Part shown: one piece after another, positions 1 to 64,000 of the stretch
How the letters are laid out: each line of letters opens with the position of its first letter
Numbering within the stretch: the first letter of the stretch is position 1
Source: Cyanobacteria bacterium SIG26
GTDB taxonomy: Bacteria; Cyanobacteriota; Vampirovibrionia; Gastranaerophilales; Gastranaerophilaceae
Direction: 5' to 3'
Assembly: GCA_015152555.1 (NCBI GenBank)
Contig: SUTS01000012.1
Coordinates: 1 to 64,000, forward strand
DNA length: 64,000 nt
Translations under genes and position numbers: made by a program
Notes under the pieces: model-generated
Told to the model about the DNA's origin: nothing
The model's database searches: none
The model's input: the letters and a program-made list of their open reading frames with translations, nothing else

Positions 1-32
1 AAAGCCGGCTTTTTTTATTTTTTTTTTTTTTT
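1..32 (+). terminator. Right arm of an intrinsic terminator cut by the window edge
   Basis: The window opens with AAAGCCGGC followed by an almost unbroken run of T to position 32. This is the usual 3' arm plus U-tract of a rho-independent terminator whose left arm would lie outside the window. It would end an upstream plus-strand gene. Confidence 0.45.
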
Positions 33-93
33 AGCAAAAAAATATATTTTTGTATTTTATATGAACAAGAATTAGATTAAAGGCTATTATTTT

Positions 94-798
94 ATGCAGG
101 TTAAAAGTATTTCATATCAAAGTTTTACATCAAGAAATAATCCGGTAGAGGATTTCAAAATTGTTACTAATAAAGGGTCTTTACTTGTAAAAGAATTTAC
201 TCATGAAGATGCTGAAAATCATGATAATATTTATTCTTTGTCTAAATTTTTTATAGATGGTTTCCTTAGTAACACAGAGGATCCGGTTTTTTTGAAGTTT
301 GCAAAACCTGAAAATAGACAAAAATATTTAGAGTTTCTTGAAAGAATGACAGCATATTATAAATCAATGTTTAAAAAGGATGATGGTAATTTAACTGTAT
401 TAGTGGCAAAGGATGAAAAAGGGGAATTGGCGGGAGCAATAGTTTCAAATACGTTGAGTGAGGAGGGGGTTAGTGAGAAATCTACCTGTTATATAGATTC
501 AATTGCAGTTGCTCCTCATCTCAGGAATAATAAAGTTGGTGCAACGCTTGAAAATAAAATACTTGAATTTGCCCAAAAAGCATATACAGACGTGTTTTTA
601 GCATCAGATAATATGGCTGTAGGTTTTCAACTAAAGAATGGATTTCGAGCGTTAGATTATTCAAATCCACCGGAAAAGAGAATTATTGACAAAATTAATT
701 CCGTCAGAGGTGATTATCCTGATTATGTAACGTATATGGATAAAAAGATTGGAGAATCTTCAATACCTTGGTATGAACGAGCAAGTATCGAAGGCTAA
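94..798 (+). CDS. GNAT-family N-acetyltransferase with lineage N-terminal tag
   Basis: A 234-residue protein. Residues about 100-205 look like a GNAT acetyl-CoA-binding core: a beta strand around IDSIAVAP is followed by RNNKVGATL, which fits the (Q/R)xxGxG/A pyrophosphate-binding loop, and then by the helix LENKILEFAQ. The substrate cannot be told. The N-terminus contains SFTS at residues 10-13, the same motif at the same position as in the small protein at 13406-13726. It is a plus-strand monocistron before the tRNA. AAAGG lies about ten bases before the ATG. The GNAT call is fairly safe; the role is unknown. Confidence 0.75.
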   Translation: MQVKSISYQSFTSRNNPVEDFKIVTNKGSLLVKEFTHEDAENHDNIYSLSKFFIDGFLSNTEDPVFLKFAKPENRQKYLEFLERMTAYYKSMFKKDDGNLTVLVAKDEKGELAGAIVSNTLSEEGVSEKSTCYIDSIAVAPHLRNNKVGATLENKILEFAQKAYTDVFLASDNMAVGFQLKNGFRALDYSNPPEKRIIDKINSVRGDYPDYVTYMDKKIGESSIPWYERASIEG

Positions 799-854
799 GT
801 TGTTATAATTTTCATTGTATTGAGTAAATTAATATAGAAAAGTATTATTTATTC

Positions 855-882
855 TTGCGAAAAATTTTGTTTGTGTTACCAT
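855..882 (+). promoter_or_regulatory. Likely promoter of tRNA-His
   Basis: TTGCGA (855-860) and TACCAT (877-882) are separated by 16 bases, and the mature tRNA begins 17 bases further on. Match quality is moderate; it is supported mainly by position. Confidence 0.4.
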
Positions 883-898
883 AAGAGAGTAAAGTTAT

Positions 899-975
899 GG
901 CGGATGTCGTCAAGTGGTTAAGACCAAGGATTGTGGTTCCTTTATGCGTGGGTTCGAATCCCATCATCCGCCCCA
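899..975 (+). tRNA. tRNA-His (anticodon GTG)
   Basis: A full cloverleaf is visible. The acceptor stem is GCGGATG (900-906) paired with CATCCGC (965-971), the anticodon stem AAGGA/TCCTT holds GTG at 933-935, and the T-arm contains GGTTCGAATCC. The extra G at 899 (position -1) faces C at 972 (position 73), the identity pair that is specific to histidine tRNAs. CCA is encoded at 973-975. It is a single gene, not in a tRNA array. Confidence 0.97.
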
Positions 976-989
976 TTTTTAACATTTTT

Positions 990-1016
990 CCAGTATTTTA
1001 GCTTGTAAAATATTGG
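990..1016 (+). other. Stem-loop just downstream of tRNA-His
   Basis: CCAGTATTTT (990-999) pairs with AAAATATTGG (1007-1016) around a 7-base loop. T-runs precede rather than follow it, so it is not a classical terminator. It may mark the 3' end or processing of the tRNA precursor. The rest of 976-1110 shows nothing recognisable. Confidence 0.35.
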
Positions 1017-1112
1017 AGATAATTCTATATTAAGGGTTTCGCCATCATAAGTTAGGGTTCGGATGCAAGTTTTGTTGGTTTTTACTTAACCTAAAAGTTA
1101 AAAGATAATAAG

Positions 1113-1138
1113 AAAAGGGGCTAATGATTGCCCCTTAT
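1113..1138 (-). terminator. Terminator for the small minus-strand FKG gene
   Basis: AAGGGGC (1115-1121) pairs with GCCCCTT (1130-1136) around an 8-base loop. On the minus strand it is followed by TTTTC, 22 bases past the stop codon at 1161. It could also stop read-through from the tRNA on the other strand. Confidence 0.7.
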
Positions 1139-1160
1139 TTGCATTATTTATGATTACTTT

Positions 1161-1502
1161 TTAGTAGTATTGTTTATTTCTTACTGTGCGCGTTCTAGGA
1201 TCCCAGCATTCGTAAAATTCATTTCTAGCGATGGCTCTATCTCTAGGATCGTCAATTCCTTTTAAAAAGTCATCCATTGCTTCTTGTTTTATTCTGTCAT
1301 ATTTTCTAAATGGAACAACGGCGTCCAAGAACTTTTCTTTAAAGTTTTTCAAAGATTTAACAAAATTACTTTCTTTTTTGACAATTTTTGTTGCTTTGTC
1401 TACATTAAGCCCCTTGAATGATGGTAGCTGGGCTTGTGTTGATTTTTTGTCATTTTTGCAATTCCGGACGTTTTGAACTGAATAATTTGATGAAATCTGC
1501 AT
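1161..1502 (-). CDS. Small hypothetical protein with N-terminal SFKG motif
   Basis: A 113-residue protein of unknown function. The start at 1502 is chosen because AAGGA sits 8 bases before this ATG and because the next gene begins with the same peptide (M-x-ISSNYS-x-QN); an upstream ATG at 1556 lacks such support. Residues 1-27 are Asn/Ser/Gln rich, SFKG is at 28-31, and the rest is basic and helical with no signal peptide or membrane segment. The C-terminus is polar and ends in two tyrosines. It is part of a tandem duplication with the decayed copy at 1608-1922. It shares the S/N-F-K/T-G/A/S motif with several other hypothetical proteins in this window. Confidence 0.7.
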   Translation of the reverse strand: MQISSNYSVQNVRNCKNDKKSTQAQLPSFKGLNVDKATKIVKKESNFVKSLKNFKEKFLDAVVPFRKYDRIKQEAMDDFLKGIDDPRDRAIARNEFYECWDPRTRTVRNKQYY

Positions 1503-1607
1503 AAATTTTTCCTTCACTATTACTACGATTTTTATACTACTTATAAGTAAAATCAATGTATAAAAATGTCTAAAAATTGGATTATGTTACAAAATATTTA
1601 CAATTAT

Positions 1608-1922
1608 CTATCTTATAAAATTAGTAAACACAACTTCTTCTTTTTTAGGAGCTTCTATTCCGTTTATTTTAGAATTGTAGGTTGGGTGAAACCCAACAAA
1701 ATGCCTACAAATAAACTCTGATAGATTCCGTATCAAGTACGGAATGACAAGAATCACTGCAATTAAACAAGAGTTAATTAAGGACTCTTGTTGTTCTATT
1801 TTATTTGGTGCAATAAATTGCACCCTACAAACTTTAAATGCCCGAGATTGAGTTTGTGCAGAATTTTTGTTAAATTTACAATTCTGTATGTTTTGAGTTG
1901 AATAATTTGATGAAATAAGCAT
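1608..1922 (-). pseudogene. Decayed paralogue of the FKG protein, filled with palindromic repeats
   Basis: The first ~30 codons closely match the gene at 1161-1502 at both protein and DNA level (ISSNYS, QN, NCK, then AFK where the other has SFKG). After that the frame is made of three hairpin repeats that happen to stay open, giving CRVQFIAPN, VIPYLIRNL and CRHFVGFHPTY. These peptides are translations of inverted repeats rather than a folded domain. No clear Shine-Dalgarno sequence precedes the ATG. It is best read as a duplicate whose body was replaced by repeat DNA; expression as a short chimeric protein cannot be excluded. Confidence 0.6.
1676..1829. repeat. Three palindromic repeat elements inside a reading frame
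   Basis: Element A (1676-1709): TGTAGG...CCTACA enclosing GTTGGGT/ACCCAAC. Element B (1724-1748): ATTCCGTA (1725-1732) with TACGGAAT (1738-1745). Element C (1807-1829): GGTGCAAT/ATTGCACC followed by CTACA, the same outer arm as element A. All three can form hairpins and are reminiscent of protein-embedded palindromic elements known from Rickettsia. Confidence 0.75.
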
Positions 1923-1971
1923 AATTATTTGTAAATCGGTAAGCTGTCGTGTGCTCTTTTGTTTATCCCCC

Positions 1972-1999
1972 TTGAAATGAATTATTATTGATGTACAAT
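1972..1999 (+). promoter_or_regulatory. Promoter of adk
   Basis: TTGAAA (1972-1977), 16-base spacer, TACAAT (1994-1999). The expected transcription start near 2006 lies downstream of the most upstream ATG of the adk frame (1988), which argues against that start. Confidence 0.6.
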
Positions 2000-2089
2000 A
2001 GTAATGTCGCCAGACACAATATAAGAGACTTGGGCATGAATGTTATAGAAAATAATACTAATTTTATTGATATAGAAAAGAGCAGTATA

Positions 2090-2749
2090 ATGAAAAAAGA
2101 ACTGATTTTTTTAGGACCGCCTGCTTGTGGTAAAGGTACTCAAACTGCTATGTTGGCAGAATATTTGGGTTTTCCTCACGTTGATACGGGATCTTTATTA
2201 AGGGCAGAAATTCAAAAAGAGTCTCCAAACGGTATTGTTGCAAAATCATTTATTGATAAAGGTAATTTGGTGCCGGTAGAGCTTGTCGGGTCAATTATTA
2301 AGGATAGATTATCTGAAGATGATTGTGCCGAAGGTTATATTTTGGATGGTTACCCAAGAAGTGTTGAGCAAGCGGATATGCTCGAAGTTATCAATGATGA
2401 TATAAATGGTGATATGAAAACTGATTTTATGGCAATATATTTTGATATAAATCAGGATGTTTTGATTTCGCGAATTATAAATCGTCGTTCTTGTCCAAAT
2501 TGTGGTGAAATTTATAATGTTAAATATAAACCAACTGCGGTTGAAGGTGTTTGTGATAAATGTCAGACTTCTTTAATTCAAAGAAAAGATGACAATGAAG
2601 AGGTCGCAAAAGCTAGATTTGAGACTTATTTTAAACAAACTGCTCCATTAATTGATTATTATAAAGCTAAAGGTGTTTTAAGAACCTTAGATGCTGATGG
2701 TACAATTGATGAAGTTTGGGAAAGGCTTATAGAAATTATAAAAGACTAA
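2090..2749 (+). CDS. adk: Adenylate kinase
   Basis: Converts ATP + AMP to 2 ADP in the cytosol. With the start at 2090 the protein has 219 residues, close to the usual ~214. The P-loop GPPACGKGT is at residues 8-16, followed by the AMP-site DTGSLLR and DGYPRS. The LID carries four cysteines (CPNCG ... CDKCQ), the zinc-binding long form common in Gram-positive and other bacteria. In-frame ATGs at 1988 and 2036 would add 34 or 18 unconserved residues. 1988 lies upstream of the predicted transcription start, while 2036 remains possible since neither 2036 nor 2090 has a strong Shine-Dalgarno. It is monocistronic, with its own promoter and terminator. Confidence 0.93.
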   Translation: MKKELIFLGPPACGKGTQTAMLAEYLGFPHVDTGSLLRAEIQKESPNGIVAKSFIDKGNLVPVELVGSIIKDRLSEDDCAEGYILDGYPRSVEQADMLEVINDDINGDMKTDFMAIYFDINQDVLISRIINRRSCPNCGEIYNVKYKPTAVEGVCDKCQTSLIQRKDDNEEVAKARFETYFKQTAPLIDYYKAKGVLRTLDADGTIDEVWERLIEIIKD

Positions 2750-2773
2750 ATTGCGTTTTAACATATTTACTCG

Positions 2774-2800
2774 GCTCTTTACGTAGGTAAGGAGCTTTTT
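2774..2800 (+). terminator. Intrinsic terminator after adk
   Basis: GCTCTTTAC (2774-2782) pairs fully (one G-T pair) with GTAAGGAGC (2787-2795) around a GTAG loop, followed by TTTTT. Confidence 0.85.
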
Positions 2801-2830
2801 ATTATTCTAGTCTTTTTAGATGAAATTTTT

Positions 2831-2859
2831 TTGTTAATCTTGAAAATGAGTAATATAAT
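2831..2859 (+). promoter_or_regulatory. Promoter of the rel operon
   Basis: TTGTTA (2831-2836), 17-base spacer, perfect TATAAT (2854-2859). Transcription should start near 2866, leaving only about a dozen untranslated bases before the ATG at 2878 and no Shine-Dalgarno. Confidence 0.7.
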
Positions 2860-2877
2860 TTATATCATTAATTTGCT

Positions 2878-5073
2878 ATGTCAGATTTAGAAACATTTAA
2901 AGAGATAAAAGAAATTTTGATATCTCAAAGGCATTCCCCTGAAGAGATTGCATTGGTTGAAAAGGCTTATAAATTTGCAAAAAAATTGCACGATGGTCAG
3001 TTTAGGGTCTCGGGTGAACCTTATATTGTTCATCCTTGCGAGGTTGCAAAAATTTTAGTCGGATTAGAGGTTGATACCAATACGCTTATTGCAGCTTTTT
3101 TACACGATATTTTGGAAGACACTAATACGCAGCCAAAATACCTTGAAGAAATGTTTGGGGTCGATGTTTTAAATCTTGTTCAAGGCGTAACAAAGCTTGG
3201 AAAATTGCAATTTAAGTCAAAAGAAGAACGTCAAGCCGAAAATTTCCGAAGGCTTTTTATTGCAATGGCTAATGATATACGGATTATTTTCTTGAAATTG
3301 GCCGATAGATTGCATAATATGCGAACCCTAAATTTTATGGAAGAAGCTAAGCAGAAAAAAATAGCTCAGGAAACCTTAGATATTTTTGCACCTTTGGCTA
3401 ACCGTTTGGGGATTTATAAAATAAAAGCTGAGTTAGAGGATTTATCTTTAAGATATTTAGAAAAAGATAAGTATTATGAAATTGCGAATTTGGTTGCTCA
3501 AACTAAAGCTGATAGAGAAGAAACTGTTAATTTATTGATAGACAAGATTTCAAAGGATGTGCATAAAAGTGGTATAAACGCTCAAATTACAGGTAGAGCA
3601 AAGCATTATTACAGTATCTTTGCAAAAATGAAGCGTCAAAATATTACATTTCATGATTTGTACGATATAACTGCTGTTCGTGTAATTGTAGATAGTGTTA
3701 GAGAATGTTATGAAGTATTGGGATTAATTCATTCTCAGTTTAAACCTATACCAGGAAGGTTCAAAGATTACATTGCAATGCCAAAGGGCAATATGTACCA
3801 ATCTTTGCATACCTCAGTTATTGGGCCTCGCTCGAAACCTCTTGAAGTTCAAATCAGAACTTGGGAAATGCACCAAGTAGCAGAATATGGTGTTGCTGCG
3901 CATTGGCGTTATAAAGAAAAAGGTTCTCAAAAAGCAGATAATGCATCTGATGTAAAATTCTCTTGGATGCATAAAATGGTTGAGTATGAAAAAGATACAA
4001 AAAATGCTGAAGATTTCGTAAAATCGGTAAAATTAGATTTGTTTTCGGATCAGGTTTTTGCATTTACCCCGGGAGGCGATGTTTTAGATTTGCCTAAAGA
4101 TGCGACCCCTGTGGATTTTTCATATCGTATTCACTCAGATGTTGGCCATAAGACAGTAGGTGCATTGGTCAATGGTAGAATTGTTCCTTTAAATACTAAG
4201 TTAAACAATGGAGATATTGTTGAGATATTAACATCTAAAACTCCGGCCCCACGCTTAGATTGGTTGACATTTGTTGTAACAAAACAAGCTTCACAAAAAA
4301 TAAAACAGTGGTTTAAGAAAAATAACAGGGATGAACATATCAAGCTTGGTAAGTCTAATATGGAACATGAAATTACCAAAACTGTGTTTGATGATTATAT
4401 TAAGCAAGGTGAGTTTGAAAAAGTTGCGAAATCTATGAATTATCAGTCCGCAGATGATTTGTTTGCTGCGATTGGTTATGGTGAGACTACTGTAAATAAA
4501 GTTTTAAATAAACTTAAAAAACCTGTAGAAAAGAAGCTTGAAGATAATTTCCATAGTTCAAATAAAAAAAGTTCTAAAAAAGATATTGAAGGTTTGGAGG
4601 GATTATTATACTCCTTTGCATTATGTTGTTCGCCTATACCGGGTGAACCAATTGTAGGTGTTGTTACTCGTTCTAAAGGTGTTTCTGTTCACAGAGCGGA
4701 TTGTAAAACCTTAGAAACTATTCCTCCTGAGCGTTTGATGAATATAAAATGGGCAGGTATTAATACGACTAAGACATATATGACAACTATTCGTATTGAA
4801 ACTGCTGAAAAATTAGGTCTGTTGAAAGATGTAATTTCTGCGGTTTCTGATAACAATACAAATATTGTTAATGCCCAAATTAAAACTAAAAATCATGTAG
4901 GTATTATTGAGATGGGGTTAGAGTTAGATAATATAGATACTTTGAAAAAAGTTATTGCTTGTATTCAGTCTTTACCGGATGTTCATAGTGTAAAAAGAAT
5001 TCAAACATCTTCAAATTTGGTAAAGAAACCGCATCAAAAATCTCAAAAAAGTCAGAAGAATAAAAAAAAATAA
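2878..5073 (+). CDS. rel: Bifunctional (p)ppGpp synthetase/hydrolase Rel
   Basis: A full-length long RSH protein (731 residues) that makes and degrades the stringent-response alarmone. The HD hydrolase domain (about residues 25-190) has an intact HDILEDT motif, so hydrolysis should be active. The synthetase domain (about 235-365) carries GRFKDYIAMPKG with the basic RFKD loop typical of bifunctional Rel rather than the acidic loop of RelA. A TGS domain (about 390-450) contains VFAFTPGGDVLDLPK. A Cys/His-containing region (ALCCSPIPGE) and an ACT domain (about 655-725) follow. It is first in a set with the NfeD-like and flotillin genes (18-base gap). Confidence 0.96.
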   Translation: MSDLETFKEIKEILISQRHSPEEIALVEKAYKFAKKLHDGQFRVSGEPYIVHPCEVAKILVGLEVDTNTLIAAFLHDILEDTNTQPKYLEEMFGVDVLNLVQGVTKLGKLQFKSKEERQAENFRRLFIAMANDIRIIFLKLADRLHNMRTLNFMEEAKQKKIAQETLDIFAPLANRLGIYKIKAELEDLSLRYLEKDKYYEIANLVAQTKADREETVNLLIDKISKDVHKSGINAQITGRAKHYYSIFAKMKRQNITFHDLYDITAVRVIVDSVRECYEVLGLIHSQFKPIPGRFKDYIAMPKGNMYQSLHTSVIGPRSKPLEVQIRTWEMHQVAEYGVAAHWRYKEKGSQKADNASDVKFSWMHKMVEYEKDTKNAEDFVKSVKLDLFSDQVFAFTPGGDVLDLPKDATPVDFSYRIHSDVGHKTVGALVNGRIVPLNTKLNNGDIVEILTSKTPAPRLDWLTFVVTKQASQKIKQWFKKNNRDEHIKLGKSNMEHEITKTVFDDYIKQGEFEKVAKSMNYQSADDLFAAIGYGETTVNKVLNKLKKPVEKKLEDNFHSSNKKSSKKDIEGLEGLLYSFALCCSPIPGEPIVGVVTRSKGVSVHRADCKTLETIPPERLMNIKWAGINTTKTYMTTIRIETAEKLGLLKDVISAVSDNNTNIVNAQIKTKNHVGIIEMGLELDNIDTLKKVIACIQSLPDVHSVKRIQTSSNLVKKPHQKSQKSQKNKKK

Positions 5074-5091
5074 AAGTTAAAGGAGTTATAT

Positions 5092-5658
5092 ATGGACTTA
5101 ATAAAAATATCAACTGATAGTGTTATTCAAATTTATTATTATTTAGCAATATTTGCGACTATAGTATTTGTTATAAAGCTTATAATGTTTACGATTTTTG
5201 GTGGTGACAGTGAGGTTGCTGCAGATTTTAATTCGGAAATTGATACTGATGTTTCTTTTAATTTTATTTCAATTCAGTCAGTTTTAGCCTTTTTCATGGG
5301 GTTTGGATGGATGGGTTATGGAGCATTACAACAATTTGAATTAACTCAATTAGTTTCATTTGTGGTTGCTTTTTTCGTCGGTTTTATTTTTATGTTTGTT
5401 ACCGCATATTTAATGTTTATGGTAAAAAAACTGGAAAAAACTGTAAAAAAAGATAAAACAACTGCTGTTGGTAAGATAGGTAAAGCATATACAAGTTTTG
5501 AAGCTAAAACTCAAGGACAAATAGAAATTGATATAAATGGTCAATTAACTATCGCTGAAGCTATAAATGCTACCGAAGAACATATAAATTCATTTGAAGC
5601 GATTAAGGTTGTAAAAGTTTTAGACGATATTTTATACATCGAAAAATTAGAAAAGTAA
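5092..5658 (+). CDS. NfeD/YuaF-like membrane protein
   Basis: A 188-residue protein with hydrophobic stretches at about residues 14-36, 60-80 and 85-112. A basic linker (KKLEKTVKKDK) and a soluble C-terminal domain of about 70 residues with alternating short strands follow, fitting the OB-fold of NfeD proteins. NfeD-like proteins are usually encoded next to a flotillin and help organise its membrane assemblies, and the next gene is a flotillin. AAAGGAG lies 8 bases before the ATG. Sequence similarity to NfeD is only inferred from architecture and context, so the family name is tentative. Confidence 0.7.
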   Translation: MDLIKISTDSVIQIYYYLAIFATIVFVIKLIMFTIFGGDSEVAADFNSEIDTDVSFNFISIQSVLAFFMGFGWMGYGALQQFELTQLVSFVVAFFVGFIFMFVTAYLMFMVKKLEKTVKKDKTTAVGKIGKAYTSFEAKTQGQIEIDINGQLTIAEAINATEEHINSFEAIKVVKVLDDILYIEKLEK

Positions 5659-5682
5659 TATATAAAGAACAAGGAGAGAAAA

Positions 5683-7098
5683 ATGTTTGGATTAATGGTA
5701 ACTGCGGCATTAGTATTGATTTCAATATTTATGTTTATTGCAAATCAGTACAAAAGATGTCCTTCAAACAAAATTATTGTAGTTTATGGTAAAACAGGTG
5801 GGGAAAAAACTGCCAAATGTGTTCACGGCGGAGGTACTTTTATAATTCCGTTAATTCAGGATTATGGAGTATTATCACTTGAGCCAATGACAACTGATAT
5901 TGACTTAAAAGGAGCTCTTTCAAAAGGTAATATCCGTGTTGCAGTTCCTTCTACATTTACTTTCGGTATTTCAACTGACCCTAAAATTATGATTAACGCT
6001 GCAGAACGTCTTTTAGGCCTTTCAAAGCCTGATGTAATTACTCAAGCTAGTGATATTATTTTAGGTCAATTACGTCTTGCAATTGCAACTTTAACAATTG
6101 AAGAAATAAACCAAGATCGTGAAAAATTTTTAGAACAAATTAACGCGAACGTAAATACTGAGTTAAATAAAATTGGTTTGGAAATAATTAACGTTAACAT
6201 CAAAGATATTACAGATGAATCCGGATATATTGATGCTATCGGTAAAAAAGCCGCTGCTGAAGCTATAAACAAAGCAAAAGTTGAAGTTGCTCAACAAGAA
6301 AAATTAGGTGCTGTTGGTGAAGCTTCTGCTAATAAAGAAAAAGAAGTACAAGTCGCTGAACAAGAAGCTCAAACATTAATTGGTAGAACAAACGCAGAAA
6401 GAGAACAACGTATTAAAACTGCAGAACTTGAAGCTCAAGCTGTTGAAGGTGAAAACATTTCTAAAGCTAATATAGCTGAATACAATGCAACCTTAGCGGT
6501 AAAACAAGCAGATGCATTCAGAGAAGGTGAAGTTGCAAAGGCTAATGCGCAACGTGATGTATTACTTGCTCAAAAAGAACAAGAAGAAGCTAAGCTTAAA
6601 AAAGAAGAACTTGCAAGACAAGAAGTTGAAAAACTTAAAATTCAAGTTCAAGCTGATGCTGAAGCTGAAAGAGCCAGAAGAATTGCATTGGGTGAAGCTG
6701 ACGCTATCAAGGCTAAATATTTCGCGGAAGCTGAGGGTGTTAAGGCTGTGTTAGAAGCTAAAGCTAAAGGTTATGAAGATTTGGTTAAGATCTCTAATAA
6801 CAGACCCGAAATTGCGACAAGCTTCTTGATGATAGAAAAATTAGAAACTCTTGTTGAAAAACAAGTGGAAGCTATTAAAAATATTAAATTCGATAAAATT
6901 ACGGTATGGGATGGCGGTACGGGTTCTGCTAACGGGTCAACAACAGCTAATTTTATGAAAGATTTAATAAAAGCATTACCTGCAATGCATGATTTGGCAG
7001 GTCAAGCAGGAATCGAACTTCCTCAAATTTTGGGTAAAGTTGATAATGGTATAGAAGAAGCTAAAGTTGTTTCTTCAAAAACTGAAAAAGCTGAATAG
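5683..7098 (+). CDS. Flotillin-family SPFH protein
   Basis: A 471-residue protein. An N-terminal membrane segment (about residues 3-22) is followed by an SPFH/band-7 domain to about 190 (VHGGGTFIIPLIQDY; GQLRLAIATLTIEEI; LNKIGLEIINVNIKDITD). A long Ala/Glu/Lys coiled coil (about 195-370) with repeated AEAE-type steps and a short tail complete it. This is the YuaG/FloT layout, used to scaffold functional membrane microdomains. AAGGAGAG precedes the ATG. Its operon with an NfeD-like gene supports the call. Co-transcription with rel upstream is likely because no terminator separates them. Confidence 0.9.
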   Translation: MFGLMVTAALVLISIFMFIANQYKRCPSNKIIVVYGKTGGEKTAKCVHGGGTFIIPLIQDYGVLSLEPMTTDIDLKGALSKGNIRVAVPSTFTFGISTDPKIMINAAERLLGLSKPDVITQASDIILGQLRLAIATLTIEEINQDREKFLEQINANVNTELNKIGLEIINVNIKDITDESGYIDAIGKKAAAEAINKAKVEVAQQEKLGAVGEASANKEKEVQVAEQEAQTLIGRTNAEREQRIKTAELEAQAVEGENISKANIAEYNATLAVKQADAFREGEVAKANAQRDVLLAQKEQEEAKLKKEELARQEVEKLKIQVQADAEAERARRIALGEADAIKAKYFAEAEGVKAVLEAKAKGYEDLVKISNNRPEIATSFLMIEKLETLVEKQVEAIKNIKFDKITVWDGGTGSANGSTTANFMKDLIKALPAMHDLAGQAGIELPQILGKVDNGIEEAKVVSSKTEKAE

Positions 7099-7123
7099 AA
7101 CTTCTATTTGATAAACGTGAGAG

Positions 7124-7153
7124 AGCAACGTCAGATATTGGCGTTGCTTTCTT
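7124..7153 (+). terminator. Terminator of the rel-flotillin set
   Basis: AGCAACGTC (7124-7132) pairs with GGCGTTGCT (7140-7148) around a 7-base loop, then TTTCTT. Confidence 0.8.
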
Positions 7154-7180
7154 GATTAATGTTATATAAATTGATATAAT
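7152..7180 (+). promoter_or_regulatory. Leaderless promoter of the Mur-ligase-like gene
   Basis: TTGATT (7152-7157), 17-base spacer, perfect TATAAT (7175-7180). The ATG begins at 7187, the base where transcription itself should start, and only T lies between. The -35 box overlaps the end of the preceding terminator. Confidence 0.7.
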
Positions 7181-7186
7181 TTTTTT

Positions 7187-8578
7187 ATGAATTTTTGGAA
7201 TATAAACAATTTAAAATCTGCAATTTCCGGAGTAGAATTTTATAATATACCGGATGATTTTTCTGCTAATGGACTTCGCGTAAATCCTGGGGATTTTACT
7301 CTGGGTAATATTGCAGTTGTTAAAAAATCAGGAGAAGACGTCGGAATTGATGAAACTGCTTTTGAAAATCTAAAAGCTAAAGCTTCTGCGATTATGTGTA
7401 CTGATGAAAAATATTTTGCAAAATTTGATTTGCCAATAATCAAGGTTAAAAATTCCAAAGATGCTGTCATTATGATGGCTTATTACATGAGAAAAGTTTT
7501 CGAGGGTGTTGTTATTGATATAACAGGTTCTTGTGGCAAATCTACAGTTACTAAAATGTGTTATGATGTTTTGAAACAATACGGTGTTAGTGCTAATACT
7601 AATCGCGCAAATATTAATTTTAGTATTGCTTGGAATATGACATCTTATGATATTAATTCAAAGTATTGGGTAAATGAAACCTCTTTAGGTGGGGGGATGG
7701 AGCTGAATTCTTATCTGACAAAACCGCATGTTGCTGTTATAACTAATATTGCGCCGGTGCATTTGTCTGCTAAGCAAACCTTAGAAATTATTGCTAAAAC
7801 AAAGGCTAAGATTTTTACGGCTATGAATTCAGGGGATTATGCGATTTTATACAAAGACACTGAGCATTACGAGATTCTAGAAAAAGTGGCAAAAGATAAG
7901 CAATTAAATATTATAACTGTAGGGGAAGGTGAAGATTGCAATATAAGATTATCTTTTGATAACAAAAATATAATAAATGTATATGGAGTTGAATACGATT
8001 TCACAGATCTAAATACTCCAAAACACCTTTTAATTGATATGGCATTAACTTTGGGTGTGTTACACGCATTAAATTTACCACTTGAACCCGCCATAAAAAC
8101 CCTTTCAACTTGGGCTCCAATAATTGGTAGGGGAGAAGTTTTAAATGGTGAAATCTCACAAGGAAAAAATATTATAATGGTTGATGAAGCTTATAATGCC
8201 AATCCTTTATCTATGAAAAGTTGTTTGGAAAGTTTTGGTATTACTTATAAAGATAATAAGAAAGTATTGATAATTGGTGATATGGCAGAAGGTGGTGTTA
8301 ATTCTATCGAGCAACACTTAAGCTTGATTGATGTAATAAAAAATATCAATCCTGATGTTTTGATATGTTGCGGTAAAGAGATAAAACCGGTATGGAATAA
8401 GCTAAAAAGATTTTATAGTGGTGCTTATTATCAAAATGTTTTACCGTTAATTGAGGACTTTGAATCTTGGGTAGAGGACGGGGACTGTGTTTTTGTGAAG
8501 GCATCACATTCGATAGAGTTATTTAAGCTTACAACTATGTTTAGAAATAAAATAAAAAAAAATTCTCAAACTAAATAA
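7187..8578 (+). CDS. MurF-like Mur ligase paralogue
   Basis: A 463-residue Mur-ligase-fold protein. The ATP loop GSCGKSTVTK is at about residues 114-123, the central domain has NETSLGG and TNIAPVHL, and the C-terminal domain has DEAYNANPLSMK and IGDMAEGG. These match MurF rather than MurC, MurD or MurE. A conventional murF lies at 27688-29028, so this is a second, diverged copy. The loop is GSCGKST instead of the usual GSxGKTT. It may add an amino acid or peptide to a wall precursor or to another nucleotide- or peptide-linked substrate; the substrate cannot be read from sequence. No Shine-Dalgarno is present, and it appears to be transcribed as a leaderless message. Confidence 0.8.
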   Translation: MNFWNINNLKSAISGVEFYNIPDDFSANGLRVNPGDFTLGNIAVVKKSGEDVGIDETAFENLKAKASAIMCTDEKYFAKFDLPIIKVKNSKDAVIMMAYYMRKVFEGVVIDITGSCGKSTVTKMCYDVLKQYGVSANTNRANINFSIAWNMTSYDINSKYWVNETSLGGGMELNSYLTKPHVAVITNIAPVHLSAKQTLEIIAKTKAKIFTAMNSGDYAILYKDTEHYEILEKVAKDKQLNIITVGEGEDCNIRLSFDNKNIINVYGVEYDFTDLNTPKHLLIDMALTLGVLHALNLPLEPAIKTLSTWAPIIGRGEVLNGEISQGKNIIMVDEAYNANPLSMKSCLESFGITYKDNKKVLIIGDMAEGGVNSIEQHLSLIDVIKNINPDVLICCGKEIKPVWNKLKRFYSGAYYQNVLPLIEDFESWVEDGDCVFVKASHSIELFKLTTMFRNKIKKNSQTK

Positions 8579-8621
8579 TTTGTTGTATAATTATCTTAGA
8601 TTATGATTAAGGAGAGTAAAA

Positions 8622-9464
8622 ATGGCTTATAAAATATTATCAAAAAAAGAAATTTGTCCAAATCAATATGAAATAACTATTGATGCGCCTTATGTTGTAC
8701 GTAATGCTGAGGCAGGCCAATTTATTATATTTAGAGTAGAAGAAGAAGGGGAAAGGGTACCTTTAACTATTGCCGATGTTGATAAACAAAAAGGTGAATT
8801 GACTTTAGTATTTATGGCTGTAGGCTATTCGACAAAAAAATTAGCACAACTTGAAGTAGGTGACGAATTAGTTGATTTGGTTGGACCTTTAGGAAAGCCA
8901 ACACACATCAAAAAATATGGTACTGCGGTTTGTGTTGCCGGCGGATATGGTGCTGCGCCTTGTTATTTGATTTCAAAAGCGTTGAAAGATGCAGGAAATA
9001 AAGTTTATATGATTGCAGGTGCAAGAACTAAAGATTTATTGTTCTGGGAAGATAAAATGAAGGATGCGTGTACTGAATTATATCTTACTACAGATGACGG
9101 TTCTTATGGTATTAAAGGGTTTGGTACAACCGTATTGCAAGAAATTATCGATAGAGAAAAGGTTGATTATGTAATTGCTGTTGGGCCTATGCCTATGATG
9201 AGGGCTGTTGCAGAATTGACTAGAGATAAAGGTATCTATACAGAAGCAAGTATGAATCCTATTATGGTTGATGGTACAGGTATGTGTGGAGCTTGCCGTG
9301 TTACTGTTGGTGGTGAAACTAAGTTTGCGTGTGTTGATGGTCCTGATTTTGATGCGCACAAAATTGATTTTGATGAAGTTATTAACAGAACAATAATTTA
9401 TAAAGATCAAGAGCGTAAACGTGGCGAAAATTGTAATTTATTAAAACAAGCAGAGAAAGTGTAG
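8622..9464 (+). CDS. NfnA/PyrK-like FAD-NAD(P)-[2Fe-2S] oxidoreductase subunit
   Basis: A 280-residue flavoprotein of the ferredoxin-NADP reductase/dihydroorotate dehydrogenase electron-transfer family. The FAD-binding barrel includes GQFIIFRV and RVPLTIAD, the NAD(P) domain has CVAGGYGAAPCYL, and the C-terminal cluster motif is MVDGTGMCGACRV followed by FACVDGP. The Asp plus three Cys fit the [2Fe-2S] ligands of NfnA-type subunits. In NADH-dependent ferredoxin:NADP oxidoreductase this subunit pairs with a large GltA-like NfnB, which is not present here. Instead a small Cys protein and EtfB/EtfA follow. AAGGAGAG precedes the ATG. The family is confident; the reaction in this setting is inferred. 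Confidence 0.85.
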   Translation: MAYKILSKKEICPNQYEITIDAPYVVRNAEAGQFIIFRVEEEGERVPLTIADVDKQKGELTLVFMAVGYSTKKLAQLEVGDELVDLVGPLGKPTHIKKYGTAVCVAGGYGAAPCYLISKALKDAGNKVYMIAGARTKDLLFWEDKMKDACTELYLTTDDGSYGIKGFGTTVLQEIIDREKVDYVIAVGPMPMMRAVAELTRDKGIYTEASMNPIMVDGTGMCGACRVTVGGETKFACVDGPDFDAHKIDFDEVINRTIIYKDQERKRGENCNLLKQAEKV

Positions 9465-9472
9465 GGGCTAAA

Positions 9473-9664
9473 ATGGGTAGAAATGATATTCCGGTTTGTC
9501 CGTTAGTTAGTATAGGTTCTGGTATTGATATGGTATGTTCTCAGGACAAATGTGCGTGGTATGTACCAAGTGTACAAAAATGCTCAATGTATTTGCTTGC
9601 ATATAACGCGTTATTAGATGCTAATACAAAACAAAAAACTAGAAAAAAAACTACAGCTAAATAA
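9473..9664 (+). CDS. Small four-cysteine protein in the Etf cluster
   Basis: A 63-residue protein, not recognised. Four cysteines are spaced C-x13-C-x4-C-x9-C (CPLVSIGSG ... CSQDKCAWY ... KCSMY) and could bind an Fe-S cluster or zinc; the tail is Lys-rich. It starts 8 bases after the flavoprotein gene with AGGGG before its ATG, and etfB starts 2 bases after its stop. This tight packing suggests it acts with the flavoproteins, perhaps as a small electron carrier or assembly factor. That role is inferred from context only. Confidence 0.75.
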   Translation: MGRNDIPVCPLVSIGSGIDMVCSQDKCAWYVPSVQKCSMYLLAYNALLDANTKQKTRKKTTAK

Positions 9665-9666
9665 TT

Positions 9667-10455
9667 ATGAAAATCGCATTATGTATAAAACAGGTTCCGG
9701 ACACTACTGATATTAGGTGGACGGAAAATAATACTATTCAGAGAGAAGGGGTTGAAAGTGTTATTAATCCTTATGATGTCTATGCGCTTGAATTTGCTTT
9801 AAAATTAAAATCGCTTGTCAAATCTACTACGATTACAGTGTTTACAATGGGGCCGGCGCAAGCTGAAGGAATGCTAAGACGTTGTTTGGCTCTTGGTTGT
9901 GATAATGTTGTTTTAATATCTGATAGAAAATTTGCGGGTGCTGATACTTATGCCACCGGTTTAACCATTGCTAATGCTATTCGTGCTGAATTGCCTGATT
10001 TTGATATGGTTGTGTGCGGACAGTTTGCAGTTGATGGAGATACAGCCCAAACAGGTCCGAATATCGCTAATTTTTTAGAAATTCCTCAGGTGACATTTGT
10101 TAAAGATTTTGTTGAGTTCAGTAACGATAAGCTTTTTGTCACAAGAGAAATGGAAGATGGTATTGAAACCGTCTCGGTTAAAGGGGCTGCGCTTGTTTGT
10201 GTGCTAAAACAAGATTTCGAACCTCAAAGACCAAAAATTAATGGAATAATTAATGCGACAAAAAAACAAATTAAAATTTTAACAATGGAAGATATAAATT
10301 TAACTCCTGAAAAAGTTGGATTAAAAGGTTCTCCGACAATGGTGAGTAAGGCGTTTAGAAATGTCTCATCTCACAAAGCTGAAAAATTTAATTTAAATGT
10401 TGATGAAAGTGTAGATTTGATAGAAAACAAGTTAAAATCTTTAGAGGTTCTGTGA
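9667..10455 (+). CDS. etfB: Electron transfer flavoprotein beta subunit
   Basis: A 262-residue EtfB. The N-terminus KIALCIKQVPDT and the region ESVINPYDVYALEFALKLK are diagnostic. The nucleotide-binding segment GQFAVDGDTAQTGPNIA is present, as is the C-terminal EFEPQRP-like segment (QDFEPQRPKI). In ordinary Etfs this site binds AMP; in bifurcating Etfs an FAD sits there. It pairs with EtfA, whose gene overlaps its stop codon by 4 bases. No acyl-CoA dehydrogenase or ETF-ubiquinone oxidoreductase gene is near, so the electron donor and acceptor are unknown. Confidence 0.93.
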   Translation: MKIALCIKQVPDTTDIRWTENNTIQREGVESVINPYDVYALEFALKLKSLVKSTTITVFTMGPAQAEGMLRRCLALGCDNVVLISDRKFAGADTYATGLTIANAIRAELPDFDMVVCGQFAVDGDTAQTGPNIANFLEIPQVTFVKDFVEFSNDKLFVTREMEDGIETVSVKGAALVCVLKQDFEPQRPKINGIINATKKQIKILTMEDINLTPEKVGLKGSPTMVSKAFRNVSSHKAEKFNLNVDESVDLIENKLKSLEVL

Positions 10456-11468
10456 TTATGATGGACAAGGAATATAATGGTATTTTAATATACGCTCAAG
10501 TCACGAAAGAGGACTATCTACATACGGTGTTTTTTGAGCTTGTTGATAAGGCAAAAGAACTTGCTCAAAAACTGGGTGGAGTTGAGGTTAATGCCGTTAT
10601 TTTTTCAAAAGTCGGTTTAGTTAAAAATTTTGAAGAATCTTTTAAAAATAAAGGTTTAAATAAAGTTTATTATTTTGAAGATGAGCGTTTGTCTACCTAT
10701 TCAAATGAGTATTATTCGGCATTGTTGGTAGATTTGGTTGATTTAATTAAACCTGAGATATTATTAATAGGTGCTACAAATGAGGGTAGGGATTTGGCAC
10801 CTCGTGTTGCAAGTGCATTGCATACCGGACTAACTGCGGATTGTACAGGGTTGGATATTAATGAAAAGGGACAACTTGCTGCTACTCGCCCGACTTTTGG
10901 TGGTCAACTTATGGCAACAATTTTATGTAAAACATTCCCTCAAATGGCTACTGTTCGACCAAATGTTTTTAAAACAAATCCTGATAGTAATTTTGTCGAT
11001 ACAGAATTTGTTTCTTGTCCTGCAAATATAAATTATATAGAAAAAAAAGTAGAGCTTGTTAAATTTGAAAAAACTGTTGAAAATATAATTAATGAATTGG
11101 ATAATGCTGAAATTATTGTCGCAGGTGGTAAAGGGTTAAAAAATGAAAATGGCGTAAGATTATTAAAAGATTTTGCTCAAGGTATAAATGGTACGTTTGC
11201 TGCGACCAGAGGGCTTGTTGAGATGGGGCTTGCTCCGGCTTCTGTTCAGATTGGGCAGACAGGTAAAACTGTCCACCCAAGGGTTTATATTGCTTGTGCA
11301 ATTTCAGGTGCAATTCAACATACTGTTGGTATGGAAAATTCGGATTATATTATCGCTATCAACAATGATGAGAATGCACCTATATTTGAAATTGCGGACA
11401 CCGGTATTGTTGGTGATGTGTTCGAAATTTTACCTAAATTAGTTGAAAGATTTAATAAAACTATTTAA
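10452..11468 (+). CDS. etfA: Electron transfer flavoprotein alpha subunit
   Basis: A 338-residue EtfA. The N-terminal domain contains GATNEGRDLAPRVAS and TADCTGL. The C-terminal FAD domain has TRGLVEMGLAP, QIGQTGKTVHPRVYIA, GAIQHTVGM and ADTGIVGD, the complete set of FAD contacts. The frame opens with GTG overlapping the etfB stop; ATG at 10458 (ten bases after AGAGG) or 10461 are equally plausible starts. Its 3' end overlaps the convergent gene at 11461 by 8 bases. It forms a heterodimer with EtfB. Confidence 0.94.
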   Translation: MIMMDKEYNGILIYAQVTKEDYLHTVFFELVDKAKELAQKLGGVEVNAVIFSKVGLVKNFEESFKNKGLNKVYYFEDERLSTYSNEYYSALLVDLVDLIKPEILLIGATNEGRDLAPRVASALHTGLTADCTGLDINEKGQLAATRPTFGGQLMATILCKTFPQMATVRPNVFKTNPDSNFVDTEFVSCPANINYIEKKVELVKFEKTVENIINELDNAEIIVAGGKGLKNENGVRLLKDFAQGINGTFAATRGLVEMGLAPASVQIGQTGKTVHPRVYIACAISGAIQHTVGMENSDYIIAINNDENAPIFEIADTGIVGDVFEILPKLVERFNKTI

Positions 11469-12795
11469 GTCCAGGATCAAGATAAGAGCCGGTTACTGTT
11501 TTATTGAACAAATATTGAGCTTTAGGTAATACTCCCGCAAGTAAGAAACTTGAAATTCCTACGTTTGCAAGGATGTTCACGCTTTTTACTATTTTTGCTT
11601 TTTTTGCGAATTTTTCGATGTTACCTGCTTTTGTTGCAGATTTCATAAAGTTTTCAAATTCGTCTTTGAATTTTCCTAAATCTTCGATATCAACATATTT
11701 TCTAGGATCTCTGTAACCAGATTTTAGGTACGATACTTTTTTCATTTTTTGTGCAAATTGTGCAAATAAACTATTTTGTTTTGTATCTATAAATTCTATC
11801 AAATCTTGTGCTGTATTTGATTTCGGCAATTCTATGTTGTTTTCTTTAATTGCGTCAATAAATTTCTTATTATCCAAAATTAAAGGGTCAAGATTTACAT
11901 TAACATTAAATAATTTGTTGCCTAATTTATCTAAACCTTTTGCAATATAAACCGGAGTGACAAAATTTAAAATCATAGAACCAATCATACGAAATGCGTT
12001 TACATAGGCTTCTTCTTTATTTCTTGATGTAGAAACTCTGCCAACAGTCAAACCTCCGTCAGAAATCGCCATTTTGTCAATTGTTCTAAGGTTTGCAATT
12101 GTTGAGGTTAGGCTTCCAGTGAAGGTAATCTTTTGATTTCTGTTCGTGAAGTCTTTAAACTCAGGACTATTTAAAGCTGTAAATGATGTATTTTGAGTAT
12201 TTTTACTAACAGTTTCTATTTTGTCGTTTTTTGCTCGCAGTTTTCTTGTAAGTGCAAAATTCAATGGTGGCAATATAAATCCCATAATAATTGTTGGAAT
12301 TGCTGTTGCTGCGATGAATTTTTTAGTCATGAATCTTTCATAAATAGATTTATTATTTTTAACTTTTAATAAGTCCGCAACCGCATCTTGGACATCTTTT
12401 TCTTTTATATTTTTAAATTTTTCAATGTTGTAATCAATTCCCTGAACAACTGTATCTAATATCATTCCTGATGTTTTTTTTGAATTTCTTGCGGCTACGA
12501 TTTCGTTTTCTTTAAACAATTTTAAATTAACTTCAGGTGACCAACCTTTTTTAACTAAATATTTATCAAAAACGTATTCAGTTGCAGGGATGCCACCAAG
12601 CCAAATTGCAGATGTCGCGTATTCATCGATGAATTTTTCGCGAGTTGCATCGTTAGCAATTTTTCTGGATTCTTTCATATTCTCACGTCGTGCGATAATT
12701 ATTTTTGAAGGAGCTTCAATTGCTAAGTCCCTTACTAATAGGGGGTAAATACTACTGTTATTTCCGATAGCGGATATTATATTTGTTATTGTCAT
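11461..12795 (-). CDS. Lineage-type hypothetical membrane-associated protein
   Basis: A 444-residue protein, not recognised. Hydrophobic stretches lie at about residues 160-180 (ATAIPTIIMGFILPPLNFAL), 265-285 (MIGSMILNFVTPVYI) and 415-430 (ILANVGISSFLLAGVLP). Two copies of the F-T-A/G motif (SFTALN and ITFTGSL) occur in a Ser/Asn-rich linker between the first and second stretches. GAGGT lies 9 bases before the ATG. It has a strong promoter about 200 bases upstream (12997-13024) and a long leader with a hairpin. It is probably an inner-membrane structural or scaffold protein; function unknown. Confidence 0.8.
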   Translation of the reverse strand: MTITNIISAIGNNSSIYPLLVRDLAIEAPSKIIIARRENMKESRKIANDATREKFIDEYATSAIWLGGIPATEYVFDKYLVKKGWSPEVNLKLFKENEIVAARNSKKTSGMILDTVVQGIDYNIEKFKNIKEKDVQDAVADLLKVKNNKSIYERFMTKKFIAATAIPTIIMGFILPPLNFALTRKLRAKNDKIETVSKNTQNTSFTALNSPEFKDFTNRNQKITFTGSLTSTIANLRTIDKMAISDGGLTVGRVSTSRNKEEAYVNAFRMIGSMILNFVTPVYIAKGLDKLGNKLFNVNVNLDPLILDNKKFIDAIKENNIELPKSNTAQDLIEFIDTKQNSLFAQFAQKMKKVSYLKSGYRDPRKYVDIEDLGKFKDEFENFMKSATKAGNIEKFAKKAKIVKSVNILANVGISSFLLAGVLPKAQYLFNKTVTGSYLDPGLK

Positions 12796-12824
12796 AATTT
12801 CTTACCTCAATTCTTTACTAATAA

Positions 12825-12866
12825 AACAACTTCTTCGCCTGTTTTAATTTCCTGAAGAAGTTGTTC
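12825..12866 (-). terminator. Strong hairpin in the leader of the 444-residue protein gene
   Basis: AACAACTTCTTC (12825-12836) and GAAGAAGTTGTT (12854-12865) are perfect inverted copies. On the minus strand the hairpin is followed by TTTTATT, which fits a terminator. It sits about 30 bases before the start of the gene at 12795 and about 130 bases after a strong promoter, so it may work as an attenuator rather than only end the upstream gene. Confidence 0.6.
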
Positions 12867-12909
12867 ATAAAGAATTGATTTTATAATATCTACAAGCGCA
12901 TTACCAATC

Positions 12910-12972
12910 CTACAACCTCTTCAGGTCGATATGATGGTTTTTATGATGCTTTTGTAGAAATAATTTTGCCAT
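12910..12972 (-). CDS. Possible 20-residue His-rich leader peptide or remnant of a small gene
   Basis: ATG at 12972 is preceded by AAAGGA at proper spacing and starts 25 bases after a consensus -10 box. The frame reads MAKLFLQKHHKNHHIDLKRL and then a stop: four His in 20 residues. It could be an attenuation-type leader peptide. The competing reading is a broken gene: frames +2 and +3 of the same stretch continue with protein-like sequence (RPEEVVGLV, then DIIKSILYEQLLQEIK and EEVVLLVKN), as expected after frameshifts. The sequence alone does not decide. Confidence 0.35.
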   Translation of the reverse strand: MAKLFLQKHHKNHHIDLKRL

Positions 12973-12996
12973 TTATTTTTCCTTTTGTCTTTTTTA

Positions 12997-13024
12997 ATTA
13001 TATTAAAAATCGCAGATTTGTCAA
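12997..13024 (-). promoter_or_regulatory. Strong promoter upstream of the 444-residue protein
   Basis: On the minus strand: perfect TTGACA (13019-13024), 16-base spacer, perfect TATAAT (12997-13002). It lies 10 bases beyond the stop of the upstream gene, so it starts a separate transcript with a ~200-base leader. Confidence 0.75.
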
Positions 13025-13033
13025 TATGACAGA

Positions 13034-13384
13034 TTATGCATTTGTAGAATCTGCTTTTTCAATACGTTTTTTATTAATATAATTATCTAATCCACGGCCG
13101 ACCCATTTCGCAAAGAATAGGTCTACAGCAATTCCTAAAGCGTTGATAGGAAGTTTCCATTTTGGGTTAATGTTATTTTTTAAAGGCTTTACATAATCCC
13201 CAAAAATATCAGCAAAAGAAAACCATTTTATTATAGGAGGAACTTTTTTGCCGGTGCAAATTGCTGTATCTAAAGCTGCTGTACCTAAAACAAATGCGGA
13301 GGTAGCCAAATTTGATCTTTTGTAGGTATTACCTTTTTCTGTTTTTGCATCATAGCCGATTGGATTTAATTTTGATACGTTCAT
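13034..13384 (-). CDS. Small hypothetical protein with hydrophobic segments
   Basis: A 116-residue protein, not recognised. Residues about 25-45 (LATSAFVLGTAALDTAICTG) and 80-97 (LPINALGIAVDLFFAKWVG) are hydrophobic enough to cross or dip into a membrane; the ends are polar and Lys/Asn-rich. AAGGA lies 5 bases before the ATG. It is last in the minus-strand row that begins at rny. General character (short Asn-rich N-terminus, glycine-rich hydrophobic helices) resembles the hypothetical proteins at 11461, 32673 and 54216, suggesting a lineage-specific group, but no alignment was possible. Confidence 0.7.
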   Translation of the reverse strand: MNVSKLNPIGYDAKTEKGNTYKRSNLATSAFVLGTAALDTAICTGKKVPPIIKWFSFADIFGDYVKPLKNNINPKWKLPINALGIAVDLFFAKWVGRGLDNYINKKRIEKADSTNA

Positions 13385-13405
13385 TTCATTATTCCTTAAT
13401 ATACT

Positions 13406-13726
13406 TTACATAAATGGTGCCAGTGGGTCAGTATACTTTCCACCTGTTTGCCAATGAATATCATTGACTTTCTTTTCAATTTTATCTAGTCTATTTAATA
13501 ATTCAAACTGATTTTGAACCATTTGAGCATTCAAAGCCGTAAACAAAGCTGTATGTTGTTCATTTAATTTATTAAAAGCTTCCTCCTGATAAACTTTACC
13601 GACATTTGCAAGGTCTTCTCTCTGCAAACGTTCCATTTCTTTATCTAAGACAGAACCATTGATACCTACACCACCTCTTGATGGCGTACTTGTAAATGAT
13701 AAATTTGTAATTCTTCCGATATTCAT
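13406..13726 (-). CDS. Small hypothetical protein with N-terminal SFTS motif
   Basis: A 106-residue protein, not recognised. The start at 13726 is chosen because AAGGAG lies 7 bases upstream; the frame extends to 13762 without such support. It begins MNIGRITN, with SFTS at residues 10-13, then a Gly-rich patch, then a predicted helix-rich body (KEMERLQREDLANVGKVYQEEAFNKL and a heptad-like NRLDKIEKKVNDI). It may be a small coiled-coil protein. The tag is at the identical position in the acetyltransferase at 94-798. Confidence 0.75.
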   Translation of the reverse strand: MNIGRITNLSFTSTPSRGGVGINGSVLDKEMERLQREDLANVGKVYQEEAFNKLNEQHTALFTALNAQMVQNQFELLNRLDKIEKKVNDIHWQTGGKYTDPLAPFM

Positions 13727-13783
13727 AAAATTCTCCTTGCTAATGTTATACAGATACAACAAAACTGCTAAAAATAAATTTTG

Positions 13784-14071
13784 CTAGGTGCCAAAGGTTT
13801 TATTAAGTAATATTACTTTCTCTTCATCATTTACCATAAAAAGAATTGTTTTTTCTTTAGAAGTTTCGCCTTTTAAAATCTTTATATAAGTTTTTGGAAT
13901 TTTAAATTCTTTTGAGAGGTATTCGATTAAACATTTATTTGCTTTACCGTCAATAGGTTGTGCGGTAATTTTTATTTTTGATATTTCACCTTCGTTAATG
14001 ATTTCATTTTTCTTAGCATTTGGTGAAATTTTTATATTTACAATAACTCCTTGGTCTGTTTGTTTTATCAT
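13784..14071 (-). CDS. yggU: DUF167/YggU family protein
   Basis: A 95-residue protein matching the DUF167 (YggU) family in length and motifs: ISPNAKKNEI near the start, ITAQPIDGKANKCLIEYL in the middle, and the basic loop VLKGETSKEKTI-like segment (ILKGETSKEKTIL). The biochemical role of this family is not established. AGGATG precedes the ATG. It lies between a LOG-family gene and a small hypothetical gene in the minus-strand row. Confidence 0.9.
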   Translation of the reverse strand: MIKQTDQGVIVNIKISPNAKKNEIINEGEISKIKITAQPIDGKANKCLIEYLSKEFKIPKTYIKILKGETSKEKTILFMVNDEEKVILLNKTFGT

Positions 14072-14099
14072 TAGAAATTCATCCTAGTTTGTTTTTATA

Positions 14100-14690
14100 T
14101 TATCTTGTATAAATTTCGTGTTTTGAGGGTAGATTTATCGGTTCTTTATAGTTTTGCAAATATTCTAGTGCTTGTTGTGGAGTATTTGCTATGTAATAAA
14201 GATCTTTAGAAATTTTGTTAGCAAATTTTTCGTTAATAATATTTTCAAAAAATTCTATAAGTTTATCGTAAAATCCATTTGTATTAAGAATAATAATTGG
14301 TTTTTTATTGTATCCGAGTTGTTTTTGCACAATCATCTCAGTTAGTTCTTCTAATGTCCCAAACCCTCCGGCTAATGCGATTACTGCGTCTGAGATGTCG
14401 TCCATTTTTTGTTTTCTATCTCTCATACCTTTAGCCATAAAAAACTCATCGCAATTATTAGTTTTACAACCCATATCAGCAAGTCTTTGAGGCATTACAC
14501 CGTACACTTTACCTCCGTTATTTTGTACTTCTCCAGCGCAAGCCCACATCATACCTAATGTGCTACCGCCATAAACGATATCATAGCCGTTTTGACCTAG
14601 TAATTTGCCGAGTTCTTTTGAATCTTTATAATAAATTTCATCCAAGTAGTTACTTGATGATGCAAATACACATACCCTTTTTATTGTCAT
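14100..14690 (-). CDS. LOG-family (TIGR00730) Rossmann-fold protein
   Basis: A 196-residue member of the LOG family, whose characterised members hydrolyse cytokinin- or purine-type nucleotide monophosphates to base and ribose phosphate. VCVFASSSN opens the Rossmann fold, YGGSTLGMMW is the phosphate loop, and RKQKM plus AGGFGTLEELTE is the catalytic signature (the common first Pro of PGGxGT is Ala here). The start at 14690 has AAGGA upstream and abuts the previous stop (4-base gap). A longer frame to 14753 would overlap the upstream gene. Substrate unknown. Confidence 0.9.
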   Translation of the reverse strand: MTIKRVCVFASSSNYLDEIYYKDSKELGKLLGQNGYDIVYGGSTLGMMWACAGEVQNNGGKVYGVMPQRLADMGCKTNNCDEFFMAKGMRDRKQKMDDISDAVIALAGGFGTLEELTEMIVQKQLGYNKKPIIILNTNGFYDKLIEFFENIINEKFANKISKDLYYIANTPQQALEYLQNYKEPINLPSKHEIYTR

Positions 14691-14694
14691 TTTT

Positions 14695-15333
14695 TTATTC
14701 CTTAAATTCTCCGCCAATTCTGTAATAATGAGAACATGATACTCCCGTACCATCTTCTGAGCAATCTTTTTGGAGTTCTGATATTTCCCAACCTGCGCCT
14801 ATTGGGTTTATTTTCCCATCGATATATATATTAAGTCCAAAAATGTCTTTCCCCCAAATATTTGGGCCTTTCAATCCATTCATATCGAATAGCATTATAA
14901 ATGCCGGTAAAAATGCTTCTTCATCTTGAATATCTTTAAAACCGATGATTTTGCCGTTATATCCCAAATATAAGCTTTCAAAATGATAATAGTTATCTGA
15001 TGTTACTTTTGTGCCGTTCATAAAATGTGGATTATATTTCTTTGTTAGCTCATCATATTCTGTTATTCTTAAATATGGTTTAAGCAATGTCATCATAATA
15101 GTTTCACGCGCTTCATTATTTTTTGCGTTTTTGAAACTTTTAACGATTTCGGCATCTGCTTGAGCTTGCATTGCTGTAATAATATACTCCATTTTATGGA
15201 ATGTTTCGTTCCATTTTGATATATAAGCAGCTTCTTTTGAACCAATAAATTGTGTTGGAATTAACATCAAGATAACCGCAAAGATAACAAATATTGTTAA
15301 TGAATATTCGATTTTCCAAAAATGTTTTTTCAT
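14695..15333 (-). CDS. Pilin-like membrane-anchored protein
   Basis: A 212-residue protein with one N-terminal membrane segment (about residues 10-27) followed by a long helix with many Ala and Lys residues and then a compact C-terminal domain containing DMNGLKGPNIWGKDIFGL, a calcium-loop-like Asp/Asn/Gly-rich stretch seen in pseudopilin-type proteins. It lacks the G/A-F-T-L-x-E cleavage site, so processing by prepilin peptidase is not expected. Three cysteines lie near the C-terminus. TAGGAT precedes the ATG. The link to pilins is from architecture only. Confidence 0.65.
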   Translation of the reverse strand: MKKHFWKIEYSLTIFVIFAVILMLIPTQFIGSKEAAYISKWNETFHKMEYIITAMQAQADAEIVKSFKNAKNNEARETIMMTLLKPYLRITEYDELTKKYNPHFMNGTKVTSDNYYHFESLYLGYNGKIIGFKDIQDEEAFLPAFIMLFDMNGLKGPNIWGKDIFGLNIYIDGKINPIGAGWEISELQKDCSEDGTGVSCSHYYRIGGEFKE

Positions 15334-15347
15334 TAATATCCTATAAT

Positions 15348-16208
15348 TTATGCCATATCAATACGTTTTTTTTCTTCAAGTAATTTTTCATAAACCCATT
15401 CAGGGATGAAGTTTTTACCCAGAATAATTTGTCCGTTCATAATATTTGGAGTGTGGAAATCTGAACCACCTGTTACAATTAAGCCTAATTCTTCCGCCAT
15501 TGATGAAAAATACTCAACACAAGCCGGTGAGTGTTTTCTGTGATATGCTTCAATTCCTCTTAGACCGTAATTCATTAATTCTTTGATAAGTGATTCTGCG
15601 ATATCTAAATCGTGTGGATGGGCAATAACAGGTATACCGCCTGCGTCATATATGATTTCTACAGCATCAAATGGTGTTACGGTTTTTCTTTGTACGTAAA
15701 CCGGCGAATCATCGTGAATATATTTAGAATATGCATCCATGATGTTGTTTGTGCCACCGGCATTGGTTATAGCTCTTGCTATATGCGGGCGACCAATACT
15801 ACCACCTTCTGCAACAAGTTTTTTAATATCTTCGAATTTTATCTTAATCCCTTCTTTTTTTGATAAAAGGGTTATAATTTCTTTTGTTTGTTTAATACGA
15901 GCTTGTTGCTGGTTTTTTATAAGCTCAAGAAAATCTTTATTTTTTGTATCCATAAAGTATCCCAAAATGTGAACTTCGTGGTTTTTGTATAGCGTATTAA
16001 CTTCAATACCTCGGATAACTTCTATTTTTTCTTGAAGATTATTTTCTTGGATGTATTTTTTAGCGACATCATAAGCCAAAACATTATCGTGATCGGTGAT
16101 AGCGATAGCTTCGATGCCAACGTCAATTGCAGTATCCACTATTTTCTCCGGTGAAAATACTCCGTCCGAGTAGTATGTGTGGATATGTAAATCAGTTTTC
16201 TTCCTCAC
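15348..16208 (-). CDS. PHP-domain phosphatase (TrpH/RNase AM type)
   Basis: A 286-residue PHP metallo-phosphatase. DLHIHTYYSDG and ITDHDN at the N-terminus, EVNTLYKNHEVHILGYF in the middle, HPHD, and GSDFHTP near the C-terminus supply the His/Asp metal ligands. Family members such as E. coli TrpH act on 3',5'-nucleoside bisphosphates and short RNA 5' ends, making a nucleotide-recycling or RNA-end role likely. This fits its position directly after rny and ymdB. Its start overlaps the end of ymdB by 17 bases, implying translational coupling. Confidence 0.9.
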   Translation of the reverse strand: MRKKTDLHIHTYYSDGVFSPEKIVDTAIDVGIEAIAITDHDNVLAYDVAKKYIQENNLQEKIEVIRGIEVNTLYKNHEVHILGYFMDTKNKDFLELIKNQQQARIKQTKEIITLLSKKEGIKIKFEDIKKLVAEGGSIGRPHIARAITNAGGTNNIMDAYSKYIHDDSPVYVQRKTVTPFDAVEIIYDAGGIPVIAHPHDLDIAESLIKELMNYGLRGIEAYHRKHSPACVEYFSSMAEELGLIVTGGSDFHTPNIMNGQIILGKNFIPEWVYEKLLEEKKRIDMA

Positions 16209-17031
16209 TTTGACCTTCCTCTACTATATTATTACTATTACATATAATTCTTTTTATGGCCAAGGCTTTACCTGTTGCTTTTTCGATTTCAACTTCAACA
16301 GCATTAATTTGCGTTGTATTGCCTTCGGCAACTTCGTAACGTTCAGGGATACTTGTTAAAAATCTTGACAGGGAAGTACTATATTCCATTCCTATAACCC
16401 CATCTGATGCTCCACAAAATCCTGCATCTGTGATGTAACCCATTCCGTTTATAATACTTTCATCGGCAGTTTGTACGTGGGTATGTGTGCCAAAAAATGC
16501 ACTTATTCCAAGCTCTGAACAATATCTGCCAAAACAAATCTTTTCTGCGGTTGCCTCCGCGTGAAAATCAATAATAATAATCGGTGTTGTTTCTTGAATT
16601 TTCTTTACTTCTTGAGCAACCATCTCCCAAGGTGAATCCACCAGTGTCATAAATACTCGTCCTAATACATTTATGACTCCTATTTTGAAATCCCCCATAT
16701 CAAATATTCTGCTGCCAACACCTTTTGTTCCTTTAGGGTAATTTATAGGTCTGATTAAATTTTCAGACTTGTCGATGTAGTTATAAATTTCTTTTTTATC
16801 CCAAATATGATTTCCGCAAGTCATACAGTTTACGCCAAATTCGATAAAGTCGTTATGGTTTTTTTCTGTTAAACCAAATCCATGGGATGCGTTTTCTATG
16901 TTAGCGATAACAAAATCATAATTTTTAGAGATGTCATTTTGGTTTTTGAGCAAAAAATCTCTTACCGCATTTCTTCCCGGTTTTCCTACAACATCTCCAA
17001 AAAATATAATTTTTATTGTTTCTTTATTCAT
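16192..17031 (-). CDS. ymdB: YmdB-family metallophosphoesterase
   Basis: A 279-residue protein of the TIGR00282/YmdB family, cyclic-nucleotide phosphodiesterases that in Bacillus control biofilm versus motility. Metal motifs are all present: FFGDVVGKPGR, NIENASHGFG, CGNHIWDKK, DFHAEATAEK, GTHTHVQTAD. It lies 74 bases downstream of rny, a gene order conserved in many bacteria. The C-terminus is acidic. A hairpin separates it from rny. Confidence 0.95.
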   Translation of the reverse strand: MNKETIKIIFFGDVVGKPGRNAVRDFLLKNQNDISKNYDFVIANIENASHGFGLTEKNHNDFIEFGVNCMTCGNHIWDKKEIYNYIDKSENLIRPINYPKGTKGVGSRIFDMGDFKIGVINVLGRVFMTLVDSPWEMVAQEVKKIQETTPIIIIDFHAEATAEKICFGRYCSELGISAFFGTHTHVQTADESIINGMGYITDAGFCGASDGVIGMEYSTSLSRFLTSIPERYEVAEGNTTQINAVEVEIEKATGKALAIKRIICNSNNIVEEGQSEEEN

Positions 17032-17060
17032 TCTTCCCTTCTTTTGTTTATATACTGTAA

Positions 17061-17093
17061 ACAGTGAACCAAGATGGTCTCAAGGTTCACTGT
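17061..17093 (-). other. Perfect hairpin between rny and ymdB
   Basis: ACAGTGAACC (17061-17070) is fully complementary to GGTTCACTGT (17084-17093) with a 13-base loop. No U-run follows on the minus strand, so it is more likely a processing, stability or partial-attenuation element than a full terminator. Confidence 0.55.
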
Positions 17094-17105
17094 CTCAGTT
17101 ATATT

Positions 17106-18632
17106 TTATTTTGCGATTTCAGTAGTTCTGAATTCTCTTACTACGGTTACTCTTATTTGTCCCGGATAATCAAGTTCATTTTCGATTCGTTTTGCAACAT
17201 CGCGAGCAAGCTTTCCTGAAGCTAAATCATCAAACATTTCTGCTTGAACTATAATTCTCACTTCACGACCTGCTTGAACTGCAAATGATTGTTTTATACC
17301 TTCGTAACTATTAACGATTTCTTCAATTTTTTGAAGTCGTTTAATATAGATTTCTAAAGTATCACGTCTTGCTCCTGGTCTACCTGCTGAAATTGCATCT
17401 GCAACTTTTACAAGTACTGCCTCTATGGTATTAGCCACAACATCATCGTGGTGAGCTTCTATTGCGTGGATAACTTCTGGGCGTTCACCAAATCTTGATG
17501 CGATTTCTACACCCAATTGAATATGCGTACCTTCTTGTGTTTGGTCAACTGCTTTACCTATATCGTGTAATAAACCTGCACGTTTGGCGATTTTTTCGTT
17601 AGCCCCGAGTTCTGCAGCCAACATACCTGCAATATGACCAACTTCTAATGAGTGTTTTAAGACATTTTGTCCGTAACTTGTTCTGTAATATAGGCGGCCT
17701 AATGTTTTGATAAGCTCTTTGTTTAAGCCCATAACGCCCATTTCTAAGGCTGCATTTTCACCTTCTGACCAAATCTTTTTATCGATTTCTTCTCTGGCTT
17801 TTTCAACCATTTCTTCAATTCTTACAGGGTGAATACGTCCGTCTACGATAAGTTTTTCCAATGCAAGTTTTGCAATTTCGCGTCTTACAGGGTCAAAACT
17901 TGATAATACAACCGCTTCTGGGGTATCATCAATGATTAAGTCAACACCTGTTAATGTTTCTAATGCACGAATATTACGACCTTCGCGACCGATAATTCTA
18001 CCTTTCATTTCATCATTTGGTAAACCAACAACTGAAACTGTAGTTTCTACAACCTGTTCAATCATACAACGTTGCATTGTTGTAGATAAAATTTCTTTTG
18101 ATTTTTCCAGTGAGATTTCTTTTATTTTAGCTTCGTTTTCTCTGACAAGTTGCATCTGTTCTTGAGCTAAATCGTTTTTTAATTGTTCTAATAATGTACG
18201 TTTAGCTTCTTCGGATGTCATTCCTGAGATTCGTTCTAATTCTTCTGTTTGTTTTTGAACAAGTTCTGCAAGGTAATCCTCTTTTTCTAAAAGTTGATCC
18301 ATTTTGTTTTGAGTTTGGATTTCTTTTTCTGTATATTCTTGAATTTTATCTTCAAGCATATCTTCTCTTTTTGCGAGTTTTTGTTCTTGCCTTGCAAGTT
18401 CTTGTCTACGTTCTCTTTCTTCTTCGTTTAAAGCATCTCTGTCGTCTTGCAATTCTTCCACAGCTTTGATTTTTGCTTCTTTGTAAAGAATTTTTTCTCT
18501 TTCTTGAAGTGCTTTTCTGTCTTTTTCTACAGATTCGATAGCACTTTTAACTTTGTTTTGTTGAATAATTAGCACAGCAACTAAGACTATTACCGCAATA
18601 GTCGCCATTACTAAAAACAAGGTTGTTCCCAT
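17106..18632 (-). CDS. rny: Ribonuclease Y
   Basis: A 508-residue membrane-anchored endoribonuclease that starts mRNA decay. It has an N-terminal membrane helix (about residues 4-24), a long Glu/Gln/Lys coiled coil (about 28-180), a KH RNA-binding domain with [15 protein letters not shown] (about 208-270), and an HD domain with [12 protein letters not shown] ... [10 protein letters not shown] (about 325-420). All family landmarks are intact and the length is typical (~520). It heads the minus-strand row rny-ymdB-PHP. Expected at the inner face of the cytoplasmic membrane. Confidence 0.97.
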
Positions 18633-18824
18633 AAAGCAATACCTTATCCTTTTCTATTTTTTTATAATATACGCAATGTCGGGTACATATATCCTACCCG
18701 AGTTTTATTCAGTTTAATTTAAATAAATATCATCGCATATATATTAAAAAATATTTCCTACTACATCTGTTAATATAATACCATACTAATCAAATTTTGT
18801 ATAGGGGGTAAATATTATTAAACG

Positions 18825-18853
18825 TTACAATTCCTTTTTTTTTGTGATATTAT
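18825..18853 (+). promoter_or_regulatory. Likely promoter of purA
   Basis: TTACAA (18825-18830), 17-base spacer, TATTAT (18848-18853). AAGAGGG follows before the ATG at 18889. The rest of 18633-18824 is an AT-rich divergent region to rny with no other clear signal. Confidence 0.5.
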
Positions 18854-18888
18854 TTTTAGGTAAAGAAGTATAAAAAAGAGGGATTTTT

Positions 18889-20172
18889 ATGGTTAATAGA
18901 GTTGTTGTTGGTGCTCAATGGGGCGACGAAGGTAAAGCAAAAATTACAGATTTGTTGGCAGAAAATGCTGATTTAATCATTAGATATCAAGGTGGCTGTA
19001 ATGCGGGTCATACTGTTGTAGCGCATAACAAAACTTTTAAGTTTCATTTAATTCCATCAGGAATTTTATACAAGGGAAAAACTTGTTTAATTGGCAATGG
19101 AACCGTAATTTTACCGGAGTCTTTTCAGGCAGAAATCGATGGTTTAAAAGCCGAAAATATTGATTTATCAGGTTTAAAAGTTAGTCCATTGGCGTCGATT
19201 ACTATGCCGTGGCACACTGAGGTTGATGGATATTCAGAAAGTGTTGCCGGTAAAGGTAAAATTGGTACAACTAAAAAGGGTATCGGACCGACTTACACAG
19301 ATAAAATGCAACGTATTGGTTTGAAGATTGAAGATTTATACTCTCCGGAAGCTTTATCTGAAAAGTTGGATGTGATTTTGCCTATTAAAAATAAACAATT
19401 GAAAGAAGTTTATAATTTAAAAACTTACACAAAAGAAGAAGTTGTCGAATTATGTAAAAAATATGCAGAAATATTTAGACCTTATGTTTGTTTTGAGTGG
19501 CAGGATTTATTGAGAGATGCAAAACGCGAAGGTAAGAAAATTTTATTTGAAGGTGCACAAGGTGTAATGTTGGACGTAGATTTTGGGACTTATCCATTTG
19601 TTACAAGTTCGAACCCTGTTGGAGGTGGAGCCGGTACAGGTTCCGGATATGGACCGACAACAATTGATGAAGTTATCGGGGTTGCAAAAGCTTATGTAAC
19701 AAGAGTCGGGGAAGGTCCGTTTGTAACAGAATTAACAGATGAGATTGGTCAATCTATTCAAAAAATAGGACACGAATTTGGAGTTACTACAGGTAGACCT
19801 CGTCGTTGTGGTTGGTTTGATGCAGTTACGATGAAGTATGCTTGTCTTGTTGGTGGTTTAACATCTATTGCGCTTACAAAAATAGATGTGTTTGATTCTT
19901 TCGATGAAATTAAAGTTTGTACTGCTTATAAAGATATTCGAGATGGAAAAATTTACAATTCATATCCTACGGATGTTTATTCTCATAAATATTTAGAGCC
20001 TATTTATGAAACTCATAAGGGTTGGGGTGTAGATATTACTGGAATTCGTGATTATAATGATTTACCTGAAAATTGTAGGAAATATTTGGAACGACTAGAA
20101 GAAATTTTAGAAACACCTGTTTCTATAGTTTCTGTTGGTCCGGACCGCGAACAGACAATTTTTAGAAAGTAA
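18889..20172 (+). CDS. purA: Adenylosuccinate synthetase
   Basis: A 427-residue enzyme joining IMP and aspartate with GTP in AMP synthesis. VVVGAQWGDEGKAK is the catalytic phosphate loop, GGCNAGHTV follows, and GTTKKGIGPTY, GAQGVMLDVDFGTYPFVTSSN, TTGRPRRCGWFD and LTKIDVFD are all in place. One deviation: the loop reads GDEGKA where the family has GDEGKG. Length is standard. AAGAGGG sits 7-8 bases before the ATG. Monocistronic. Confidence 0.97.
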   Translation: MVNRVVVGAQWGDEGKAKITDLLAENADLIIRYQGGCNAGHTVVAHNKTFKFHLIPSGILYKGKTCLIGNGTVILPESFQAEIDGLKAENIDLSGLKVSPLASITMPWHTEVDGYSESVAGKGKIGTTKKGIGPTYTDKMQRIGLKIEDLYSPEALSEKLDVILPIKNKQLKEVYNLKTYTKEEVVELCKKYAEIFRPYVCFEWQDLLRDAKREGKKILFEGAQGVMLDVDFGTYPFVTSSNPVGGGAGTGSGYGPTTIDEVIGVAKAYVTRVGEGPFVTELTDEIGQSIQKIGHEFGVTTGRPRRCGWFDAVTMKYACLVGGLTSIALTKIDVFDSFDEIKVCTAYKDIRDGKIYNSYPTDVYSHKYLEPIYETHKGWGVDITGIRDYNDLPENCRKYLERLEEILETPVSIVSVGPDREQTIFRK

Positions 20173-20239
20173 TACTTCTTAAAATACTAGCAAAAATTTT
20201 AAATAAAATGTTTTTATAATTATATCGGGTAATGTAAAT

Positions 20240-23080
20240 ATGAATTATATAAATAATTATTTAAATACAAATAAAGCTAATAATATTCCAAATATTTCGG
20301 TTCAAAATGCAAAGGCGCAGGTTCAACAACAGGTTGAAAATGGTGAGAGTTCTGTTAAGGAGCTTTCTAATGTCGTGCCTGATTATAATGTGCAAAAACC
20401 AATAGCTTACACTCAGTTACCTGATATAAAAATTAACGATGACTTGATTGCAAAATCATATAAACTTGCAAATGGGCAAAGAGTTATTATATTGCCGAAA
20501 GATGGTTCTACTGTTGTAAAAACTTATGTAAATACAGGATCATTTAATGAACCGGATAATCTTCGGGGTATAAGTCATTATATCGAGCATAATTTATTTA
20601 ATGGTTCTGAAGATTTGGGAGAAAAAGTTTTTTTCGATGAAGTTCATAAAATGGGTGCTGGTACAAATGCGTCTACTTATTTTGATAAAACTGATTATTA
20701 TATTCAGTCACAAATGTTAGATGATGCGGATTTAGAAACAAAAATTCAGTTACATGCCGGGATGTTAAAATCTCCTAAATTTCTGATTGAAAAGTTAGAA
20801 AAAGAGAAAAAGATTGTAAATTCCGAGATTAATATGTATATGGGTTATGATGATAGTATCGGTTTTACCCAAATGATAAAGAATTTGTTTAATGTAAAAT
20901 CTTCATCTTTGGATTTGGTTGCAGGGACGACTGATAATATTACTCGATTAACCCGTGATGACGTTGTAAATTATTATAATAATAATTATTATCCGGCGAA
21001 TATGACTACCGTAATTACGGGTGAAGTTAATCCTGATGAAACTATTAAATTGATTTCAAAGTATTTTAATGGGGAAAATAAAGTTACTCAAAACCGATAT
21101 TATGAAAAGTTATCACCGATCACAAATACAATCAGGCAGGATATAATTTCTTCTAAATCCGAAGGGATGGCTACTATAATGATTGGTTTTGAAGGTCCAA
21201 AAAACGGTGATTTTAAAGAAAAAGTCTTAGTTTCAGCTTTGAATAATTTAGCCGGTGGCTTAGTATATTCAAGAGTTTCTGATATAGAAAAGAAATACGG
21301 CACAGGAATAGGATTTATTAATGACAGATTAAGTTCTAAAAATGGAGATCCTAGTGTTGTTGCTATTCAGACTCAAGTTCCGGATGATCAGGTAGAAAAT
21401 ATTTTAAAAGAAATTTATGGTGCGATTTCTAAATTGTCAACATCTTTACCTACAGAAGAAGAACTTCAGGCTATAAAGATAAAATTAAAGAAACAAAGAA
21501 GTGAAAGTTTAGAAGTTTCTTATCTTTTGAATAATATATTGGGAAAAGCTCTTTTAGAAAATAATGAAAATGATATTAGTAAATATAATGAAATTGTTGA
21601 TTCTATAACTGCGGTTGATATTCAAAATGCGGCGAAAAAATATATGGATTTAAATCGCGCGTCACTTGTTGTTGTTCACCCAAAAGATGCTCAGCCTGAT
21701 CAGATTATTCAAAGATATAATCAAGTAATGCATAATTCAAAAATTTCATTTACCGGATTAAATAAGAAAACACCGATTGATGTAAATGCCATTTCAACAT
21801 ATAGGCTTGCAAATAATGTTGAGGTTGTATTGAATGAGTCTCAATCTGATGTTGTGCAATATGGTTTAGATTTGACAGCTAAAAAATGGACGCCAAAAGA
21901 AATTGCAATTGCATCAGTATTGGATGATATGTTTGACCGTTGTGGAACAAAAGATATATCTGCTGTTGATCTTTCTAAAAAAGCTGATAAATTAGCAGTT
22001 AGTTTAAAAGGTGGCGTGAGTCAATATGGAATAAGTTATACTGCGAGTTTCCCATCCGCAAATGCTAATGAGTCTATGGGTACAATTGTTGATTTGATTA
22101 TGTCGCCGGATTTGAAAAAATCTAAATTTGAAGAATCTGTAAAACGAATTAGAGCAAAACTTAATGCAAGTGAACCAAGTCCTTATGATAATTTTGCAAA
22201 AGCTATGTATAAAGATTTGCCATTAATGTATACTAATGAAGATTATTTAAAAAGTTTAAATAATATTACATTCGAAGATGTGGTGAATTTCCATAAAGAA
22301 ATTTTAGAAAAATCGCAGGGACAAGTTGTTGTAACCGGTCCATTTTCTAAAAATCCAGAATTAAAACAAGAAGTTTTTAATTCTTTGTCAAAGCTTCCTG
22401 TTGTTCAACCTAAAGATTTGAATTTACCTAATGTATATACTCAGATAGATAAACCTCAAGTTTATACAAAAACCAATTTTAAAAATCAGGCAGATATTGT
22501 CCTAGGTTATAAATTTAAACATAATGGTAATATAAAAGACAGAGTTGCTATGGATTTGCTCAATGATATTTTAGGCGGATCTGCTTCTTCTCGATTATTT
22601 ATGGATTTGAGGGAATCTCGGCATTTAGCTTATAGTGTCGGGTCAAATATTAATTTTACAGATGATATCGGTGTAATGATGCTAGATATCGGAACTACAA
22701 CTGAAAATCTTGAGACCGGCGAAAAATCTTATGACAATATTAAAAAGTCAATAATAGGTTTTCAAGATAATATAAAAAGAATTACTACTGAAAAGGTTTC
22801 TGATGAAGAATTAGACAATGCAAAAAAACAGTTAAAAACTACTTTGTTATCTATAGTAGAAACTAATAGTGGTAAAAATTCTATGTTAAGTTCATCAGTA
22901 ACAACACCGTATGGTGTAAGTTATGAAAATCAGATGCTTGAAGTTATTGATTCAATAACCAAAGACGATATTTATAATGTGGCAAATTATATATTTAAAG
23001 GTAATCCGGTATATTCCATGACAGCCACTAAAGAGTCTATAGATGCAAATAAAGAATTTTTAGACTCTTTGAAATTTTAA
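20240..23080 (+). CDS. Two-domain M16 zinc peptidase
   Basis: A 946-residue M16 (pitrilysin/insulinase) peptidase carrying both halves in one chain. The first half has the inverted zinc motif H113-YI-E116-H117 and a downstream Glu cluster (EKEKKIVNSEINMY). The second half has the Arg/Tyr region (SRLFMDLRESRHLAYSVGS) that completes the active site. The halves are joined by a linker containing ISFTGLN (residues 502-508), the same F-T/K-G motif found in unrelated hypothetical proteins here. No signal peptide is visible: the first 40 residues are Asn/Gln-rich. Probably degrades peptides; location uncertain. Its stop overlaps murG by 4 bases. Confidence 0.93.
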   Translation: MNYINNYLNTNKANNIPNISVQNAKAQVQQQVENGESSVKELSNVVPDYNVQKPIAYTQLPDIKINDDLIAKSYKLANGQRVIILPKDGSTVVKTYVNTGSFNEPDNLRGISHYIEHNLFNGSEDLGEKVFFDEVHKMGAGTNASTYFDKTDYYIQSQMLDDADLETKIQLHAGMLKSPKFLIEKLEKEKKIVNSEINMYMGYDDSIGFTQMIKNLFNVKSSSLDLVAGTTDNITRLTRDDVVNYYNNNYYPANMTTVITGEVNPDETIKLISKYFNGENKVTQNRYYEKLSPITNTIRQDIISSKSEGMATIMIGFEGPKNGDFKEKVLVSALNNLAGGLVYSRVSDIEKKYGTGIGFINDRLSSKNGDPSVVAIQTQVPDDQVENILKEIYGAISKLSTSLPTEEELQAIKIKLKKQRSESLEVSYLLNNILGKALLENNENDISKYNEIVDSITAVDIQNAAKKYMDLNRASLVVVHPKDAQPDQIIQRYNQVMHNSKISFTGLNKKTPIDVNAISTYRLANNVEVVLNESQSDVVQYGLDLTAKKWTPKEIAIASVLDDMFDRCGTKDISAVDLSKKADKLAVSLKGGVSQYGISYTASFPSANANESMGTIVDLIMSPDLKKSKFEESVKRIRAKLNASEPSPYDNFAKAMYKDLPLMYTNEDYLKSLNNITFEDVVNFHKEILEKSQGQVVVTGPFSKNPELKQEVFNSLSKLPVVQPKDLNLPNVYTQIDKPQVYTKTNFKNQADIVLGYKFKHNGNIKDRVAMDLLNDILGGSASSRLFMDLRESRHLAYSVGSNINFTDDIGVMMLDIGTTTENLETGEKSYDNIKKSIIGFQDNIKRITTEKVSDEELDNAKKQLKTTLLSIVETNSGKNSMLSSSVTTPYGVSYENQMLEVIDSITKDDIYNVANYIFKGNPVYSMTATKESIDANKEFLDSLKF

Positions 23081-24180
23081 TTAAGTATTTGTTCAACAAT
23101 CTTTTTTACACCGTCGTATTTTGCGAGTTTAGTTGTTGCGGATTGTATTTCTTGGAGTTTATTAGTATCGTAAATAAATGTTTTTATAGAGTCCAACAAA
23201 GTCTCAGGTGTGGTATTGTTATCTTCTAAGTATAAACCTGCATTGTTTTCTAACATGTATTTTGCATTTTTGCGTTGATGGTCGGCTGCTGCGTGAGGAT
23301 ATGGTATATAAATTGTTGCAACCCCGCTTGCGCAAAGCTCTGAAATACTCAATGAACCAGCTCTTGAAATTGCAATATCACTTGATTTTAGTACTGTAAC
23401 CATATCTTCAAAATATGGTTTTATAATTATGTTTTTATCTTCTGCAAATTCCGGATATGTTTTTTGTAAATCTTTCACTGTTTGTTCAAAATTATTTTTG
23501 CCGGTTTGAAATATTACTTGTAAATTATAATCTTTTGAAAGTCTTTCGAGAATTTGTATTGCGGCATTGTTAATCGTTTTTGCACCTTGAGATCCCCCCA
23601 TAATGCAAAGAGTTAATTTATTTTCCAGGTTTAATGCTTTTCTTGCTTGTTCTTTTGCAAGTGTTTTAAATTCTTCGCGGATAGGGTTGCCGTTAGTGAT
23701 ACAATTTTTATTCTTGAGGTATTTTTTAGCTGAGTCAAAAGCTATTGAAATACTTTTTGCAAATGGTGACAATTTTCTAGTGACAAGTCCTGGTATTGCA
23801 TCGCAATCGTGCATAATAAAGGGGGTTCTTGTTGTTATTGCTGCAAAAAGCACAGGTGCTGAAACATAACCACCTGTTCCAAAAATTGTATCAGGTTTAT
23901 ATTTTAGAATATAGAAACAGCATTTAAACCAAGCAAAAAACATTTTCACGGTCCAGCTAATAAACGCTAAACTAACTTTCCTTGGCATTCCGGATGATTT
24001 TACCGGTAGAAATTTATAATTTTTGCTTTTAGCAATATTTGCTTCCAAATTATCAGGATTTCCTACATAAAAAATATTACCGGTATTTTCAAGTTTAGAC
24101 AGTTCATCAGCGACAGCAATTGCAGGATATATATGTCCACCTGTACCTCCACCGGTTATAAAGTATACTTTTCTATGCAT
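23077..24180 (-). CDS. murG: MurG glycosyltransferase (lipid II synthesis)
   Basis: A 367-residue enzyme adding GlcNAc to lipid I at the inner membrane face. GGTGGHIYPAIAVA at the N-terminus, GTGGYVSAPVLFAA, MGGSQGAKTINNA and SRAGSLSISELCASGVATIYIPYPHAAADHQ cover the family's donor and acceptor loops. Last of the minus-strand murF-mraY-murD-ftsW-murG row, one base after ftsW. Confidence 0.97.
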   Translation of the reverse strand: MHRKVYFITGGGTGGHIYPAIAVADELSKLENTGNIFYVGNPDNLEANIAKSKNYKFLPVKSSGMPRKVSLAFISWTVKMFFAWFKCCFYILKYKPDTIFGTGGYVSAPVLFAAITTRTPFIMHDCDAIPGLVTRKLSPFAKSISIAFDSAKKYLKNKNCITNGNPIREEFKTLAKEQARKALNLENKLTLCIMGGSQGAKTINNAAIQILERLSKDYNLQVIFQTGKNNFEQTVKDLQKTYPEFAEDKNIIIKPYFEDMVTVLKSSDIAISRAGSLSISELCASGVATIYIPYPHAAADHQRKNAKYMLENNAGLYLEDNNTTPETLLDSIKTFIYDTNKLQEIQSATTKLAKYDGVKKIVEQILN

Positions 24181-24181
24181 T

Positions 24182-25384
24182 TTAATTTCCCTCTGTTCTA
24201 ATTCTTTTAATTCTTTGTCTTGAAATATTTAATAAAATTCCAATCATGGCTAATGATACGACAATGGAAGTTCCCCCGTAACTAATGAACGGTAAAGTTA
24301 CCCCTGTTACCGGCATGAATGAGCTTGCTACTGACATGTTTAAAAATGCTTGAAATCCAAAGACAAATGTTATACCGATAGCCAGTAATTTCCCGTACAT
24401 ATCCGGGCAGCGTCTGGCGATTCGCATTCCCCTATGTACAAGTGCCATAAATAATCCAAGTACAAATATACTTCCTAAAAATCCAAATTCTTCTGCAATA
24501 ATTGCAAATATAAAATCGGTATGGCATTCGGGTAAATATGCTAATTTTTGTATGGATGCACCATATCCTGTGCCGCTAAAGCCTCCTGATGCAAATGCTA
24601 TAAGTGACTGTATGATGTTGTAACCTTTACCTTGAGCGTCACTTCCCGGATTTAACCAAACAGTTATTCTGTCCATTTGATAGCCTTGTAGTAGTTTTGG
24701 TAATTTTGTTGCTATGACAAACACAAGAGCTCCTAATCCCGCAAATATTGGTTGCCAAGGACCTTTACCTGCAATATATAATGCAAGTGTTGTCATACAA
24801 AGAATTATAGCCATACTCAAGTTTGGTTGTTTTAGTATTAAAAATATTATGAAAAGCATTGGGAGTATATAATTTAGTAAATTTCTCTTTGCAAAAATAC
24901 TTAAATCTATTTTATCTTTAAACATTGATGCTAAAAGCATACAAAATAACGGTTTTGCAAATTCAGATGGTTGAAGTTGCATAAAACCTAAATTTATCCA
25001 ACGTTTTGCCCCATTAATTTCTAATCCTAAAGAGGTAAATTTTACGATGGCTAAAAGTGCGACTACGAACCAAAGAAATTTTAAGTTATATTTTTCCAGC
25101 CTCTTGTAATCGTAATTAGCGAACCATGCCATAAGAAAAAAACCAATTGTCGCAAAAAATCCTTGTTTTAAAAGGAAAGATGCTAAATTGATGCCTTCTC
25201 TCATACATTTTGGAGCTGTAGTTGAAAAGATTGCTAAAAATCCTATGATAACTAAAAACACTACTATAATTATTAGTGATTTATCAGGAGGCGAAGTTAT
25301 ATCCCCGTTGCTTTTTTTTCTGCGACGTTGATCTTTGATTTCTCGTTGTTGTCTTTTGGGTGATTTATATTCTCGATAAGACAT
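24182..25384 (-). CDS. ftsW: Peptidoglycan glycosyltransferase FtsW
   Basis: A 400-residue SEDS-family polymerase with a basic cytoplasmic N-terminus (YREYKSPKRQQREIKDQRRRKKS) and about ten membrane segments. WINLGFMQLQPSEFAKP and GVTLPFISYGGTS are the SEDS signatures. Position beside murG and murD argues for FtsW (division) over RodA. The start at 25384 overlaps the end of murD by 20 bases; the frame opens as far as 25465, but that extension lies inside murD. Confidence 0.94.
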   Translation of the reverse strand: MSYREYKSPKRQQREIKDQRRRKKSNGDITSPPDKSLIIIVVFLVIIGFLAIFSTTAPKCMREGINLASFLLKQGFFATIGFFLMAWFANYDYKRLEKYNLKFLWFVVALLAIVKFTSLGLEINGAKRWINLGFMQLQPSEFAKPLFCMLLASMFKDKIDLSIFAKRNLLNYILPMLFIIFLILKQPNLSMAIILCMTTLALYIAGKGPWQPIFAGLGALVFVIATKLPKLLQGYQMDRITVWLNPGSDAQGKGYNIIQSLIAFASGGFSGTGYGASIQKLAYLPECHTDFIFAIIAEEFGFLGSIFVLGLFMALVHRGMRIARRCPDMYGKLLAIGITFVFGFQAFLNMSVASSFMPVTGVTLPFISYGGTSIVVSLAMIGILLNISRQRIKRIRTEGN

Positions 25385-26708
25385 ATTCCTTGAATACTTC
25401 TCCTCTGTTTTCATAGCTTGTAAACATATCAAAGCTTGCGCATGCCGGTGACAAAAGTACAACATCCGGTGATAATTCTATACCTTTATCAATTGCGTTT
25501 TGAATGGTTTTTTCTTTTATAATATTTGAAAAACCGTTGTTTTTGAGTGTTTGTTCAAATCTTTCTGTGGCTTCTCCTATTAAAATAACAGTATTTATAT
25601 GTTCTTTTACAGATTTACAAAATTCTGTTAAATCAGTGTTTTTATCTCTACCACCTGCAATTAGTACAACATCAGTGTTGCAAAATGAGTTTATTGCAAC
25701 GATAGCTGCTTCCGGATTTGTTGCTTTTGAATCGTTGTAAAATGTTATACCGTTAATTTGTGTCACTTTTTCCAGACGATGTTCAGGTGCTTGGAATGTT
25801 TTGATTCCTGTTTTAATGGTTTCATTATCAAGACCTGTTATTTTCGCACAAATTATTGCACACATAATATTTTGATAATTATGTTCTCCAATGAGTGGAC
25901 ACTCTTGTAATGAAATTATATCCTCACAAATCCCATCTTTTTTGTAGATAATCGTATTGTTTTCTATATAACAACAATTATCTCCTTCATTTTTTGCAAA
26001 TAAGAAAATTGTTCCTTCTGCTAGTTTTGAAAACTCCATAAGTTTTTCATCTTTTGCGTTCAGTACGCTATACATAGGAGCTTGTGGGTTTTTGAAAACT
26101 TTAGCTTTCGCGTTAAAGTAATTTTCAAGACCTTGGTGCCAGTCAATATGATCTGGTGTGAAATTTGTCCAAACTGAAATGAAAGGTTTGAGTGTCGGGC
26201 TCATTTCTAATTGATAAGAACTGGCTTCACAAATAAAATAATCTAAATCTTCATCTGCAAAATTGCAAGGAGGTTGTCCAATATTGCCGCAAGCTTTTGC
26301 CTTTAATTTTTGCGTTAAAATATGCGATGTTAGTGCAGTTGTAGTTGTTTTACCGTTTGTTCCTGTTATTACAATAAATGGAATATCGGATTCTTTATAA
26401 GCTAATTCTAATTCTGAAATTACAGGTATATTTTTTGATTTTAAATCTTGTATTATTTTGCTATGTGGAGGAATTCCCGGGCTTGTGATAGCAATATCTG
26501 CATGGTTAATGAAATCTTCACTATGTCCGCCATATTCAACATTAATACCTATATCTTTGAGCTCATATACTAAATGTAAGTTTTCTTGTGAAATTTCCTT
26601 CCCTTCAGAAAGGTAGACTTCCGCTCCGCGTTTTTTTGCTAATTTTGCAGCCGCGGTGCCACTTTTAGATAAACCTAAAACTAAAACTGTTTTACCTGAA
26701 ATCCCCAT
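25365..26708 (-). CDS. murD: UDP-MurNAc-L-alanine--D-glutamate ligase
   Basis: A 447-residue Mur ligase adding D-Glu. The N-terminal Rossmann domain (VLVLGLSKSGTAAAKL) binds the UDP moiety, VITGTNGKTTTTALTSH is the ATP loop, FICEASSYQLEMSP, WTNFTPDHIDWHQ and FYNDSKATNPEA are MurD-diagnostic, and LLSPACASFDMFTSYENRG is the C-terminal signature. It overlaps mraY by one base and ftsW by 20. Confidence 0.97.
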   Translation of the reverse strand: MGISGKTVLVLGLSKSGTAAAKLAKKRGAEVYLSEGKEISQENLHLVYELKDIGINVEYGGHSEDFINHADIAITSPGIPPHSKIIQDLKSKNIPVISELELAYKESDIPFIVITGTNGKTTTTALTSHILTQKLKAKACGNIGQPPCNFADEDLDYFICEASSYQLEMSPTLKPFISVWTNFTPDHIDWHQGLENYFNAKAKVFKNPQAPMYSVLNAKDEKLMEFSKLAEGTIFLFAKNEGDNCCYIENNTIIYKKDGICEDIISLQECPLIGEHNYQNIMCAIICAKITGLDNETIKTGIKTFQAPEHRLEKVTQINGITFYNDSKATNPEAAIVAINSFCNTDVVLIAGGRDKNTDLTEFCKSVKEHINTVILIGEATERFEQTLKNNGFSNIIKEKTIQNAIDKGIELSPDVVLLSPACASFDMFTSYENRGEVFKEYVLSRI

Positions 26709-27691
26709 TATAAAATACCTCTGCTAAATAGTTCAAATAATACTAATGCTGTTATTGAAAATATTAATGAAACAATAGAAAAAACGGTGACAACTTTTTT
26801 TTCGTTCCAACCTAAAAGTTCGAAATGATGATGTATCGGAGCCATTTTGAAAATTCTTTTTCCTGTTGTTCTGAAGCTCATAACTTGAAGAATTACTGAT
26901 AGCGTTTCTGTCACAAATATTGCCCCGATAAAGATAAGTAAAAATTCAAATTTTCCAAGAACGGCGATTGTTCCTAATATTCCACCAATTGCTAAGGAAC
27001 CTGTATCACCCATGAATACTTCGGCTTTAGGTTTGTTGTATTTTAAAAACCCGAGCAAGCTTCCTGCTACGGTTGCTGAAATTATTGCTAATTCAATTTC
27101 TCCCATCGCAAAAGAAATTAAAGCACATGCAATAAATGCCGGGATTCCGCAACCTGCAGCTAAACCGTCTAAACCGTCCGTAAGATTGTATGCATTAGAT
27201 GCTCCAGTTATGACAAAAACTGCGAAAAATGGGTAAAACCATTGTAAATCTATTGCCAATTTTCCGATAGTAAAAAAGCTTGCATTTGAATTATCTGACA
27301 TTACTAAAAATAGTGTAGGTAGTAGTGCTATTGCTATTTGTCGGAATAGTTTTCCCCGAGGGGTCAATCCATCATTTCCTTTGCCTTTTATTTTTATATA
27401 ATCATCTTGAAAGCCTGCGAATGTATAAAATATTAGGGTAATTAAGACAATAAGTGCTGTAGCTGTCATTTTTTGTGCTAACAATAGCGTGGTTGCAGAC
27501 GCCAAGATTATTGCACTAATTATAAATACTCCGCCAGTTGTTGGTGTACCTTGTTTTTTCGCGTGATTTCCCGGCGCAAGTTCTTTAACGTATTGGCCTA
27601 TAGTTCTTTTTTTTAGTATATCTATATAAGGTACTCCTAAAAGCATACATAATACTAATCCCAGCAAAAATGCTATTGTTATCATTATCAT
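26708..27691 (-). CDS. mraY: Phospho-MurNAc-pentapeptide transferase MraY
   Basis: A 327-residue polytopic membrane enzyme forming lipid I on undecaprenyl phosphate. HAKKQGTPTTGG, the Asp pair FQDDYIK, NAYNLTDGLDGLAAG, FMGDTGSLAIGG and MAPIHHHFELLGW are the conserved catalytic loops. The start overlaps the murF stop by 4 bases. Confidence 0.97.
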   Translation of the reverse strand: MIMITIAFLLGLVLCMLLGVPYIDILKKRTIGQYVKELAPGNHAKKQGTPTTGGVFIISAIILASATTLLLAQKMTATALIVLITLIFYTFAGFQDDYIKIKGKGNDGLTPRGKLFRQIAIALLPTLFLVMSDNSNASFFTIGKLAIDLQWFYPFFAVFVITGASNAYNLTDGLDGLAAGCGIPAFIACALISFAMGEIELAIISATVAGSLLGFLKYNKPKAEVFMGDTGSLAIGGILGTIAVLGKFEFLLIFIGAIFVTETLSVILQVMSFRTTGKRIFKMAPIHHHFELLGWNEKKVVTVFSIVSLIFSITALVLFELFSRGIL

Positions 27692-29028
27692 TTTTTACAT
27701 ATTCCTCTTTTTATATTTTCTAAAATTTGTTCAAATTTCATTGAACGAGATGCCTTCAAGAATATTGTATAACTGTTATTTAGATTTTCAAGAATGTAAC
27801 AGGATACATCTTCGATTGAGTTAAAATGAATAGCTTCAATCTTATTATTAGTAAGGCTTTTATTAATTTCTTTTGATAGGTCACCTACTGTCAAATACTT
27901 AACTTTTTTATTAAGTTTACTTAAGAAAACCCCGACTTGCTTGTGGTATTCTTTTTCATTTTCTCCAAGTTCGCCCATATCCCCAAGTACAACTACTGGG
28001 TTTTTGTATAGCTCGATAAAAGTTTTAACAGAAGCTTTCATCGAGTCAGGGTTTGCGTTGTAGCTATCGTTTATGAACTTTATTCCACAAATGTTTTCTA
28101 TTTCCCAACGTTTTTCAATCGGTTTATAAGAACGTAGTCCACGTTTGATTTCTTCACTTGTCATCCCAAGTTTATGCCCAAGTTCAATTGCAGCTAAGGC
28201 ATTTTCAATGTTATAATCACCCTCAACATTTAATTCATAAATTTCTGTTTTATATTCAAATTTTGAGTATGATGGAGCTTTTTCTAATATTTTAACGTCA
28301 TTAAGAGTGTAATAGCAGGTTTCTCCGCTAAAATTGTTGTGTCTTTTTATTATTTCTTGATTATTAGCAATTAGAGTTCCGTTTGTTTTTAAACCTTTTG
28401 TAATTTCGCATTTTGCAATTGCAATATTGTCCAAAGAACCTAATCGACCGACATGAGCGGTTCCGGAGTTTGTGATTATTGCAAAATCCGGATTTAAGTG
28501 TGTCGAAATTAATTCTATTTCGCCTAATCCTCTCATTCCCATTTCTACAATTAATGCTTGGGTGTCTGCGGGCATTGTTAATACCGTTTGGCAAAATCCT
28601 ATTTCATTATTGTGATTGGAGTATGTTTTATGAGTGTTAAACTTTTCTTTTAATACAGAATATACGATTTCTTTAGTTGTAGTTTTTCCGGAGCTTCCTG
28701 TTATACCCACCGTAATTGGGGCGATTTTTGTTTTGTAATATTTTGCGAGTTTTAAATAGTAATCCAAAGTGTTTTGAGTTTTTATAACTATTTGAGCTTT
28801 GTCATACACTTTTTCTTCCGAGGTAATATAACCCACAGCACCTGCATTTAGGGCCTGTTCTATAAATAATTCGCCGTCAAAGTTAGCACCTTTAAGGGGT
28901 AAATAGATGTCTCCATTTTGGATAGTTCTGGTATCTGTAGAAATCCCGTAATCGACAGAATTGTTTTCTATATCCCTAAGTATTATTGCCCCTGTTGAAT
29001 TTATTAATTCTTCTTTCTTAAACCTCAT
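27688..29028 (-). CDS. murF: UDP-MurNAc-tripeptide--D-Ala-D-Ala ligase
   Basis: A 446-residue MurF. Contains DTRTIQNGDIYLPLKGANFDG, the ATP loop GITGSSGKTTTKE, HNNEIGFCQT, EMGMRGLGEIE, TNSGTAHVG, FINDSYNANPDSMKAS and LGDMGELGE. First gene of the minus-strand wall row. No Shine-Dalgarno is seen. TATTAT ends 7 bases before the ATG, suggesting a leaderless or near-leaderless message, although no good -35 box is visible. Divergent from rplU. Confidence 0.97.
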   Translation of the reverse strand: MRFKKEELINSTGAIILRDIENNSVDYGISTDTRTIQNGDIYLPLKGANFDGELFIEQALNAGAVGYITSEEKVYDKAQIVIKTQNTLDYYLKLAKYYKTKIAPITVGITGSSGKTTTKEIVYSVLKEKFNTHKTYSNHNNEIGFCQTVLTMPADTQALIVEMGMRGLGEIELISTHLNPDFAIITNSGTAHVGRLGSLDNIAIAKCEITKGLKTNGTLIANNQEIIKRHNNFSGETCYYTLNDVKILEKAPSYSKFEYKTEIYELNVEGDYNIENALAAIELGHKLGMTSEEIKRGLRSYKPIEKRWEIENICGIKFINDSYNANPDSMKASVKTFIELYKNPVVVLGDMGELGENEKEYHKQVGVFLSKLNKKVKYLTVGDLSKEINKSLTNNKIEAIHFNSIEDVSCYILENLNNSYTIFLKASRSMKFEQILENIKRGICKK

Positions 29029-29088
29029 ATTTTAATAATACTGCAAAAGTTCTTCTTGGGCTATAACGTTAATAAATATTAAAACTAC

Positions 29089-29117
29089 TTGACATTGACT
29101 TTTGACTGGGTGATAAT
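29089..29117 (+). promoter_or_regulatory. Promoter of rplU-rpmA
   Basis: Perfect TTGACA (29089-29094), 17-base spacer, GATAAT (29112-29117). It gives a leader of about 72 bases containing short complementary runs (ACCCC/GGGTT), possibly a ribosomal-protein autoregulatory leader; no defined structure could be assigned. Confidence 0.7.
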
Positions 29118-29196
29118 TGCTATACGTGATTACTCGGGTCACTCGTTTATAAAACCCCAATAGGGTTACGATACCCACAAGCGAAAGGAAATATAA

Positions 29197-29547
29197 ATGT
29201 ACGCAATTATTGAAACCGGCGGAAAACAATACCAAGTAGAGGAAGGTCGCTACGTTGATATTGAACTATTAGACGGTGAAGCAGATTCAAAAGTTGTTTT
29301 TGACAACATCGTTATGATTGTAAACGGTAAAAAATCTAAAGTAGGACAACCTTATGTTTCAGGTGCTTCTGCTGAAGGTAAAATTATGATGAACGGTAAA
29401 GCTAAGAAAATTATCGTTTACAAACAAAGACCTAAAAAAGGTTACAGAAAAAAACAAGGCCACAGACAAAACTTTACAAGAGTTATGATTTCTAAAATCA
29501 GAACTTCAGCTAAGAAATCTGCGGCAGAAGAAACAGCTGCTGAATAA
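29197..29547 (+). CDS. rplU: 50S ribosomal protein L21
   Basis: A 116-residue L21 (usual ~103) with the canonical start [16 protein letters not shown] and the rRNA-contact region [21 protein letters not shown]. The extra C-terminal residues are Ala/Glu/Lys-rich ([12 protein letters not shown]). AAAGGAAA precedes the ATG. Codon choice is cleaner than in most neighbours, as expected for high expression. Partner of rpmA, 49 bases downstream. Confidence 0.98.
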
Positions 29548-29596
29548 GTAGCCTATCGTATAAGTACAACAGTTAGTAAAAAGGAGAAAATGAAAA

Positions 29597-29851
29597 ATGG
29601 CACATAAGAAAGGGATGGGATCTACCCGTAACGGCCGTGACTCCGAAGCTAAGCGTTTAGGCGTTAAGAAATTCGGCGGAGAAGTTGTTAAAGCTGGTAA
29701 TATCCTTGTTAGACAAAGAGGAACTAAAATTCACCCTGGTAACAATGTTGGTATCGGTTCAGATGATACATTATTTGCATTGATTGACGGTGTGGTAAAA
29801 TTCGAACCTCACAGACGTGACAGAAAACAAGTTAGTGTTTACGCAGTGTAG
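29597..29851 (+). CDS. rpmA: 50S ribosomal protein L27
   Basis: An 84-residue L27 with [28 protein letters not shown], the N-terminal arm that reaches the peptidyl-transferase centre, and [16 protein letters not shown]. It begins directly with AHKK and has no cleavable N-terminal extension of the Firmicutes type. AAGGAG lies 10-11 bases before the ATG. The gene is closed by a strong terminator. Confidence 0.98.
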
Positions 29852-29870
29852 TTTGATTTAAAGAATAAAT

Positions 29871-29907
29871 AAATAGGGACAAGTTAATTACTAACTTGTC
29901 CCTATTT
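29871..29907. terminator. Bidirectional terminator between rpmA and the 99-residue protein
   Basis: A 16-base perfect stem (29871-29886 with 29892-29907) around a 5-base loop, with A-runs on the left and T-runs on the right so that it can work for both converging genes. Confidence 0.9.
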
Positions 29908-29921
29908 AATATGCTATACTT

Positions 29922-30221
29922 TTAGTCACAAAATAAAGCTTCTTGTTTATCTAAAGCTTTGTCTAAATGTGCATAAGTCGTATATTCTTCATCTGTAGGA
30001 TTAAGTTGCCCGAAATTACCGTATTTTGGAGCTTCGAAATCAAAATGTGGCAAAAGCTCTACTAATCCCGGAATTTGTTTTTCTACGATAATACCGTTGT
30101 TTGCAGTATTTGCAAATCCATCTCCAAATGCGGCAATTTTTTGCTCGTTTTTGACGATGTTGTTAAACCCAATTAGTTTGGCTTGATTGATGTTATTTGT
30201 ACCTTCAATTCTGTGACTCAT
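29922..30221 (-). CDS. Small hypothetical protein
   Basis: A 99-residue soluble protein, not recognised. It is acidic, with no membrane segment or cysteine cluster (one Cys near the end). Sequence such as AAFGDGFANTANNGIIV followed by PGLVELLPHFDF suggests a small extended or partly ordered protein. GGAGAG lies 6 bases before the ATG. It is isolated between the rpmA terminator and dapL. Style (Asn-rich start) resembles the 72-residue protein at 57333-57551. Confidence 0.7.
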   Translation of the reverse strand: MSHRIEGTNNINQAKLIGFNNIVKNEQKIAAFGDGFANTANNGIIVEKQIPGLVELLPHFDFEAPKYGNFGQLNPTDEEYTTYAHLDKALDKQEALFCD

Positions 30222-30306
30222 AGATTCTCTCCATATTACTCTCTATGATTTAATAAAGTTTTTTTGAATGTCATATTTTCACAGAATATGTATAATGTAA
30301 CATTTC

Positions 30307-31488
30307 TTAATTAAGAAGTTTATCTAATCTTTCAGCGGCTTCTTGTGTGTTTTCACGGCTGCCGAATGATGTCAATCTAAAGTAGCCTTCTCCGTTTTTA
30401 CCAAATCCGGATCCCGGTGTTCCAACAATTTGTACGTTTTCTAATAAGTAGTCAAAGAATTCCCAAGAAGTCATATTGTTTGGACATTTTAGCCAAATGT
30501 AAGGTGATTGTTTCCCGCCAATATGCCAAATGTTGTGTTTCTTTAAAACGTCAGATATAATTTTTGCATTTTCTTTGTAGTAGTTTAAGTTTTCTTGGAT
30601 TTCTTTTTGACCTTCTTTTGTAAATACTGCTTCTGCTCCGCGTTGGATTATGTATGGAACGCCGTTAAATTTTGTTGTTTGGCGGCGTAACCACATTTTA
30701 TTTATATTTACATTTTCAAATTCAAGGTCTTTTGGCACTACTGTATAGCCACATCTTGTGCCTGTGAATCCTGCCGTTTTAGATAATGAACAAAATTCTA
30801 TCGCACAAGTTTTTGCACCATCTATTTCAAAAATACTTCTTGGTAATGTTTCGTCAGTTATAAAACATTCATAAGCACTGTCAAATAAAATAATAGCATT
30901 ATTGTTATTTGCATAATCAATCCAAGCTTTCAATTGGTCTTTATTGTATACGGCACCGGTCGGATTGTTTGGTGAACATAAGTAAATAATATCTGCTTTA
31001 ATTGTAGTGTCAGGTAATGGTAGAAAGTTATTGTCAGCGTTAGCGTTTGCGTAAATAATCTTTCTGCCGGCCATAGTATTTGTGTCCACATATACCGGAT
31101 AAACAGGATCCGGAACAAGTACAGTGTTATCAAAGTCGAATAAATCCAAAATGTTACCTAAATCAGACTTTGCACCATCAGAAATAAAGATTTCATCTAA
31201 ATCTAAAACAACATTATGAGATAAATAGTATTGTTGAATTTTTGTTTTTAAAAAATCATAACCTTGCTCAGGGCCGTAACCTCTAAATGTTTCTTTTATT
31301 CCCATTTCATCAGCCGCTGCTTTAATAGCTTCAACAACAGTTTTGCACAAAGGTAATGTAACGTCACCAATCCCTAATCTGATAATCTTTTTATCTGTGT
31401 TATTTTGCGCAAATTCATTTACTTTTTTAGCAATTGTTGAAAACAAATAACTTTCTGCTATATTTTGATAATTTTTATTAATATTCAT
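30307..31488 (-). CDS. dapL: LL-diaminopimelate aminotransferase
   Basis: A 393-residue PLP enzyme making LL-diaminopimelate directly from tetrahydrodipicolinate, a lysine/wall shortcut shared by plants, cyanobacteria, chlamydiae and some anaerobes. RLGIGDVTLPLC, FRGYGPEQGYDFL, ISDGAKSDLGNIL, DPVYPVYVDTN, CSPNNPTGAVY, SLSKTAGFTGTRCGY (PLP lysine) and the C-terminal GFGKNGEGYFRLTSFGSRENT all match DapL. GGGAG precedes the ATG. A palindromic operator-like site lies about 50 bases upstream. Confidence 0.96.
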   Translation of the reverse strand: MNINKNYQNIAESYLFSTIAKKVNEFAQNNTDKKIIRLGIGDVTLPLCKTVVEAIKAAADEMGIKETFRGYGPEQGYDFLKTKIQQYYLSHNVVLDLDEIFISDGAKSDLGNILDLFDFDNTVLVPDPVYPVYVDTNTMAGRKIIYANANADNNFLPLPDTTIKADIIYLCSPNNPTGAVYNKDQLKAWIDYANNNNAIILFDSAYECFITDETLPRSIFEIDGAKTCAIEFCSLSKTAGFTGTRCGYTVVPKDLEFENVNINKMWLRRQTTKFNGVPYIIQRGAEAVFTKEGQKEIQENLNYYKENAKIISDVLKKHNIWHIGGKQSPYIWLKCPNNMTSWEFFDYLLENVQIVGTPGSGFGKNGEGYFRLTSFGSRENTQEAAERLDKLLN

Positions 31489-31538
31489 TTTAATATACTC
31501 CCTGATCTTATTTCTATGCTTTTTATATTATAAAACAT

Positions 31539-31559
31539 ATTTACAACATTGTTGTAAAT
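31539..31559. promoter_or_regulatory. Operator-like palindrome upstream of dapL
   Basis: ATTTACAACA, one central T, TGTTGTAAAT: a perfect 10-base inverted repeat in the divergent region between dapL and the kinase gene. On the dapL strand a TATAAT box follows it closely, so a repressor bound here would cover the -35 to spacer region. The regulator is not identified. Confidence 0.55.
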
Positions 31560-31677
31560 GTAAAATTATATTTACTTATTTTAACATTTTGACAAAAAAT
31601 ATTTTATTTCGGATTTTATTTTGATATAGTCATAGGAAAGACTATCTGTGTAGTAATGAAATTTAAAAAAGGAAGTT

Positions 31678-32562
31678 ATGGCAGAATATATCTTAGAAAA
31701 AACAAAAACGCAAAATGGTTTATTTACGCGTAAAATGTATGTTTCTACTCCGTTTAATAGAGTTCAAGCTGTAGAAGAAAGATTGAAAAGAATATTTGAA
31801 GATGAATTAAAATCAGAAGGGTCAATTTTAGTAAGTTATAAGCCTGAAGTTTTGTCAAAGTTGGCGAAATATTTGTCAGGACAAATTTCTCGCGCAGCTT
31901 CTATTGGTATTGCAGGTGAAACTGCCAGTGGAAAGTCAACTATTACACTTGATATTATTGATACAATTAAATCATTTGCTACAGAGTTTGAAATTGAAGA
32001 TGTTATAACCCGAGTTAATACGGATGATTATTACTACGATAGATCTGAAATGGTTAAAGCTGCCGGGAGTTTTGCGGAGTTTGCGAAAAATTATGATTTA
32101 GATGTTCCGCAAGCTTTAGAATTAGAATTGATGAGCAAACATATAAAACAGTTATTGGCAGGTGAATCCGTACTGCTTCCAAAATATGATATGTCAGGTA
32201 CGGCATTACGTTTTGATGATTTTACTCCTGCAAGTCCTTCAAAAATAATTATTTCAGAAGGTTTGTTTGCCTTAACTGAAAAAATTAAAGATGCGTTTGA
32301 TTTTAAAATTTATGTAGATGTTAAACCAGAAGTTCAAAAAGAAAGATTTTTTGTTCGCGCTGAAGAAAGAGGGTTAGGCGAATCTGCAGACGGAATTTAT
32401 CAAAATGCATCTCAGAAGGCTGAAATATATATCAGACCGTGCAAAACAGAAGCGGATATTGTTCTTTCCGGAGAAGCTGTACGTGCAAGGTATAAAGCTT
32501 TTATGAACAAACTTATTTCTATTGCTCAACAAGAAAATTTTAGAAATAAGATTATAATGTAG
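31678..32562 (+). CDS. Uridine-kinase/phosphoribulokinase-family ATPase
   Basis: A 294-residue P-loop kinase. GIAGETASGKSTIT (about residues 79-92) is the ATP loop, NTDDYYYDRSEM matches the uridine-kinase DDFY segment, DVPQAL the following DxPxA motif, and ISEGLFAL the Walker-B/EG(I/L) segment. A ~75-residue N-terminal extension is not part of the kinase core. Uridine/cytidine kinase is the natural guess, but the extension and divergence leave the substrate open. AAGGAAG sits just before the ATG. It is divergent from dapL across the palindrome. Confidence 0.85.
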   Translation: MAEYILEKTKTQNGLFTRKMYVSTPFNRVQAVEERLKRIFEDELKSEGSILVSYKPEVLSKLAKYLSGQISRAASIGIAGETASGKSTITLDIIDTIKSFATEFEIEDVITRVNTDDYYYDRSEMVKAAGSFAEFAKNYDLDVPQALELELMSKHIKQLLAGESVLLPKYDMSGTALRFDDFTPASPSKIIISEGLFALTEKIKDAFDFKIYVDVKPEVQKERFFVRAEERGLGESADGIYQNASQKAEIYIRPCKTEADIVLSGEAVRARYKAFMNKLISIAQQENFRNKIIM

Positions 32563-32672
32563 TTTTCTGTTAAGATATATAACTGGATATATTTTTTATC
32601 TTTTTAAATATCTTTTTTTTTGTTACCATGGATCAAGTGATACTTAATATAATTATTTGATTACCTTTTAGA

Positions 32673-33584
32673 ATGAATATAAATAGTTTGCATAATCATC
32701 CGGTATCGAGTACTAATTATTGGATTTTTCCGGTTGATAATAATAAAAATAACTGTGTAAATAATGATTGTAAGTATGTAGACCCTTTGGCAAAATGGCC
32801 TTTACGTGGCTTGGGGTATACTAATGATATCGGTATTGCAATAAATGAGATTGCGCCAACTGCAGCAAGACTGTTTTGGGTTCCTGCTCTGTTATATTTT
32901 GGAGCAGATGTTTATGATAAATATAAAAATAAGGGTAATAAATATGATCCAAATGCTAATAGGGCTTTTTCTCAAGCTATATTTCAAGCAATGGCCAGTA
33001 TAGTTTTGCCGACTGTTTCCGGACACGTTGGTCAAAGTGTTTTTGCTGAGCTTGCAAGATTTAAAAAAGCAAAATTATCTACTAATGCAAAGGAGCAAAC
33101 TTTACGTTATATTATGGCACACGCTGCTGGTCACGAAATCTTTGTTGATGGTGTTGAGAAAGATAATGCTCGCGAAATGTTCGATAAGAGATTTGGTATT
33201 TTTTACGACAAAAAGCAAAGGTATTATAAGAAAAATAATTTATTTTCAAAAACTTGGGATTTTTTACTTGCTAATTCTCAGAAGGGTGCTATTGCAAAAT
33301 CAGATGAAAATCTTTTAAAAACTTATGCAAAAGAGCAGTTTGATGAGTTATTGACAAAATGTTCTGATATGAATATGTTAAAGAAAGTAGTTGATAAAAA
33401 AATATTTAAACTAAAATCGTGGAAGTCATTGGGAGCTTTTACATTCTTGCTTATGAGTGTAAAGCCTATTGATGAATTCGTTGAAAATATCTTAATTAAA
33501 CAAGTTGTCGAACCTCAAGTTGATAAAATTGATTTTAGTAAAGTTACTATTTCAAATTTTATAAAGTCAAAGGAGCTAACTTAG
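32673..33584 (+). CDS. Lineage-type hypothetical membrane-associated protein
   Basis: A 303-residue protein, not recognised. The N-terminus is Asn/His-rich (NINSLHNHPVSSTN). Hydrophobic patches occur at about residues 62-80 (APTAARLFWVPALLYFGA) and 99-115 (AIFQAMASIVLPTVSGHVG), with another near 245-258; the rest is Lys-rich and helical. A TATAAT box lies about 20 bases before the ATG and there is no Shine-Dalgarno. Ends share 4 bases with the convergent TPR gene. Probably belongs with the proteins at 11461 and 54216. Confidence 0.75.
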   Translation: MNINSLHNHPVSSTNYWIFPVDNNKNNCVNNDCKYVDPLAKWPLRGLGYTNDIGIAINEIAPTAARLFWVPALLYFGADVYDKYKNKGNKYDPNANRAFSQAIFQAMASIVLPTVSGHVGQSVFAELARFKKAKLSTNAKEQTLRYIMAHAAGHEIFVDGVEKDNAREMFDKRFGIFYDKKQRYYKKNNLFSKTWDFLLANSQKGAIAKSDENLLKTYAKEQFDELLTKCSDMNMLKKVVDKKIFKLKSWKSLGAFTFLLMSVKPIDEFVENILIKQVVEPQVDKIDFSKVTISNFIKSKELT

Positions 33585-35254
33585 ACTCTTGTATGTGTTT
33601 TTGAGCTAATCTCTTGCGTGATTTTTTCTATTGAAGGTTTCCAGTCGTTCATTGTTTCGTTTATAAATGGTTTAACAGAGGTGTACCAACCGGTTTTTCC
33701 TTCCGGCAAACCAAACCACCTAAAATCGTAGTGGTTATTAAATAAGCCGTATACTTCTTTGCCCATTGCGGCTGCTAAATTTAGTATGCAGTTATCCGTG
33801 CTTATTATAACATCGCAATTTTCAATAATAGCTGCGGTATGGGCAAACGTCTTAAATTCATCTGTTAAATTGTGGACATGATTTTTGGTAAAATTTTTAA
33901 ATTGATCATCTGCAACGTCTTTTGTAAGAGAATAGATTTCAATGTCTTTCAATTTATCAAGTGGTAAAAGTTGTTCTATATTTATATTACGAGTTTTGTT
34001 CCCTGAAATATTACCGGCAAAAGCAATTCCGATTTTTAATTTATCGTTATTAAAGTATTTTTCTTTGTAAGTTTTAACTAAATTTTCATCGGCTTTAATA
34101 TAACCCGCGCCAACACATAATTCTTTACCTGAGAGTTTTAGAGTTGTAGTTACAGACATTGCCGGAATGTGATAATCAAATTTTAAAGTGTTCAGATTGA
34201 CTGAGGTTTTTGGATAAACCTCTATACCGAACTCGTTATTTTTTAATAAATCATAAATTTGGTCTTGTACAACAAAAATGACCTTTTTAGCAATATTTGT
34301 CAGCTTCGGAATATGTCCCCAAGCTAAAAATGTGTCGCCATAACCTTGTTCACAATGCACAAGTAGAGTGGCTTTTGTAAGCTTTTTCTTACCATCCCAA
34401 ACCGGTTTTGTAATAACAGGATAATATGTCCTATTGTGTTCTTTTTGGAATCGGGAATCATAATATTTATGCCAATTTTCGAAATCGCTTGTCCGTAAAC
34501 AAAATGCCGCGAAATCGTATTTGTCATCATTATTAAGCACATTAAGTTCAAGTAATTTATCCCAGTGTTTTTTAGAGATTTCAAATTCATTTGCTTTTGT
34601 TGCCATAATTGTAGCGTTTTTATGGTATAAACGGGTATTAGGCTCCATAAATGCGGCTTTTTCAAAACATTCAAGAGATTTTAGACAATCTTGCCTGTTC
34701 AAAGTTTGTTCAGAATAATATGTGTTATAATAACATCCTAATTGGTTCCATTCGTTAGCTGTAATTGTGTTTTGGGGTTTGTTTTCAATGTATTTTTTGT
34801 AACTTGCAAGGGCATATTTTATATTCTTTTGTTTATTATATGTTTCACTTAATAATTTGTTAATCTCGTTGTTCTCATTGGCAAGTGTTTCTAAATACAC
34901 TAATAAATCTACCTCCAAATCAAACATGTTTAATTCATCTAAACATTTTATGTAGTTTTTTATTATAGAGATTGTCCTTTCATGTTTGAATAATGCGGTA
35001 TAGCAAATTAGGGCGTTTGGCCAATCTTGGTTGTCAAAATATTTTTTTGCCAGTTTATCTAAAAGCACTGTGAAAAACAGTGAAGAAGCTTGAATTTCAT
35101 CATCAGCAAGAGTCTTGTACTTTCTGATCTTTCTTGCCGATATTAAATCGTTTTGGTAGTTTTCAAAATAATTTATACCTTCAAGTACTTTTTCTTGTTC
35201 CAGTAGTGCTACCCATATTGAACGGTTTAATTTTAATAATAAAAAATTATCCAT
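33581..35254 (-). CDS. TPR protein with GT9-like glycosyltransferase domain
   Basis: A 557-residue protein. Residues about 30-260 are helical repeats of TPR type (DWPNALICYTALFKH; NIKYALASYKKYIENKP; CLKSLECFEKAAFMEPNTRLY). The C-terminal half resembles heptosyltransferase-like GT-B domains: CEQGYGDTFLAWGHIP, KIGIAFAGNISGNKTRNI, and CDVIISTDNCILNLAAAMGKEVYGLF. Such fusions often glycosylate surface proteins or polysaccharides, but the sugar and acceptor are unknown. Tail-to-tail overlap of 4 bases with the gene at 32673. Confidence 0.82.
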   Translation of the reverse strand: MDNFLLLKLNRSIWVALLEQEKVLEGINYFENYQNDLISARKIRKYKTLADDEIQASSLFFTVLLDKLAKKYFDNQDWPNALICYTALFKHERTISIIKNYIKCLDELNMFDLEVDLLVYLETLANENNEINKLLSETYNKQKNIKYALASYKKYIENKPQNTITANEWNQLGCYYNTYYSEQTLNRQDCLKSLECFEKAAFMEPNTRLYHKNATIMATKANEFEISKKHWDKLLELNVLNNDDKYDFAAFCLRTSDFENWHKYYDSRFQKEHNRTYYPVITKPVWDGKKKLTKATLLVHCEQGYGDTFLAWGHIPKLTNIAKKVIFVVQDQIYDLLKNNEFGIEVYPKTSVNLNTLKFDYHIPAMSVTTTLKLSGKELCVGAGYIKADENLVKTYKEKYFNNDKLKIGIAFAGNISGNKTRNINIEQLLPLDKLKDIEIYSLTKDVADDQFKNFTKNHVHNLTDEFKTFAHTAAIIENCDVIISTDNCILNLAAAMGKEVYGLFNNHYDFRWFGLPEGKTGWYTSVKPFINETMNDWKPSIEKITQEISSKTHTRV

Positions 35255-35340
35255 ATAAAGCCCTCAGATTCAGTATTAATTTTAGACTAAAATTTGTAGA
35301 TATTCAAGTTGTTGATATTTCTTATTATTTGTTTTTTTTT

Positions 35341-35680
35341 TGTGAGTGTAGTATCTTCACCCCATTCTAATCTTCCAATATCCATTCCTGAGGATGACAT
35401 GATGCGTTAGGATGACATGGGAAGGGGTAGGGGTGACACAGTTTATTCCTTCCCTGGATGGGGAAGGTTAGGATGGGGTGATAGGGTCGGTGATATTTAT
35501 AACAAACTTAATAGATCCTTCGCTCCCCTCAGGATGATGAAAGACGGGAAGGTTATTAACATCAATACATTTACCCCCCTCAGGATGATGAAAGAGCGAA
35601 CAGGTGAAAGGGAATCCAAAATTTACCCCTCAGAATGACAAGGGTCGAACAGGGCGGGAAGACATTAATGTATTTACCCC
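35341..35680. repeat. GC-rich intergenic repeat mosaic, copy 1
   Basis: The 426-base gap 35255-35680 holds no convincing gene. From about 35341 it is unusually GC-rich and made of repeated blocks: CCCTCAGGATGATGAAAGA occurs twice (about 35526 and 35578), then CCCCTCAGAATGACAAGGG with GAACAGGGCGGGAAG, plus CCCTGGATGGGGAAGG and GTTAGGATGGGG. Related blocks, inverted, recur at 45930-46340. This looks like nested palindromic repeat DNA rather than coding sequence; the open frame at 35417-35638 is a by-product. Confidence 0.75.
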
Positions 35681-38128
35681 TTATGCGCTTTGGTTGAATT
35701 TGAATGTTCTTTCGATGTTTTTGTTCATAACACCTTTAACTACATCATATTCAGTTTGAAGCGCAGTATGCTCAGTATCAATATTTTTCAATTGCATATC
35801 ATAAGCACTATCTTTAGCTTCGATATCATTCATTGCGCGGGCGTATTCAGCCTCAGCTAGAGCAACAGCAGCTTCGTCAGTCACTTCTGTGATTTTAATA
35901 CAAGTTTTATAACTCAACGGATTCCAGTTGTAAGACTTGTCAACTTGTTCCATAGTCACAATACCTGCTTCAAGCGCATATTCAATCCATTGTTTAGATG
36001 CAGCTAACCCATCTTCTAATGTTTTGTAACCTTTTTGCATTCTTTGGAACAAGTTAGTGTACCATTGAGCTTTAGCATCAGCATCACCGGTATTTTGAGT
36101 ATCGTTAGCGTCAATCCAAGCATACTTAGCTTCGCCATTTTCAGCGATAACACTATTAACGATAGAAACTTTTAATACAGTGTTGTATTTTTCAGTTAAA
36201 TCACCTGTGTTAATAGCTCTATATTCACCATTAGAATCTGCTATCTGACAGTTTTTTAATAAAGTCAACACATAATCAAGATCAGCAAGACCTTCTTCTG
36301 TGATATAGCCATTGCTCAACGCTTTCTCGATTGTGCAAGAATCGTGGTATGTAGCCACAGTACCATCTTCATTAAATGATGCAGGGAATCTGTATTCAGC
36401 ACCAGGGTTATTAAAGATAAATGACATCAAACTTTCTCTAGCCATTTGATAATTCATCATATATTCTACAACGCTAAGTTCACCTTCAGAAGAACCATAC
36501 ATAGCATTTATTGCTCGGCCTAGCGGAGTAGAAGTGTCACCCTGAAGTTCTGCAACAGCTGCTGCATAAGCTGCTAGAGCATCTCTAAAACCATCACTAA
36601 ACATATTGCTCCATGTATACTTTTTACCTTCATATTCCCATTCATGTTTGCTTAGTATTACTGGATCAATAGAACTATCAAGTTGGTTCTCTATATAGGT
36701 AACAAACTCAATAGGGTCGATGTATGATTTGATAATCTCTATAGCTTCAGAATCTAATATGTCCAAAGCATTAGCCCTTGCGTTATCTCCAATATAATAA
36801 GTATCTGTTACAAACTTATAACCAACAACTTCTCCAGACTCGTCTTCTATATCCACTTTTCTGATATGCTCTTCATAACTATCAGCAGAACCTGTATAAT
36901 AACCCAAAATAATCTCTTCTAAAATTTCAGGATATGTATAAGGTGTTGAACCATCAGACTTAGTAGGATTATCAATAGACTCAGAACCGGCTATATTACC
37001 AATATTTGCACTGGTGTAACCATTTAAACGTAAGTTTATTGATTGAACACCTTCCTCTGGATCAGTTGCAGTAACTGTACCTGGCAAGTTTAACTTTGTA
37101 ACTTTCCCTGTAGAATCTACTGTAATTTTCAAATCACTATATATAGTATATATAGTTTTTGTACTATCATCTGGATCTGGATTTGATTGAATCTCAAGAT
37201 CTGAACCTGGAGATTCAATAATCTTAGTTATTTTAGTACCTGATACATCGTAGTATCCATTACCATTATTATAACTAGAAGCATTCGTATCACTATAACT
37301 TTTAAATAATGTATCAAGTTCTTTATACAACGAATGCTTAGATACAGCGGTATGATCAAGATCTGAAATTATTCCTGTCTTTGCTAAGTTGTAAATATTT
37401 ATTGAATAGTCGATAGGATCAGTTGTTGCTGTACCTAAATAAGCTCTCCTCATACTAGCAACATAATCATATTCAGTGGCATCAGTAGTAGCTCCATCAC
37501 CCTTAGTATGAAGACCAGAAGTATAACCACCAATACCACCTGTTGTCAAATACTGTTCAATAGGGTATTGTACTTTAGCATCGAAAGATGCATAAGCTGA
37601 TATGTATTCAGCATAAATATCATCATATTCTTCAAGTTCAGAAGAGTTTTGGTATGCAACCAATTCTTCATACCAAGTTTGTAAAGTTTCTGGTTCGATA
37701 TTGTTATAAGGAACAGGGTAAGATGTTGACAATCCACCTACTTGCTCAAAATAAGTTGTTCCGAAAGTTAACCCTTTTGCTTCTAAAAATTTGTTTACAT
37801 CGCCGTTTGCGTTTTTAAAAGCTTCAGCATCAGCTTCGCTCACTAACAATTGACCTGCTGAGTTTACAAGTCCGTATTGTGTGTTGTATGAGCTGTATGC
37901 TGTTAATGCATTGAATGTCAAAGGTTGCGCCGTAGATACACCTGTTTGATCATAGCTTGTGAACATCATTGTTGCGTTGTTTAACGCATTAATGTAGTCT
38001 TCACTAGCACGTGAGCTTTCAGCAGCCAAGCGCATTTTTGCATTGTTGATTGATTGTGATCTCAATTCGTTATCAGCAAGGCGTGCGGTTAATGTTAATA
38101 ATCTAGCTTGTGATGCTGCCATTCCCAT
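35681..38128 (-). CDS. 815-residue sigma-28-controlled protein with flagellin-like layout
   Basis: Not a recognised family. The first ~50 residues form an amphipathic helix rich in Ala, Arg, Leu and Ser (AASQARLLTLTARLADNELRS, NNAKMRLAAESSRASEDY). The last ~60 are a second long helix (AEYARAMNDIEAKDSAYD, ALQTEYDVVKGVMNKNIERTF). Between them lie ~700 polar, Asp/Ser/Thr/Tyr-rich residues with few cysteines and no signal peptide. Conserved-looking helical ends around a polar middle is how flagellins and other axial flagellar proteins are built. A perfect sigma-28 promoter lies upstream and GAAAGGAAA precedes the ATG. Role as a filament or secreted axial component is an inference. Confidence 0.8.
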   Translation of the reverse strand: MGMAASQARLLTLTARLADNELRSQSINNAKMRLAAESSRASEDYINALNNATMMFTSYDQTGVSTAQPLTFNALTAYSSYNTQYGLVNSAGQLLVSEADAEAFKNANGDVNKFLEAKGLTFGTTYFEQVGGLSTSYPVPYNNIEPETLQTWYEELVAYQNSSELEEYDDIYAEYISAYASFDAKVQYPIEQYLTTGGIGGYTSGLHTKGDGATTDATEYDYVASMRRAYLGTATTDPIDYSINIYNLAKTGIISDLDHTAVSKHSLYKELDTLFKSYSDTNASSYNNGNGYYDVSGTKITKIIESPGSDLEIQSNPDPDDSTKTIYTIYSDLKITVDSTGKVTKLNLPGTVTATDPEEGVQSINLRLNGYTSANIGNIAGSESIDNPTKSDGSTPYTYPEILEEIILGYYTGSADSYEEHIRKVDIEDESGEVVGYKFVTDTYYIGDNARANALDILDSEAIEIIKSYIDPIEFVTYIENQLDSSIDPVILSKHEWEYEGKKYTWSNMFSDGFRDALAAYAAAVAELQGDTSTPLGRAINAMYGSSEGELSVVEYMMNYQMARESLMSFIFNNPGAEYRFPASFNEDGTVATYHDSCTIEKALSNGYITEEGLADLDYVLTLLKNCQIADSNGEYRAINTGDLTEKYNTVLKVSIVNSVIAENGEAKYAWIDANDTQNTGDADAKAQWYTNLFQRMQKGYKTLEDGLAASKQWIEYALEAGIVTMEQVDKSYNWNPLSYKTCIKITEVTDEAAVALAEAEYARAMNDIEAKDSAYDMQLKNIDTEHTALQTEYDVVKGVMNKNIERTFKFNQSA

Positions 38129-38172
38129 AGTTAGCGTTTCCTTTCGAGTTCCTTAATGTTTCCTTATTCTGT

Positions 38173-38199
38173 TTATCGGCATTTTTTCTTAAAACTTTA
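38173..38199 (-). promoter_or_regulatory. Sigma-28 (FliA/SigD) class promoter
   Basis: On the minus strand: TAAAGTTT (38192-38199), 11-base spacer, GCCGATAA (38173-38180). Both boxes and the spacing are identical to the enterobacterial FliA consensus, a 16/16 match. Transcription would start about 35-40 bases before the ATG at 38128. Confidence 0.88.
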
Positions 38200-38340
38200 A
38201 TATTTTGAGGGGGTTTGTTAAGATTTTGTTACAATTGTGTATAGTGACCCAAAAAGTGGGAGGGTTAGGGTCGGGCGTTTACCACACCAACTAGCAAAAA
38301 TTATTTTGCACAAACTTTATAAATAAAAAAAGGAACAATA

Positions 38341-38757
38341 ATGCAAATTACTAACCGTCAAATCACTCAAAATCATCAAAACATCAACTTCAAAGCCAAG
38401 TTTTTACACAGCCAAGATCTGGAAAATATCGTTAAATACTCGATTAAAAAAGGTAAATTCGAAAAACTTAATATCGCTAGAAAAATGATTGACGAAAGGC
38501 ATCTTAAAGCAAGATTAATGGTCGAACTCTCTACAAACGAAAATGGTTTACCTATTATGACTATAACAAAATTTTTACCTAACAAAAATATTACGACCGC
38601 CGCAACAATAAATGATTACCATATTGCTAAAACAACAAAGCTTGAATCAGGAAAGAAAATGAACCCACTCAAATTCGGGTTAGAAAAACTAATCAAAATG
38701 GGTAACAATCACGCAGACAACAAGCTTTTTGAACGTGTTGTTTTAAAAGGCAATTAA
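38341..38757 (+). CDS. Small hypothetical protein with NFKA motif
   Basis: A 138-residue soluble basic protein, not recognised. Begins MQITNRQITQNHQN with NFKA at residues 16-19, another member of the S/N-F-K/T-G/A/S group. The rest alternates helix and strand (DLENIVKYSIKKGKFEKLNIARKMID; RLMVELSTNENGLPIMTITKFLP), suggesting a small folded alpha/beta domain. AAAAGGAAC precedes the ATG. Tail overlap of 4 bases with the L,D-transpeptidase gene. Confidence 0.75.
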   Translation: MQITNRQITQNHQNINFKAKFLHSQDLENIVKYSIKKGKFEKLNIARKMIDERHLKARLMVELSTNENGLPIMTITKFLPNKNITTAATINDYHIAKTTKLESGKKMNPLKFGLEKLIKMGNNHADNKLFERVVLKGN

Positions 38758-39602
38758 TACTTCTTAATTATAACAACATCGCCACGTTTAACTTGTTGTG
38801 AAAGTACTTTTATTACCTCATTATCCATTCTGATACATCCCTTTGATGCGTATTTACCAATTGAGCTCGGGTTATTATTACCGTGAATAAACTCGCCGTT
38901 TACTCTTTGGGCACCAGTTTTAGGGTCAATAATAGCTAAACCTATCAATTTTGGCCCATAATCTTGCGGGTTCTGCCTTCTTTTTGTAGCTGCAGGCGCT
39001 GATTTATACGGATAAGTCTCTGTGTGTGTAACTAATCTAATACCTTCTTCTGTTGGCGTCGATTTTTTCCCACTTGCAACTCTATACGCGATTTCCGGAT
39101 TACCATTTTTATCATACTTGTAAAGAATATTTGTGGACAAATCTATAATAATTGTTGCAGTTCGTTCTTTACCTAAAATTGTGGTTTTTGGGTTTGGAGC
39201 TTGTGCCAACACCGCAGGATCTGTCGTACCTGCAGGAGGTACATCAGAAGGCTTAACAACATTTTCGGAAGGTGTAACTTCCGCGACTTTTGTAACAGGT
39301 TCATTGACTTGAGGTTTTACCTCCGGTTGAACTACTACTTTTTCTTTTAGTTCAGTTACAGGCTGTTCAGGTTTTTGTTCAACCTTTGGCTCTGCATCAG
39401 GTTTTCGGTCTTTTTTACGCACAATAGTCTTTTGCTCAGTATAAACAACTTGACCATTATTTCCACTAGAACGCTCAAAAGAGTCAGTTCTCAACTGACC
39501 GCCACCTTGAACAATAGGAACATAAGCTAGTGCTGCAACTCCAACCGATGACGTTGACAATCCATTTGTATTCCCAATATTAGTATTCCCTGCAATCCTC
39601 AT
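38754..39602 (-). CDS. L,D-transpeptidase (YkuD domain)
   Basis: A 282-residue enzyme, expected to cross-link or modify peptidoglycan through a catalytic cysteine. The YkuD domain spans about residues 145-282, with IHGNNNPSSIGKYASKGCIRM holding the His and catalytic Cys. Before it is a Pro/Glu/Val/Lys-rich linker (about 60-140). The N-terminus is Asn/Gly/Ser-rich with a short hydrophobic patch (VGVAALAYVPIV) but no clear signal peptide, so export is puzzling. Confidence 0.9.
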   Translation of the reverse strand: MRIAGNTNIGNTNGLSTSSVGVAALAYVPIVQGGGQLRTDSFERSSGNNGQVVYTEQKTIVRKKDRKPDAEPKVEQKPEQPVTELKEKVVVQPEVKPQVNEPVTKVAEVTPSENVVKPSDVPPAGTTDPAVLAQAPNPKTTILGKERTATIIIDLSTNILYKYDKNGNPEIAYRVASGKKSTPTEEGIRLVTHTETYPYKSAPAATKRRQNPQDYGPKLIGLAIIDPKTGAQRVNGEFIHGNNNPSSIGKYASKGCIRMDNEVIKVLSQQVKRGDVVIIKKY

Positions 39603-39709
39603 ACATTAATAAAGAAAATTAACACAAAATTATTGATATAAAATATCGTTTTGTTAAGAAAAATTTACCACTTTGCGGTTTTATGATAAACTTTTCCCAA
39701 GAGGAATTT

Positions 39710-42106
39710 ATGGTTGAAAATTTAGAAAAAATAAAAGCCGCTATTGAAATCGAAACAAAATATCGATACATTGACGTGCACGGAAAAACCCAAAATTTCT
39801 CAAGTTTTATAAAATCCGAAGCAAAAAAAAATTATAAAAAATCAAACAAAAACCCTCGTTGGGCCGTTGTAATGGAAGCGTTCGATGTTTACCCTTATGC
39901 ATCAGTCCCTGAACGCAGAAAATCTATTGAATGTTTAATAAGAACAATTAAAGCTGACTTAGCTCAAGAAGCCCAAATTTTGAAAGAAGAAGAACAAATA
40001 CAACAAAACCGCCAAAAACATCCGGCTCAAGTCGATGTAATGTACATTAAAGGGGTTGGCCCAAAAGTTGCATATAAATTTAATAAACTAGGGATTTTTA
40101 CAGCTCAAGATTTAATGATGTATTTCCCAAAAAAGCACATTGATTATTCTTCTCGAACACTTATTAAAAACCTTAAAGAAGGACAAACAACGACCATTTT
40201 TGGATACATAAAATCAGTTTCAACATTCAACTCGCGTAATAATTTATCAGTAACAAAAGTACAAATAAAAGATGAAAGCGGACGATTTGAACTTAATTTT
40301 TTCAATGCAAAAGGCAACAAATATATCCTAGAAAGAATGAAATCGCAATTCCCGATAAACTCAGGAATAATGGTATCCGGTGTTGTTAAGTTAAATTCGT
40401 ATAACAATCAACTAACATTGGACAAACCAACGTATTCTATTATGAGTGGAGAATTCATGGAAGATAAAGAGGAAAAAAACCTTAATCTGGCCAGAATCGT
40501 ACCAATTTATACGGTTTGCGAAGGTTTAAGTGCAAAAACACTCAGAAAAGCTATTTACAATGCAATTGAATTATATAAAGACGAAATTGTAAATATTATT
40601 CCGGATTTTATCAGGGAACGCCTCGGATTATTAGACAAAAAATTTGCAGTACAACAAATACATTTTCCTGACTCTATTAGCAATCTTGAACGCGCACGAT
40701 TTTCATTAATTTTTGAAGAATTATTTTTAGTCCAATTAAAGTTAATCAGATTGCGTGAAAATACGGCCAAAAACACCTCATCTTACGCTTTAAAAGTTCA
40801 TCAAAACGGTATTGTCAGAAATTTTATTAACAATCTCCCATTTGAATTAACCTCAGGACAAAAGCAAGCAATTAACGAAATTCTTAACGATATGAATTCT
40901 GCCACACCTATGCAAAGACTGCTCCAAGGAGATGTAGGTAGCGGAAAAACAGTTGTGGCGACAATAATGTTACTTGCTGCAATTGAAAACGGGTACCAAG
41001 GAGCATTAATGGCTCCAACAGAAATCTTAGCACAACAACATTACAATAACCTTATTCAATGGCTAACCCCAATGGGGCTAAGTGTCGGATTATTTTTAGG
41101 TAGTCACGGGAAAAAAGTTCGACAAAAATTTGAAACAGATTTAAAAAACGGACAAACCCATATTGCTGTGGGTACACACGCATTAATTCAGGAAAATATT
41201 GAATTCAACAATCTTGGCGCTATCGTAGTTGATGAACAACACAGATTTGGAGTAAAACAACGCAATGTTTTAAAGAAAAAATCCCAAAACCCACAAATAT
41301 TAACAATGACAGCGACCCCAATTCCAAGAACACTTGCCCTAACAGTTCACGGTGATTTAGATCTTACTGTAATCAACGAGCTTCCAAAGGGCCGAAAACC
41401 AATAAAAACAACACTAACAGGGTCGCGTAGACTAGTCTGGGATCTTATTAAACAACAAGTAAACGAAGGCAGACAAGCCTATATTGTATATCCATTAATT
41501 GACGAAAGCGAAACCTTATCAGCTAAAGCCGCAACAATTGAAGCCGAAAGGTTACAAAACGATATTTTCCCAGAATTCAAAATCGGATTACTTCACGGAA
41601 AACTCAAAAATGATGAAAAAGATGAAGTAATGAAAAATTTTAAAGAAGGGAAATTTGACATTTTAGTATCCACAACAGTTGTCGAAGTCGGAGTTGATGT
41701 TCCAAACGCTACGGTTATGGTAATTGAAAACGCGGAAAGATTCGGACTATCACAACTTCATCAACTAAGAGGCCGAGTAGGTAGAAATAGTTTACAATCA
41801 TACTGCGTGCTTATTACATCATCAAGAAGTCAAGAAACCAGAGAACGTTTAGGGATTATGACACAAACAAACGATGGTTTTGTTATTGCAGAAAAAGATT
41901 TACAACTACGAGGTCCCGGGGAATTCTTAGGAACGCGTCAAAGCGGTCTGCCTGATTTAATCATCTCAGATATTGTTCGTGACGCAAAAATCTTAGAGCT
42001 TGCCAGAAACGAAGCCCTTGATTTTGTAAAAGAATATGATATAGAAAAATTCCCACTACTGCAAAATGTAACAGCTTTAGAAATGTTTACAGGCCTTGAT
42101 ATTTAA
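39710..42106 (+). CDS. recG: ATP-dependent DNA helicase RecG
   Basis: A 798-residue branch-migrating helicase that remodels stalled forks and Holliday junctions. The wedge/OB domain (TTTIFGYIKSV ... VTKVQIKDESGRFELNFFN), Walker A GDVGSGKTVVA, DEQHRFG, TMTATPIPRTLA, TTVVEVGVDVPNAT and QLRGRVGR are all present. About 100 N-terminal residues precede the wedge domain, as in cyanobacterial-type RecG. The start at 39710 follows AAGAGGA at ideal spacing; an in-frame ATG at 39683 lacks one. Ends 7 bases from convergent gshA. Confidence 0.96.
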   Translation: MVENLEKIKAAIEIETKYRYIDVHGKTQNFSSFIKSEAKKNYKKSNKNPRWAVVMEAFDVYPYASVPERRKSIECLIRTIKADLAQEAQILKEEEQIQQNRQKHPAQVDVMYIKGVGPKVAYKFNKLGIFTAQDLMMYFPKKHIDYSSRTLIKNLKEGQTTTIFGYIKSVSTFNSRNNLSVTKVQIKDESGRFELNFFNAKGNKYILERMKSQFPINSGIMVSGVVKLNSYNNQLTLDKPTYSIMSGEFMEDKEEKNLNLARIVPIYTVCEGLSAKTLRKAIYNAIELYKDEIVNIIPDFIRERLGLLDKKFAVQQIHFPDSISNLERARFSLIFEELFLVQLKLIRLRENTAKNTSSYALKVHQNGIVRNFINNLPFELTSGQKQAINEILNDMNSATPMQRLLQGDVGSGKTVVATIMLLAAIENGYQGALMAPTEILAQQHYNNLIQWLTPMGLSVGLFLGSHGKKVRQKFETDLKNGQTHIAVGTHALIQENIEFNNLGAIVVDEQHRFGVKQRNVLKKKSQNPQILTMTATPIPRTLALTVHGDLDLTVINELPKGRKPIKTTLTGSRRLVWDLIKQQVNEGRQAYIVYPLIDESETLSAKAATIEAERLQNDIFPEFKIGLLHGKLKNDEKDEVMKNFKEGKFDILVSTTVVEVGVDVPNATVMVIENAERFGLSQLHQLRGRVGRNSLQSYCVLITSSRSQETRERLGIMTQTNDGFVIAEKDLQLRGPGEFLGTRQSGLPDLIISDIVRDAKILELARNEALDFVKEYDIEKFPLLQNVTALEMFTGLDI

Positions 42107-42113
42107 AAAGTTG

Positions 42114-43439
42114 TTACTCAAATTTAGACAAATATTTAATAAGTTTTGCCATATTACGATCCCAAGAACCGTTCCAATTTTTAACAATTACATCAGCAGG
42201 ACATACGCCACGGTAAGTAAACTCTTTAATTGAGTCTAAAAACAACTCTTCACCTGTTTGTTCTTCCTTCAACGCTCGCTGCGCAATTCCAATAATTTCT
42301 TTGGCATAATCAAGAGCTTTTGCTTTTCGTACTCTACTTTGCAACGTATTTTTCGGAACATTAAATCGTAATTCTTCAAAATCTTTATATTGAAGTCCCT
42401 TAAATAATTCTTCGCACTCAGACATTGCAAAATTACTATATAAAATTCCTTTGTATATGGCCAAAATCGCATATTTCAAATCCCCACCAACACAATCATG
42501 ATTACGAATTTCGATAAAATTACGCATTCTGACATCCGGGAAATACAAGTTTGCGTGTAATTCATAGTCTTCAATTGTAGCCTGTGTGCCTTCCCATCCA
42601 TCATTTAAAAATTCTTCAAACGTAATATTACCTTTAACTTCAAACTGTAAATTATCACGCTGAATAAAAATCATAGGTGCTTTCATCACAGAGTCAATAT
42701 AATCTTCAAATGAAAATTCTTCACTAATTTTGCCACAAAAACCACATCTGTCATTATCTGTATTTAACCAACTTAAACCTCTAAAGGTTTTATAACCTGT
42801 ATCTACACCACCTCGAATAGGAGAATTTGCAAACATAGCAGTCATAAATGGAGACAATTTATTTGCTAATTTAAATTTACGCATTGCATCTTCTTCTGAT
42901 TTAAAATCAATACAACACTGAATCCCCGCAGTTTCTCTCATCATAACATCTGATAAAATTCCCCATAAATATCTAGCCATAATTTTATAACGGCGTTTTG
43001 GAATTAAATTTATACCTTTATTTGTCATATACGGAGAGACTCCATAATTTAATAAAGTTATATTCATTTTATCAGTAATAGGTTTAATTAATGAATTTAT
43101 ATTATCAATTTTTTGTTTTAAAGCAAAAATAGTTCGCTCGGGTTTTGCACTAATTTCAACCTGACAACCGGGTTCTAAGGTTATTGTGTCATGTTTATTT
43201 TTTAGCCCAATCAAATTCTTATCATCTAAAATATAATCCCAAGTTTCTTCCTTGGCAAAACTTTCAAGAAAAGCTTTAATACCAAATTCGCTCCAATAAT
43301 CAACGGCCTTAAAAGTCGTTGATGAAATAGGCAATCTTTCATACTCTAAGCCGATTTTATAATTCTCAGGTTGAGTATACCCCTTTGTATATAATTTTAA
43401 AATATCGCTCTTTTCTAATTTGTTTTTTAACTTAAACAT
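42114..43439 (-). CDS. gshA: Glutamate--cysteine ligase (GCS2-like)
   Basis: A 441-residue ATP-grasp-like ligase resembling plant/alpha-proteobacterial glutamate-cysteine ligase and EgtA. IGLEYERLP, TLEPGCQVEISAKPERT, TAGIQCCIDFKSEEDAM, ANSPIRGGVDTGYKTFR and EIRNHDCVGGDL are family landmarks for Glu, ATP and metal binding. It would make gamma-glutamylcysteine, the first step to glutathione-type thiols. No gshB is in the window. AAGGGG precedes the ATG. Confidence 0.88.
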   Translation of the reverse strand: MFKLKNKLEKSDILKLYTKGYTQPENYKIGLEYERLPISSTTFKAVDYWSEFGIKAFLESFAKEETWDYILDDKNLIGLKNKHDTITLEPGCQVEISAKPERTIFALKQKIDNINSLIKPITDKMNITLLNYGVSPYMTNKGINLIPKRRYKIMARYLWGILSDVMMRETAGIQCCIDFKSEEDAMRKFKLANKLSPFMTAMFANSPIRGGVDTGYKTFRGLSWLNTDNDRCGFCGKISEEFSFEDYIDSVMKAPMIFIQRDNLQFEVKGNITFEEFLNDGWEGTQATIEDYELHANLYFPDVRMRNFIEIRNHDCVGGDLKYAILAIYKGILYSNFAMSECEELFKGLQYKDFEELRFNVPKNTLQSRVRKAKALDYAKEIIGIAQRALKEEQTGEELFLDSIKEFTYRGVCPADVIVKNWNGSWDRNMAKLIKYLSKFE

Positions 43440-43530
43440 GCCTACCCCTTCATAACAATTATAACATTATTTAAAATATCAAATAAAACTATGTAAACAT
43501 TTCCCCATGTGTGTTATTATAAATATCAAG

Positions 43531-44382
43531 ATGAATTACTTTGAACGAGCAAAATTTTTTAGGACAAAAAAACGCCTTGGCCAAAACTTTTTAATTAACG
43601 GAGAAGTTATCCAAGATATCATTGAATATGCCAACATATCACCGGAAGATACAATAATTGAAATCGGCCCCGGCGTTGGCTTTGTTACAGAACAACTGGT
43701 TAAATATGCGAAAAAAGTCATAGCCATAGAACTGGATGAAGAAGCTATAAGAGAATTAAAAAAACTAAACGCACCAAACCTTGAAATAATACACAATGAT
43801 GTATTAAAAACTGACTTATCAACCCTTTGCGAAGGGGAATTCAAAGTAGTTGCAAATATTCCATATTATATCACAAGCCCGATTATCGCCCATTTATTAG
43901 GCGAAATCGACGATTTGAACAACAAAAATCGTAACAAAATAAAAGATATAATTTTAATGGTGCAAGAAGAAGTTGCACATAGAATTGTTGCCGATGAAAA
44001 TTCTTCAAATAAACAATATGGACTTCTGACAATTCTTTCTCAATTTTGGGCTGATGTTAAAATATTAAGGCTAGTAGGAAGAAAATCATTCTTCCCTGCA
44101 CCAAAAGTTAATTCAGCATTAGTAAAACTTGATGTTAGAAAATCACCAAAACTTGAATTAAGTGATTATTCACATTTTAGACGAACAATTAAAGCTGCTT
44201 TTGCTCAACGAAGAAAAAACCTTAAAAACTGCTTACTAAACGGTGGATTTTTAAAAGAACATGTTACGCAAGCTCTAAACTCGCTTAATTTAGATGAAAA
44301 TATCCGAGGCGAAAAATTGTCGATAGAAATGTTTGGGAAATTATCAGAAGAACTTATCAAAGCTTCAAAAAACGAATATTAA
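43531..44382 (+). CDS. rsmA: 16S rRNA dimethyladenosine transferase
   Basis: A 283-residue KsgA/RsmA that dimethylates two adjacent adenines near the 3' end of 16S rRNA. KKRLGQNFLIN, IIEIGPGVGFVTEQL, AIELDEEAI, NIPYYITSPII and the C-terminal AFAQRRKNLKNCL are diagnostic. Start at 43531 is preferred (MNYFERA) over 43507. No Shine-Dalgarno precedes it, and TATTAT (43515-43520) leaves only a few transcribed bases before the ATG. Followed 10 bases later by ispE. Confidence 0.96.
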   Translation: MNYFERAKFFRTKKRLGQNFLINGEVIQDIIEYANISPEDTIIEIGPGVGFVTEQLVKYAKKVIAIELDEEAIRELKKLNAPNLEIIHNDVLKTDLSTLCEGEFKVVANIPYYITSPIIAHLLGEIDDLNNKNRNKIKDIILMVQEEVAHRIVADENSSNKQYGLLTILSQFWADVKILRLVGRKSFFPAPKVNSALVKLDVRKSPKLELSDYSHFRRTIKAAFAQRRKNLKNCLLNGGFLKEHVTQALNSLNLDENIRGEKLSIEMFGKLSEELIKASKNEY

Positions 44383-44392
44383 AAGGAGCAGA

Positions 44393-45199
44393 ATGAAAAG
44401 TATTTCAATTCAATGTCCGGCAAAAATAAATATGACACTTAAAGTCGTCGGCAAAAGAGATGACGGGTTTCATAATATTGAAAGTATTATGCAAACAATT
44501 GATCTATATGATTATTTATATATCTCGATGATACAATCTGACAGAACAAAGATTTCATTGCGCGGAAATAGTGACACAATCCCTTACGATAAAACAAATT
44601 TGGTATATAAAGCCGCTAAATTATATCTTGATGCAAACGGACTAAAAAACTTCGAATTTGACATCAATATAGAAAAACATATTCCTGTTTCGGCAGGACT
44701 TGCAGGGGGCAGTACAGACGCTGCAGGAACCCTATACGCTCTTAATAAATTTTTTGACAATAGAATGTCTCAAGATGAATTACTAAACTTATGCGCACAA
44801 CTGGGTTCTGACTTAAACTTTTGCCTAATTGGTGGTCGAGCACTGACTAAAGGGCGAGGCGAAATTATTGAGCCTAAAGAACATCGAGAAATCAATATAA
44901 ATTTAATCAAACCTTTGGATATCGGAATTTCAGCAAGAGAAGCTTACACAAGCTTTGCTGAAAAAACTGAGCTCGAAGGTGATAATCGCTTTAACCGCAG
45001 AGACTATGTTAATGATTTAGAATGGGCAATTATAGATAAATATCCAACATTACAACAGATAAAAAAGCAATACAAAACAGCAGTAATGACTGGCTCCGGT
45101 TCCACATATTTTTCAACAAAAGAAGAATTCATACCGGCAGAAGATTTTTGGGTTGAAAACGGACATAAAACCATTCCTTATGGAGTTCAGATGATTTAA
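44393..45199 (+). CDS. ispE: 4-diphosphocytidyl-2-C-methyl-D-erythritol kinase
   Basis: A 268-residue GHMP kinase of the MEP isoprenoid pathway. CPAKINMTLKVVGKRDDGFHN and the ATP loop PVSAGLAGGSTDAAGTLYAL are diagnostic, with MTGSGSTYF near the C-terminus. The start at 44393 has AAGGAG; upstream in-frame ATG at 44333 is inside rsmA. The pairing rsmA-ispE is common. The C-terminus is slightly shorter than usual. It shares 4 bases of stop with the convergent pilin gene. Confidence 0.96.
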   Translation: MKSISIQCPAKINMTLKVVGKRDDGFHNIESIMQTIDLYDYLYISMIQSDRTKISLRGNSDTIPYDKTNLVYKAAKLYLDANGLKNFEFDINIEKHIPVSAGLAGGSTDAAGTLYALNKFFDNRMSQDELLNLCAQLGSDLNFCLIGGRALTKGRGEIIEPKEHREININLIKPLDIGISAREAYTSFAEKTELEGDNRFNRRDYVNDLEWAIIDKYPTLQQIKKQYKTAVMTGSGSTYFSTKEEFIPAEDFWVENGHKTIPYGVQMI

Positions 45200-45990
45200 A
45201 ATTCACGTAAATATTTATACGCACAGCCACTGCCCGTTTTAGTGTACGCACCAAGAGCCCCGTTTTCAGACGCAACATTTTTATCACAACCTTTACCCGG
45301 GTAATCCGGATGCCCTGCCGGAATAATTGTATTATTTCTAAACAACAATATGTAAATATCACGTCCGACAACATTTGGCCCTGAATTTTGCCCATTAACA
45401 TCTATTGTTACCCGAGGATTTTCAGACCTCTTGGCAAATCCCAAATGAGCCCCGTTTTGCAAAATCGCATAACCTGCAAATGACTCATAAAAACAAGTGC
45501 CCCAAGTTTTATCTGTTTCTTTTAGATCAAGCGCCTTACATTTGAAATTCATAGAATAATTCTTATCAACAGTTGAACATGTTTTATCAGGATTATTATC
45601 CAAACAATAAGAACTAAGTTTTAATTGTGAAAGTAAACCCTCATAAAGCTTAAAACAAACATCCAATTTATCTGCTCCATAAGGGGCACCATGAGTTTGT
45701 TTCCCAACATCCCAAGGATTTGGAGTATAAACAGGATCAGGAAATGCCAACCTATAAGCATTTATTATATCCGCATAATTCTTCTTTAACGCAGTTTTAA
45801 ACTGCTTATCTTGAATATTTGTAATCATATTTGGTATCGTCATCGCAGCAACAATTCCGATTACGCCGATTACGATTAATACTTCGACCAGTGTAAACGC
45901 AGCTTTTTTAATAAAAGAGTTATCAAACCCTCTCCTGTCACCGCGGGGGTAAAGATTAGGCACCTTTCCGCCCCGTTCAACCCTCGTCAT
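45196..45990 (-). CDS. Type IV pilin-like protein with start in repeat DNA
   Basis: A prepilin-type protein. KKAAFTLVEVLIVIGVIGIVAAMTIP is the class III signal: cleavage before the Phe, Glu at +5, then the N-terminal assembly helix; the ~230-residue body has cysteines (CFKLYEG, CLDNNPDKTC, CKALD) and resembles pseudopilins of this lineage. The problem is the start: the nearest in-frame ATG (45990) lies 40 residues before the cleavage site and within a GC-rich repeat block, and the frame stays open through repeats to 46191. Other starts (for example rare ATT just before KKAAF) cannot be excluded. Confidence 0.7.
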   Translation of the reverse strand: MTRVERGGKVPNLYPRGDRRGFDNSFIKKAAFTLVEVLIVIGVIGIVAAMTIPNMITNIQDKQFKTALKKNYADIINAYRLAFPDPVYTPNPWDVGKQTHGAPYGADKLDVCFKLYEGLLSQLKLSSYCLDNNPDKTCSTVDKNYSMNFKCKALDLKETDKTWGTCFYESFAGYAILQNGAHLGFAKRSENPRVTIDVNGQNSGPNVVGRDIYILLFRNNTIIPAGHPDYPGKGCDKNVASENGALGAYTKTGSGCAYKYLREF

Positions 45991-46340
45991 TCTGAGGGGA
46001 GGGTAAATATTACTACCAACCGTGGTATAGTTTGTAAAACCAATGTGCTCCGCAGGGGGGGAGGTAAATGCACCCTTCCCTGGACGGTGCAAAATGAACA
46101 GGCGAGGTACGAGCCTTGTGAACTTGTATACCGAGGCGCAGCCAAGTGTTGGAGGGGCTGGGGGTAAAAGTAAAGGGTCTAGGATTTCCACTCTCCTAGG
46201 GAGAGAGTTAGGATGAGGGGGCGATGTAAAAAGTTCTCCGAAACTATGCTCAACTCAAGTCATCCCTTCCGGCTCCGCCACCTTCCCCATCCGGGGCAGG
46301 TAATTCACTTATCATCCCACCAAAACAACCCTCCAAAATC
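45930..46340. repeat. GC-rich intergenic repeat mosaic, copy 2
   Basis: Covers the 5' end of the pilin gene and the gap up to 46383. Blocks match copy 1 in inverted orientation (CCCTCGTCATTCTGAGGGG with CCGCCCCGTTC). Others are CCCTTCCCTGGACGG, CTCCTAGGGAGAG followed by GTTAGGATGAGGGG, and CCTTCCCCATCCGGGG. Locally GC-rich against an AT-rich background. No gene is seen in 46192-46383. Confidence 0.75.
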
Positions 46341-46383
46341 CAAGGGCGGGTATAAGTGAGATGATTCACATTCTAATCTCAAA

Positions 46384-46944
46384 TTATTTCCATAAGCCTT
46401 CGTGATGTGGTGGTGGATTTATTGGTTTTAGCAAAAATCCTGGGGTGCCTAAGCCTTGAAATGGTGGACGAGCTTTGTGGAATTGCTCATATCTTGCGCG
46501 GCCTTCAGCTTTCATTTTGTCAAGTTCGGTTTTTTGTTTCTTGTTTAATATTTTCTCAAATTCTTGTGAATTTTTCTTTCTCACATCTTGAGCCTGTTTT
46601 TCCAGGTCTTTAATTTCGGCTGAAATTTGCGCTATTCGTTCCTGCTGCATTCTCTCAGCCATCCTTGACAATTTAACCGCTTCTATTTCTTGGCGTTTTT
46701 GTTCAATCTGTTCCATAATCGGTCGCATTTGTTCTCTGCCAAGTTTATGGATTTCTCTTGCTTTTTCTTTTTGTTTTTCTGAAAGATTTAATCGTTGCTC
46801 AAATTCTTTTTTATGTTGTTCTCTGTGATTTATATAATTTTGTTGGATTTCAGTCGATTTTTTTGCGTCTTGTGTTGCGAAGCAGTTAGGAGCTATCCCG
46901 CATAGAATCGTTGTTATAATTAGTAATGAAAGTGTTTTTTTCAT
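46384..46944 (-). CDS. Spy/CpxP-like periplasmic protein
   Basis: A 186-residue exported protein. Signal peptide of about 23 residues ending NCFA. The mature part is almost entirely helical with Glu/Lys/Gln/Met-rich repeats (RLNLSEKQKEKAREIHKLG is the LTxxQ-type helix of Spy/CpxP/CnrX proteins). The C-terminal tail is Pro-rich with a His pair (NPPPHHEG), possibly metal-binding. Sits 13 bases after the ECF sigma gene, like sensor or effector proteins in Cpx/Cnr systems. Likely an envelope chaperone or stress/metal sensor. Confidence 0.8.
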   Translation of the reverse strand: MKKTLSLLIITTILCGIAPNCFATQDAKKSTEIQQNYINHREQHKKEFEQRLNLSEKQKEKAREIHKLGREQMRPIMEQIEQKRQEIEAVKLSRMAERMQQERIAQISAEIKDLEKQAQDVRKKNSQEFEKILNKKQKTELDKMKAEGRARYEQFHKARPPFQGLGTPGFLLKPINPPPHHEGLWK

Positions 46945-46957
46945 TGTAATCCTTCCT

Positions 46958-47464
46958 TTATAATAAGTCTTTTAGTTTTTCTGCTAACTCTTTTTTTGCG
47001 TTAAATATTCGCGATTTAATTGTTCCAATCGGACATTTTAATTTTTGTGCGCATTCTTCGTATGTGTATCCGTTTATCTCACACATAATTATAACTTCTT
47101 TGAATTTAGGTTTCAATTGGTTAACCGCCTTAATTATTTGTTTTTGGTGTTCCTGTCTTTCAACTGTTGCGTCAGGTGTTTGTTTTCTGTCTTTGATGTT
47201 TGTCACCACTAAATCATCAGAAGTTGAGGTCTGTGAAACCTTATGGTAAGAGGATTTTAAATAATCAAGTGAAGCATTGCGAGCAATCGTAGAAATCCAA
47301 CTTTTTATTGAACCTTTTTCTTTGTATTGCTCGGAATTTTTCCAAATTTTTACATATACCTCTTGTTCGATATCTTCGTTATCTTCTTTGGTTATAAGAC
47401 GTATAATGTTTTTAATATTTTGTTTATTTGCTTTAATTACTTCGTTAAAATTCATTAATTCCAT
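46958..47464 (-). CDS. ECF sigma factor (sigma-70 family)
   Basis: A 168-residue ECF sigma factor. Region 2 (EDIEQEVYVKIWKN; SIKSWISTIARNASLDYLKS) binds core and the -10 element. Region 4 (LKPKFKEVIIMCEINGYTYEECAQKL, then GTIKSRIFNAKKEL) is the helix-turn-helix for -35 recognition. The gene starts immediately after the stop of the anti-sigma gene, so the two are translationally coupled, with the anti-sigma made first. Confidence 0.94.
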   Translation of the reverse strand: MELMNFNEVIKANKQNIKNIIRLITKEDNEDIEQEVYVKIWKNSEQYKEKGSIKSWISTIARNASLDYLKSSYHKVSQTSTSDDLVVTNIKDRKQTPDATVERQEHQKQIIKAVNQLKPKFKEVIIMCEINGYTYEECAQKLKCPIGTIKSRIFNAKKELAEKLKDLL

Positions 47465-47809
47465 CTATTCTATAGAAATAAGTCCGTAAGAGTCTACCGG
47501 CAGACCTAAATCTTCTGAGCTTAAAACTGCACCATATTTTAGAGTATCAGATACGTCAGTGTTCATATTTATAACACCTAATGTTGTTCCGCTAACCATA
47601 ACCATAAACAAAGCGCATGCAACTTTTAGTTTCGCAAAATTTTTACGTCTTTTTCTGAAATATGGTTTTACTTCTTGCAATAATTCGGAAACTTTTTGCA
47701 TTTTTTCATGTTCAAGTCGGCAATCTTCACATTCTAAAAGGTGCTGATTGAGTTCCTCTTCGCTTCTAAAAGTAAATAATGCTTCGTATTTAGTACATTT
47801 TTCTTTCAT
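47465..47809 (-). CDS. Zinc-finger anti-sigma factor
   Basis: A 114-residue membrane-bound anti-sigma factor. HLLECEDC is the H-x3-C-x2-C signature of ZAS-type anti-sigmas. A single membrane segment (VACALFMVMVSGTTLGVI, about residues 62-80) leads to a short extracytoplasmic tail. It should hold the ECF sigma factor at the membrane until an envelope signal releases it. The order anti-sigma, sigma, Spy-like effector is less common than sigma first. AGAGG precedes the ATG. Confidence 0.88.
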   Translation of the reverse strand: MKEKCTKYEALFTFRSEEELNQHLLECEDCRLEHEKMQKVSELLQEVKPYFRKRRKNFAKLKVACALFMVMVSGTTLGVINMNTDVSDTLKYGAVLSSEDLGLPVDSYGLISIE

Positions 47810-47833
47810 TTTTGTTAACCTCTGTACTCTTAC

Positions 47834-47858
47834 AACGATAATAAAATAAAAATGTTCA
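47834..47858 (-). promoter_or_regulatory. Possible ECF-type (autoregulated) promoter
   Basis: On the minus strand: TGAAC (47854-47858), 16-base spacer, CGTT (47834-47837), upstream of the anti-sigma gene. GAAC at -35 and CGT at -10 fit ECF-class promoters, as expected if the sigma factor drives its own operon. Confidence 0.45.
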
Positions 47859-47906
47859 TTTTTCCATATAGAAGTTTAAAATATTTGTAATAGATTTTTA
47901 TTAAAC

Positions 47907-47935
47907 TTGCACATTGAGTTTTTTGATAGTACAAT
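47907..47935 (+). promoter_or_regulatory. Promoter of the envelope operon
   Basis: TTGCAC (47907-47912), 17-base spacer, TACAAT (47930-47935). Divergent from the anti-sigma gene; leads into the 34-residue peptide gene and envC. Confidence 0.6.
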
Positions 47936-47958
47936 GTTTATTGTTAAGGGGAGAATTT

Positions 47959-48063
47959 ATGGAATTTTTCAGAAAAAATCAGAAAGTAATAATAGCAATC
48001 ATTTGTTTCACTTTTGTTGCGTGGACATTAGGATTGATGTTGTTGCCTTTACTTGTAAAATAA
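47959..48063 (+). CDS. 34-residue single-span membrane peptide
   Basis: Too short for routine gene finding. ATG at 47959 follows AAGGGGAG at good spacing. It encodes a basic start (MEFFRKNQK) and then a continuous hydrophobic stretch (VIIAIICFTFVAWTLGLMLL) to the end. It stops 7 bases before envC and lies just after a credible promoter, so it should be made first in this operon. It resembles the N-terminal membrane anchor of SurA/PpiD-type proteins without the rest. Function unknown; possibly a small regulator or a remnant anchor. Confidence 0.6.
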   Translation: MEFFRKNQKVIIAIICFTFVAWTLGLMLLPLLVK

Positions 48064-48070
48064 TGGAAAA

Positions 48071-49237
48071 ATGAAGATAAAAAACATTTTAAAATATTTT
48101 CTTATATGCTGGATTTTTGTAGGGACTGTTATGTGCTCGGCCCCTTGTTTTGCTGCTGATACCGCAACTTTAAATCAACAATTAAAGCAAACTAATAACA
48201 AACGTAGTTATTATCAACAAAAGAAAAATCAAACAGACTTAAAGCTGAAAAAAGAACGTAATAAGTTAAGTTCTAATCAACAAAAATTAGAAAAAGCACA
48301 AAGAGATTTAAAGACAACAACTCAACGTTATAACTCTTTAGTGTCTAATTTGTCTTCTATGGAAAAGCAATTAAGTGTTGCGTTGTCTGAATTTAGAGCT
48401 ATTGATTCTGAAATGAAATCAAGAATCAGACAAGTATATAAGCATCAGAGAATAGGAATGTTTGAGTTGATTTTGTCTACTACAGATGTGAATACTTTGA
48501 TGGATATGTTTTATTACCAAAAACTTGTTATACAACAAGATTATAAACGTATGCAGGCTGTAAAATCTAAAGCAGATGAAATTCTAAAACTAAAAGCTCA
48601 AGTTGAATCACAAAAACGTATGGTAGAAGCTTCTATACGTGATATTAAAAATCAGAGAATATCAATTCAGAGTTCAATTAATGCAAATAAGAGTATGATA
48701 GAACGTTTGCAAAAAGATAAAAACTATTATGAACGTTCAGAAAGAGAATTGGCAAAACAATCTGCCAATATCCAAAACATGATTGCAGGTATGACAAAAG
48801 GTGGAGGTAAAACTCCGTCTCAGCAGGTTGTTGTATCATCAACCGGATTTATAAAACCAATTAATGGACCGATTACATCTCCTTTTGGTTGGAGGGTTCA
48901 TCCGATATTTAAAAGTAGAATTTTCCATTCCGGTATAGACATTGGAGGTCCAAATGGAGGCGCGATTAAGGCCTCTAATGACGGGAAAGTTATTTTCTCC
49001 GGTTGGTATGGCGGATATGGTAAGGTTGTTATTTTGGACCATGGTGTCATTAATGGTCAGCCGATTACGACTTTATATGCCCACATGTCTGCTATAACTG
49101 TTAATAATGGACAAATCGTAAAAAAAGGGCAAACTGTTGGTAGAGAAGGTTCGACCGGTTACAGTACAGGACCGCATTGTCACTTTGAGGTCCGTGTAAA
49201 TGGTAAACCGGCCAATCCGATGAATTACATTAAATAA
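48071..49237 (+). CDS. envC: EnvC-like murein hydrolase activator (M23/LytM)
   Basis: A 388-residue exported protein. Signal peptide to about residue 28 (CFAADT), a long coiled coil (about 30-255), then a LytM/M23 domain (about 270-388) with HSGIDIGG and GPHCHFEVRV, so the H-x3-D and H-x-H zinc ligands are intact, unlike E. coli EnvC whose site is degenerate. It may therefore cut peptide cross-links itself rather than only activate amidases. 14 bases before the LptD-like gene. Confidence 0.9.
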   Translation: MKIKNILKYFLICWIFVGTVMCSAPCFAADTATLNQQLKQTNNKRSYYQQKKNQTDLKLKKERNKLSSNQQKLEKAQRDLKTTTQRYNSLVSNLSSMEKQLSVALSEFRAIDSEMKSRIRQVYKHQRIGMFELILSTTDVNTLMDMFYYQKLVIQQDYKRMQAVKSKADEILKLKAQVESQKRMVEASIRDIKNQRISIQSSINANKSMIERLQKDKNYYERSERELAKQSANIQNMIAGMTKGGGKTPSQQVVVSSTGFIKPINGPITSPFGWRVHPIFKSRIFHSGIDIGGPNGGAIKASNDGKVIFSGWYGGYGKVVILDHGVINGQPITTLYAHMSAITVNNGQIVKKGQTVGREGSTGYSTGPHCHFEVRVNGKPANPMNYIK

Positions 49238-49250
49238 GAAGGTAAATACA

Positions 49251-51557
49251 TTGAAAAAATATCTTTTAATATCACTTTTAATATTATCATTATCCGGCGT
49301 GACTTATGCCTTAGAAGCTGATGGGGAAGTTGCTGCTATTTCACCTGAAGATTTGCAGGAAGAAACTTTTTTCCGTTCTCCAATGAGCAAAGTTATGCCT
49401 GATATTAGACAAGATCCTGTGTATAGAAGTTTTGATACTTATTCTTCTGTCAGATCAGGTGTTGAAACCAGTGAAATAGATTCTGATAAAATGCCGTGGG
49501 TCAAACAAATGCGTTTAAAAGCAACAAGTAAATGGGCTGAGATTACATCAGAAGATAAACCTACTGATAAAAATAAGAAGACAATTGGTCAACGTTTGAG
49601 TCGGTTTAAGTTTTGGGAAAATGAAGAAGAATTAAATGATGAAGATGTAGAATTTGAGGCAGAAGAAGGCTCAATTGCTCATGTTATCCAAAATAAAATT
49701 GCAAATGATATCGAACAAGATAAGCAAGATGGTGTAGTATCTTTAGAATCAGGGATATCCGAGCAGGTTACTGAAAAACAATTGCAATTAGATTCAGATA
49801 ATGTTTACTTTGATGAAGATACAAGCGAAATGGTTGCCGACGGACGCCCAAAATTGTATTTACCTCCGCAAAATATAACTGTCATTGCTGATAAAATGAC
49901 ATATAATGAAGATTCAAATATTTTAAAAGCTATTGGAGATGTCCTTGTATTACGAGATGGAATGCCGACAAAGGGTGATTATTTTGAAGTAGATATGAAT
50001 GAAGAATCCATGTTTATGGATAATGTCGAGTCTAAAACTGAATCTATGATGATGAATGCTCGTGTGGCAAAACATGAAAATTCTCTTTTGATTTTAGAAG
50101 ACGGGAATTTTCATTCTGATGTTTCAGAAATACATAGAATGTCTGCAAGGATGATAGGTCCTAGATTTATAAATATGCAGCTTTCCGAGGATGAAAGATC
50201 GTATTTCTTAAGTGATCCGAGGGGTAATAAGTTGCATATTAATGCTGAAAAAATTTATGTTGATGCACGTGAAAATCATGATGTATTCACTGTTAAAAAT
50301 ATGGAAATTCGTCGTCAGGGTAAATATTGGTTTAGCTGGCCAAGTTTAACTGCTTATACCGATAAAGAACGTAAATTTTTTGAAGCTAATTATCCGGAGT
50401 TAGGAACAAAACGTAAGGTTGGTATGTTTATCGGTCCTGGATTTGTGTTTAGCGGTCCGGGCGGCTCCGTTATGAAAGCTATACCATTTTTAAACTATCA
50501 ACATGGTGATTTTGGATTTGGTGGAGCTTTAAAATATTTAAATACATTTAACCATACAGAATTAGGTTATGGGTCTGCTGCGGATATATTTTTCTTAAAA
50601 GGTCGTCAAAGATTAGATGATAATTTATATTTGCAATATTCATCAAATACCTTTATGGATGAATGGTTTATGGGCGCTCGTATGCCAAAATATATGGCAG
50701 AGGTTTTCTATGATAAGGGGTACACTAAACATAATTTCTTGGCTCCCGGTAAAACCTTAACATTTAGACATCGTGCAGGTTTTGGTTTTATGGAAGATAA
50801 CGATAGAAATTATTATGGTGAAAAGTTTAAGCGTCCAAGTACTTCAACTTCAAGAACTCGTTATATGGCTGAAATTCGTCAAGGTATATATTCTTATGCA
50901 AATGAAGAAAAAGATTTTTACTTTGATTTTGGGTTTGTAATGCAAGGTTCTGCTGCTATATATGGAAATGGCGACACTCAATTTGTAGGTCGAGTTGGTC
51001 CTACAACCCATATTCAATATAAAAACTGGATGCAGGATTTGGCATATTTCCAAGCCGGATATGAAGATAATACACCATTACCGAGATTTGATGCTTATCG
51101 TTACGGTAGTTCCAGTGTTCGTATTTCTGAAATTATCCGTTTGAACAAATATTTTTCTGTCGGTTGGCAAGGTATGGCTAATTTGAGTAATGATTCTCCA
51201 AATGGTAAAATATTCCAAGAAAACCGCTTCGTATTTGCATTGGGACCTGATGATTTAAAAATTCGTTTAGGATATGATTTTGTGCGACGTACGACTTATT
51301 TTGGTTTTGATGTGGCGTTTGATACAAAAGGTACATCAATAGATTACGGCAGAATGGAAATCAAAAATCCGGAAAGGTTAGGAAAACGTAAAGAGCGTGA
51401 AGCTCATAAAAATACTTTCACACCGGCGGTTAGACAGGTAAACGAGTTAAATGTAGCCAGTAAACAGCAAAGTCCTCAGATAAAACCAAAACGTGCGGTC
51501 TTAAGGCATGCTCAAGTTCTGGATATAGAGGATCCTATAAAGGAAATGGTGCAGTAA
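49251..51557 (+). CDS. LptD/OstA-like outer-membrane protein
   Basis: A 768-residue exported protein with a TTG start after AAGAAGGT. It has a signal peptide (about residues 1-20) and an acidic linker. An OstA/LptA-like jellyroll follows (about 180-275; YLPPQNITVIADKMTYNEDSN, KAIGDVLVLRDG), then a long beta-rich region of alternating aromatic strands (about 350-710) fitting an outer-membrane barrel. A Lys/Arg-rich tail ends it. With lpxI and lpxB downstream, a role in placing lipopolysaccharide in the outer membrane is likely, but the barrel is diverged from typical LptD. Confidence 0.75.
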   Translation: MKKYLLISLLILSLSGVTYALEADGEVAAISPEDLQEETFFRSPMSKVMPDIRQDPVYRSFDTYSSVRSGVETSEIDSDKMPWVKQMRLKATSKWAEITSEDKPTDKNKKTIGQRLSRFKFWENEEELNDEDVEFEAEEGSIAHVIQNKIANDIEQDKQDGVVSLESGISEQVTEKQLQLDSDNVYFDEDTSEMVADGRPKLYLPPQNITVIADKMTYNEDSNILKAIGDVLVLRDGMPTKGDYFEVDMNEESMFMDNVESKTESMMMNARVAKHENSLLILEDGNFHSDVSEIHRMSARMIGPRFINMQLSEDERSYFLSDPRGNKLHINAEKIYVDARENHDVFTVKNMEIRRQGKYWFSWPSLTAYTDKERKFFEANYPELGTKRKVGMFIGPGFVFSGPGGSVMKAIPFLNYQHGDFGFGGALKYLNTFNHTELGYGSAADIFFLKGRQRLDDNLYLQYSSNTFMDEWFMGARMPKYMAEVFYDKGYTKHNFLAPGKTLTFRHRAGFGFMEDNDRNYYGEKFKRPSTSTSRTRYMAEIRQGIYSYANEEKDFYFDFGFVMQGSAAIYGNGDTQFVGRVGPTTHIQYKNWMQDLAYFQAGYEDNTPLPRFDAYRYGSSSVRISEIIRLNKYFSVGWQGMANLSNDSPNGKIFQENRFVFALGPDDLKIRLGYDFVRRTTYFGFDVAFDTKGTSIDYGRMEIKNPERLGKRKEREAHKNTFTPAVRQVNELNVASKQQSPQIKPKRAVLRHAQVLDIEDPIKEMVQ

Positions 51558-51558
51558 A

Positions 51559-52176
51559 ATGTTAGATGTATTAAAACAAGAAATCAGATTATATGGTGTT
51601 GGCGCCGGTAGTAAGGGGTATACTCCCGGGATTTCCGGTAATATTTCTGCGCGTTATAATGACAAAGTTCTTATAACTTCATCGGGTTCAGCTAACGGTT
51701 ATTTAAAAAATGAGGATTTGGTTTTAATCGACTTTGACGGTAATTTGCTTAGTGGTGTTACAAAAGCATCTACAGAAAAATATCTTCATTTGGAGTTTTA
51801 TAAAAAACGCCCTGACATAAATGCGATTTTTCATGTTCATTCTCCATATCTTACGGCGTTTGCGTCAGCTCATGTGGCTTTAACTGAAGATATTTCTCCT
51901 GAAATTATATATTGTTTTGGTCAAATTCCATTAGCAGAATATGCAATTCCTGGTTCTCAAGAATTGGTTGATAAAACGGCTAAGTTTTTTGATGATTATG
52001 ATGTTGTGTTGTTAGCAAATCACGGGGTTATCGTTGGAGGAAAAACAGTTCAAGATGCATATTTAAAACTCGATCTTGCAGAAAATTATGCAAAAACAAT
52101 TATTTGTACAAAATTTCTTGGTGGTGCTAAAATATTACCAGAAGAAGAAGTGAAAAAGATTTATTCATTAAGATAG
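51559..52176 (+). CDS. Class II aldolase/adducin-family protein
   Basis: A 205-residue zinc-dependent aldolase-fold protein. GISGNISAR (phosphate loop), SSGSANG, the catalytic Glu in KASTEKYLH, HVHSPY (zinc HxH) and ANHGVIVGG (third His) are complete. Family members include fuculose-phosphate and ribulose-phosphate 4-aldolases/epimerases and dehydratases such as MtnB. It is placed between the LptD-like gene and lpxI with 1- and 21-base gaps; a part in supplying a sugar for the outer leaflet is possible, but substrate is unknown. Confidence 0.87.
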   Translation: MLDVLKQEIRLYGVGAGSKGYTPGISGNISARYNDKVLITSSGSANGYLKNEDLVLIDFDGNLLSGVTKASTEKYLHLEFYKKRPDINAIFHVHSPYLTAFASAHVALTEDISPEIIYCFGQIPLAEYAIPGSQELVDKTAKFFDDYDVVLLANHGVIVGGKTVQDAYLKLDLAENYAKTIICTKFLGGAKILPEEEVKKIYSLR

Positions 52177-52197
52177 CTAGTAAAAGAGGTAAATAAA

Positions 52198-53013
52198 GTG
52201 TCAATAATTTTAGAAAATAAGCAAGGATTAATAGCAGGCGATGGTTCTTTACCGGTCAAAATGGCTCAGCACGCAAGCAAAAATGGTTTTGAAGTTGTTT
52301 GTATTTCTCTTGCAAAAGATAATTTGAAAGAGTTGAAAAAATATTGTTCAAAGGTTTATAGTTGCCATCCTGGGGAAGTTGACAGGATAGAATCAATTTT
52401 GAAAGACGAGCAAATTAAGCAAATGACTTTTTTAGGAAAAGTTCATAAAAAAGTATTGTTACAATTGCACAAATTTGACAAGCGCGCTGTTGAGCTTATT
52501 AAAGAAGCTTCCAGACTAAATGATGACCAAGTAATGTTGATGATTGTAGATGAGTTGGCAAAAATTGGGATTGAAGTTTTGGATCAAACTATTTTTATTA
52601 AAAATCTAATGATTCCTGCAGGTGTTCTTGGTGCCCATAAGCCTACAGTTGCGCAAATGGAAGATGTTAATTATGGTTTTTGGCTAGCAAAAGAAATGGG
52701 CAAGTTAGATGTTGGTCAATCTGTTGTGATTAAAGATAAAATGATTATGGCTGTTGAAGCAATAGAAGGTACAGATGTTTGTATAAAACGTGGTGCAAAG
52801 TTAGCAAAAAGTGGAGCGGTTGTTGTAAAAGTTGCTAAACCTAAACAAGATAAACGTTTTGATATACCTGCAATTGGAATGAGGACATTGAGAACAATGG
52901 CTCATCGAAATGCATCTTTAATTGCTGTTGAGGCAAATGAGACAATTATTGTTGATCAAGAAAAAGTTATCAAGTATGCTGATGAACACAATATAGTAAT
53001 AATGGCAGTATAG
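52198..53013 (+). CDS. lpxI: UDP-2,3-diacylglucosamine pyrophosphatase LpxI
   Basis: A 271-residue DUF1009/LpxI protein hydrolysing UDP-2,3-diacylglucosamine to lipid X. GLIAGDGSLPVKMA, LGKVHKKVL, VEAIEGTDVCIKRG and KPKQDKRFDIPAIG are family signatures. GTG start with AAGAGGT upstream. LpxI replaces LpxH in alpha-proteobacteria, cyanobacteria-related and other lineages. Directly followed by lpxB. Confidence 0.94.
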   Translation: MSIILENKQGLIAGDGSLPVKMAQHASKNGFEVVCISLAKDNLKELKKYCSKVYSCHPGEVDRIESILKDEQIKQMTFLGKVHKKVLLQLHKFDKRAVELIKEASRLNDDQVMLMIVDELAKIGIEVLDQTIFIKNLMIPAGVLGAHKPTVAQMEDVNYGFWLAKEMGKLDVGQSVVIKDKMIMAVEAIEGTDVCIKRGAKLAKSGAVVVKVAKPKQDKRFDIPAIGMRTLRTMAHRNASLIAVEANETIIVDQEKVIKYADEHNIVIMAV

Positions 53014-54138
53014 ATGAAAAAAATATTTATAATAACAGGTGAATATTCAGGAGATATCCACGCATCTAATGTAGTAAAAAGTTTACGTGCGTTAGGTTGT
53101 GATTTAGAAATCGAAGGTATAGGTGGTGTTAATTTGGCCAAAACCGGTATAAAGTTATTTTCTAATCATGAAAAAATGTCATCTGTTGGTATTTCTGCAA
53201 AAATTCTATGGAATCATTTTAAGTTAGGAAAATCTCTTGTCGATTACCTTGTGAAAGATTATAAACCTGATTTGGTATTATTAATTGATTATGGTGCTTT
53301 TAACTTGTCTGTTGCTAAATTTTTACATGCTGCGGGTATAAAAGTATTTTATTATATTCCTCCTCAGGTTTGGGCAAGTAGGAAGTATCGAATAAAATTA
53401 ATTAAAAAATTTGTGGATAAGGTATTGTGTATTTTCCCGTTTGAAAAGCCTTTATACGCGCAGTACGGAATAGATACGCATTATTGTGGACATCCTTTGG
53501 TGTCACAATTACCGTTAGCTGCTAATCGCAGGGAGTTTTTTAAAAAGCACGGATTAGATTCTGATAAAAAATTGGTGTCAGTGTTCCCGGGTTCCAGAGA
53601 ATTTGAGTTGAAAAATTTAATGGAAATCTTTATAAAATCTGTAAAGGTATTACAGCACAAACATCCGGATTTACAGTTTTGTATGTCACAGGCTCCAAAT
53701 TTGTCCGATGAGGTCTATCAAAAATATTTTAAAGATTGTGATATAAAATTGATCAAAGGTGAAAATCATGGGCTTTTAAGTGTGTCTGATGCGTTGATTT
53801 TAGCATCCGGAACTGTAGCGTTAGAGGCTTGTTTGTATAAGACTCCTATGATTATTGCATATCGAGGACCTCAGATTCTGTATTGGATTTATTTGTTGGT
53901 TAGATGTATAAAACGAGTTTCTTTACCGAATATAATTGCCGATAAATCTATTGTCCCTGAGCTTATTCAAAATGATTTGACTGTTACTAATATTGTTTAT
54001 GAAATAGAGGAATTATTATATAATCAACAAAAACGAGACGAAAATATTAGTCAATTAGGTCGGGTAAAAGAGTTTTTATCAGATAAAAATTCGGCGTTAG
54101 AGGTTGCTAAGGTTATTGATACTGAATTGTTTTCGTAA
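53014..54138 (+). CDS. lpxB: Lipid-A-disaccharide synthase
   Basis: A 374-residue GT19 enzyme condensing lipid X with UDP-diacylglucosamine to the lipid A disaccharide. IITGEYSGDIHASNVV, GIGGVNLAKTG, YYIPPQVWASR, FPFEKPLY, CGHPLV, FPGSREFELKNL and LASGTVALEACLYKTPMIIAYR are all present. The ATG follows the lpxI stop with no gap, implying coupling. Together these genes show a lipopolysaccharide-bearing outer membrane. Confidence 0.96.
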   Translation: MKKIFIITGEYSGDIHASNVVKSLRALGCDLEIEGIGGVNLAKTGIKLFSNHEKMSSVGISAKILWNHFKLGKSLVDYLVKDYKPDLVLLIDYGAFNLSVAKFLHAAGIKVFYYIPPQVWASRKYRIKLIKKFVDKVLCIFPFEKPLYAQYGIDTHYCGHPLVSQLPLAANRREFFKKHGLDSDKKLVSVFPGSREFELKNLMEIFIKSVKVLQHKHPDLQFCMSQAPNLSDEVYQKYFKDCDIKLIKGENHGLLSVSDALILASGTVALEACLYKTPMIIAYRGPQILYWIYLLVRCIKRVSLPNIIADKSIVPELIQNDLTVTNIVYEIEELLYNQQKRDENISQLGRVKEFLSDKNSALEVAKVIDTELFS

Positions 54139-54215
54139 TATATGTTTACAACATTCAAAAACAGCGCAATTTTTATTCTTTATGGTCTTTAATATTGGTG
54201 TAGGCTAGTGATTTT

Positions 54216-55931
54216 ATGTTAAATAATTCAATTCCAAAATTTGAATTAAAATCTATAAATACATTCGGTCAAGTTGCTAACAGAAAACCGAGTGATTATT
54301 GGTTGCCTACTCAAACTTCAAATGAAAATCCGGATAAATATGTAAGTAGAGAGGATATTAACGAGTCAAATGAAACTTCACTAAAAGCCTTGATTATAAC
54401 TCCTTCAGAAGCTCGAAAAACCAAAAATATTAAAACAATTGGTTTATCTATTGCGGGAGCCACTGTTATAACAACAGCAACTTTGTTCTTTTTGTTAAAG
54501 GGTGGTCCAAAAGGTTTGTCAAAGAACTTTCAACGGATGAAGGATTTTTTGGCGCGTAAAATACAAAGTACTAAATTAGAAACGGATGAAATAAAATCAT
54601 TTGCCGATAAGGTTTATTTGTTTGCCTATAAGTGTGTAGATGCAGGGATGAAAAGGGTTGAGGCCATAAATAATTTTACGTCATTTAAAGATGTTGTATT
54701 TAAGAAAATGATGTACCTGACAAAGCCGTTAGAGAATGTCCATAATGGTATCACAAAGATGTTTGAACGTATTGGGCGTCAATCTGTTCTTGATTCTTAT
54801 GATAAAACCGGTAAAAATTTAAAAATAGCGCTTTCAAAAGCAGAAATCGTTACTTCAAATGCGCGCAAGCACAATCCTTCTGAAATCGTTGAGATCAATG
54901 GTAAAAAACTAACTAGGGCTCAATGGTTTGATAAGGCTAAAGAGCTAGAGACAGAACTTCAAGAACAATTTTTGGAAAATTTTGCCGGAGAATCGTTAAA
55001 AGGCAGATATCATAGGATTAAAAAAACAGTAGAAATTGTTAAAACTTCTTTTGATAAATTAGGGAAATTCTTTTCAAAAGATATTTATAGAAATTTTATG
55101 GCCGAGGTGTTGTTGGTTGATCCAAAACGTGCACTCCAGGCTGATGTTATTTCAAAACGTCGAGCTATGACTTTTTCTCGTAAAGACTTGTGGAAAGACG
55201 CGGATGATAGAATCATGCGAATAACAGGCATGTTATCTTTTAATGATGCTGAGCAAATATATAGGCTTCGTCAAATTAGGGTGATGCTTAATGACTTTAC
55301 GAAGGTTACTAAACAAACCCCTAAATTACGGAATGATATCTTGGCACAAATAAAATTATTAGAAAATTTATTAAAAGAAAATCCGTCAAAATTTGGAACT
55401 GAACAAAATTATAATAAATTAATGTTTGAAATAATTGATTTAAAAGGATTAGTTGAAGGTTATAAGCCAGGGAATTTACAAGAATTAGGTAAAATATATA
55501 AATATCTTCTACCAAAGAAAGAATATAAAGCTATTTCCGGAGCTTATCAAGAATATATTTCTTCTTTAGACAAATCTATTCGATTGGAAACAGAAGAATT
55601 CCCTAGTAAATTAAGAGATTTAGCACTTGGTTCTGCTCCGACCGATATTTTATCAATTCTGGGCGGGCTTGGTGTTTTGGGCTATCAATTGGGTAAGTCA
55701 GAAAATAACGAGCAGCGTACATCAATTTCTTTGAAATATGGAATACCTGCTCTTGCCGGTATTGGTGTATCTTTATATTGTAATGCTAAATTATTTGCCG
55801 GCACTAAATCTTTAATAATTGGTACGATATCGTCTTTGGCTCTTAATAAACTGGGTGTATTGGCTGATGATGGATTAAAAGAATATTTAAAAAATAAAAA
55901 GAAATCTGCAAGTTCAACTAAATCTGTATAA
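54216..55931 (+). CDS. Large lineage-type hypothetical protein with membrane ends
   Basis: A 571-residue protein, not recognised. Polar Asn-rich N-terminus (~70 residues), one membrane segment at about 79-96 (SIAGATVITTATLFFLL), then ~370 residues of Lys/Glu-rich helices that look like a long alpha-helical bundle or coiled coil, and a C-terminal Gly-rich hydrophobic region (about 475-545: ILSILGGLGVLGYQLG; YGIPALAGIGVSLYCNAKL; IIGTISSLALNKLGVL). Layout suggests an inner-membrane protein with a large helical domain. No Shine-Dalgarno before the ATG. Similar in style to the proteins at 11461 and 32673. Confidence 0.8.
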   Translation: MLNNSIPKFELKSINTFGQVANRKPSDYWLPTQTSNENPDKYVSREDINESNETSLKALIITPSEARKTKNIKTIGLSIAGATVITTATLFFLLKGGPKGLSKNFQRMKDFLARKIQSTKLETDEIKSFADKVYLFAYKCVDAGMKRVEAINNFTSFKDVVFKKMMYLTKPLENVHNGITKMFERIGRQSVLDSYDKTGKNLKIALSKAEIVTSNARKHNPSEIVEINGKKLTRAQWFDKAKELETELQEQFLENFAGESLKGRYHRIKKTVEIVKTSFDKLGKFFSKDIYRNFMAEVLLVDPKRALQADVISKRRAMTFSRKDLWKDADDRIMRITGMLSFNDAEQIYRLRQIRVMLNDFTKVTKQTPKLRNDILAQIKLLENLLKENPSKFGTEQNYNKLMFEIIDLKGLVEGYKPGNLQELGKIYKYLLPKKEYKAISGAYQEYISSLDKSIRLETEEFPSKLRDLALGSAPTDILSILGGLGVLGYQLGKSENNEQRTSISLKYGIPALAGIGVSLYCNAKLFAGTKSLIIGTISSLALNKLGVLADDGLKEYLKNKKKSASSTKSV

Positions 55932-56014
55932 TAATTATTATATTATCAAAATCCTCCAAAGGTTGTATAGCTAAATTCTTGCTTTTTGCTAAAATCTCAT
56001 AATGGAGGGTTGAT

Positions 56015-57049
56015 ATGCCTACATTAACCATAAGAGAAAAATTAGAACAAAGAGAATTTAATGTATTAAGTGATATTGCTACAAAATCGGCTAATTCAAA
56101 AGGGCGTAAAGTTGATGAGCCAAAGTCTGATATGCGTACTGATTTTCAAAGAGATAGAGATAGGATTTTGCATTCAAAAGCTTTTAGAAGGCTTAAACAT
56201 AAAACTCAAGTGTTTTTATCTCCATTTGATGACCATTTTAGAACTCGTTTAACTCATACTTTAGAGGTTTCGCAGATAGGCAGGACAATTGCTAGGGCGC
56301 TTGATTTAAATGAAGATTTGGTTGAAGCAATATCTTTAGGGCATGATTTAGGGCATACTCCTTTTGGGCATTGCGGTGAAAGTGTATTAAATGAGCTTGT
56401 GGATGGTGGTTTTTATCATAATCTGCAAAGTGTAAGGGTTGTTGAAGTCCTTGAAAATTTAAATCTTTGTCAGGAAACTATTGACGGTATAAGAACTCAT
56501 AGTTGGGGATTTAAACCAATGACTCCTGAGGCAAAAGTTGTACAACTTGCTGATAAAATTGCATATATTAACCATGATATTGAAGATTCTATAAGAGCCG
56601 GAGTTATTTCAGAAGAAGATTTACCAAAAGATTGTATAGAATATTTTTCTTCTGATCAAAGTAAACGTTTGAATAAAATGATTACTGAGGTTGTCAATAA
56701 TTCGATCGGTAAAGAAGATATATTAATGGGTGAGGAAGCTTGGGGTTATACTACAAAACTTCGTGAGTGGATGTTTGCAAATGTTTATAACGATGAGTGT
56801 ATTGCAAAACTTGAAGAAACAAAAGCGCGTCGGGTAATCAAAGAATTATTCTATTATTATTGTGTAAAATTAAAACCTGTTTGCCCTGAAGATAAAATAA
56901 TTAGAGTTGTTACGGATTATATTTCCGGCATGACTGATAGATATGCCGTAGAAAGGTTTAAAGAAAACTTTATCCCTACAGGTTTAAAATCCGGTGCTCG
57001 TGAAGATTATTTATTTAAATTGGCTCAGCAGTCGTTTGATAATAGATAA
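56015..57049 (+). CDS. dgt: dGTPase-like HD phosphohydrolase
   Basis: A 344-residue dGTP triphosphohydrolase-family protein. RDRILHSKAFRRLKHKTQVF, HTLEVSQIGRTIARAL, GHDLGHTPFGHCGE (HD metal site) and DKIAYINHDIEDSIRAG are diagnostic. It is the short (~340) bacterial form; it would help set dNTP pools. GGAGGG lies 6 bases before the ATG. Confidence 0.93.
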   Translation: MPTLTIREKLEQREFNVLSDIATKSANSKGRKVDEPKSDMRTDFQRDRDRILHSKAFRRLKHKTQVFLSPFDDHFRTRLTHTLEVSQIGRTIARALDLNEDLVEAISLGHDLGHTPFGHCGESVLNELVDGGFYHNLQSVRVVEVLENLNLCQETIDGIRTHSWGFKPMTPEAKVVQLADKIAYINHDIEDSIRAGVISEEDLPKDCIEYFSSDQSKRLNKMITEVVNNSIGKEDILMGEEAWGYTTKLREWMFANVYNDECIAKLEETKARRVIKELFYYYCVKLKPVCPEDKIIRVVTDYISGMTDRYAVERFKENFIPTGLKSGAREDYLFKLAQQSFDNR

Positions 57050-57063
57050 TTTCACAAAAAAAA

Positions 57064-57096
57064 GCGACTTAGAAGAAAGCCGCCTGGAATTTTTTT
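57064..57096 (+). terminator. Probable terminator after dgt
   Basis: GCGACTT (57064-57070) pairs with AAGCCGC (57077-57083) with one mismatch, followed by a seven-T run (57090-57096). The remaining gap to 57332 is AT-rich with no other gene seen. Confidence 0.55.
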
Positions 57097-57332
57097 ACAA
57101 TTCCTCGTAATAGTGAAGTGTGAAGTGTGTGCTTAAGTCTTGAACTGATTCCTCAATTTTCAAGCACTCCTCGTGTTTACATATATATAAAGTATTTTTT
57201 ATATATAAAATTGCTATATTTTTTACTTTAGGCTTAATAATTCTTCATATAATCAGGAATATAAGAATTTAAGGGTTATATTTTTTTTACTAATAGTTTA
57301 TAATATTAATAAGGACATAAGGAATTCGGGAT

Positions 57333-57551
57333 ATGGTTGGCATTTACTCATCAACAAATAATGGTTTGGAGTCTTCTGGAAAAGTCTCTTATTGGAATTT
57401 GGCAAAATCTACCAACCCGATCAAATTGCACACAAATACCCTTTCTCAAAATAATTTTGCGCATGCTGTGTATGGTGATGGTCCTCATAGTTTATTACGT
57501 CCAGCTTGTGCAAGTGATGTTCTTGCTCAAAACCTTGATATAATCTCATAA
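57333..57551 (+). CDS. 72-residue hypothetical protein
   Basis: A small soluble protein, not recognised. Asn/Ser-rich, with KVSYWNLAKSTNPIKLHTNT and FAHAVYGDGPHSLL, no membrane segment. AAGGA lies 12 bases before the ATG and a TATAAT box about 30 bases upstream supports independent transcription. A competing open frame in another phase overlaps it, but this one has the ribosome site and more normal composition. It resembles in style the 99-residue protein at 29922-30221. Confidence 0.6.
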   Translation: MVGIYSSTNNGLESSGKVSYWNLAKSTNPIKLHTNTLSQNNFAHAVYGDGPHSLLRPACASDVLAQNLDIIS

Positions 57552-57670
57552 TTCAGAATTTTGCTTTGTTAATATTAAGAAATATTAAGCCACTTTTAAC
57601 AAAAAAAGCAATTCTTTAGGAAAAAAATACTTTATATAAGTGTATATAGGAAAGAGGATGACTTTTAATT

Positions 57671-57874
57671 ATGAAAGAACAAGAATTAAACACACTTATG
57701 TCGGTTATTGCAGATCCAATCGAAAATGTTTATAAGATTGAATCGTATCAGGATTTGGCGGAAATTCAAAGAATTATCAGAATTTTTGATATTTCAGAAG
57801 AACAGCATAATAAGCATACTATGCTTTCTATTAAAAACTTGGCAACATTCCGTTTAGTGTTGAGTAATAATTAA
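57671..57874 (+). CDS. 67-residue hypothetical protein
   Basis: A small acidic, helix-rich soluble protein, not recognised (KEQELNTLMSVIADPIENVY; LAEIQRIIRIFDISEEQHNKH). Ribosome site AGAGGA lies rather far (about 13 bases) from the ATG. A strong terminator follows 31 bases after the stop, supporting a real transcript. Could be a small regulator; nothing in the sequence points to a function. Confidence 0.65.
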   Translation: MKEQELNTLMSVIADPIENVYKIESYQDLAEIQRIIRIFDISEEQHNKHTMLSIKNLATFRLVLSNN

Positions 57875-57905
57875 TTCTTGTTTTGAATTAAATGTTTATA
57901 ATATA

Positions 57906-57934
57906 GGGTTCTTGCAAAAATGCAAGAGCCCTTT
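57906..57934. terminator. Bidirectional terminator between the 67-residue protein and dgkA
   Basis: GGGTTCTTGCA (57906-57916) pairs along all 11 bases (one G-T pair) with TGCAAGAGCCC (57921-57931) around an AAAA loop, followed by TTT. Confidence 0.85.
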
Positions 57935-57942
57935 AAGTATGT

Positions 57943-58323
57943 TTAATTTGCAATAAGTGCAGAAAATGCAGGGGCAAAAAGTAATACTCCTATAAAAATT
58001 GCGATTATAGTTACTACTAATACGGCGCCTGCTGCAATATCTTTAGCCATACCGACCATACGAGAATATTTATTGTGAAAGATTGCATCAAGTGAAAATT
58101 CTATTGCGCAGTTAAACATTTCTGCTGAAATAACCGCGGCAATTGTTAGTAATAAAATGCAAAATTTTGTTATTGAAAAGTCGAAATAATAAGCTGTTAA
58201 TAATACTAATACAGCTATAAACATGTGGATTCTTATATTTCGTTCGCTTTTTATTGATAAACGCATGCCTTTTCTTGCGTTTCTAAAAGTATTTGATAAT
58301 CCTTGGCGTTTATATTTTGTCAT
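57943..58323 (-). CDS. dgkA: Diacylglycerol/undecaprenol kinase
   Basis: A 126-residue small membrane kinase. RNARKGMRLSIKSERNIRIH, SAEMFNCAIEFSLD and AKDIAAGAVLV are the family signatures, with three membrane helices. In Gram-positive-type members the substrate is undecaprenol, recycling the wall lipid carrier, and the neighbours here (ybeY, pgpH) are the same as in Firmicutes. Overlaps ybeY by 14 bases. Confidence 0.94.
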   Translation of the reverse strand: MTKYKRQGLSNTFRNARKGMRLSIKSERNIRIHMFIAVLVLLTAYYFDFSITKFCILLLTIAAVISAEMFNCAIEFSLDAIFHNKYSRMVGMAKDIAAGAVLVVTIIAIFIGVLLFAPAFSALIAN

Positions 58324-58828
58324 AAGTTATTCCCATATTTCCTAATGCTTTTTTTTGATATGTGATTACAAAATCAAATTCTTCTTCTGTTTGATGATCA
58401 AAGCCTAACAGATGTAATATCCCGTGACTAATCATAAAGATTAATTCAGTTTCTTTCGAGATTTCTTTCTTGTTTGCTTCTTCATTAATTTTATCTAATC
58501 CTATTATAATCTCTCCTAAATTAATTTCAAAATCGAGAACAAATCTTTCTTCTTTTGTAGAGTCTGCAAATACGGCAAACGTTATTATATCTGCAGGATA
58601 ATCCTTATTTCTGTATTCTTTGTTTATTTCGTGGGTTTTTTTGCTATCACAAAATAAGAAGTCAAAAGCCAGTGTGTTGTAATTATAATCTTTTATGCAG
58701 CATCTTGATTTTATTTCAGGACAAGAGAGATAGAACTCGCAAATTTTTTGAGCGATGTCAATTATATTATCCAGATTTGGTTTCCAACTGTTATAGATGT
58801 TTTCTGCGTATAAGTTATAATTTATCAT
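58310..58828 (-). CDS. ybeY: Endoribonuclease YbeY
   Basis: A 172-residue zinc-dependent RNase for 16S rRNA 3' maturation and ribosome quality control. ISHGILHLLGFDHQTEEE supplies the H-x3-H-x5-H zinc site; NKEYRNKDYPADIITFAV is the conserved front part. Overlaps pgpH by 4 bases and dgkA by 14, a tightly coupled trio. Confidence 0.95.
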   Translation of the reverse strand: MINYNLYAENIYNSWKPNLDNIIDIAQKICEFYLSCPEIKSRCCIKDYNYNTLAFDFLFCDSKKTHEINKEYRNKDYPADIITFAVFADSTKEERFVLDFEINLGEIIIGLDKINEEANKKEISKETELIFMISHGILHLLGFDHQTEEEFDFVITYQKKALGNMGITYDKI

Positions 58829-61050
58829 AAGTTTTTATTTGTATCATTTGACCAATTTTCATCAGATGGTTTTGGTTGTTTGGTTTCTTCTAATTCTTTA
58901 ATTTTGTTTTCTAAATCAACGTCAAGAATTTTGTTAGGCATTTCAATTTTATTTTTTGCAAATTCTACAGCGATGTCTTCTTGATATTTAATTCTGTTGT
59001 GTTGCATCCCTCTCAATATTCTGCTAAATGACATTGCAATTATTTTTAAATCTTTCAACGTAAGTGGGCTATCAGCAAGTTGTCCATCGTTTAATCTTTC
59101 TACAATAATTTTGTCAATAATGTTTTCGATTTCATCGCTTGTTGCGCCTTTCATTGCTCTTACTGCGGATTCAACCGCATCAGCTAACATAAGGATTGCT
59201 GTTTCTTTAGTGTTTGGTTTTGGACCGGTGTATCTAAAATGTTCTTCTTTTACATTATCAGCACCTTCTTCAATAACAGCTTGATTATAGAAATATTTTG
59301 CTATTCCTTCACCGTGATGTTGCAGTATAAAATCACATATAATATTTGGTAATCCATTTTTCTTGGCAATTTCTATACCATCTTTCGGGTGTGCAGTGAT
59401 AACCATTTTACTTAATCTTGGATTAAGTTTATTGTGAGGGTTCTCAATGCTAAAGTATGATTGGTTTTCAACAAAGAATAAAGGTCTTTTTAATTTTCCG
59501 ATATCGTGATAGAATGCTCCAACTCTAGCTAATATTGGGTTTGCACCTATTGCTTCTGCTGCGGCTTCACATAATGTTGAAACCATTAAGCTGTGGTGGT
59601 ATGTTCCCGGAGCTTCCATTTGTAATCGTTTTAGTAATGGTTGATTATGATCTCCAAGCTCAGCCAAACCGTATGGAGTAATAATATGGAATGAATTTTC
59701 TAATATAGGAGATGCGCCAAGTACCAAAATTGAACTTAATAAACCGTTTGCAAAGATAAATATACAATTTTTTAAAATCATGGTGTTGCTTACGTCTATT
59801 AAGCATTTGTCTATAAAATATAAACTTAGCATAATTAGCACTCCGGCAATTCCTAAGTTAAAGCCGACTTTTATTAGATCAAATCTTCGGGTATATCTGA
59901 TTTTTGAAATAGTAATCATTCCGATTAGTGATAATACTAAGAATACAATTATAAATTGAGATTCATATTGTAAGCCTACAGTAAGGACAATCAATAGTAA
60001 TGCGGAAATTAAAAAAGAAATTCTAGGGCTTAAAAATATTGCAGAAATTATAATAACTCCGGGGATCGGAAGTATGTATGGTGAAAATCCTGTAGGAAGT
60101 ACGACCGCAATTATTGAAGTCAGAGCAATCAGCATTCCAGCTAATGACATAAATCTAGGCTCTAAGAAGTTCTTTTCAAACACTTTTAAATATGCAATAA
60201 ATATCATTGTTAATAACAAAACAAGTATATAAACCGATAGAATTCCTTGCCAGTTTAATTCATAAACGTTGTAACCTGCTTCTCTTAGTGCATCACGTTT
60301 TAATCTTGTTACAGGTTCCCCTTCAAATACAATCTTTTCACCTTTTTGGAATGTTACTTTGTAAGGTTTTACTGAATCTTGGGCATTCATTTTGGCAATT
60401 TCTGTTGCGGCATCATCTACAACCAAATTAGGTACAATTACTTGCTCTAATAATGCTGTAATTACTGATACTTGACGTTTAGACACGTTTGAAACTAAAT
60501 TCGCTTGAATAAGATTTTGGATATTGTTTTTTTCATAATCGTTTTCTGTAATGCCGACTTGCAAAATTTTTACAAGTGATAAGGAAGCTTTATCAAATGC
60601 TTCTCTAAGGCTTGGTTCATCAACATTTAGTAAGAAATCAATTATAAATTCTTTTTTCTTATTATCTGAAAGATCAAATAAAATATTTAAATCTTCTACT
60701 TTTTCTTTTTCTGTAGAGTTTTTCTTTCTGATTTGAATAATTGAGTTTTGGATAGCTTCCAAGTTTGATTTTATAAAATCATCTTCTGCCGGAACTAAGA
60801 TAGGTTCTATTTTTTGAGCAACTTCTCGTCTGTGTTGTTCTGTGCGCTTTACATCTTCAACAGTAAGTGTTTTTTGTGCAATTATATCTTTTTTACTTAT
60901 TCCATTGTCTATAATACTTTGGAAAAAGAAGTTTTGAGATGCTATAATTGTGGTTATCATTATAGTAAATCCCAATAGATATGTTGCTTTTATGAATTTA
61001 GAAGATGTGAAAAATTCTTTAAGTTTATTAATATATTCAATTTTAATCAT
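58825..61050 (-). CDS. pgpH: PgpH-like 7TM-HD phosphohydrolase
   Basis: A 741-residue membrane protein of the YqfF/PgpH family. N-terminal membrane segment, ~240-residue extracytoplasmic domain, a seven-helix membrane core (about residues 265-455), and a cytoplasmic HD domain (GTYHHSLMVSTLCEAAAEAIG; GAFYHDIGKLKRP; LQHHGEGI). Known members hydrolyse cyclic di-AMP, suggesting c-di-AMP signalling in this organism. Followed by ybeY as in Firmicutes and cyanobacteria. Confidence 0.94.
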   Translation of the reverse strand: MIKIEYINKLKEFFTSSKFIKATYLLGFTIMITTIIASQNFFFQSIIDNGISKKDIIAQKTLTVEDVKRTEQHRREVAQKIEPILVPAEDDFIKSNLEAIQNSIIQIRKKNSTEKEKVEDLNILFDLSDNKKKEFIIDFLLNVDEPSLREAFDKASLSLVKILQVGITENDYEKNNIQNLIQANLVSNVSKRQVSVITALLEQVIVPNLVVDDAATEIAKMNAQDSVKPYKVTFQKGEKIVFEGEPVTRLKRDALREAGYNVYELNWQGILSVYILVLLLTMIFIAYLKVFEKNFLEPRFMSLAGMLIALTSIIAVVLPTGFSPYILPIPGVIIISAIFLSPRISFLISALLLIVLTVGLQYESQFIIVFLVLSLIGMITISKIRYTRRFDLIKVGFNLGIAGVLIMLSLYFIDKCLIDVSNTMILKNCIFIFANGLLSSILVLGASPILENSFHIITPYGLAELGDHNQPLLKRLQMEAPGTYHHSLMVSTLCEAAAEAIGANPILARVGAFYHDIGKLKRPLFFVENQSYFSIENPHNKLNPRLSKMVITAHPKDGIEIAKKNGLPNIICDFILQHHGEGIAKYFYNQAVIEEGADNVKEEHFRYTGPKPNTKETAILMLADAVESAVRAMKGATSDEIENIIDKIIVERLNDGQLADSPLTLKDLKIIAMSFSRILRGMQHNRIKYQEDIAVEFAKNKIEMPNKILDVDLENKIKELEETKQPKPSDENWSNDTNKNL

Positions 61051-61159
61051 ATATTTACCCTATCTTATTTAACGTATTATACTACAATTTTATAACTTCC
61101 ATAGTATTTTGCAAGTGTTAGTAAGCTCTTGTTTTGAATTGTAAATCTCCATTCGTATA

Positions 61160-61187
61160 ATTGCTTTTAGCTCATTAATAATATAAA
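61160..61187 (+). promoter_or_regulatory. Weak candidate leaderless promoter of the ABC gene
   Basis: TATAAA (61182-61187) ends 8 bases before the ATG at 61196, with ATTGCT (61160-61165) 16 bases upstream. The -35 match is poor; no Shine-Dalgarno is present. Confidence 0.35.
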
Positions 61188-61195
61188 ATTTATTT

Positions 61196-62191
61196 ATGAA
61201 TAAAGATGTTATAGAAGTAAAAGATTTGGATGTTGTTTATGAATCAAAGACTAACGTCTTTGGTAATGTAAAAAAAATATATGCACTTAATGATGTAAGT
61301 CTTAATGTTAAGCGCGGAGAAATATTGGCTATTGCCGGAGAATCCGGTTGTGGTAAGTCTACATTAGCTAAAACTTTGATGCGTTTAATTGAACCGTTAA
61401 AAGGGGAAATTTTGCTTGAAGGTCAAAATATTTGTAGTTTTAAAGGAAAAGCTCAGCAAAAAGATTTTTATAAAAAGCTACAGATGATTTTCCAAAATCC
61501 CTATGCGAGTTTAAATCCTAAAATGAAAATTGGCGAAATCTTACAAGAACCATTATTGATTAATACAAATTTTTCTAAAGTTAAAATTCAAGCACTTGTT
61601 GATGATGTGATTGGTAAAGTTGGTTTGGATAATTCGTGTTTGAATTTATATCCTCATGAATTCTCAGGTGGTCAAAGACAACGGATTGCTATTGCCAGAG
61701 CTTTAATTCTTGAACCCGAAATTATTATTGCGGATGAACCGGTTAGCGCATTAGATGTTAGTATTCAAGCTCAGATTATAAATTTGTTAAAACAGTTGAA
61801 AGACGATTTTAATTTGACGTTTATATTTATATCGCACGATTTAGGGGTTATTAGACATATATCAGATAGAATTGCCATAATGTATTTGGGTGAAATTGTA
61901 GAAATAGGTAAGACAGAAGATATTTTTATTGATCCTAAACATCCTTATACAAAAGCTTTGCTTAGTGCTGTTCCTGAATTAACTGCAAACAAAAAGAAAG
62001 AACATATAAAATTAATTGGTGAATTGCCTTCCCCTGAAAATTTGCCTTCCGGTTGTAAATTCCATACACGTTGCCCTTTTGCGATGGATGTTTGCAAGCA
62101 ATCTCATCCTGCGGAATTTAAATTTGCTGGCAATCATTCGTGTAAATGCTTTTTGTACTCTGATGACAATATTAAAAACTCTGTGATATAA
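61196..62191 (+). CDS. Oligopeptide-type ABC transporter ATPase (OppF/DppF)
   Basis: A 331-residue ATPase. GESGCGKSTLAKTLMRL (Walker A), IFQNPYASLNPKM (Q-loop), FSGGQRQRIAIARAL (signature), ADEPVSALDVSIQAQ (Walker B) and the C-terminal oligopeptide-transporter extension CKFHTRCPFAMDVC are complete. Such ATPases normally work with a second ATPase, two permeases and a binding protein; none is within the window, so partners must be elsewhere. Confidence 0.93.
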   Translation: MNKDVIEVKDLDVVYESKTNVFGNVKKIYALNDVSLNVKRGEILAIAGESGCGKSTLAKTLMRLIEPLKGEILLEGQNICSFKGKAQQKDFYKKLQMIFQNPYASLNPKMKIGEILQEPLLINTNFSKVKIQALVDDVIGKVGLDNSCLNLYPHEFSGGQRQRIAIARALILEPEIIIADEPVSALDVSIQAQIINLLKQLKDDFNLTFIFISHDLGVIRHISDRIAIMYLGEIVEIGKTEDIFIDPKHPYTKALLSAVPELTANKKKEHIKLIGELPSPENLPSGCKFHTRCPFAMDVCKQSHPAEFKFAGNHSCKCFLYSDDNIKNSVI

Positions 62192-62192
62192 T
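62163..62192 (+). promoter_or_regulatory. Leaderless promoter of smpB
   Basis: ATGACA (62163-62168), 18-base spacer, perfect TATAAT (62187-62192). The smpB ATG begins at 62199, the expected first transcribed base. The boxes lie inside the last codons of the preceding ABC gene. Confidence 0.6.
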
Positions 62193-62198
62193 TATTTT

Positions 62199-62645
62199 AT
62201 GGATAAAAAAGTTATTACAGTAAACAGAAAAGCGTTTCACGACTACAGTATTTCTGAAAAATATGTGGCCGGTATTGTTTTGACCGGAACAGAAATTAAA
62301 TCTATTCGTAAAAATGCAATTAATTTAAAAGACAGTTTTTGTAAAATTGAAGATAATGAAATTTTTTTATATAATTGTCACATTTCACCTTATGAACAAG
62401 GCAACAGGTATAATCATAAGGCCGAAAGAGTCAGAAAACTTTTATTGACTAAAAAAGAAATTCTGAAAATGCATTCTAAAATAAAAAAAGACGGTTATAC
62501 TATTGTTCCCTTGGAAGTGTTTATTATAAAAGGATTTGCAAAGGTTGAAATTGGTTTAGCAAAAGGTAAAAAACTTCATGATAAACGTGAAGATATTGCT
62601 AAAAAAGATCAGAAGCGTGAAATGGATAGAGCTTCAAAATATTAA
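62199..62645 (+). CDS. smpB: SsrA-binding protein SmpB
   Basis: A 148-residue tmRNA partner needed to rescue stalled ribosomes. NRKAFHDYSISEKYVAGIVLTGTEIKSIR, the KDSFCKIEDNEIFLYNCHI segment and the C-terminal GLAKGKKLHDKREDIAKKDQKREMDRA are diagnostic. No Shine-Dalgarno precedes the ATG, and it seems to be read from a leaderless message. The tmRNA gene was not found in this window. Confidence 0.97.
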   Translation: MDKKVITVNRKAFHDYSISEKYVAGIVLTGTEIKSIRKNAINLKDSFCKIEDNEIFLYNCHISPYEQGNRYNHKAERVRKLLLTKKEILKMHSKIKKDGYTIVPLEVFIIKGFAKVEIGLAKGKKLHDKREDIAKKDQKREMDRASKY

Positions 62646-63011
62646 TTATTTGTTATTTAGCAAATTCAGAATGTTTTGAATAAAACTAATTTTATCTTTT
62701 TGCATGTAGTTTATGTGTTGATAATTTTTAGTACTTAATTTCCTATCAAAATACGCACCAATCATCTCAGATTGTTCTTTTTTACTATATTCATTCCAGT
62801 ATGGTGTGTTTTTTATTTTAGAAATTAGGCGAGTTTCTAAATCTTCCAATTTTGCAACAGAATCAAAATTTTTGGCTTGAAGTGGTTTGTCAAAAGCAGA
62901 AGGCTTTGAGGTGTATTTAAATTTTTGGTCCTCAAGTGTTTCATTTTCCATAAAATTTTGGAATATGTCTCTTTTTTCTAAGTTCTGTCTAAATCTGTCT
63001 GCTAATCCCAT
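62646..63011 (-). CDS. Small hypothetical protein in the CpaE operon
   Basis: A 121-residue soluble basic protein, not recognised. MGLADRFRQNLEKRDIFQNF opens an amphipathic helix, followed by a polar stretch and a helix-rich C-terminus (LEDLETRLISKIKN; EQSEMIGAYFDRKL). It lies 8 bases after the CpaE-like gene, with GAGAGAA-type ribosome site, and its stop directly abuts that of smpB. Start of the protein recalls short motifs in CpaF-type Tad ATPases, but the length excludes one. Likely a Tad accessory protein by position only. Confidence 0.7.
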   Translation of the reverse strand: MGLADRFRQNLEKRDIFQNFMENETLEDQKFKYTSKPSAFDKPLQAKNFDSVAKLEDLETRLISKIKNTPYWNEYSKKEQSEMIGAYFDRKLSTKNYQHINYMQKDKISFIQNILNLLNNK

Positions 63012-63019
63012 TTTCTCTC

Positions 63020-64000
63020 CTATTTGTTAAAAAGATTTTCGAATTTTTTTACAATGTTTTGTTTGTATAAATTATCTGAAATATTTTGCGCTAAATCTTT
63101 ATAGCTTTGGGCTACATTTGTTGTGCTGTTTAAAATACTTACCGGCACTCCTTTGTTTATTGCTGACATAATTGCAAAATAATTGTTCGGGATTTTCCAG
63201 TAAATATCTTTTGATAAAAGTTTTTCAATATCATCTTCTTTGATTTCGTCGTTTTCCATATAGCGGTTTATTATGATTTTTGTTTTGTCTTTATCATAGC
63301 CAAGTTTCTCAAATAATTCTAAGCAGCGTTGAGTATTTCTTAATGCCGGTAAATTTGCAACTGAAACTAATAATATTAAATCAGAATTATCAAGAGCTGC
63401 GATGTTTTTACCTTCAAAGCTGGCTTCGGCATCGACTATAATATAAGAAAACGTTTCTTTCAATATATTAAATAGTTTTGTGATATGTTTTGGTTGTATG
63501 TTGTCAGCTTGTTTAAAGTATGGTGGGTCTGCTAAAACATACAGGCTTGAATTTTTATATCTTTCCAGTGTGCTAAGTAAAAATGTATCATTTATTTTTT
63601 CAAGATTTTCAAGCATATATGATATATTAAATGAAGGTTTTAAATCTAAAAATGTTGTAATATCGCCCATTTGGAAGTTTAAATCAATGAGGGCTACATT
63701 TTCTTTCGTAATTTTTGATAATTCGATTGCTAAATTAGACGCAAGTGAAGTCTTTCCGATTCCTCCTTTATTTGAGAATACTGAAATAATCTTACATTTA
63801 CTGTGTTTTTCCGGTTCTTTAAATTGTGTTAATATTTTTTTTATCGATTCAAGAAGTTCATTTTTAATTACTGGCAATGGTACAAATTCTTTTGCGCCAG
63901 CTCTCATTATTTTGATAATTAAATCAACTGAAGGATTGTCTGATAGTGCTAAAATTTTACAGTTTGGGCAGTTGTTTGCAACTTTTAACATTAAATCAAG
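63020..64000 (-). CDS. cpaE: CpaE-like Tad pilus ATPase (N-terminus beyond window)
   Basis: The visible part (about 326 codons) has the end of a receiver-like domain (KILALSDNPSVDLIIKIMRAGAKEFVPLPV) and a complete MinD/ParA ATPase with the deviant Walker A SNKGGIGKTSLASNLA, LIDLNFQMGDITTFL and IIVDAEASF. This is the CpaE/TadZ layout that positions Tad pilus machinery at a pole. The frame continues past the ATG at 63991 to the window end, so the true start lies outside. Confidence 0.88.
   Translation of the reverse strand, partial: LDLMLKVANNCPNCKILALSDNPSVDLIIKIMRAGAKEFVPLPVIKNELLESIKKILTQFKEPEKHSKCKIISVFSNKGGIGKTSLASNLAIELSKITKENVALIDLNFQMGDITTFLDLKPSFNISYMLENLEKINDTFLLSTLERYKNSSLYVLADPPYFKQADNIQPKHITKLFNILKETFSYIIVDAEASFEGKNIAALDNSDLILLVSVANLPALRNTQRCLELFEKLGYDKDKTKIIINRYMENDEIKEDDIEKLLSKDIYWKIPNNYFAIMSAINKGVPVSILNSTTNVAQSYKDLAQNISDNLYKQNIVKKFENLFNK

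What the first reader, a model, noticed from the sequence alone, without database searches (positions are those of the whole stretch)
38129..38210. Perfect flagellar sigma-28 promoter in front of an 815-residue protein of unknown family
The minus strand reads TAAAGTTT, 11 bases, GCCGATAA, identical in both boxes and spacing to the FliA consensus. The gene it drives (35681-38128) is unannotatable by family but has amphipathic helical ends around a long polar middle, as axial flagellar proteins do. A 16-base match at the right distance before a start codon is very unlikely by chance in AT-rich DNA. This points to an unrecognised member of the late flagellar regulon: a flagellin substitute, filament-associated or flagellum-exported protein.
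Basis: partly seen in the sequence, partly recalled or inferred. Interest (0 to 1): 0.85.

Follow-up and report, generated by a model that had tools for sequence, protein, structure and literature searches.

The report
Flagellin-like late gene without flagella
A gut bacterium that has no flagellin keeps a flagellum-type export machine and its sigma factor, and uses that sigma factor to switch on a large, unnamed protein family built like flagellin (constant ends, ever-changing middle), so it may build or secrete something other than a swimming flagellum.

Summary
TAAAGTTT-N11-GCCGATAA lies at 38173-38199 (-), 71 nt before the ATG of the 815-aa gene. It is not chance: the genome (an uncultured gut Gastranaerophilales by its relatives) has 3 exact copies (0.004 expected) and 9 with at most one mismatch (0.17 expected), most of them 48-83 nt before start codons. 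The box is kept before 27 of 28 orthologues; in its shortened form it precedes 56 of 79 relatives and 1 of 288 control genes. It also precedes flagellin genes in several flagellated relatives. A FliA sigma factor is present.

The protein belongs to a multi-copy family without a Pfam or NCBIfam model, found only in Gastranaerophilales/Melainabacteria here. Both ends are near-invariant, the middle hypervariable; models pair one long N-terminal with one long C-terminal helix.

The genome has no flagellin, but has flagellar-type export genes (FlhA/B, FliO/P/Q/R, FliE/F/H), FliM/N and rod genes (FlgB/C/F/G), none with the box. Best reading: a late, sigma-28-dependent substrate of a second, divergent flagellar export system, probably an axial subunit. 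Regulon membership is strongly supported; export and filament formation are inferred. It is not a flagellin by sequence.

The parts
38173..38199 (-). sigma-28 (FliA) promoter, exact consensus TAAAGTTT-N11-GCCGATAA; -35 box 38192-38199, -10 box 38173-38180
   Evidence: kept in 27 of 28 orthologues
38140..38145 (-). ribosome binding site GAAAGG, 11 nt before the ATG
   Evidence: sequence
35681..38128 (-). 815-aa protein of an unnamed family, called here SQAR family (after its N-terminal MGMAASQAR)
37739..38128 (-). conserved N-terminal region (residues 1-130), helix 2-50 then strands; 39 of the first 50 positions at least 90% conserved
36179..37528 (-). hypervariable middle (residues 201-650): 0 of 450 positions at least 90% conserved; poorly modelled up to about residue 540
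35684..36166 (-). conserved C-terminal region (residues 655-815), last helix 752-814 paired with the N-terminal helix

Best explanation
The gene is a late gene of the FliA regulon in a Gastranaerophilales genus that lacks flagellin but keeps a second, divergent flagellar-type export system (rod, MS-ring, export gate, C-ring-like protein). SHOWN: exact sigma-28 box, conserved across species and across the family; a FliA gene; absence of flagellin; the export and rod genes, which lack the box. INFERRED: once the basal part is built, FliA transcribes this gene and its paralogues; the proteins pass through the FlhA/FlhB gate; their constant terminal helices pack together as in axial proteins (flagellin, FliD, hook-associated proteins), so subunits polymerise into or cap an external structure; the hypervariable middle is exposed to host, phage or neighbours.
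For: Motif: 3 exact and 9 at-most-one-mismatch hits against 0.004 and 0.17 expected. Conservation: 27 of 28 same-genus orthologues have the box with 4 or fewer mismatches, 64-79 nt before the start; 56 of 79 relatives from public assemblies have TAAAG-N13-15-GCCGW, against 1 of 288 other ORFs in the same loci; 6 of 7 own-genome paralogues have it (C15:93465 judged from its position before C15:93527). The same box precedes true flagellin genes in flagellated relatives, e.g. G040 with 1 mismatch, 91 nt before the start, and G039 with 2. FliA 237.6 bits, cut-off 189.6. Flagellin: 0 in this genome, 1 of 36 same-genus genomes, 21 of 22 genomes of other families of the order, while the family is in 36 of 36 same-genus genomes, often with 10 or more matching stretches. 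System parts: FliE, FliF, FliH, FlhB, FliQ, FliR, FliM/N, FlgF, FlgG, FlgB, FlgC, FliO, FlhA, FliP; FlhB keeps the NPTH autocleavage motif used in the switch to late substrates. Their operons, and fliA, have no box (5 or more mismatches), as early versus late classes should. Architecture: constant ends and variable middle; N- and C-terminal helices paired.
Against: No export or filament is shown. No sequence similarity to flagellin (Pfam; hhalign against relatives' flagellins negative). The structural match to flagellin/FliD (Z 7-9, about 105-117 residues) is no better than to SMC hinges and other coiled coils. The protein is tyrosine-rich (7.5%) and acidic, and has a nearly invariant Cys743, unlike the flagellins read here. 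The T3SS ATPase C-domain was not found in this genome. One 99% complete same-genus genome (G035) gave no full-length FlhA match although it keeps the family.
Confidence: 0.5

Rival explanations
1. Same regulon and same export system, but the family members are secreted effectors or adhesins rather than filament subunits; the terminal helices serve as secretion and chaperone signals.
For: Other box-bearing genes look like secreted proteins without a recognised filament role: two LysM proteins, a SprT-like and an EF-hand protein. The family is multi-copy with very different lengths (318-838 aa) and hypervariable middles.
Against: Both ends, not only the N-terminus, are near-invariant, and the two ends are modelled as one paired unit, which is more than a secretion signal needs.
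Confidence: 0.27
2. The FliA regulon has been re-used: the protein is an intracellular or envelope protein under FliA control and is not an export substrate.
For: An HD-GYP protein (C14:52367) and a GGDEF protein (C17) are also downstream of the box, so the regulon includes cytoplasmic signalling proteins; nearly invariant Cys743.
Against: A polymorphic 450-residue middle between constant ends is typical of surface proteins; the family tracks genomes that hold the export system.
Confidence: 0.13
3. [quoted passage not shown] 2014, PMC4040986; ongoing reduction, Di Rienzi et al. 2013, PMC3787301).
For: No flagellin and no ATPase C-domain match in this genome.
Against: The set recurs in nearly all 36 same-genus genomes, is a second system coexisting with a full flagellum in other families (FlhA at about 1e-215 beside about 1e-260; operon flgFGBC-fliEFGH-flhA-fliI-fliJ-fliK in L264/L265), and its late promoters are preserved at near consensus.
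Confidence: 0.08
4. The box is a chance match and the gene is not under FliA.
For: AT-rich DNA gives many 3-mismatch matches (about 50 expected).
Against: Enrichment and conservation at fixed distance.
Confidence: 0.02

Closest known systems
Bacterial flagellin FliC (PF00669) as a late FliA-dependent axial protein
   Same: FliA promoter, constant ends with hypervariable middle, paired N- and C-terminal helices (predicted), several copies per genome
   Different: No sequence similarity; family lengths 318-838 aa; Tyr-rich, with a conserved Cys; sits in genomes without flagellin
Buchnera flagellar basal bodies lacking flagellin, thought to act as protein exporters (PMC8109811)
   Same: Rod, MS-ring and export gate kept, flagellin lost in a host-associated bacterium
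   Different: Here the sigma factor is also kept, with a large regulon of candidate substrates; the system coexists with a true flagellum in relatives, so it is not just a stripped flagellum
Partial flagellar gene sets of gut Melainabacteria (MEL.A1 and others, PMC3787301, PMC4040986)
   Same: Same bacterial group and kind of gene set; ACD20 has two flhA genes
   Different: Those papers treat the set as incomplete or lost flagella; no regulon or replacement substrate was described in the passages read
Non-flagellar type III secretion (injectisome)
   Same: Homologous export gate, no flagellin
   Different: Parts match the flagellar families (FliE, FliF, FliH, FliO, FlgB/C/F/G), and candidate substrates carry FliA boxes

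Membership tests
FliA (sigma-28) regulon, late flagellar class | Consensus sigma-28 promoter at promoter distance before the gene | tested here: met
   0 mismatches, 71 nt before the ATG; conserved in orthologues and family
FliA (sigma-28) regulon, late flagellar class | A FliA-type sigma factor in the genome | tested here: met
   TIGR02479 237.6 bits over the 189.6 cut-off at C1:56931-57593
FliA (sigma-28) regulon, late flagellar class | Transcription depends on FliA | not testable with these tools
   needs RNA from a fliA mutant or in vitro transcription
Flagellin (FliC) | Flagellin_N domain PF00669 | tested here: not met
   no Pfam family at E up to 1; no profile match to relatives' flagellins
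Axial flagellar protein, by architecture | Conserved N- and C-terminal helices packed together, variable region between | tested here: met
   (predicted structure only)
Axial flagellar protein, by architecture | Fold match to solved axial proteins above unrelated folds | tested here: inconclusive
   flagellin/FliD rows at Z 7-9, but SMC hinges at Z 10-12; Foldseek no E below 0.2
Axial flagellar protein, by architecture | Export by flagellar T3SS and polymerisation | not testable with these tools
   needs secretion assay and microscopy
Flagellar-type type III export system (in the genome) | FlhA, FlhB, FliP, FliQ, FliR, FliF, rod proteins | tested here: met
Flagellar-type type III export system (in the genome) | ATPase FliI | tested here: inconclusive
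   PF18269 not found in this genome; a FliI-like ORF follows flhA in two flagellated relatives by reading of the sequence; a diverged copy is not excluded
Complete motile flagellum | Flagellin filament | tested here: not met
   PF00669 absent from this genome

The most novel reading that the evidence does not exclude
Gastranaerophilales build a previously undescribed extracellular filament or surface appendage from non-flagellin subunits, exported by a second, dedicated flagellar-type secretion system under sigma-28, with antigenically diverse subunits encoded in many copies.
Probability: 0.35. Interest if true: 0.88.

Novelty: new variant of a known kind. Interest (0 to 1): 0.72.

Why it matters
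The partial flagellar gene sets of human- and animal-gut Melainabacteria have been read as lost flagella. If this reading holds, they are a working secretion or filament system with its own sigma factor and a large, variable substrate family on the cell surface of common gut bacteria that lack flagellin, the ligand of TLR5. It would be a natural case of a flagellar export system working with non-flagellin late substrates, in a lineage whose relatives run it beside a true flagellum, which bears on how flagella and secretion systems diverge.

Tried and rejected
Chance motif: rejected by enrichment and conservation. Flagellin homology: no Pfam, NCBIfam or PDB-sequence match and no hhalign match to relatives' flagellins or to the short FlgE-like protein (small target alignments, so weak). 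Foldseek of the 377-aa homologue gave nothing below E 0.2; VIA-align rows mix flagellins, FliD, SMC hinges and ATP synthase gamma, so no fold assignment is claimed. Gene neighbours as a clue: the L,D-transpeptidase and TPR/GT9-like neighbours in the window are not conserved beside orthologues. Small helical proteins near fliA (C1:58645), at C3:93275 and at C7:122529 were considered as regulon members but lack the box. In family f3 the flagellin genes mostly lack the box within 300 nt, so not all flagellins of the order use it. The location of the third LlgE_F_G_D1 match of this genome was not shown, so whether it has the short FlgE-like protein seen in G032 (L263) is open.

Full report
CHECK. 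The minus strand at 38199-38173 reads TAAAGTTT-N11-GCCGATAA with no mismatch. This is the published FliA consensus (PMC2859248). It starts 71 nt before the ATG at 38128, with GAAAGG as ribosome site. The ORF 35681-38128 encodes 815 aa.

MORE THAN CHANCE. The whole genome (1.86 Mb, 21 contigs) has 3 exact copies and 9 copies with at most one mismatch; a first-order Markov model expects 0.004 and 0.17. Most of the good hits sit 48-83 nt before an ATG with a ribosome site; two of the nine (C16:63025 and C20:4319) have no convincing or only a short gene behind them. A shorter form, TAAAG-N13-15-GCCGW, has 49 hits against 27 for the reversed control pattern, so part of that longer list is background.

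CONSERVATION. Orthologues in 28 same-genus genomes were read: 27 have the box with 4 or fewer mismatches (20 with 2 or fewer), 64-79 nt before the start. In 79 distinct upstream regions of family members from public assemblies the short form is found in 56 and a relaxed form in 70, against 1 and 3 of 288 other ORFs in the same loci. These assemblies are labelled Gastranaerophilales, Melainabacteria, cyanobacteria or uncultured bacteria; the two titles that differ, 'Fusobacterium sp.' for L201 and 'Heliobacteriaceae' for L159, are probably mislabelled bins (an inference). In flagellated relatives the same box precedes some true flagellin genes (G040 1 mismatch at 91 nt, G039 2 at 86, G045 3 at 86, G044 1 at 241), but not those of most f3 genomes. 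That makes the box a real sigma-28 promoter in this order.

SIGMA FACTOR. One protein passes the curated FliA_WhiG cut-off (C1:56931-57593, 237.6 bits).

THE PROTEIN FAMILY. No Pfam or NCBIfam family. In this genome there are seven members: the window gene, C15:93527, C12:8731, C9:23325, C15:56401-58605, C10:110781 and C7:120130. Six carry the box; C7:120130 does not in its 200 nt upstream. All start MG(M/L)(A/S)ASQAR and end in a long charged helix. Among 20 orthologues 39 of the first 50 positions are at least 90% conserved, none of positions 201-650, and 31 of 751-800. This is the profile of a flagellin: constant polymerising ends and a free middle. AlphaFold2 on a 377-aa homologue (mean pLDDT 86) gives one helix 2-49 and one helix 316-376 around a mixed body; on the window protein (pLDDT 69, ends mostly 77-94, much of the middle below 50) helix 2-50 and helix 752-814. 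Structural comparison does not decide: flagellin and FliD rows at Z 7-9, but SMC hinges and other coiled coils equally or better.

THE MACHINE. This genome has FliE, FliF and FliH next to FlhA (C14:86665-92559), FlhB with NPTH (C15:64014), FliO, FliP, FliQ, FliR and a FliM/N protein (C10:60565-64219), and FlgF, FlgG, FlgB, FlgC (C2:3195-5539). The protein between FliF and FliH (C14:88733) is a FliG candidate by position, with only a weak MgtE_N match. None of the tested operons, nor fliA itself, has the box, which is the early/late split expected of a flagellar hierarchy. Flagellin is absent and so is a T3SS ATPase C-domain match.

WHO HAS WHAT. Of 36 same-genus genomes (this one included) 35 lack flagellin; the exception, G014, is 6% contaminated. 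Of 22 genomes in other families of the order 21 have flagellin, and 19 have a canonical FlhA (E about 1e-260) beside a more divergent one; none of the genus has it. In two such relatives the divergent set is one operon, flgF-flgG-flgB-flgC-x-fliE-fliF-fliG-fliH-flhA-fliI-fliJ-fliK-short flgE (reading of L264, L265; these names are by eye). Hook/rod D1 domains number 3 in the genus and mostly 6 elsewhere, as one system versus two would give. The family is found in 36 of 36 genus members and 19 of 22 others at E 1e-5 with a single-protein query. So the system looks older than the genus, separate from the flagellum, and is what remained when the flagellum was lost (inference).

REST OF THE REGULON. 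Genes behind the box include two LysM proteins (C2:162465; C12 near 213.5 kb), an EF-hand protein (C7:51789-), a SprT-like protein (C13:1811-), an HD-GYP protein (C14:52367), a GGDEF protein (C17:18463-, TDELTGLFNRRSF by eye) and several small unknown proteins.

MECHANISM AND LIMITS. Most likely the gene is a late substrate of the divergent flagellar export system and forms, caps or decorates an axial structure. Shown: promoter, regulon, machine genes, absence of flagellin, architecture by conservation and prediction. Inferred: export, polymerisation, surface role. Against: no homology to flagellin, tyrosine-rich acidic composition and a nearly invariant Cys743, undiagnostic fold matches, no ATPase found, and G035 (99% complete) without a full-length FlhA match.

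LITERATURE. Di Rienzi et al. [quoted passage not shown] Soo et al. [quoted passage not shown] Searches for Gastranaerophilales, Melainabacteria or Vampirovibrionia with secretion systems found no paper on such a system, in an open-access library only. The nearest precedent is Buchnera, with basal bodies and no flagellin (PMC8109811).

Noticed in passing
G000:C2:96140-97621 (L060); L266:8889-10370: A 493-aa protein whose second half is the cytoplasmic domain of FlhA (PF00771 positions 309-653) without the membrane part, present in nearly all genomes of the order; in G041 it lies next to FlgD- and FlgE-like hook genes. Role unknown.
   Followed up: partly
L264:1112-14990, L265:1457-14119: A compact second flagellar operon (flgFGBC-fliEFGH-flhA-fliI-fliJ-fliK-short flgE of 277 aa) in flagellated relatives, beside their canonical flagellum.
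   Followed up: partly
G000:C1:58645-59163, C3:93275-93847, C7:122529-122867: Small helical proteins ending in PNYVGGGR, PNYTGGGQ or SYSVGGR, one of them close to fliA; not under the box; possibly a second small axial or secreted family.
   Followed up: partly
window 35440-35690: Short intergenic repeats CCCCTCAGGATGATGAAAG just downstream of the gene; the start of the prepilin-like ORF 45196-46191 (-) looks like read-through of similar repeat sequence.
   Followed up: no
G000:C14:52367-53605 and C17:18463 (-): HD-GYP and GGDEF proteins directly behind sigma-28 boxes: cyclic-di-GMP signalling appears tied to the FliA regulon.
   Followed up: partly
G000:C3:145617 (-) and C15:100132 (-): Two closely similar proteins of 181 and 179 aa (MNISGNLAAQRKVVNLQDTTK...) with identical box sequences on two contigs, one near a contig end: a recent duplication.
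   Followed up: no
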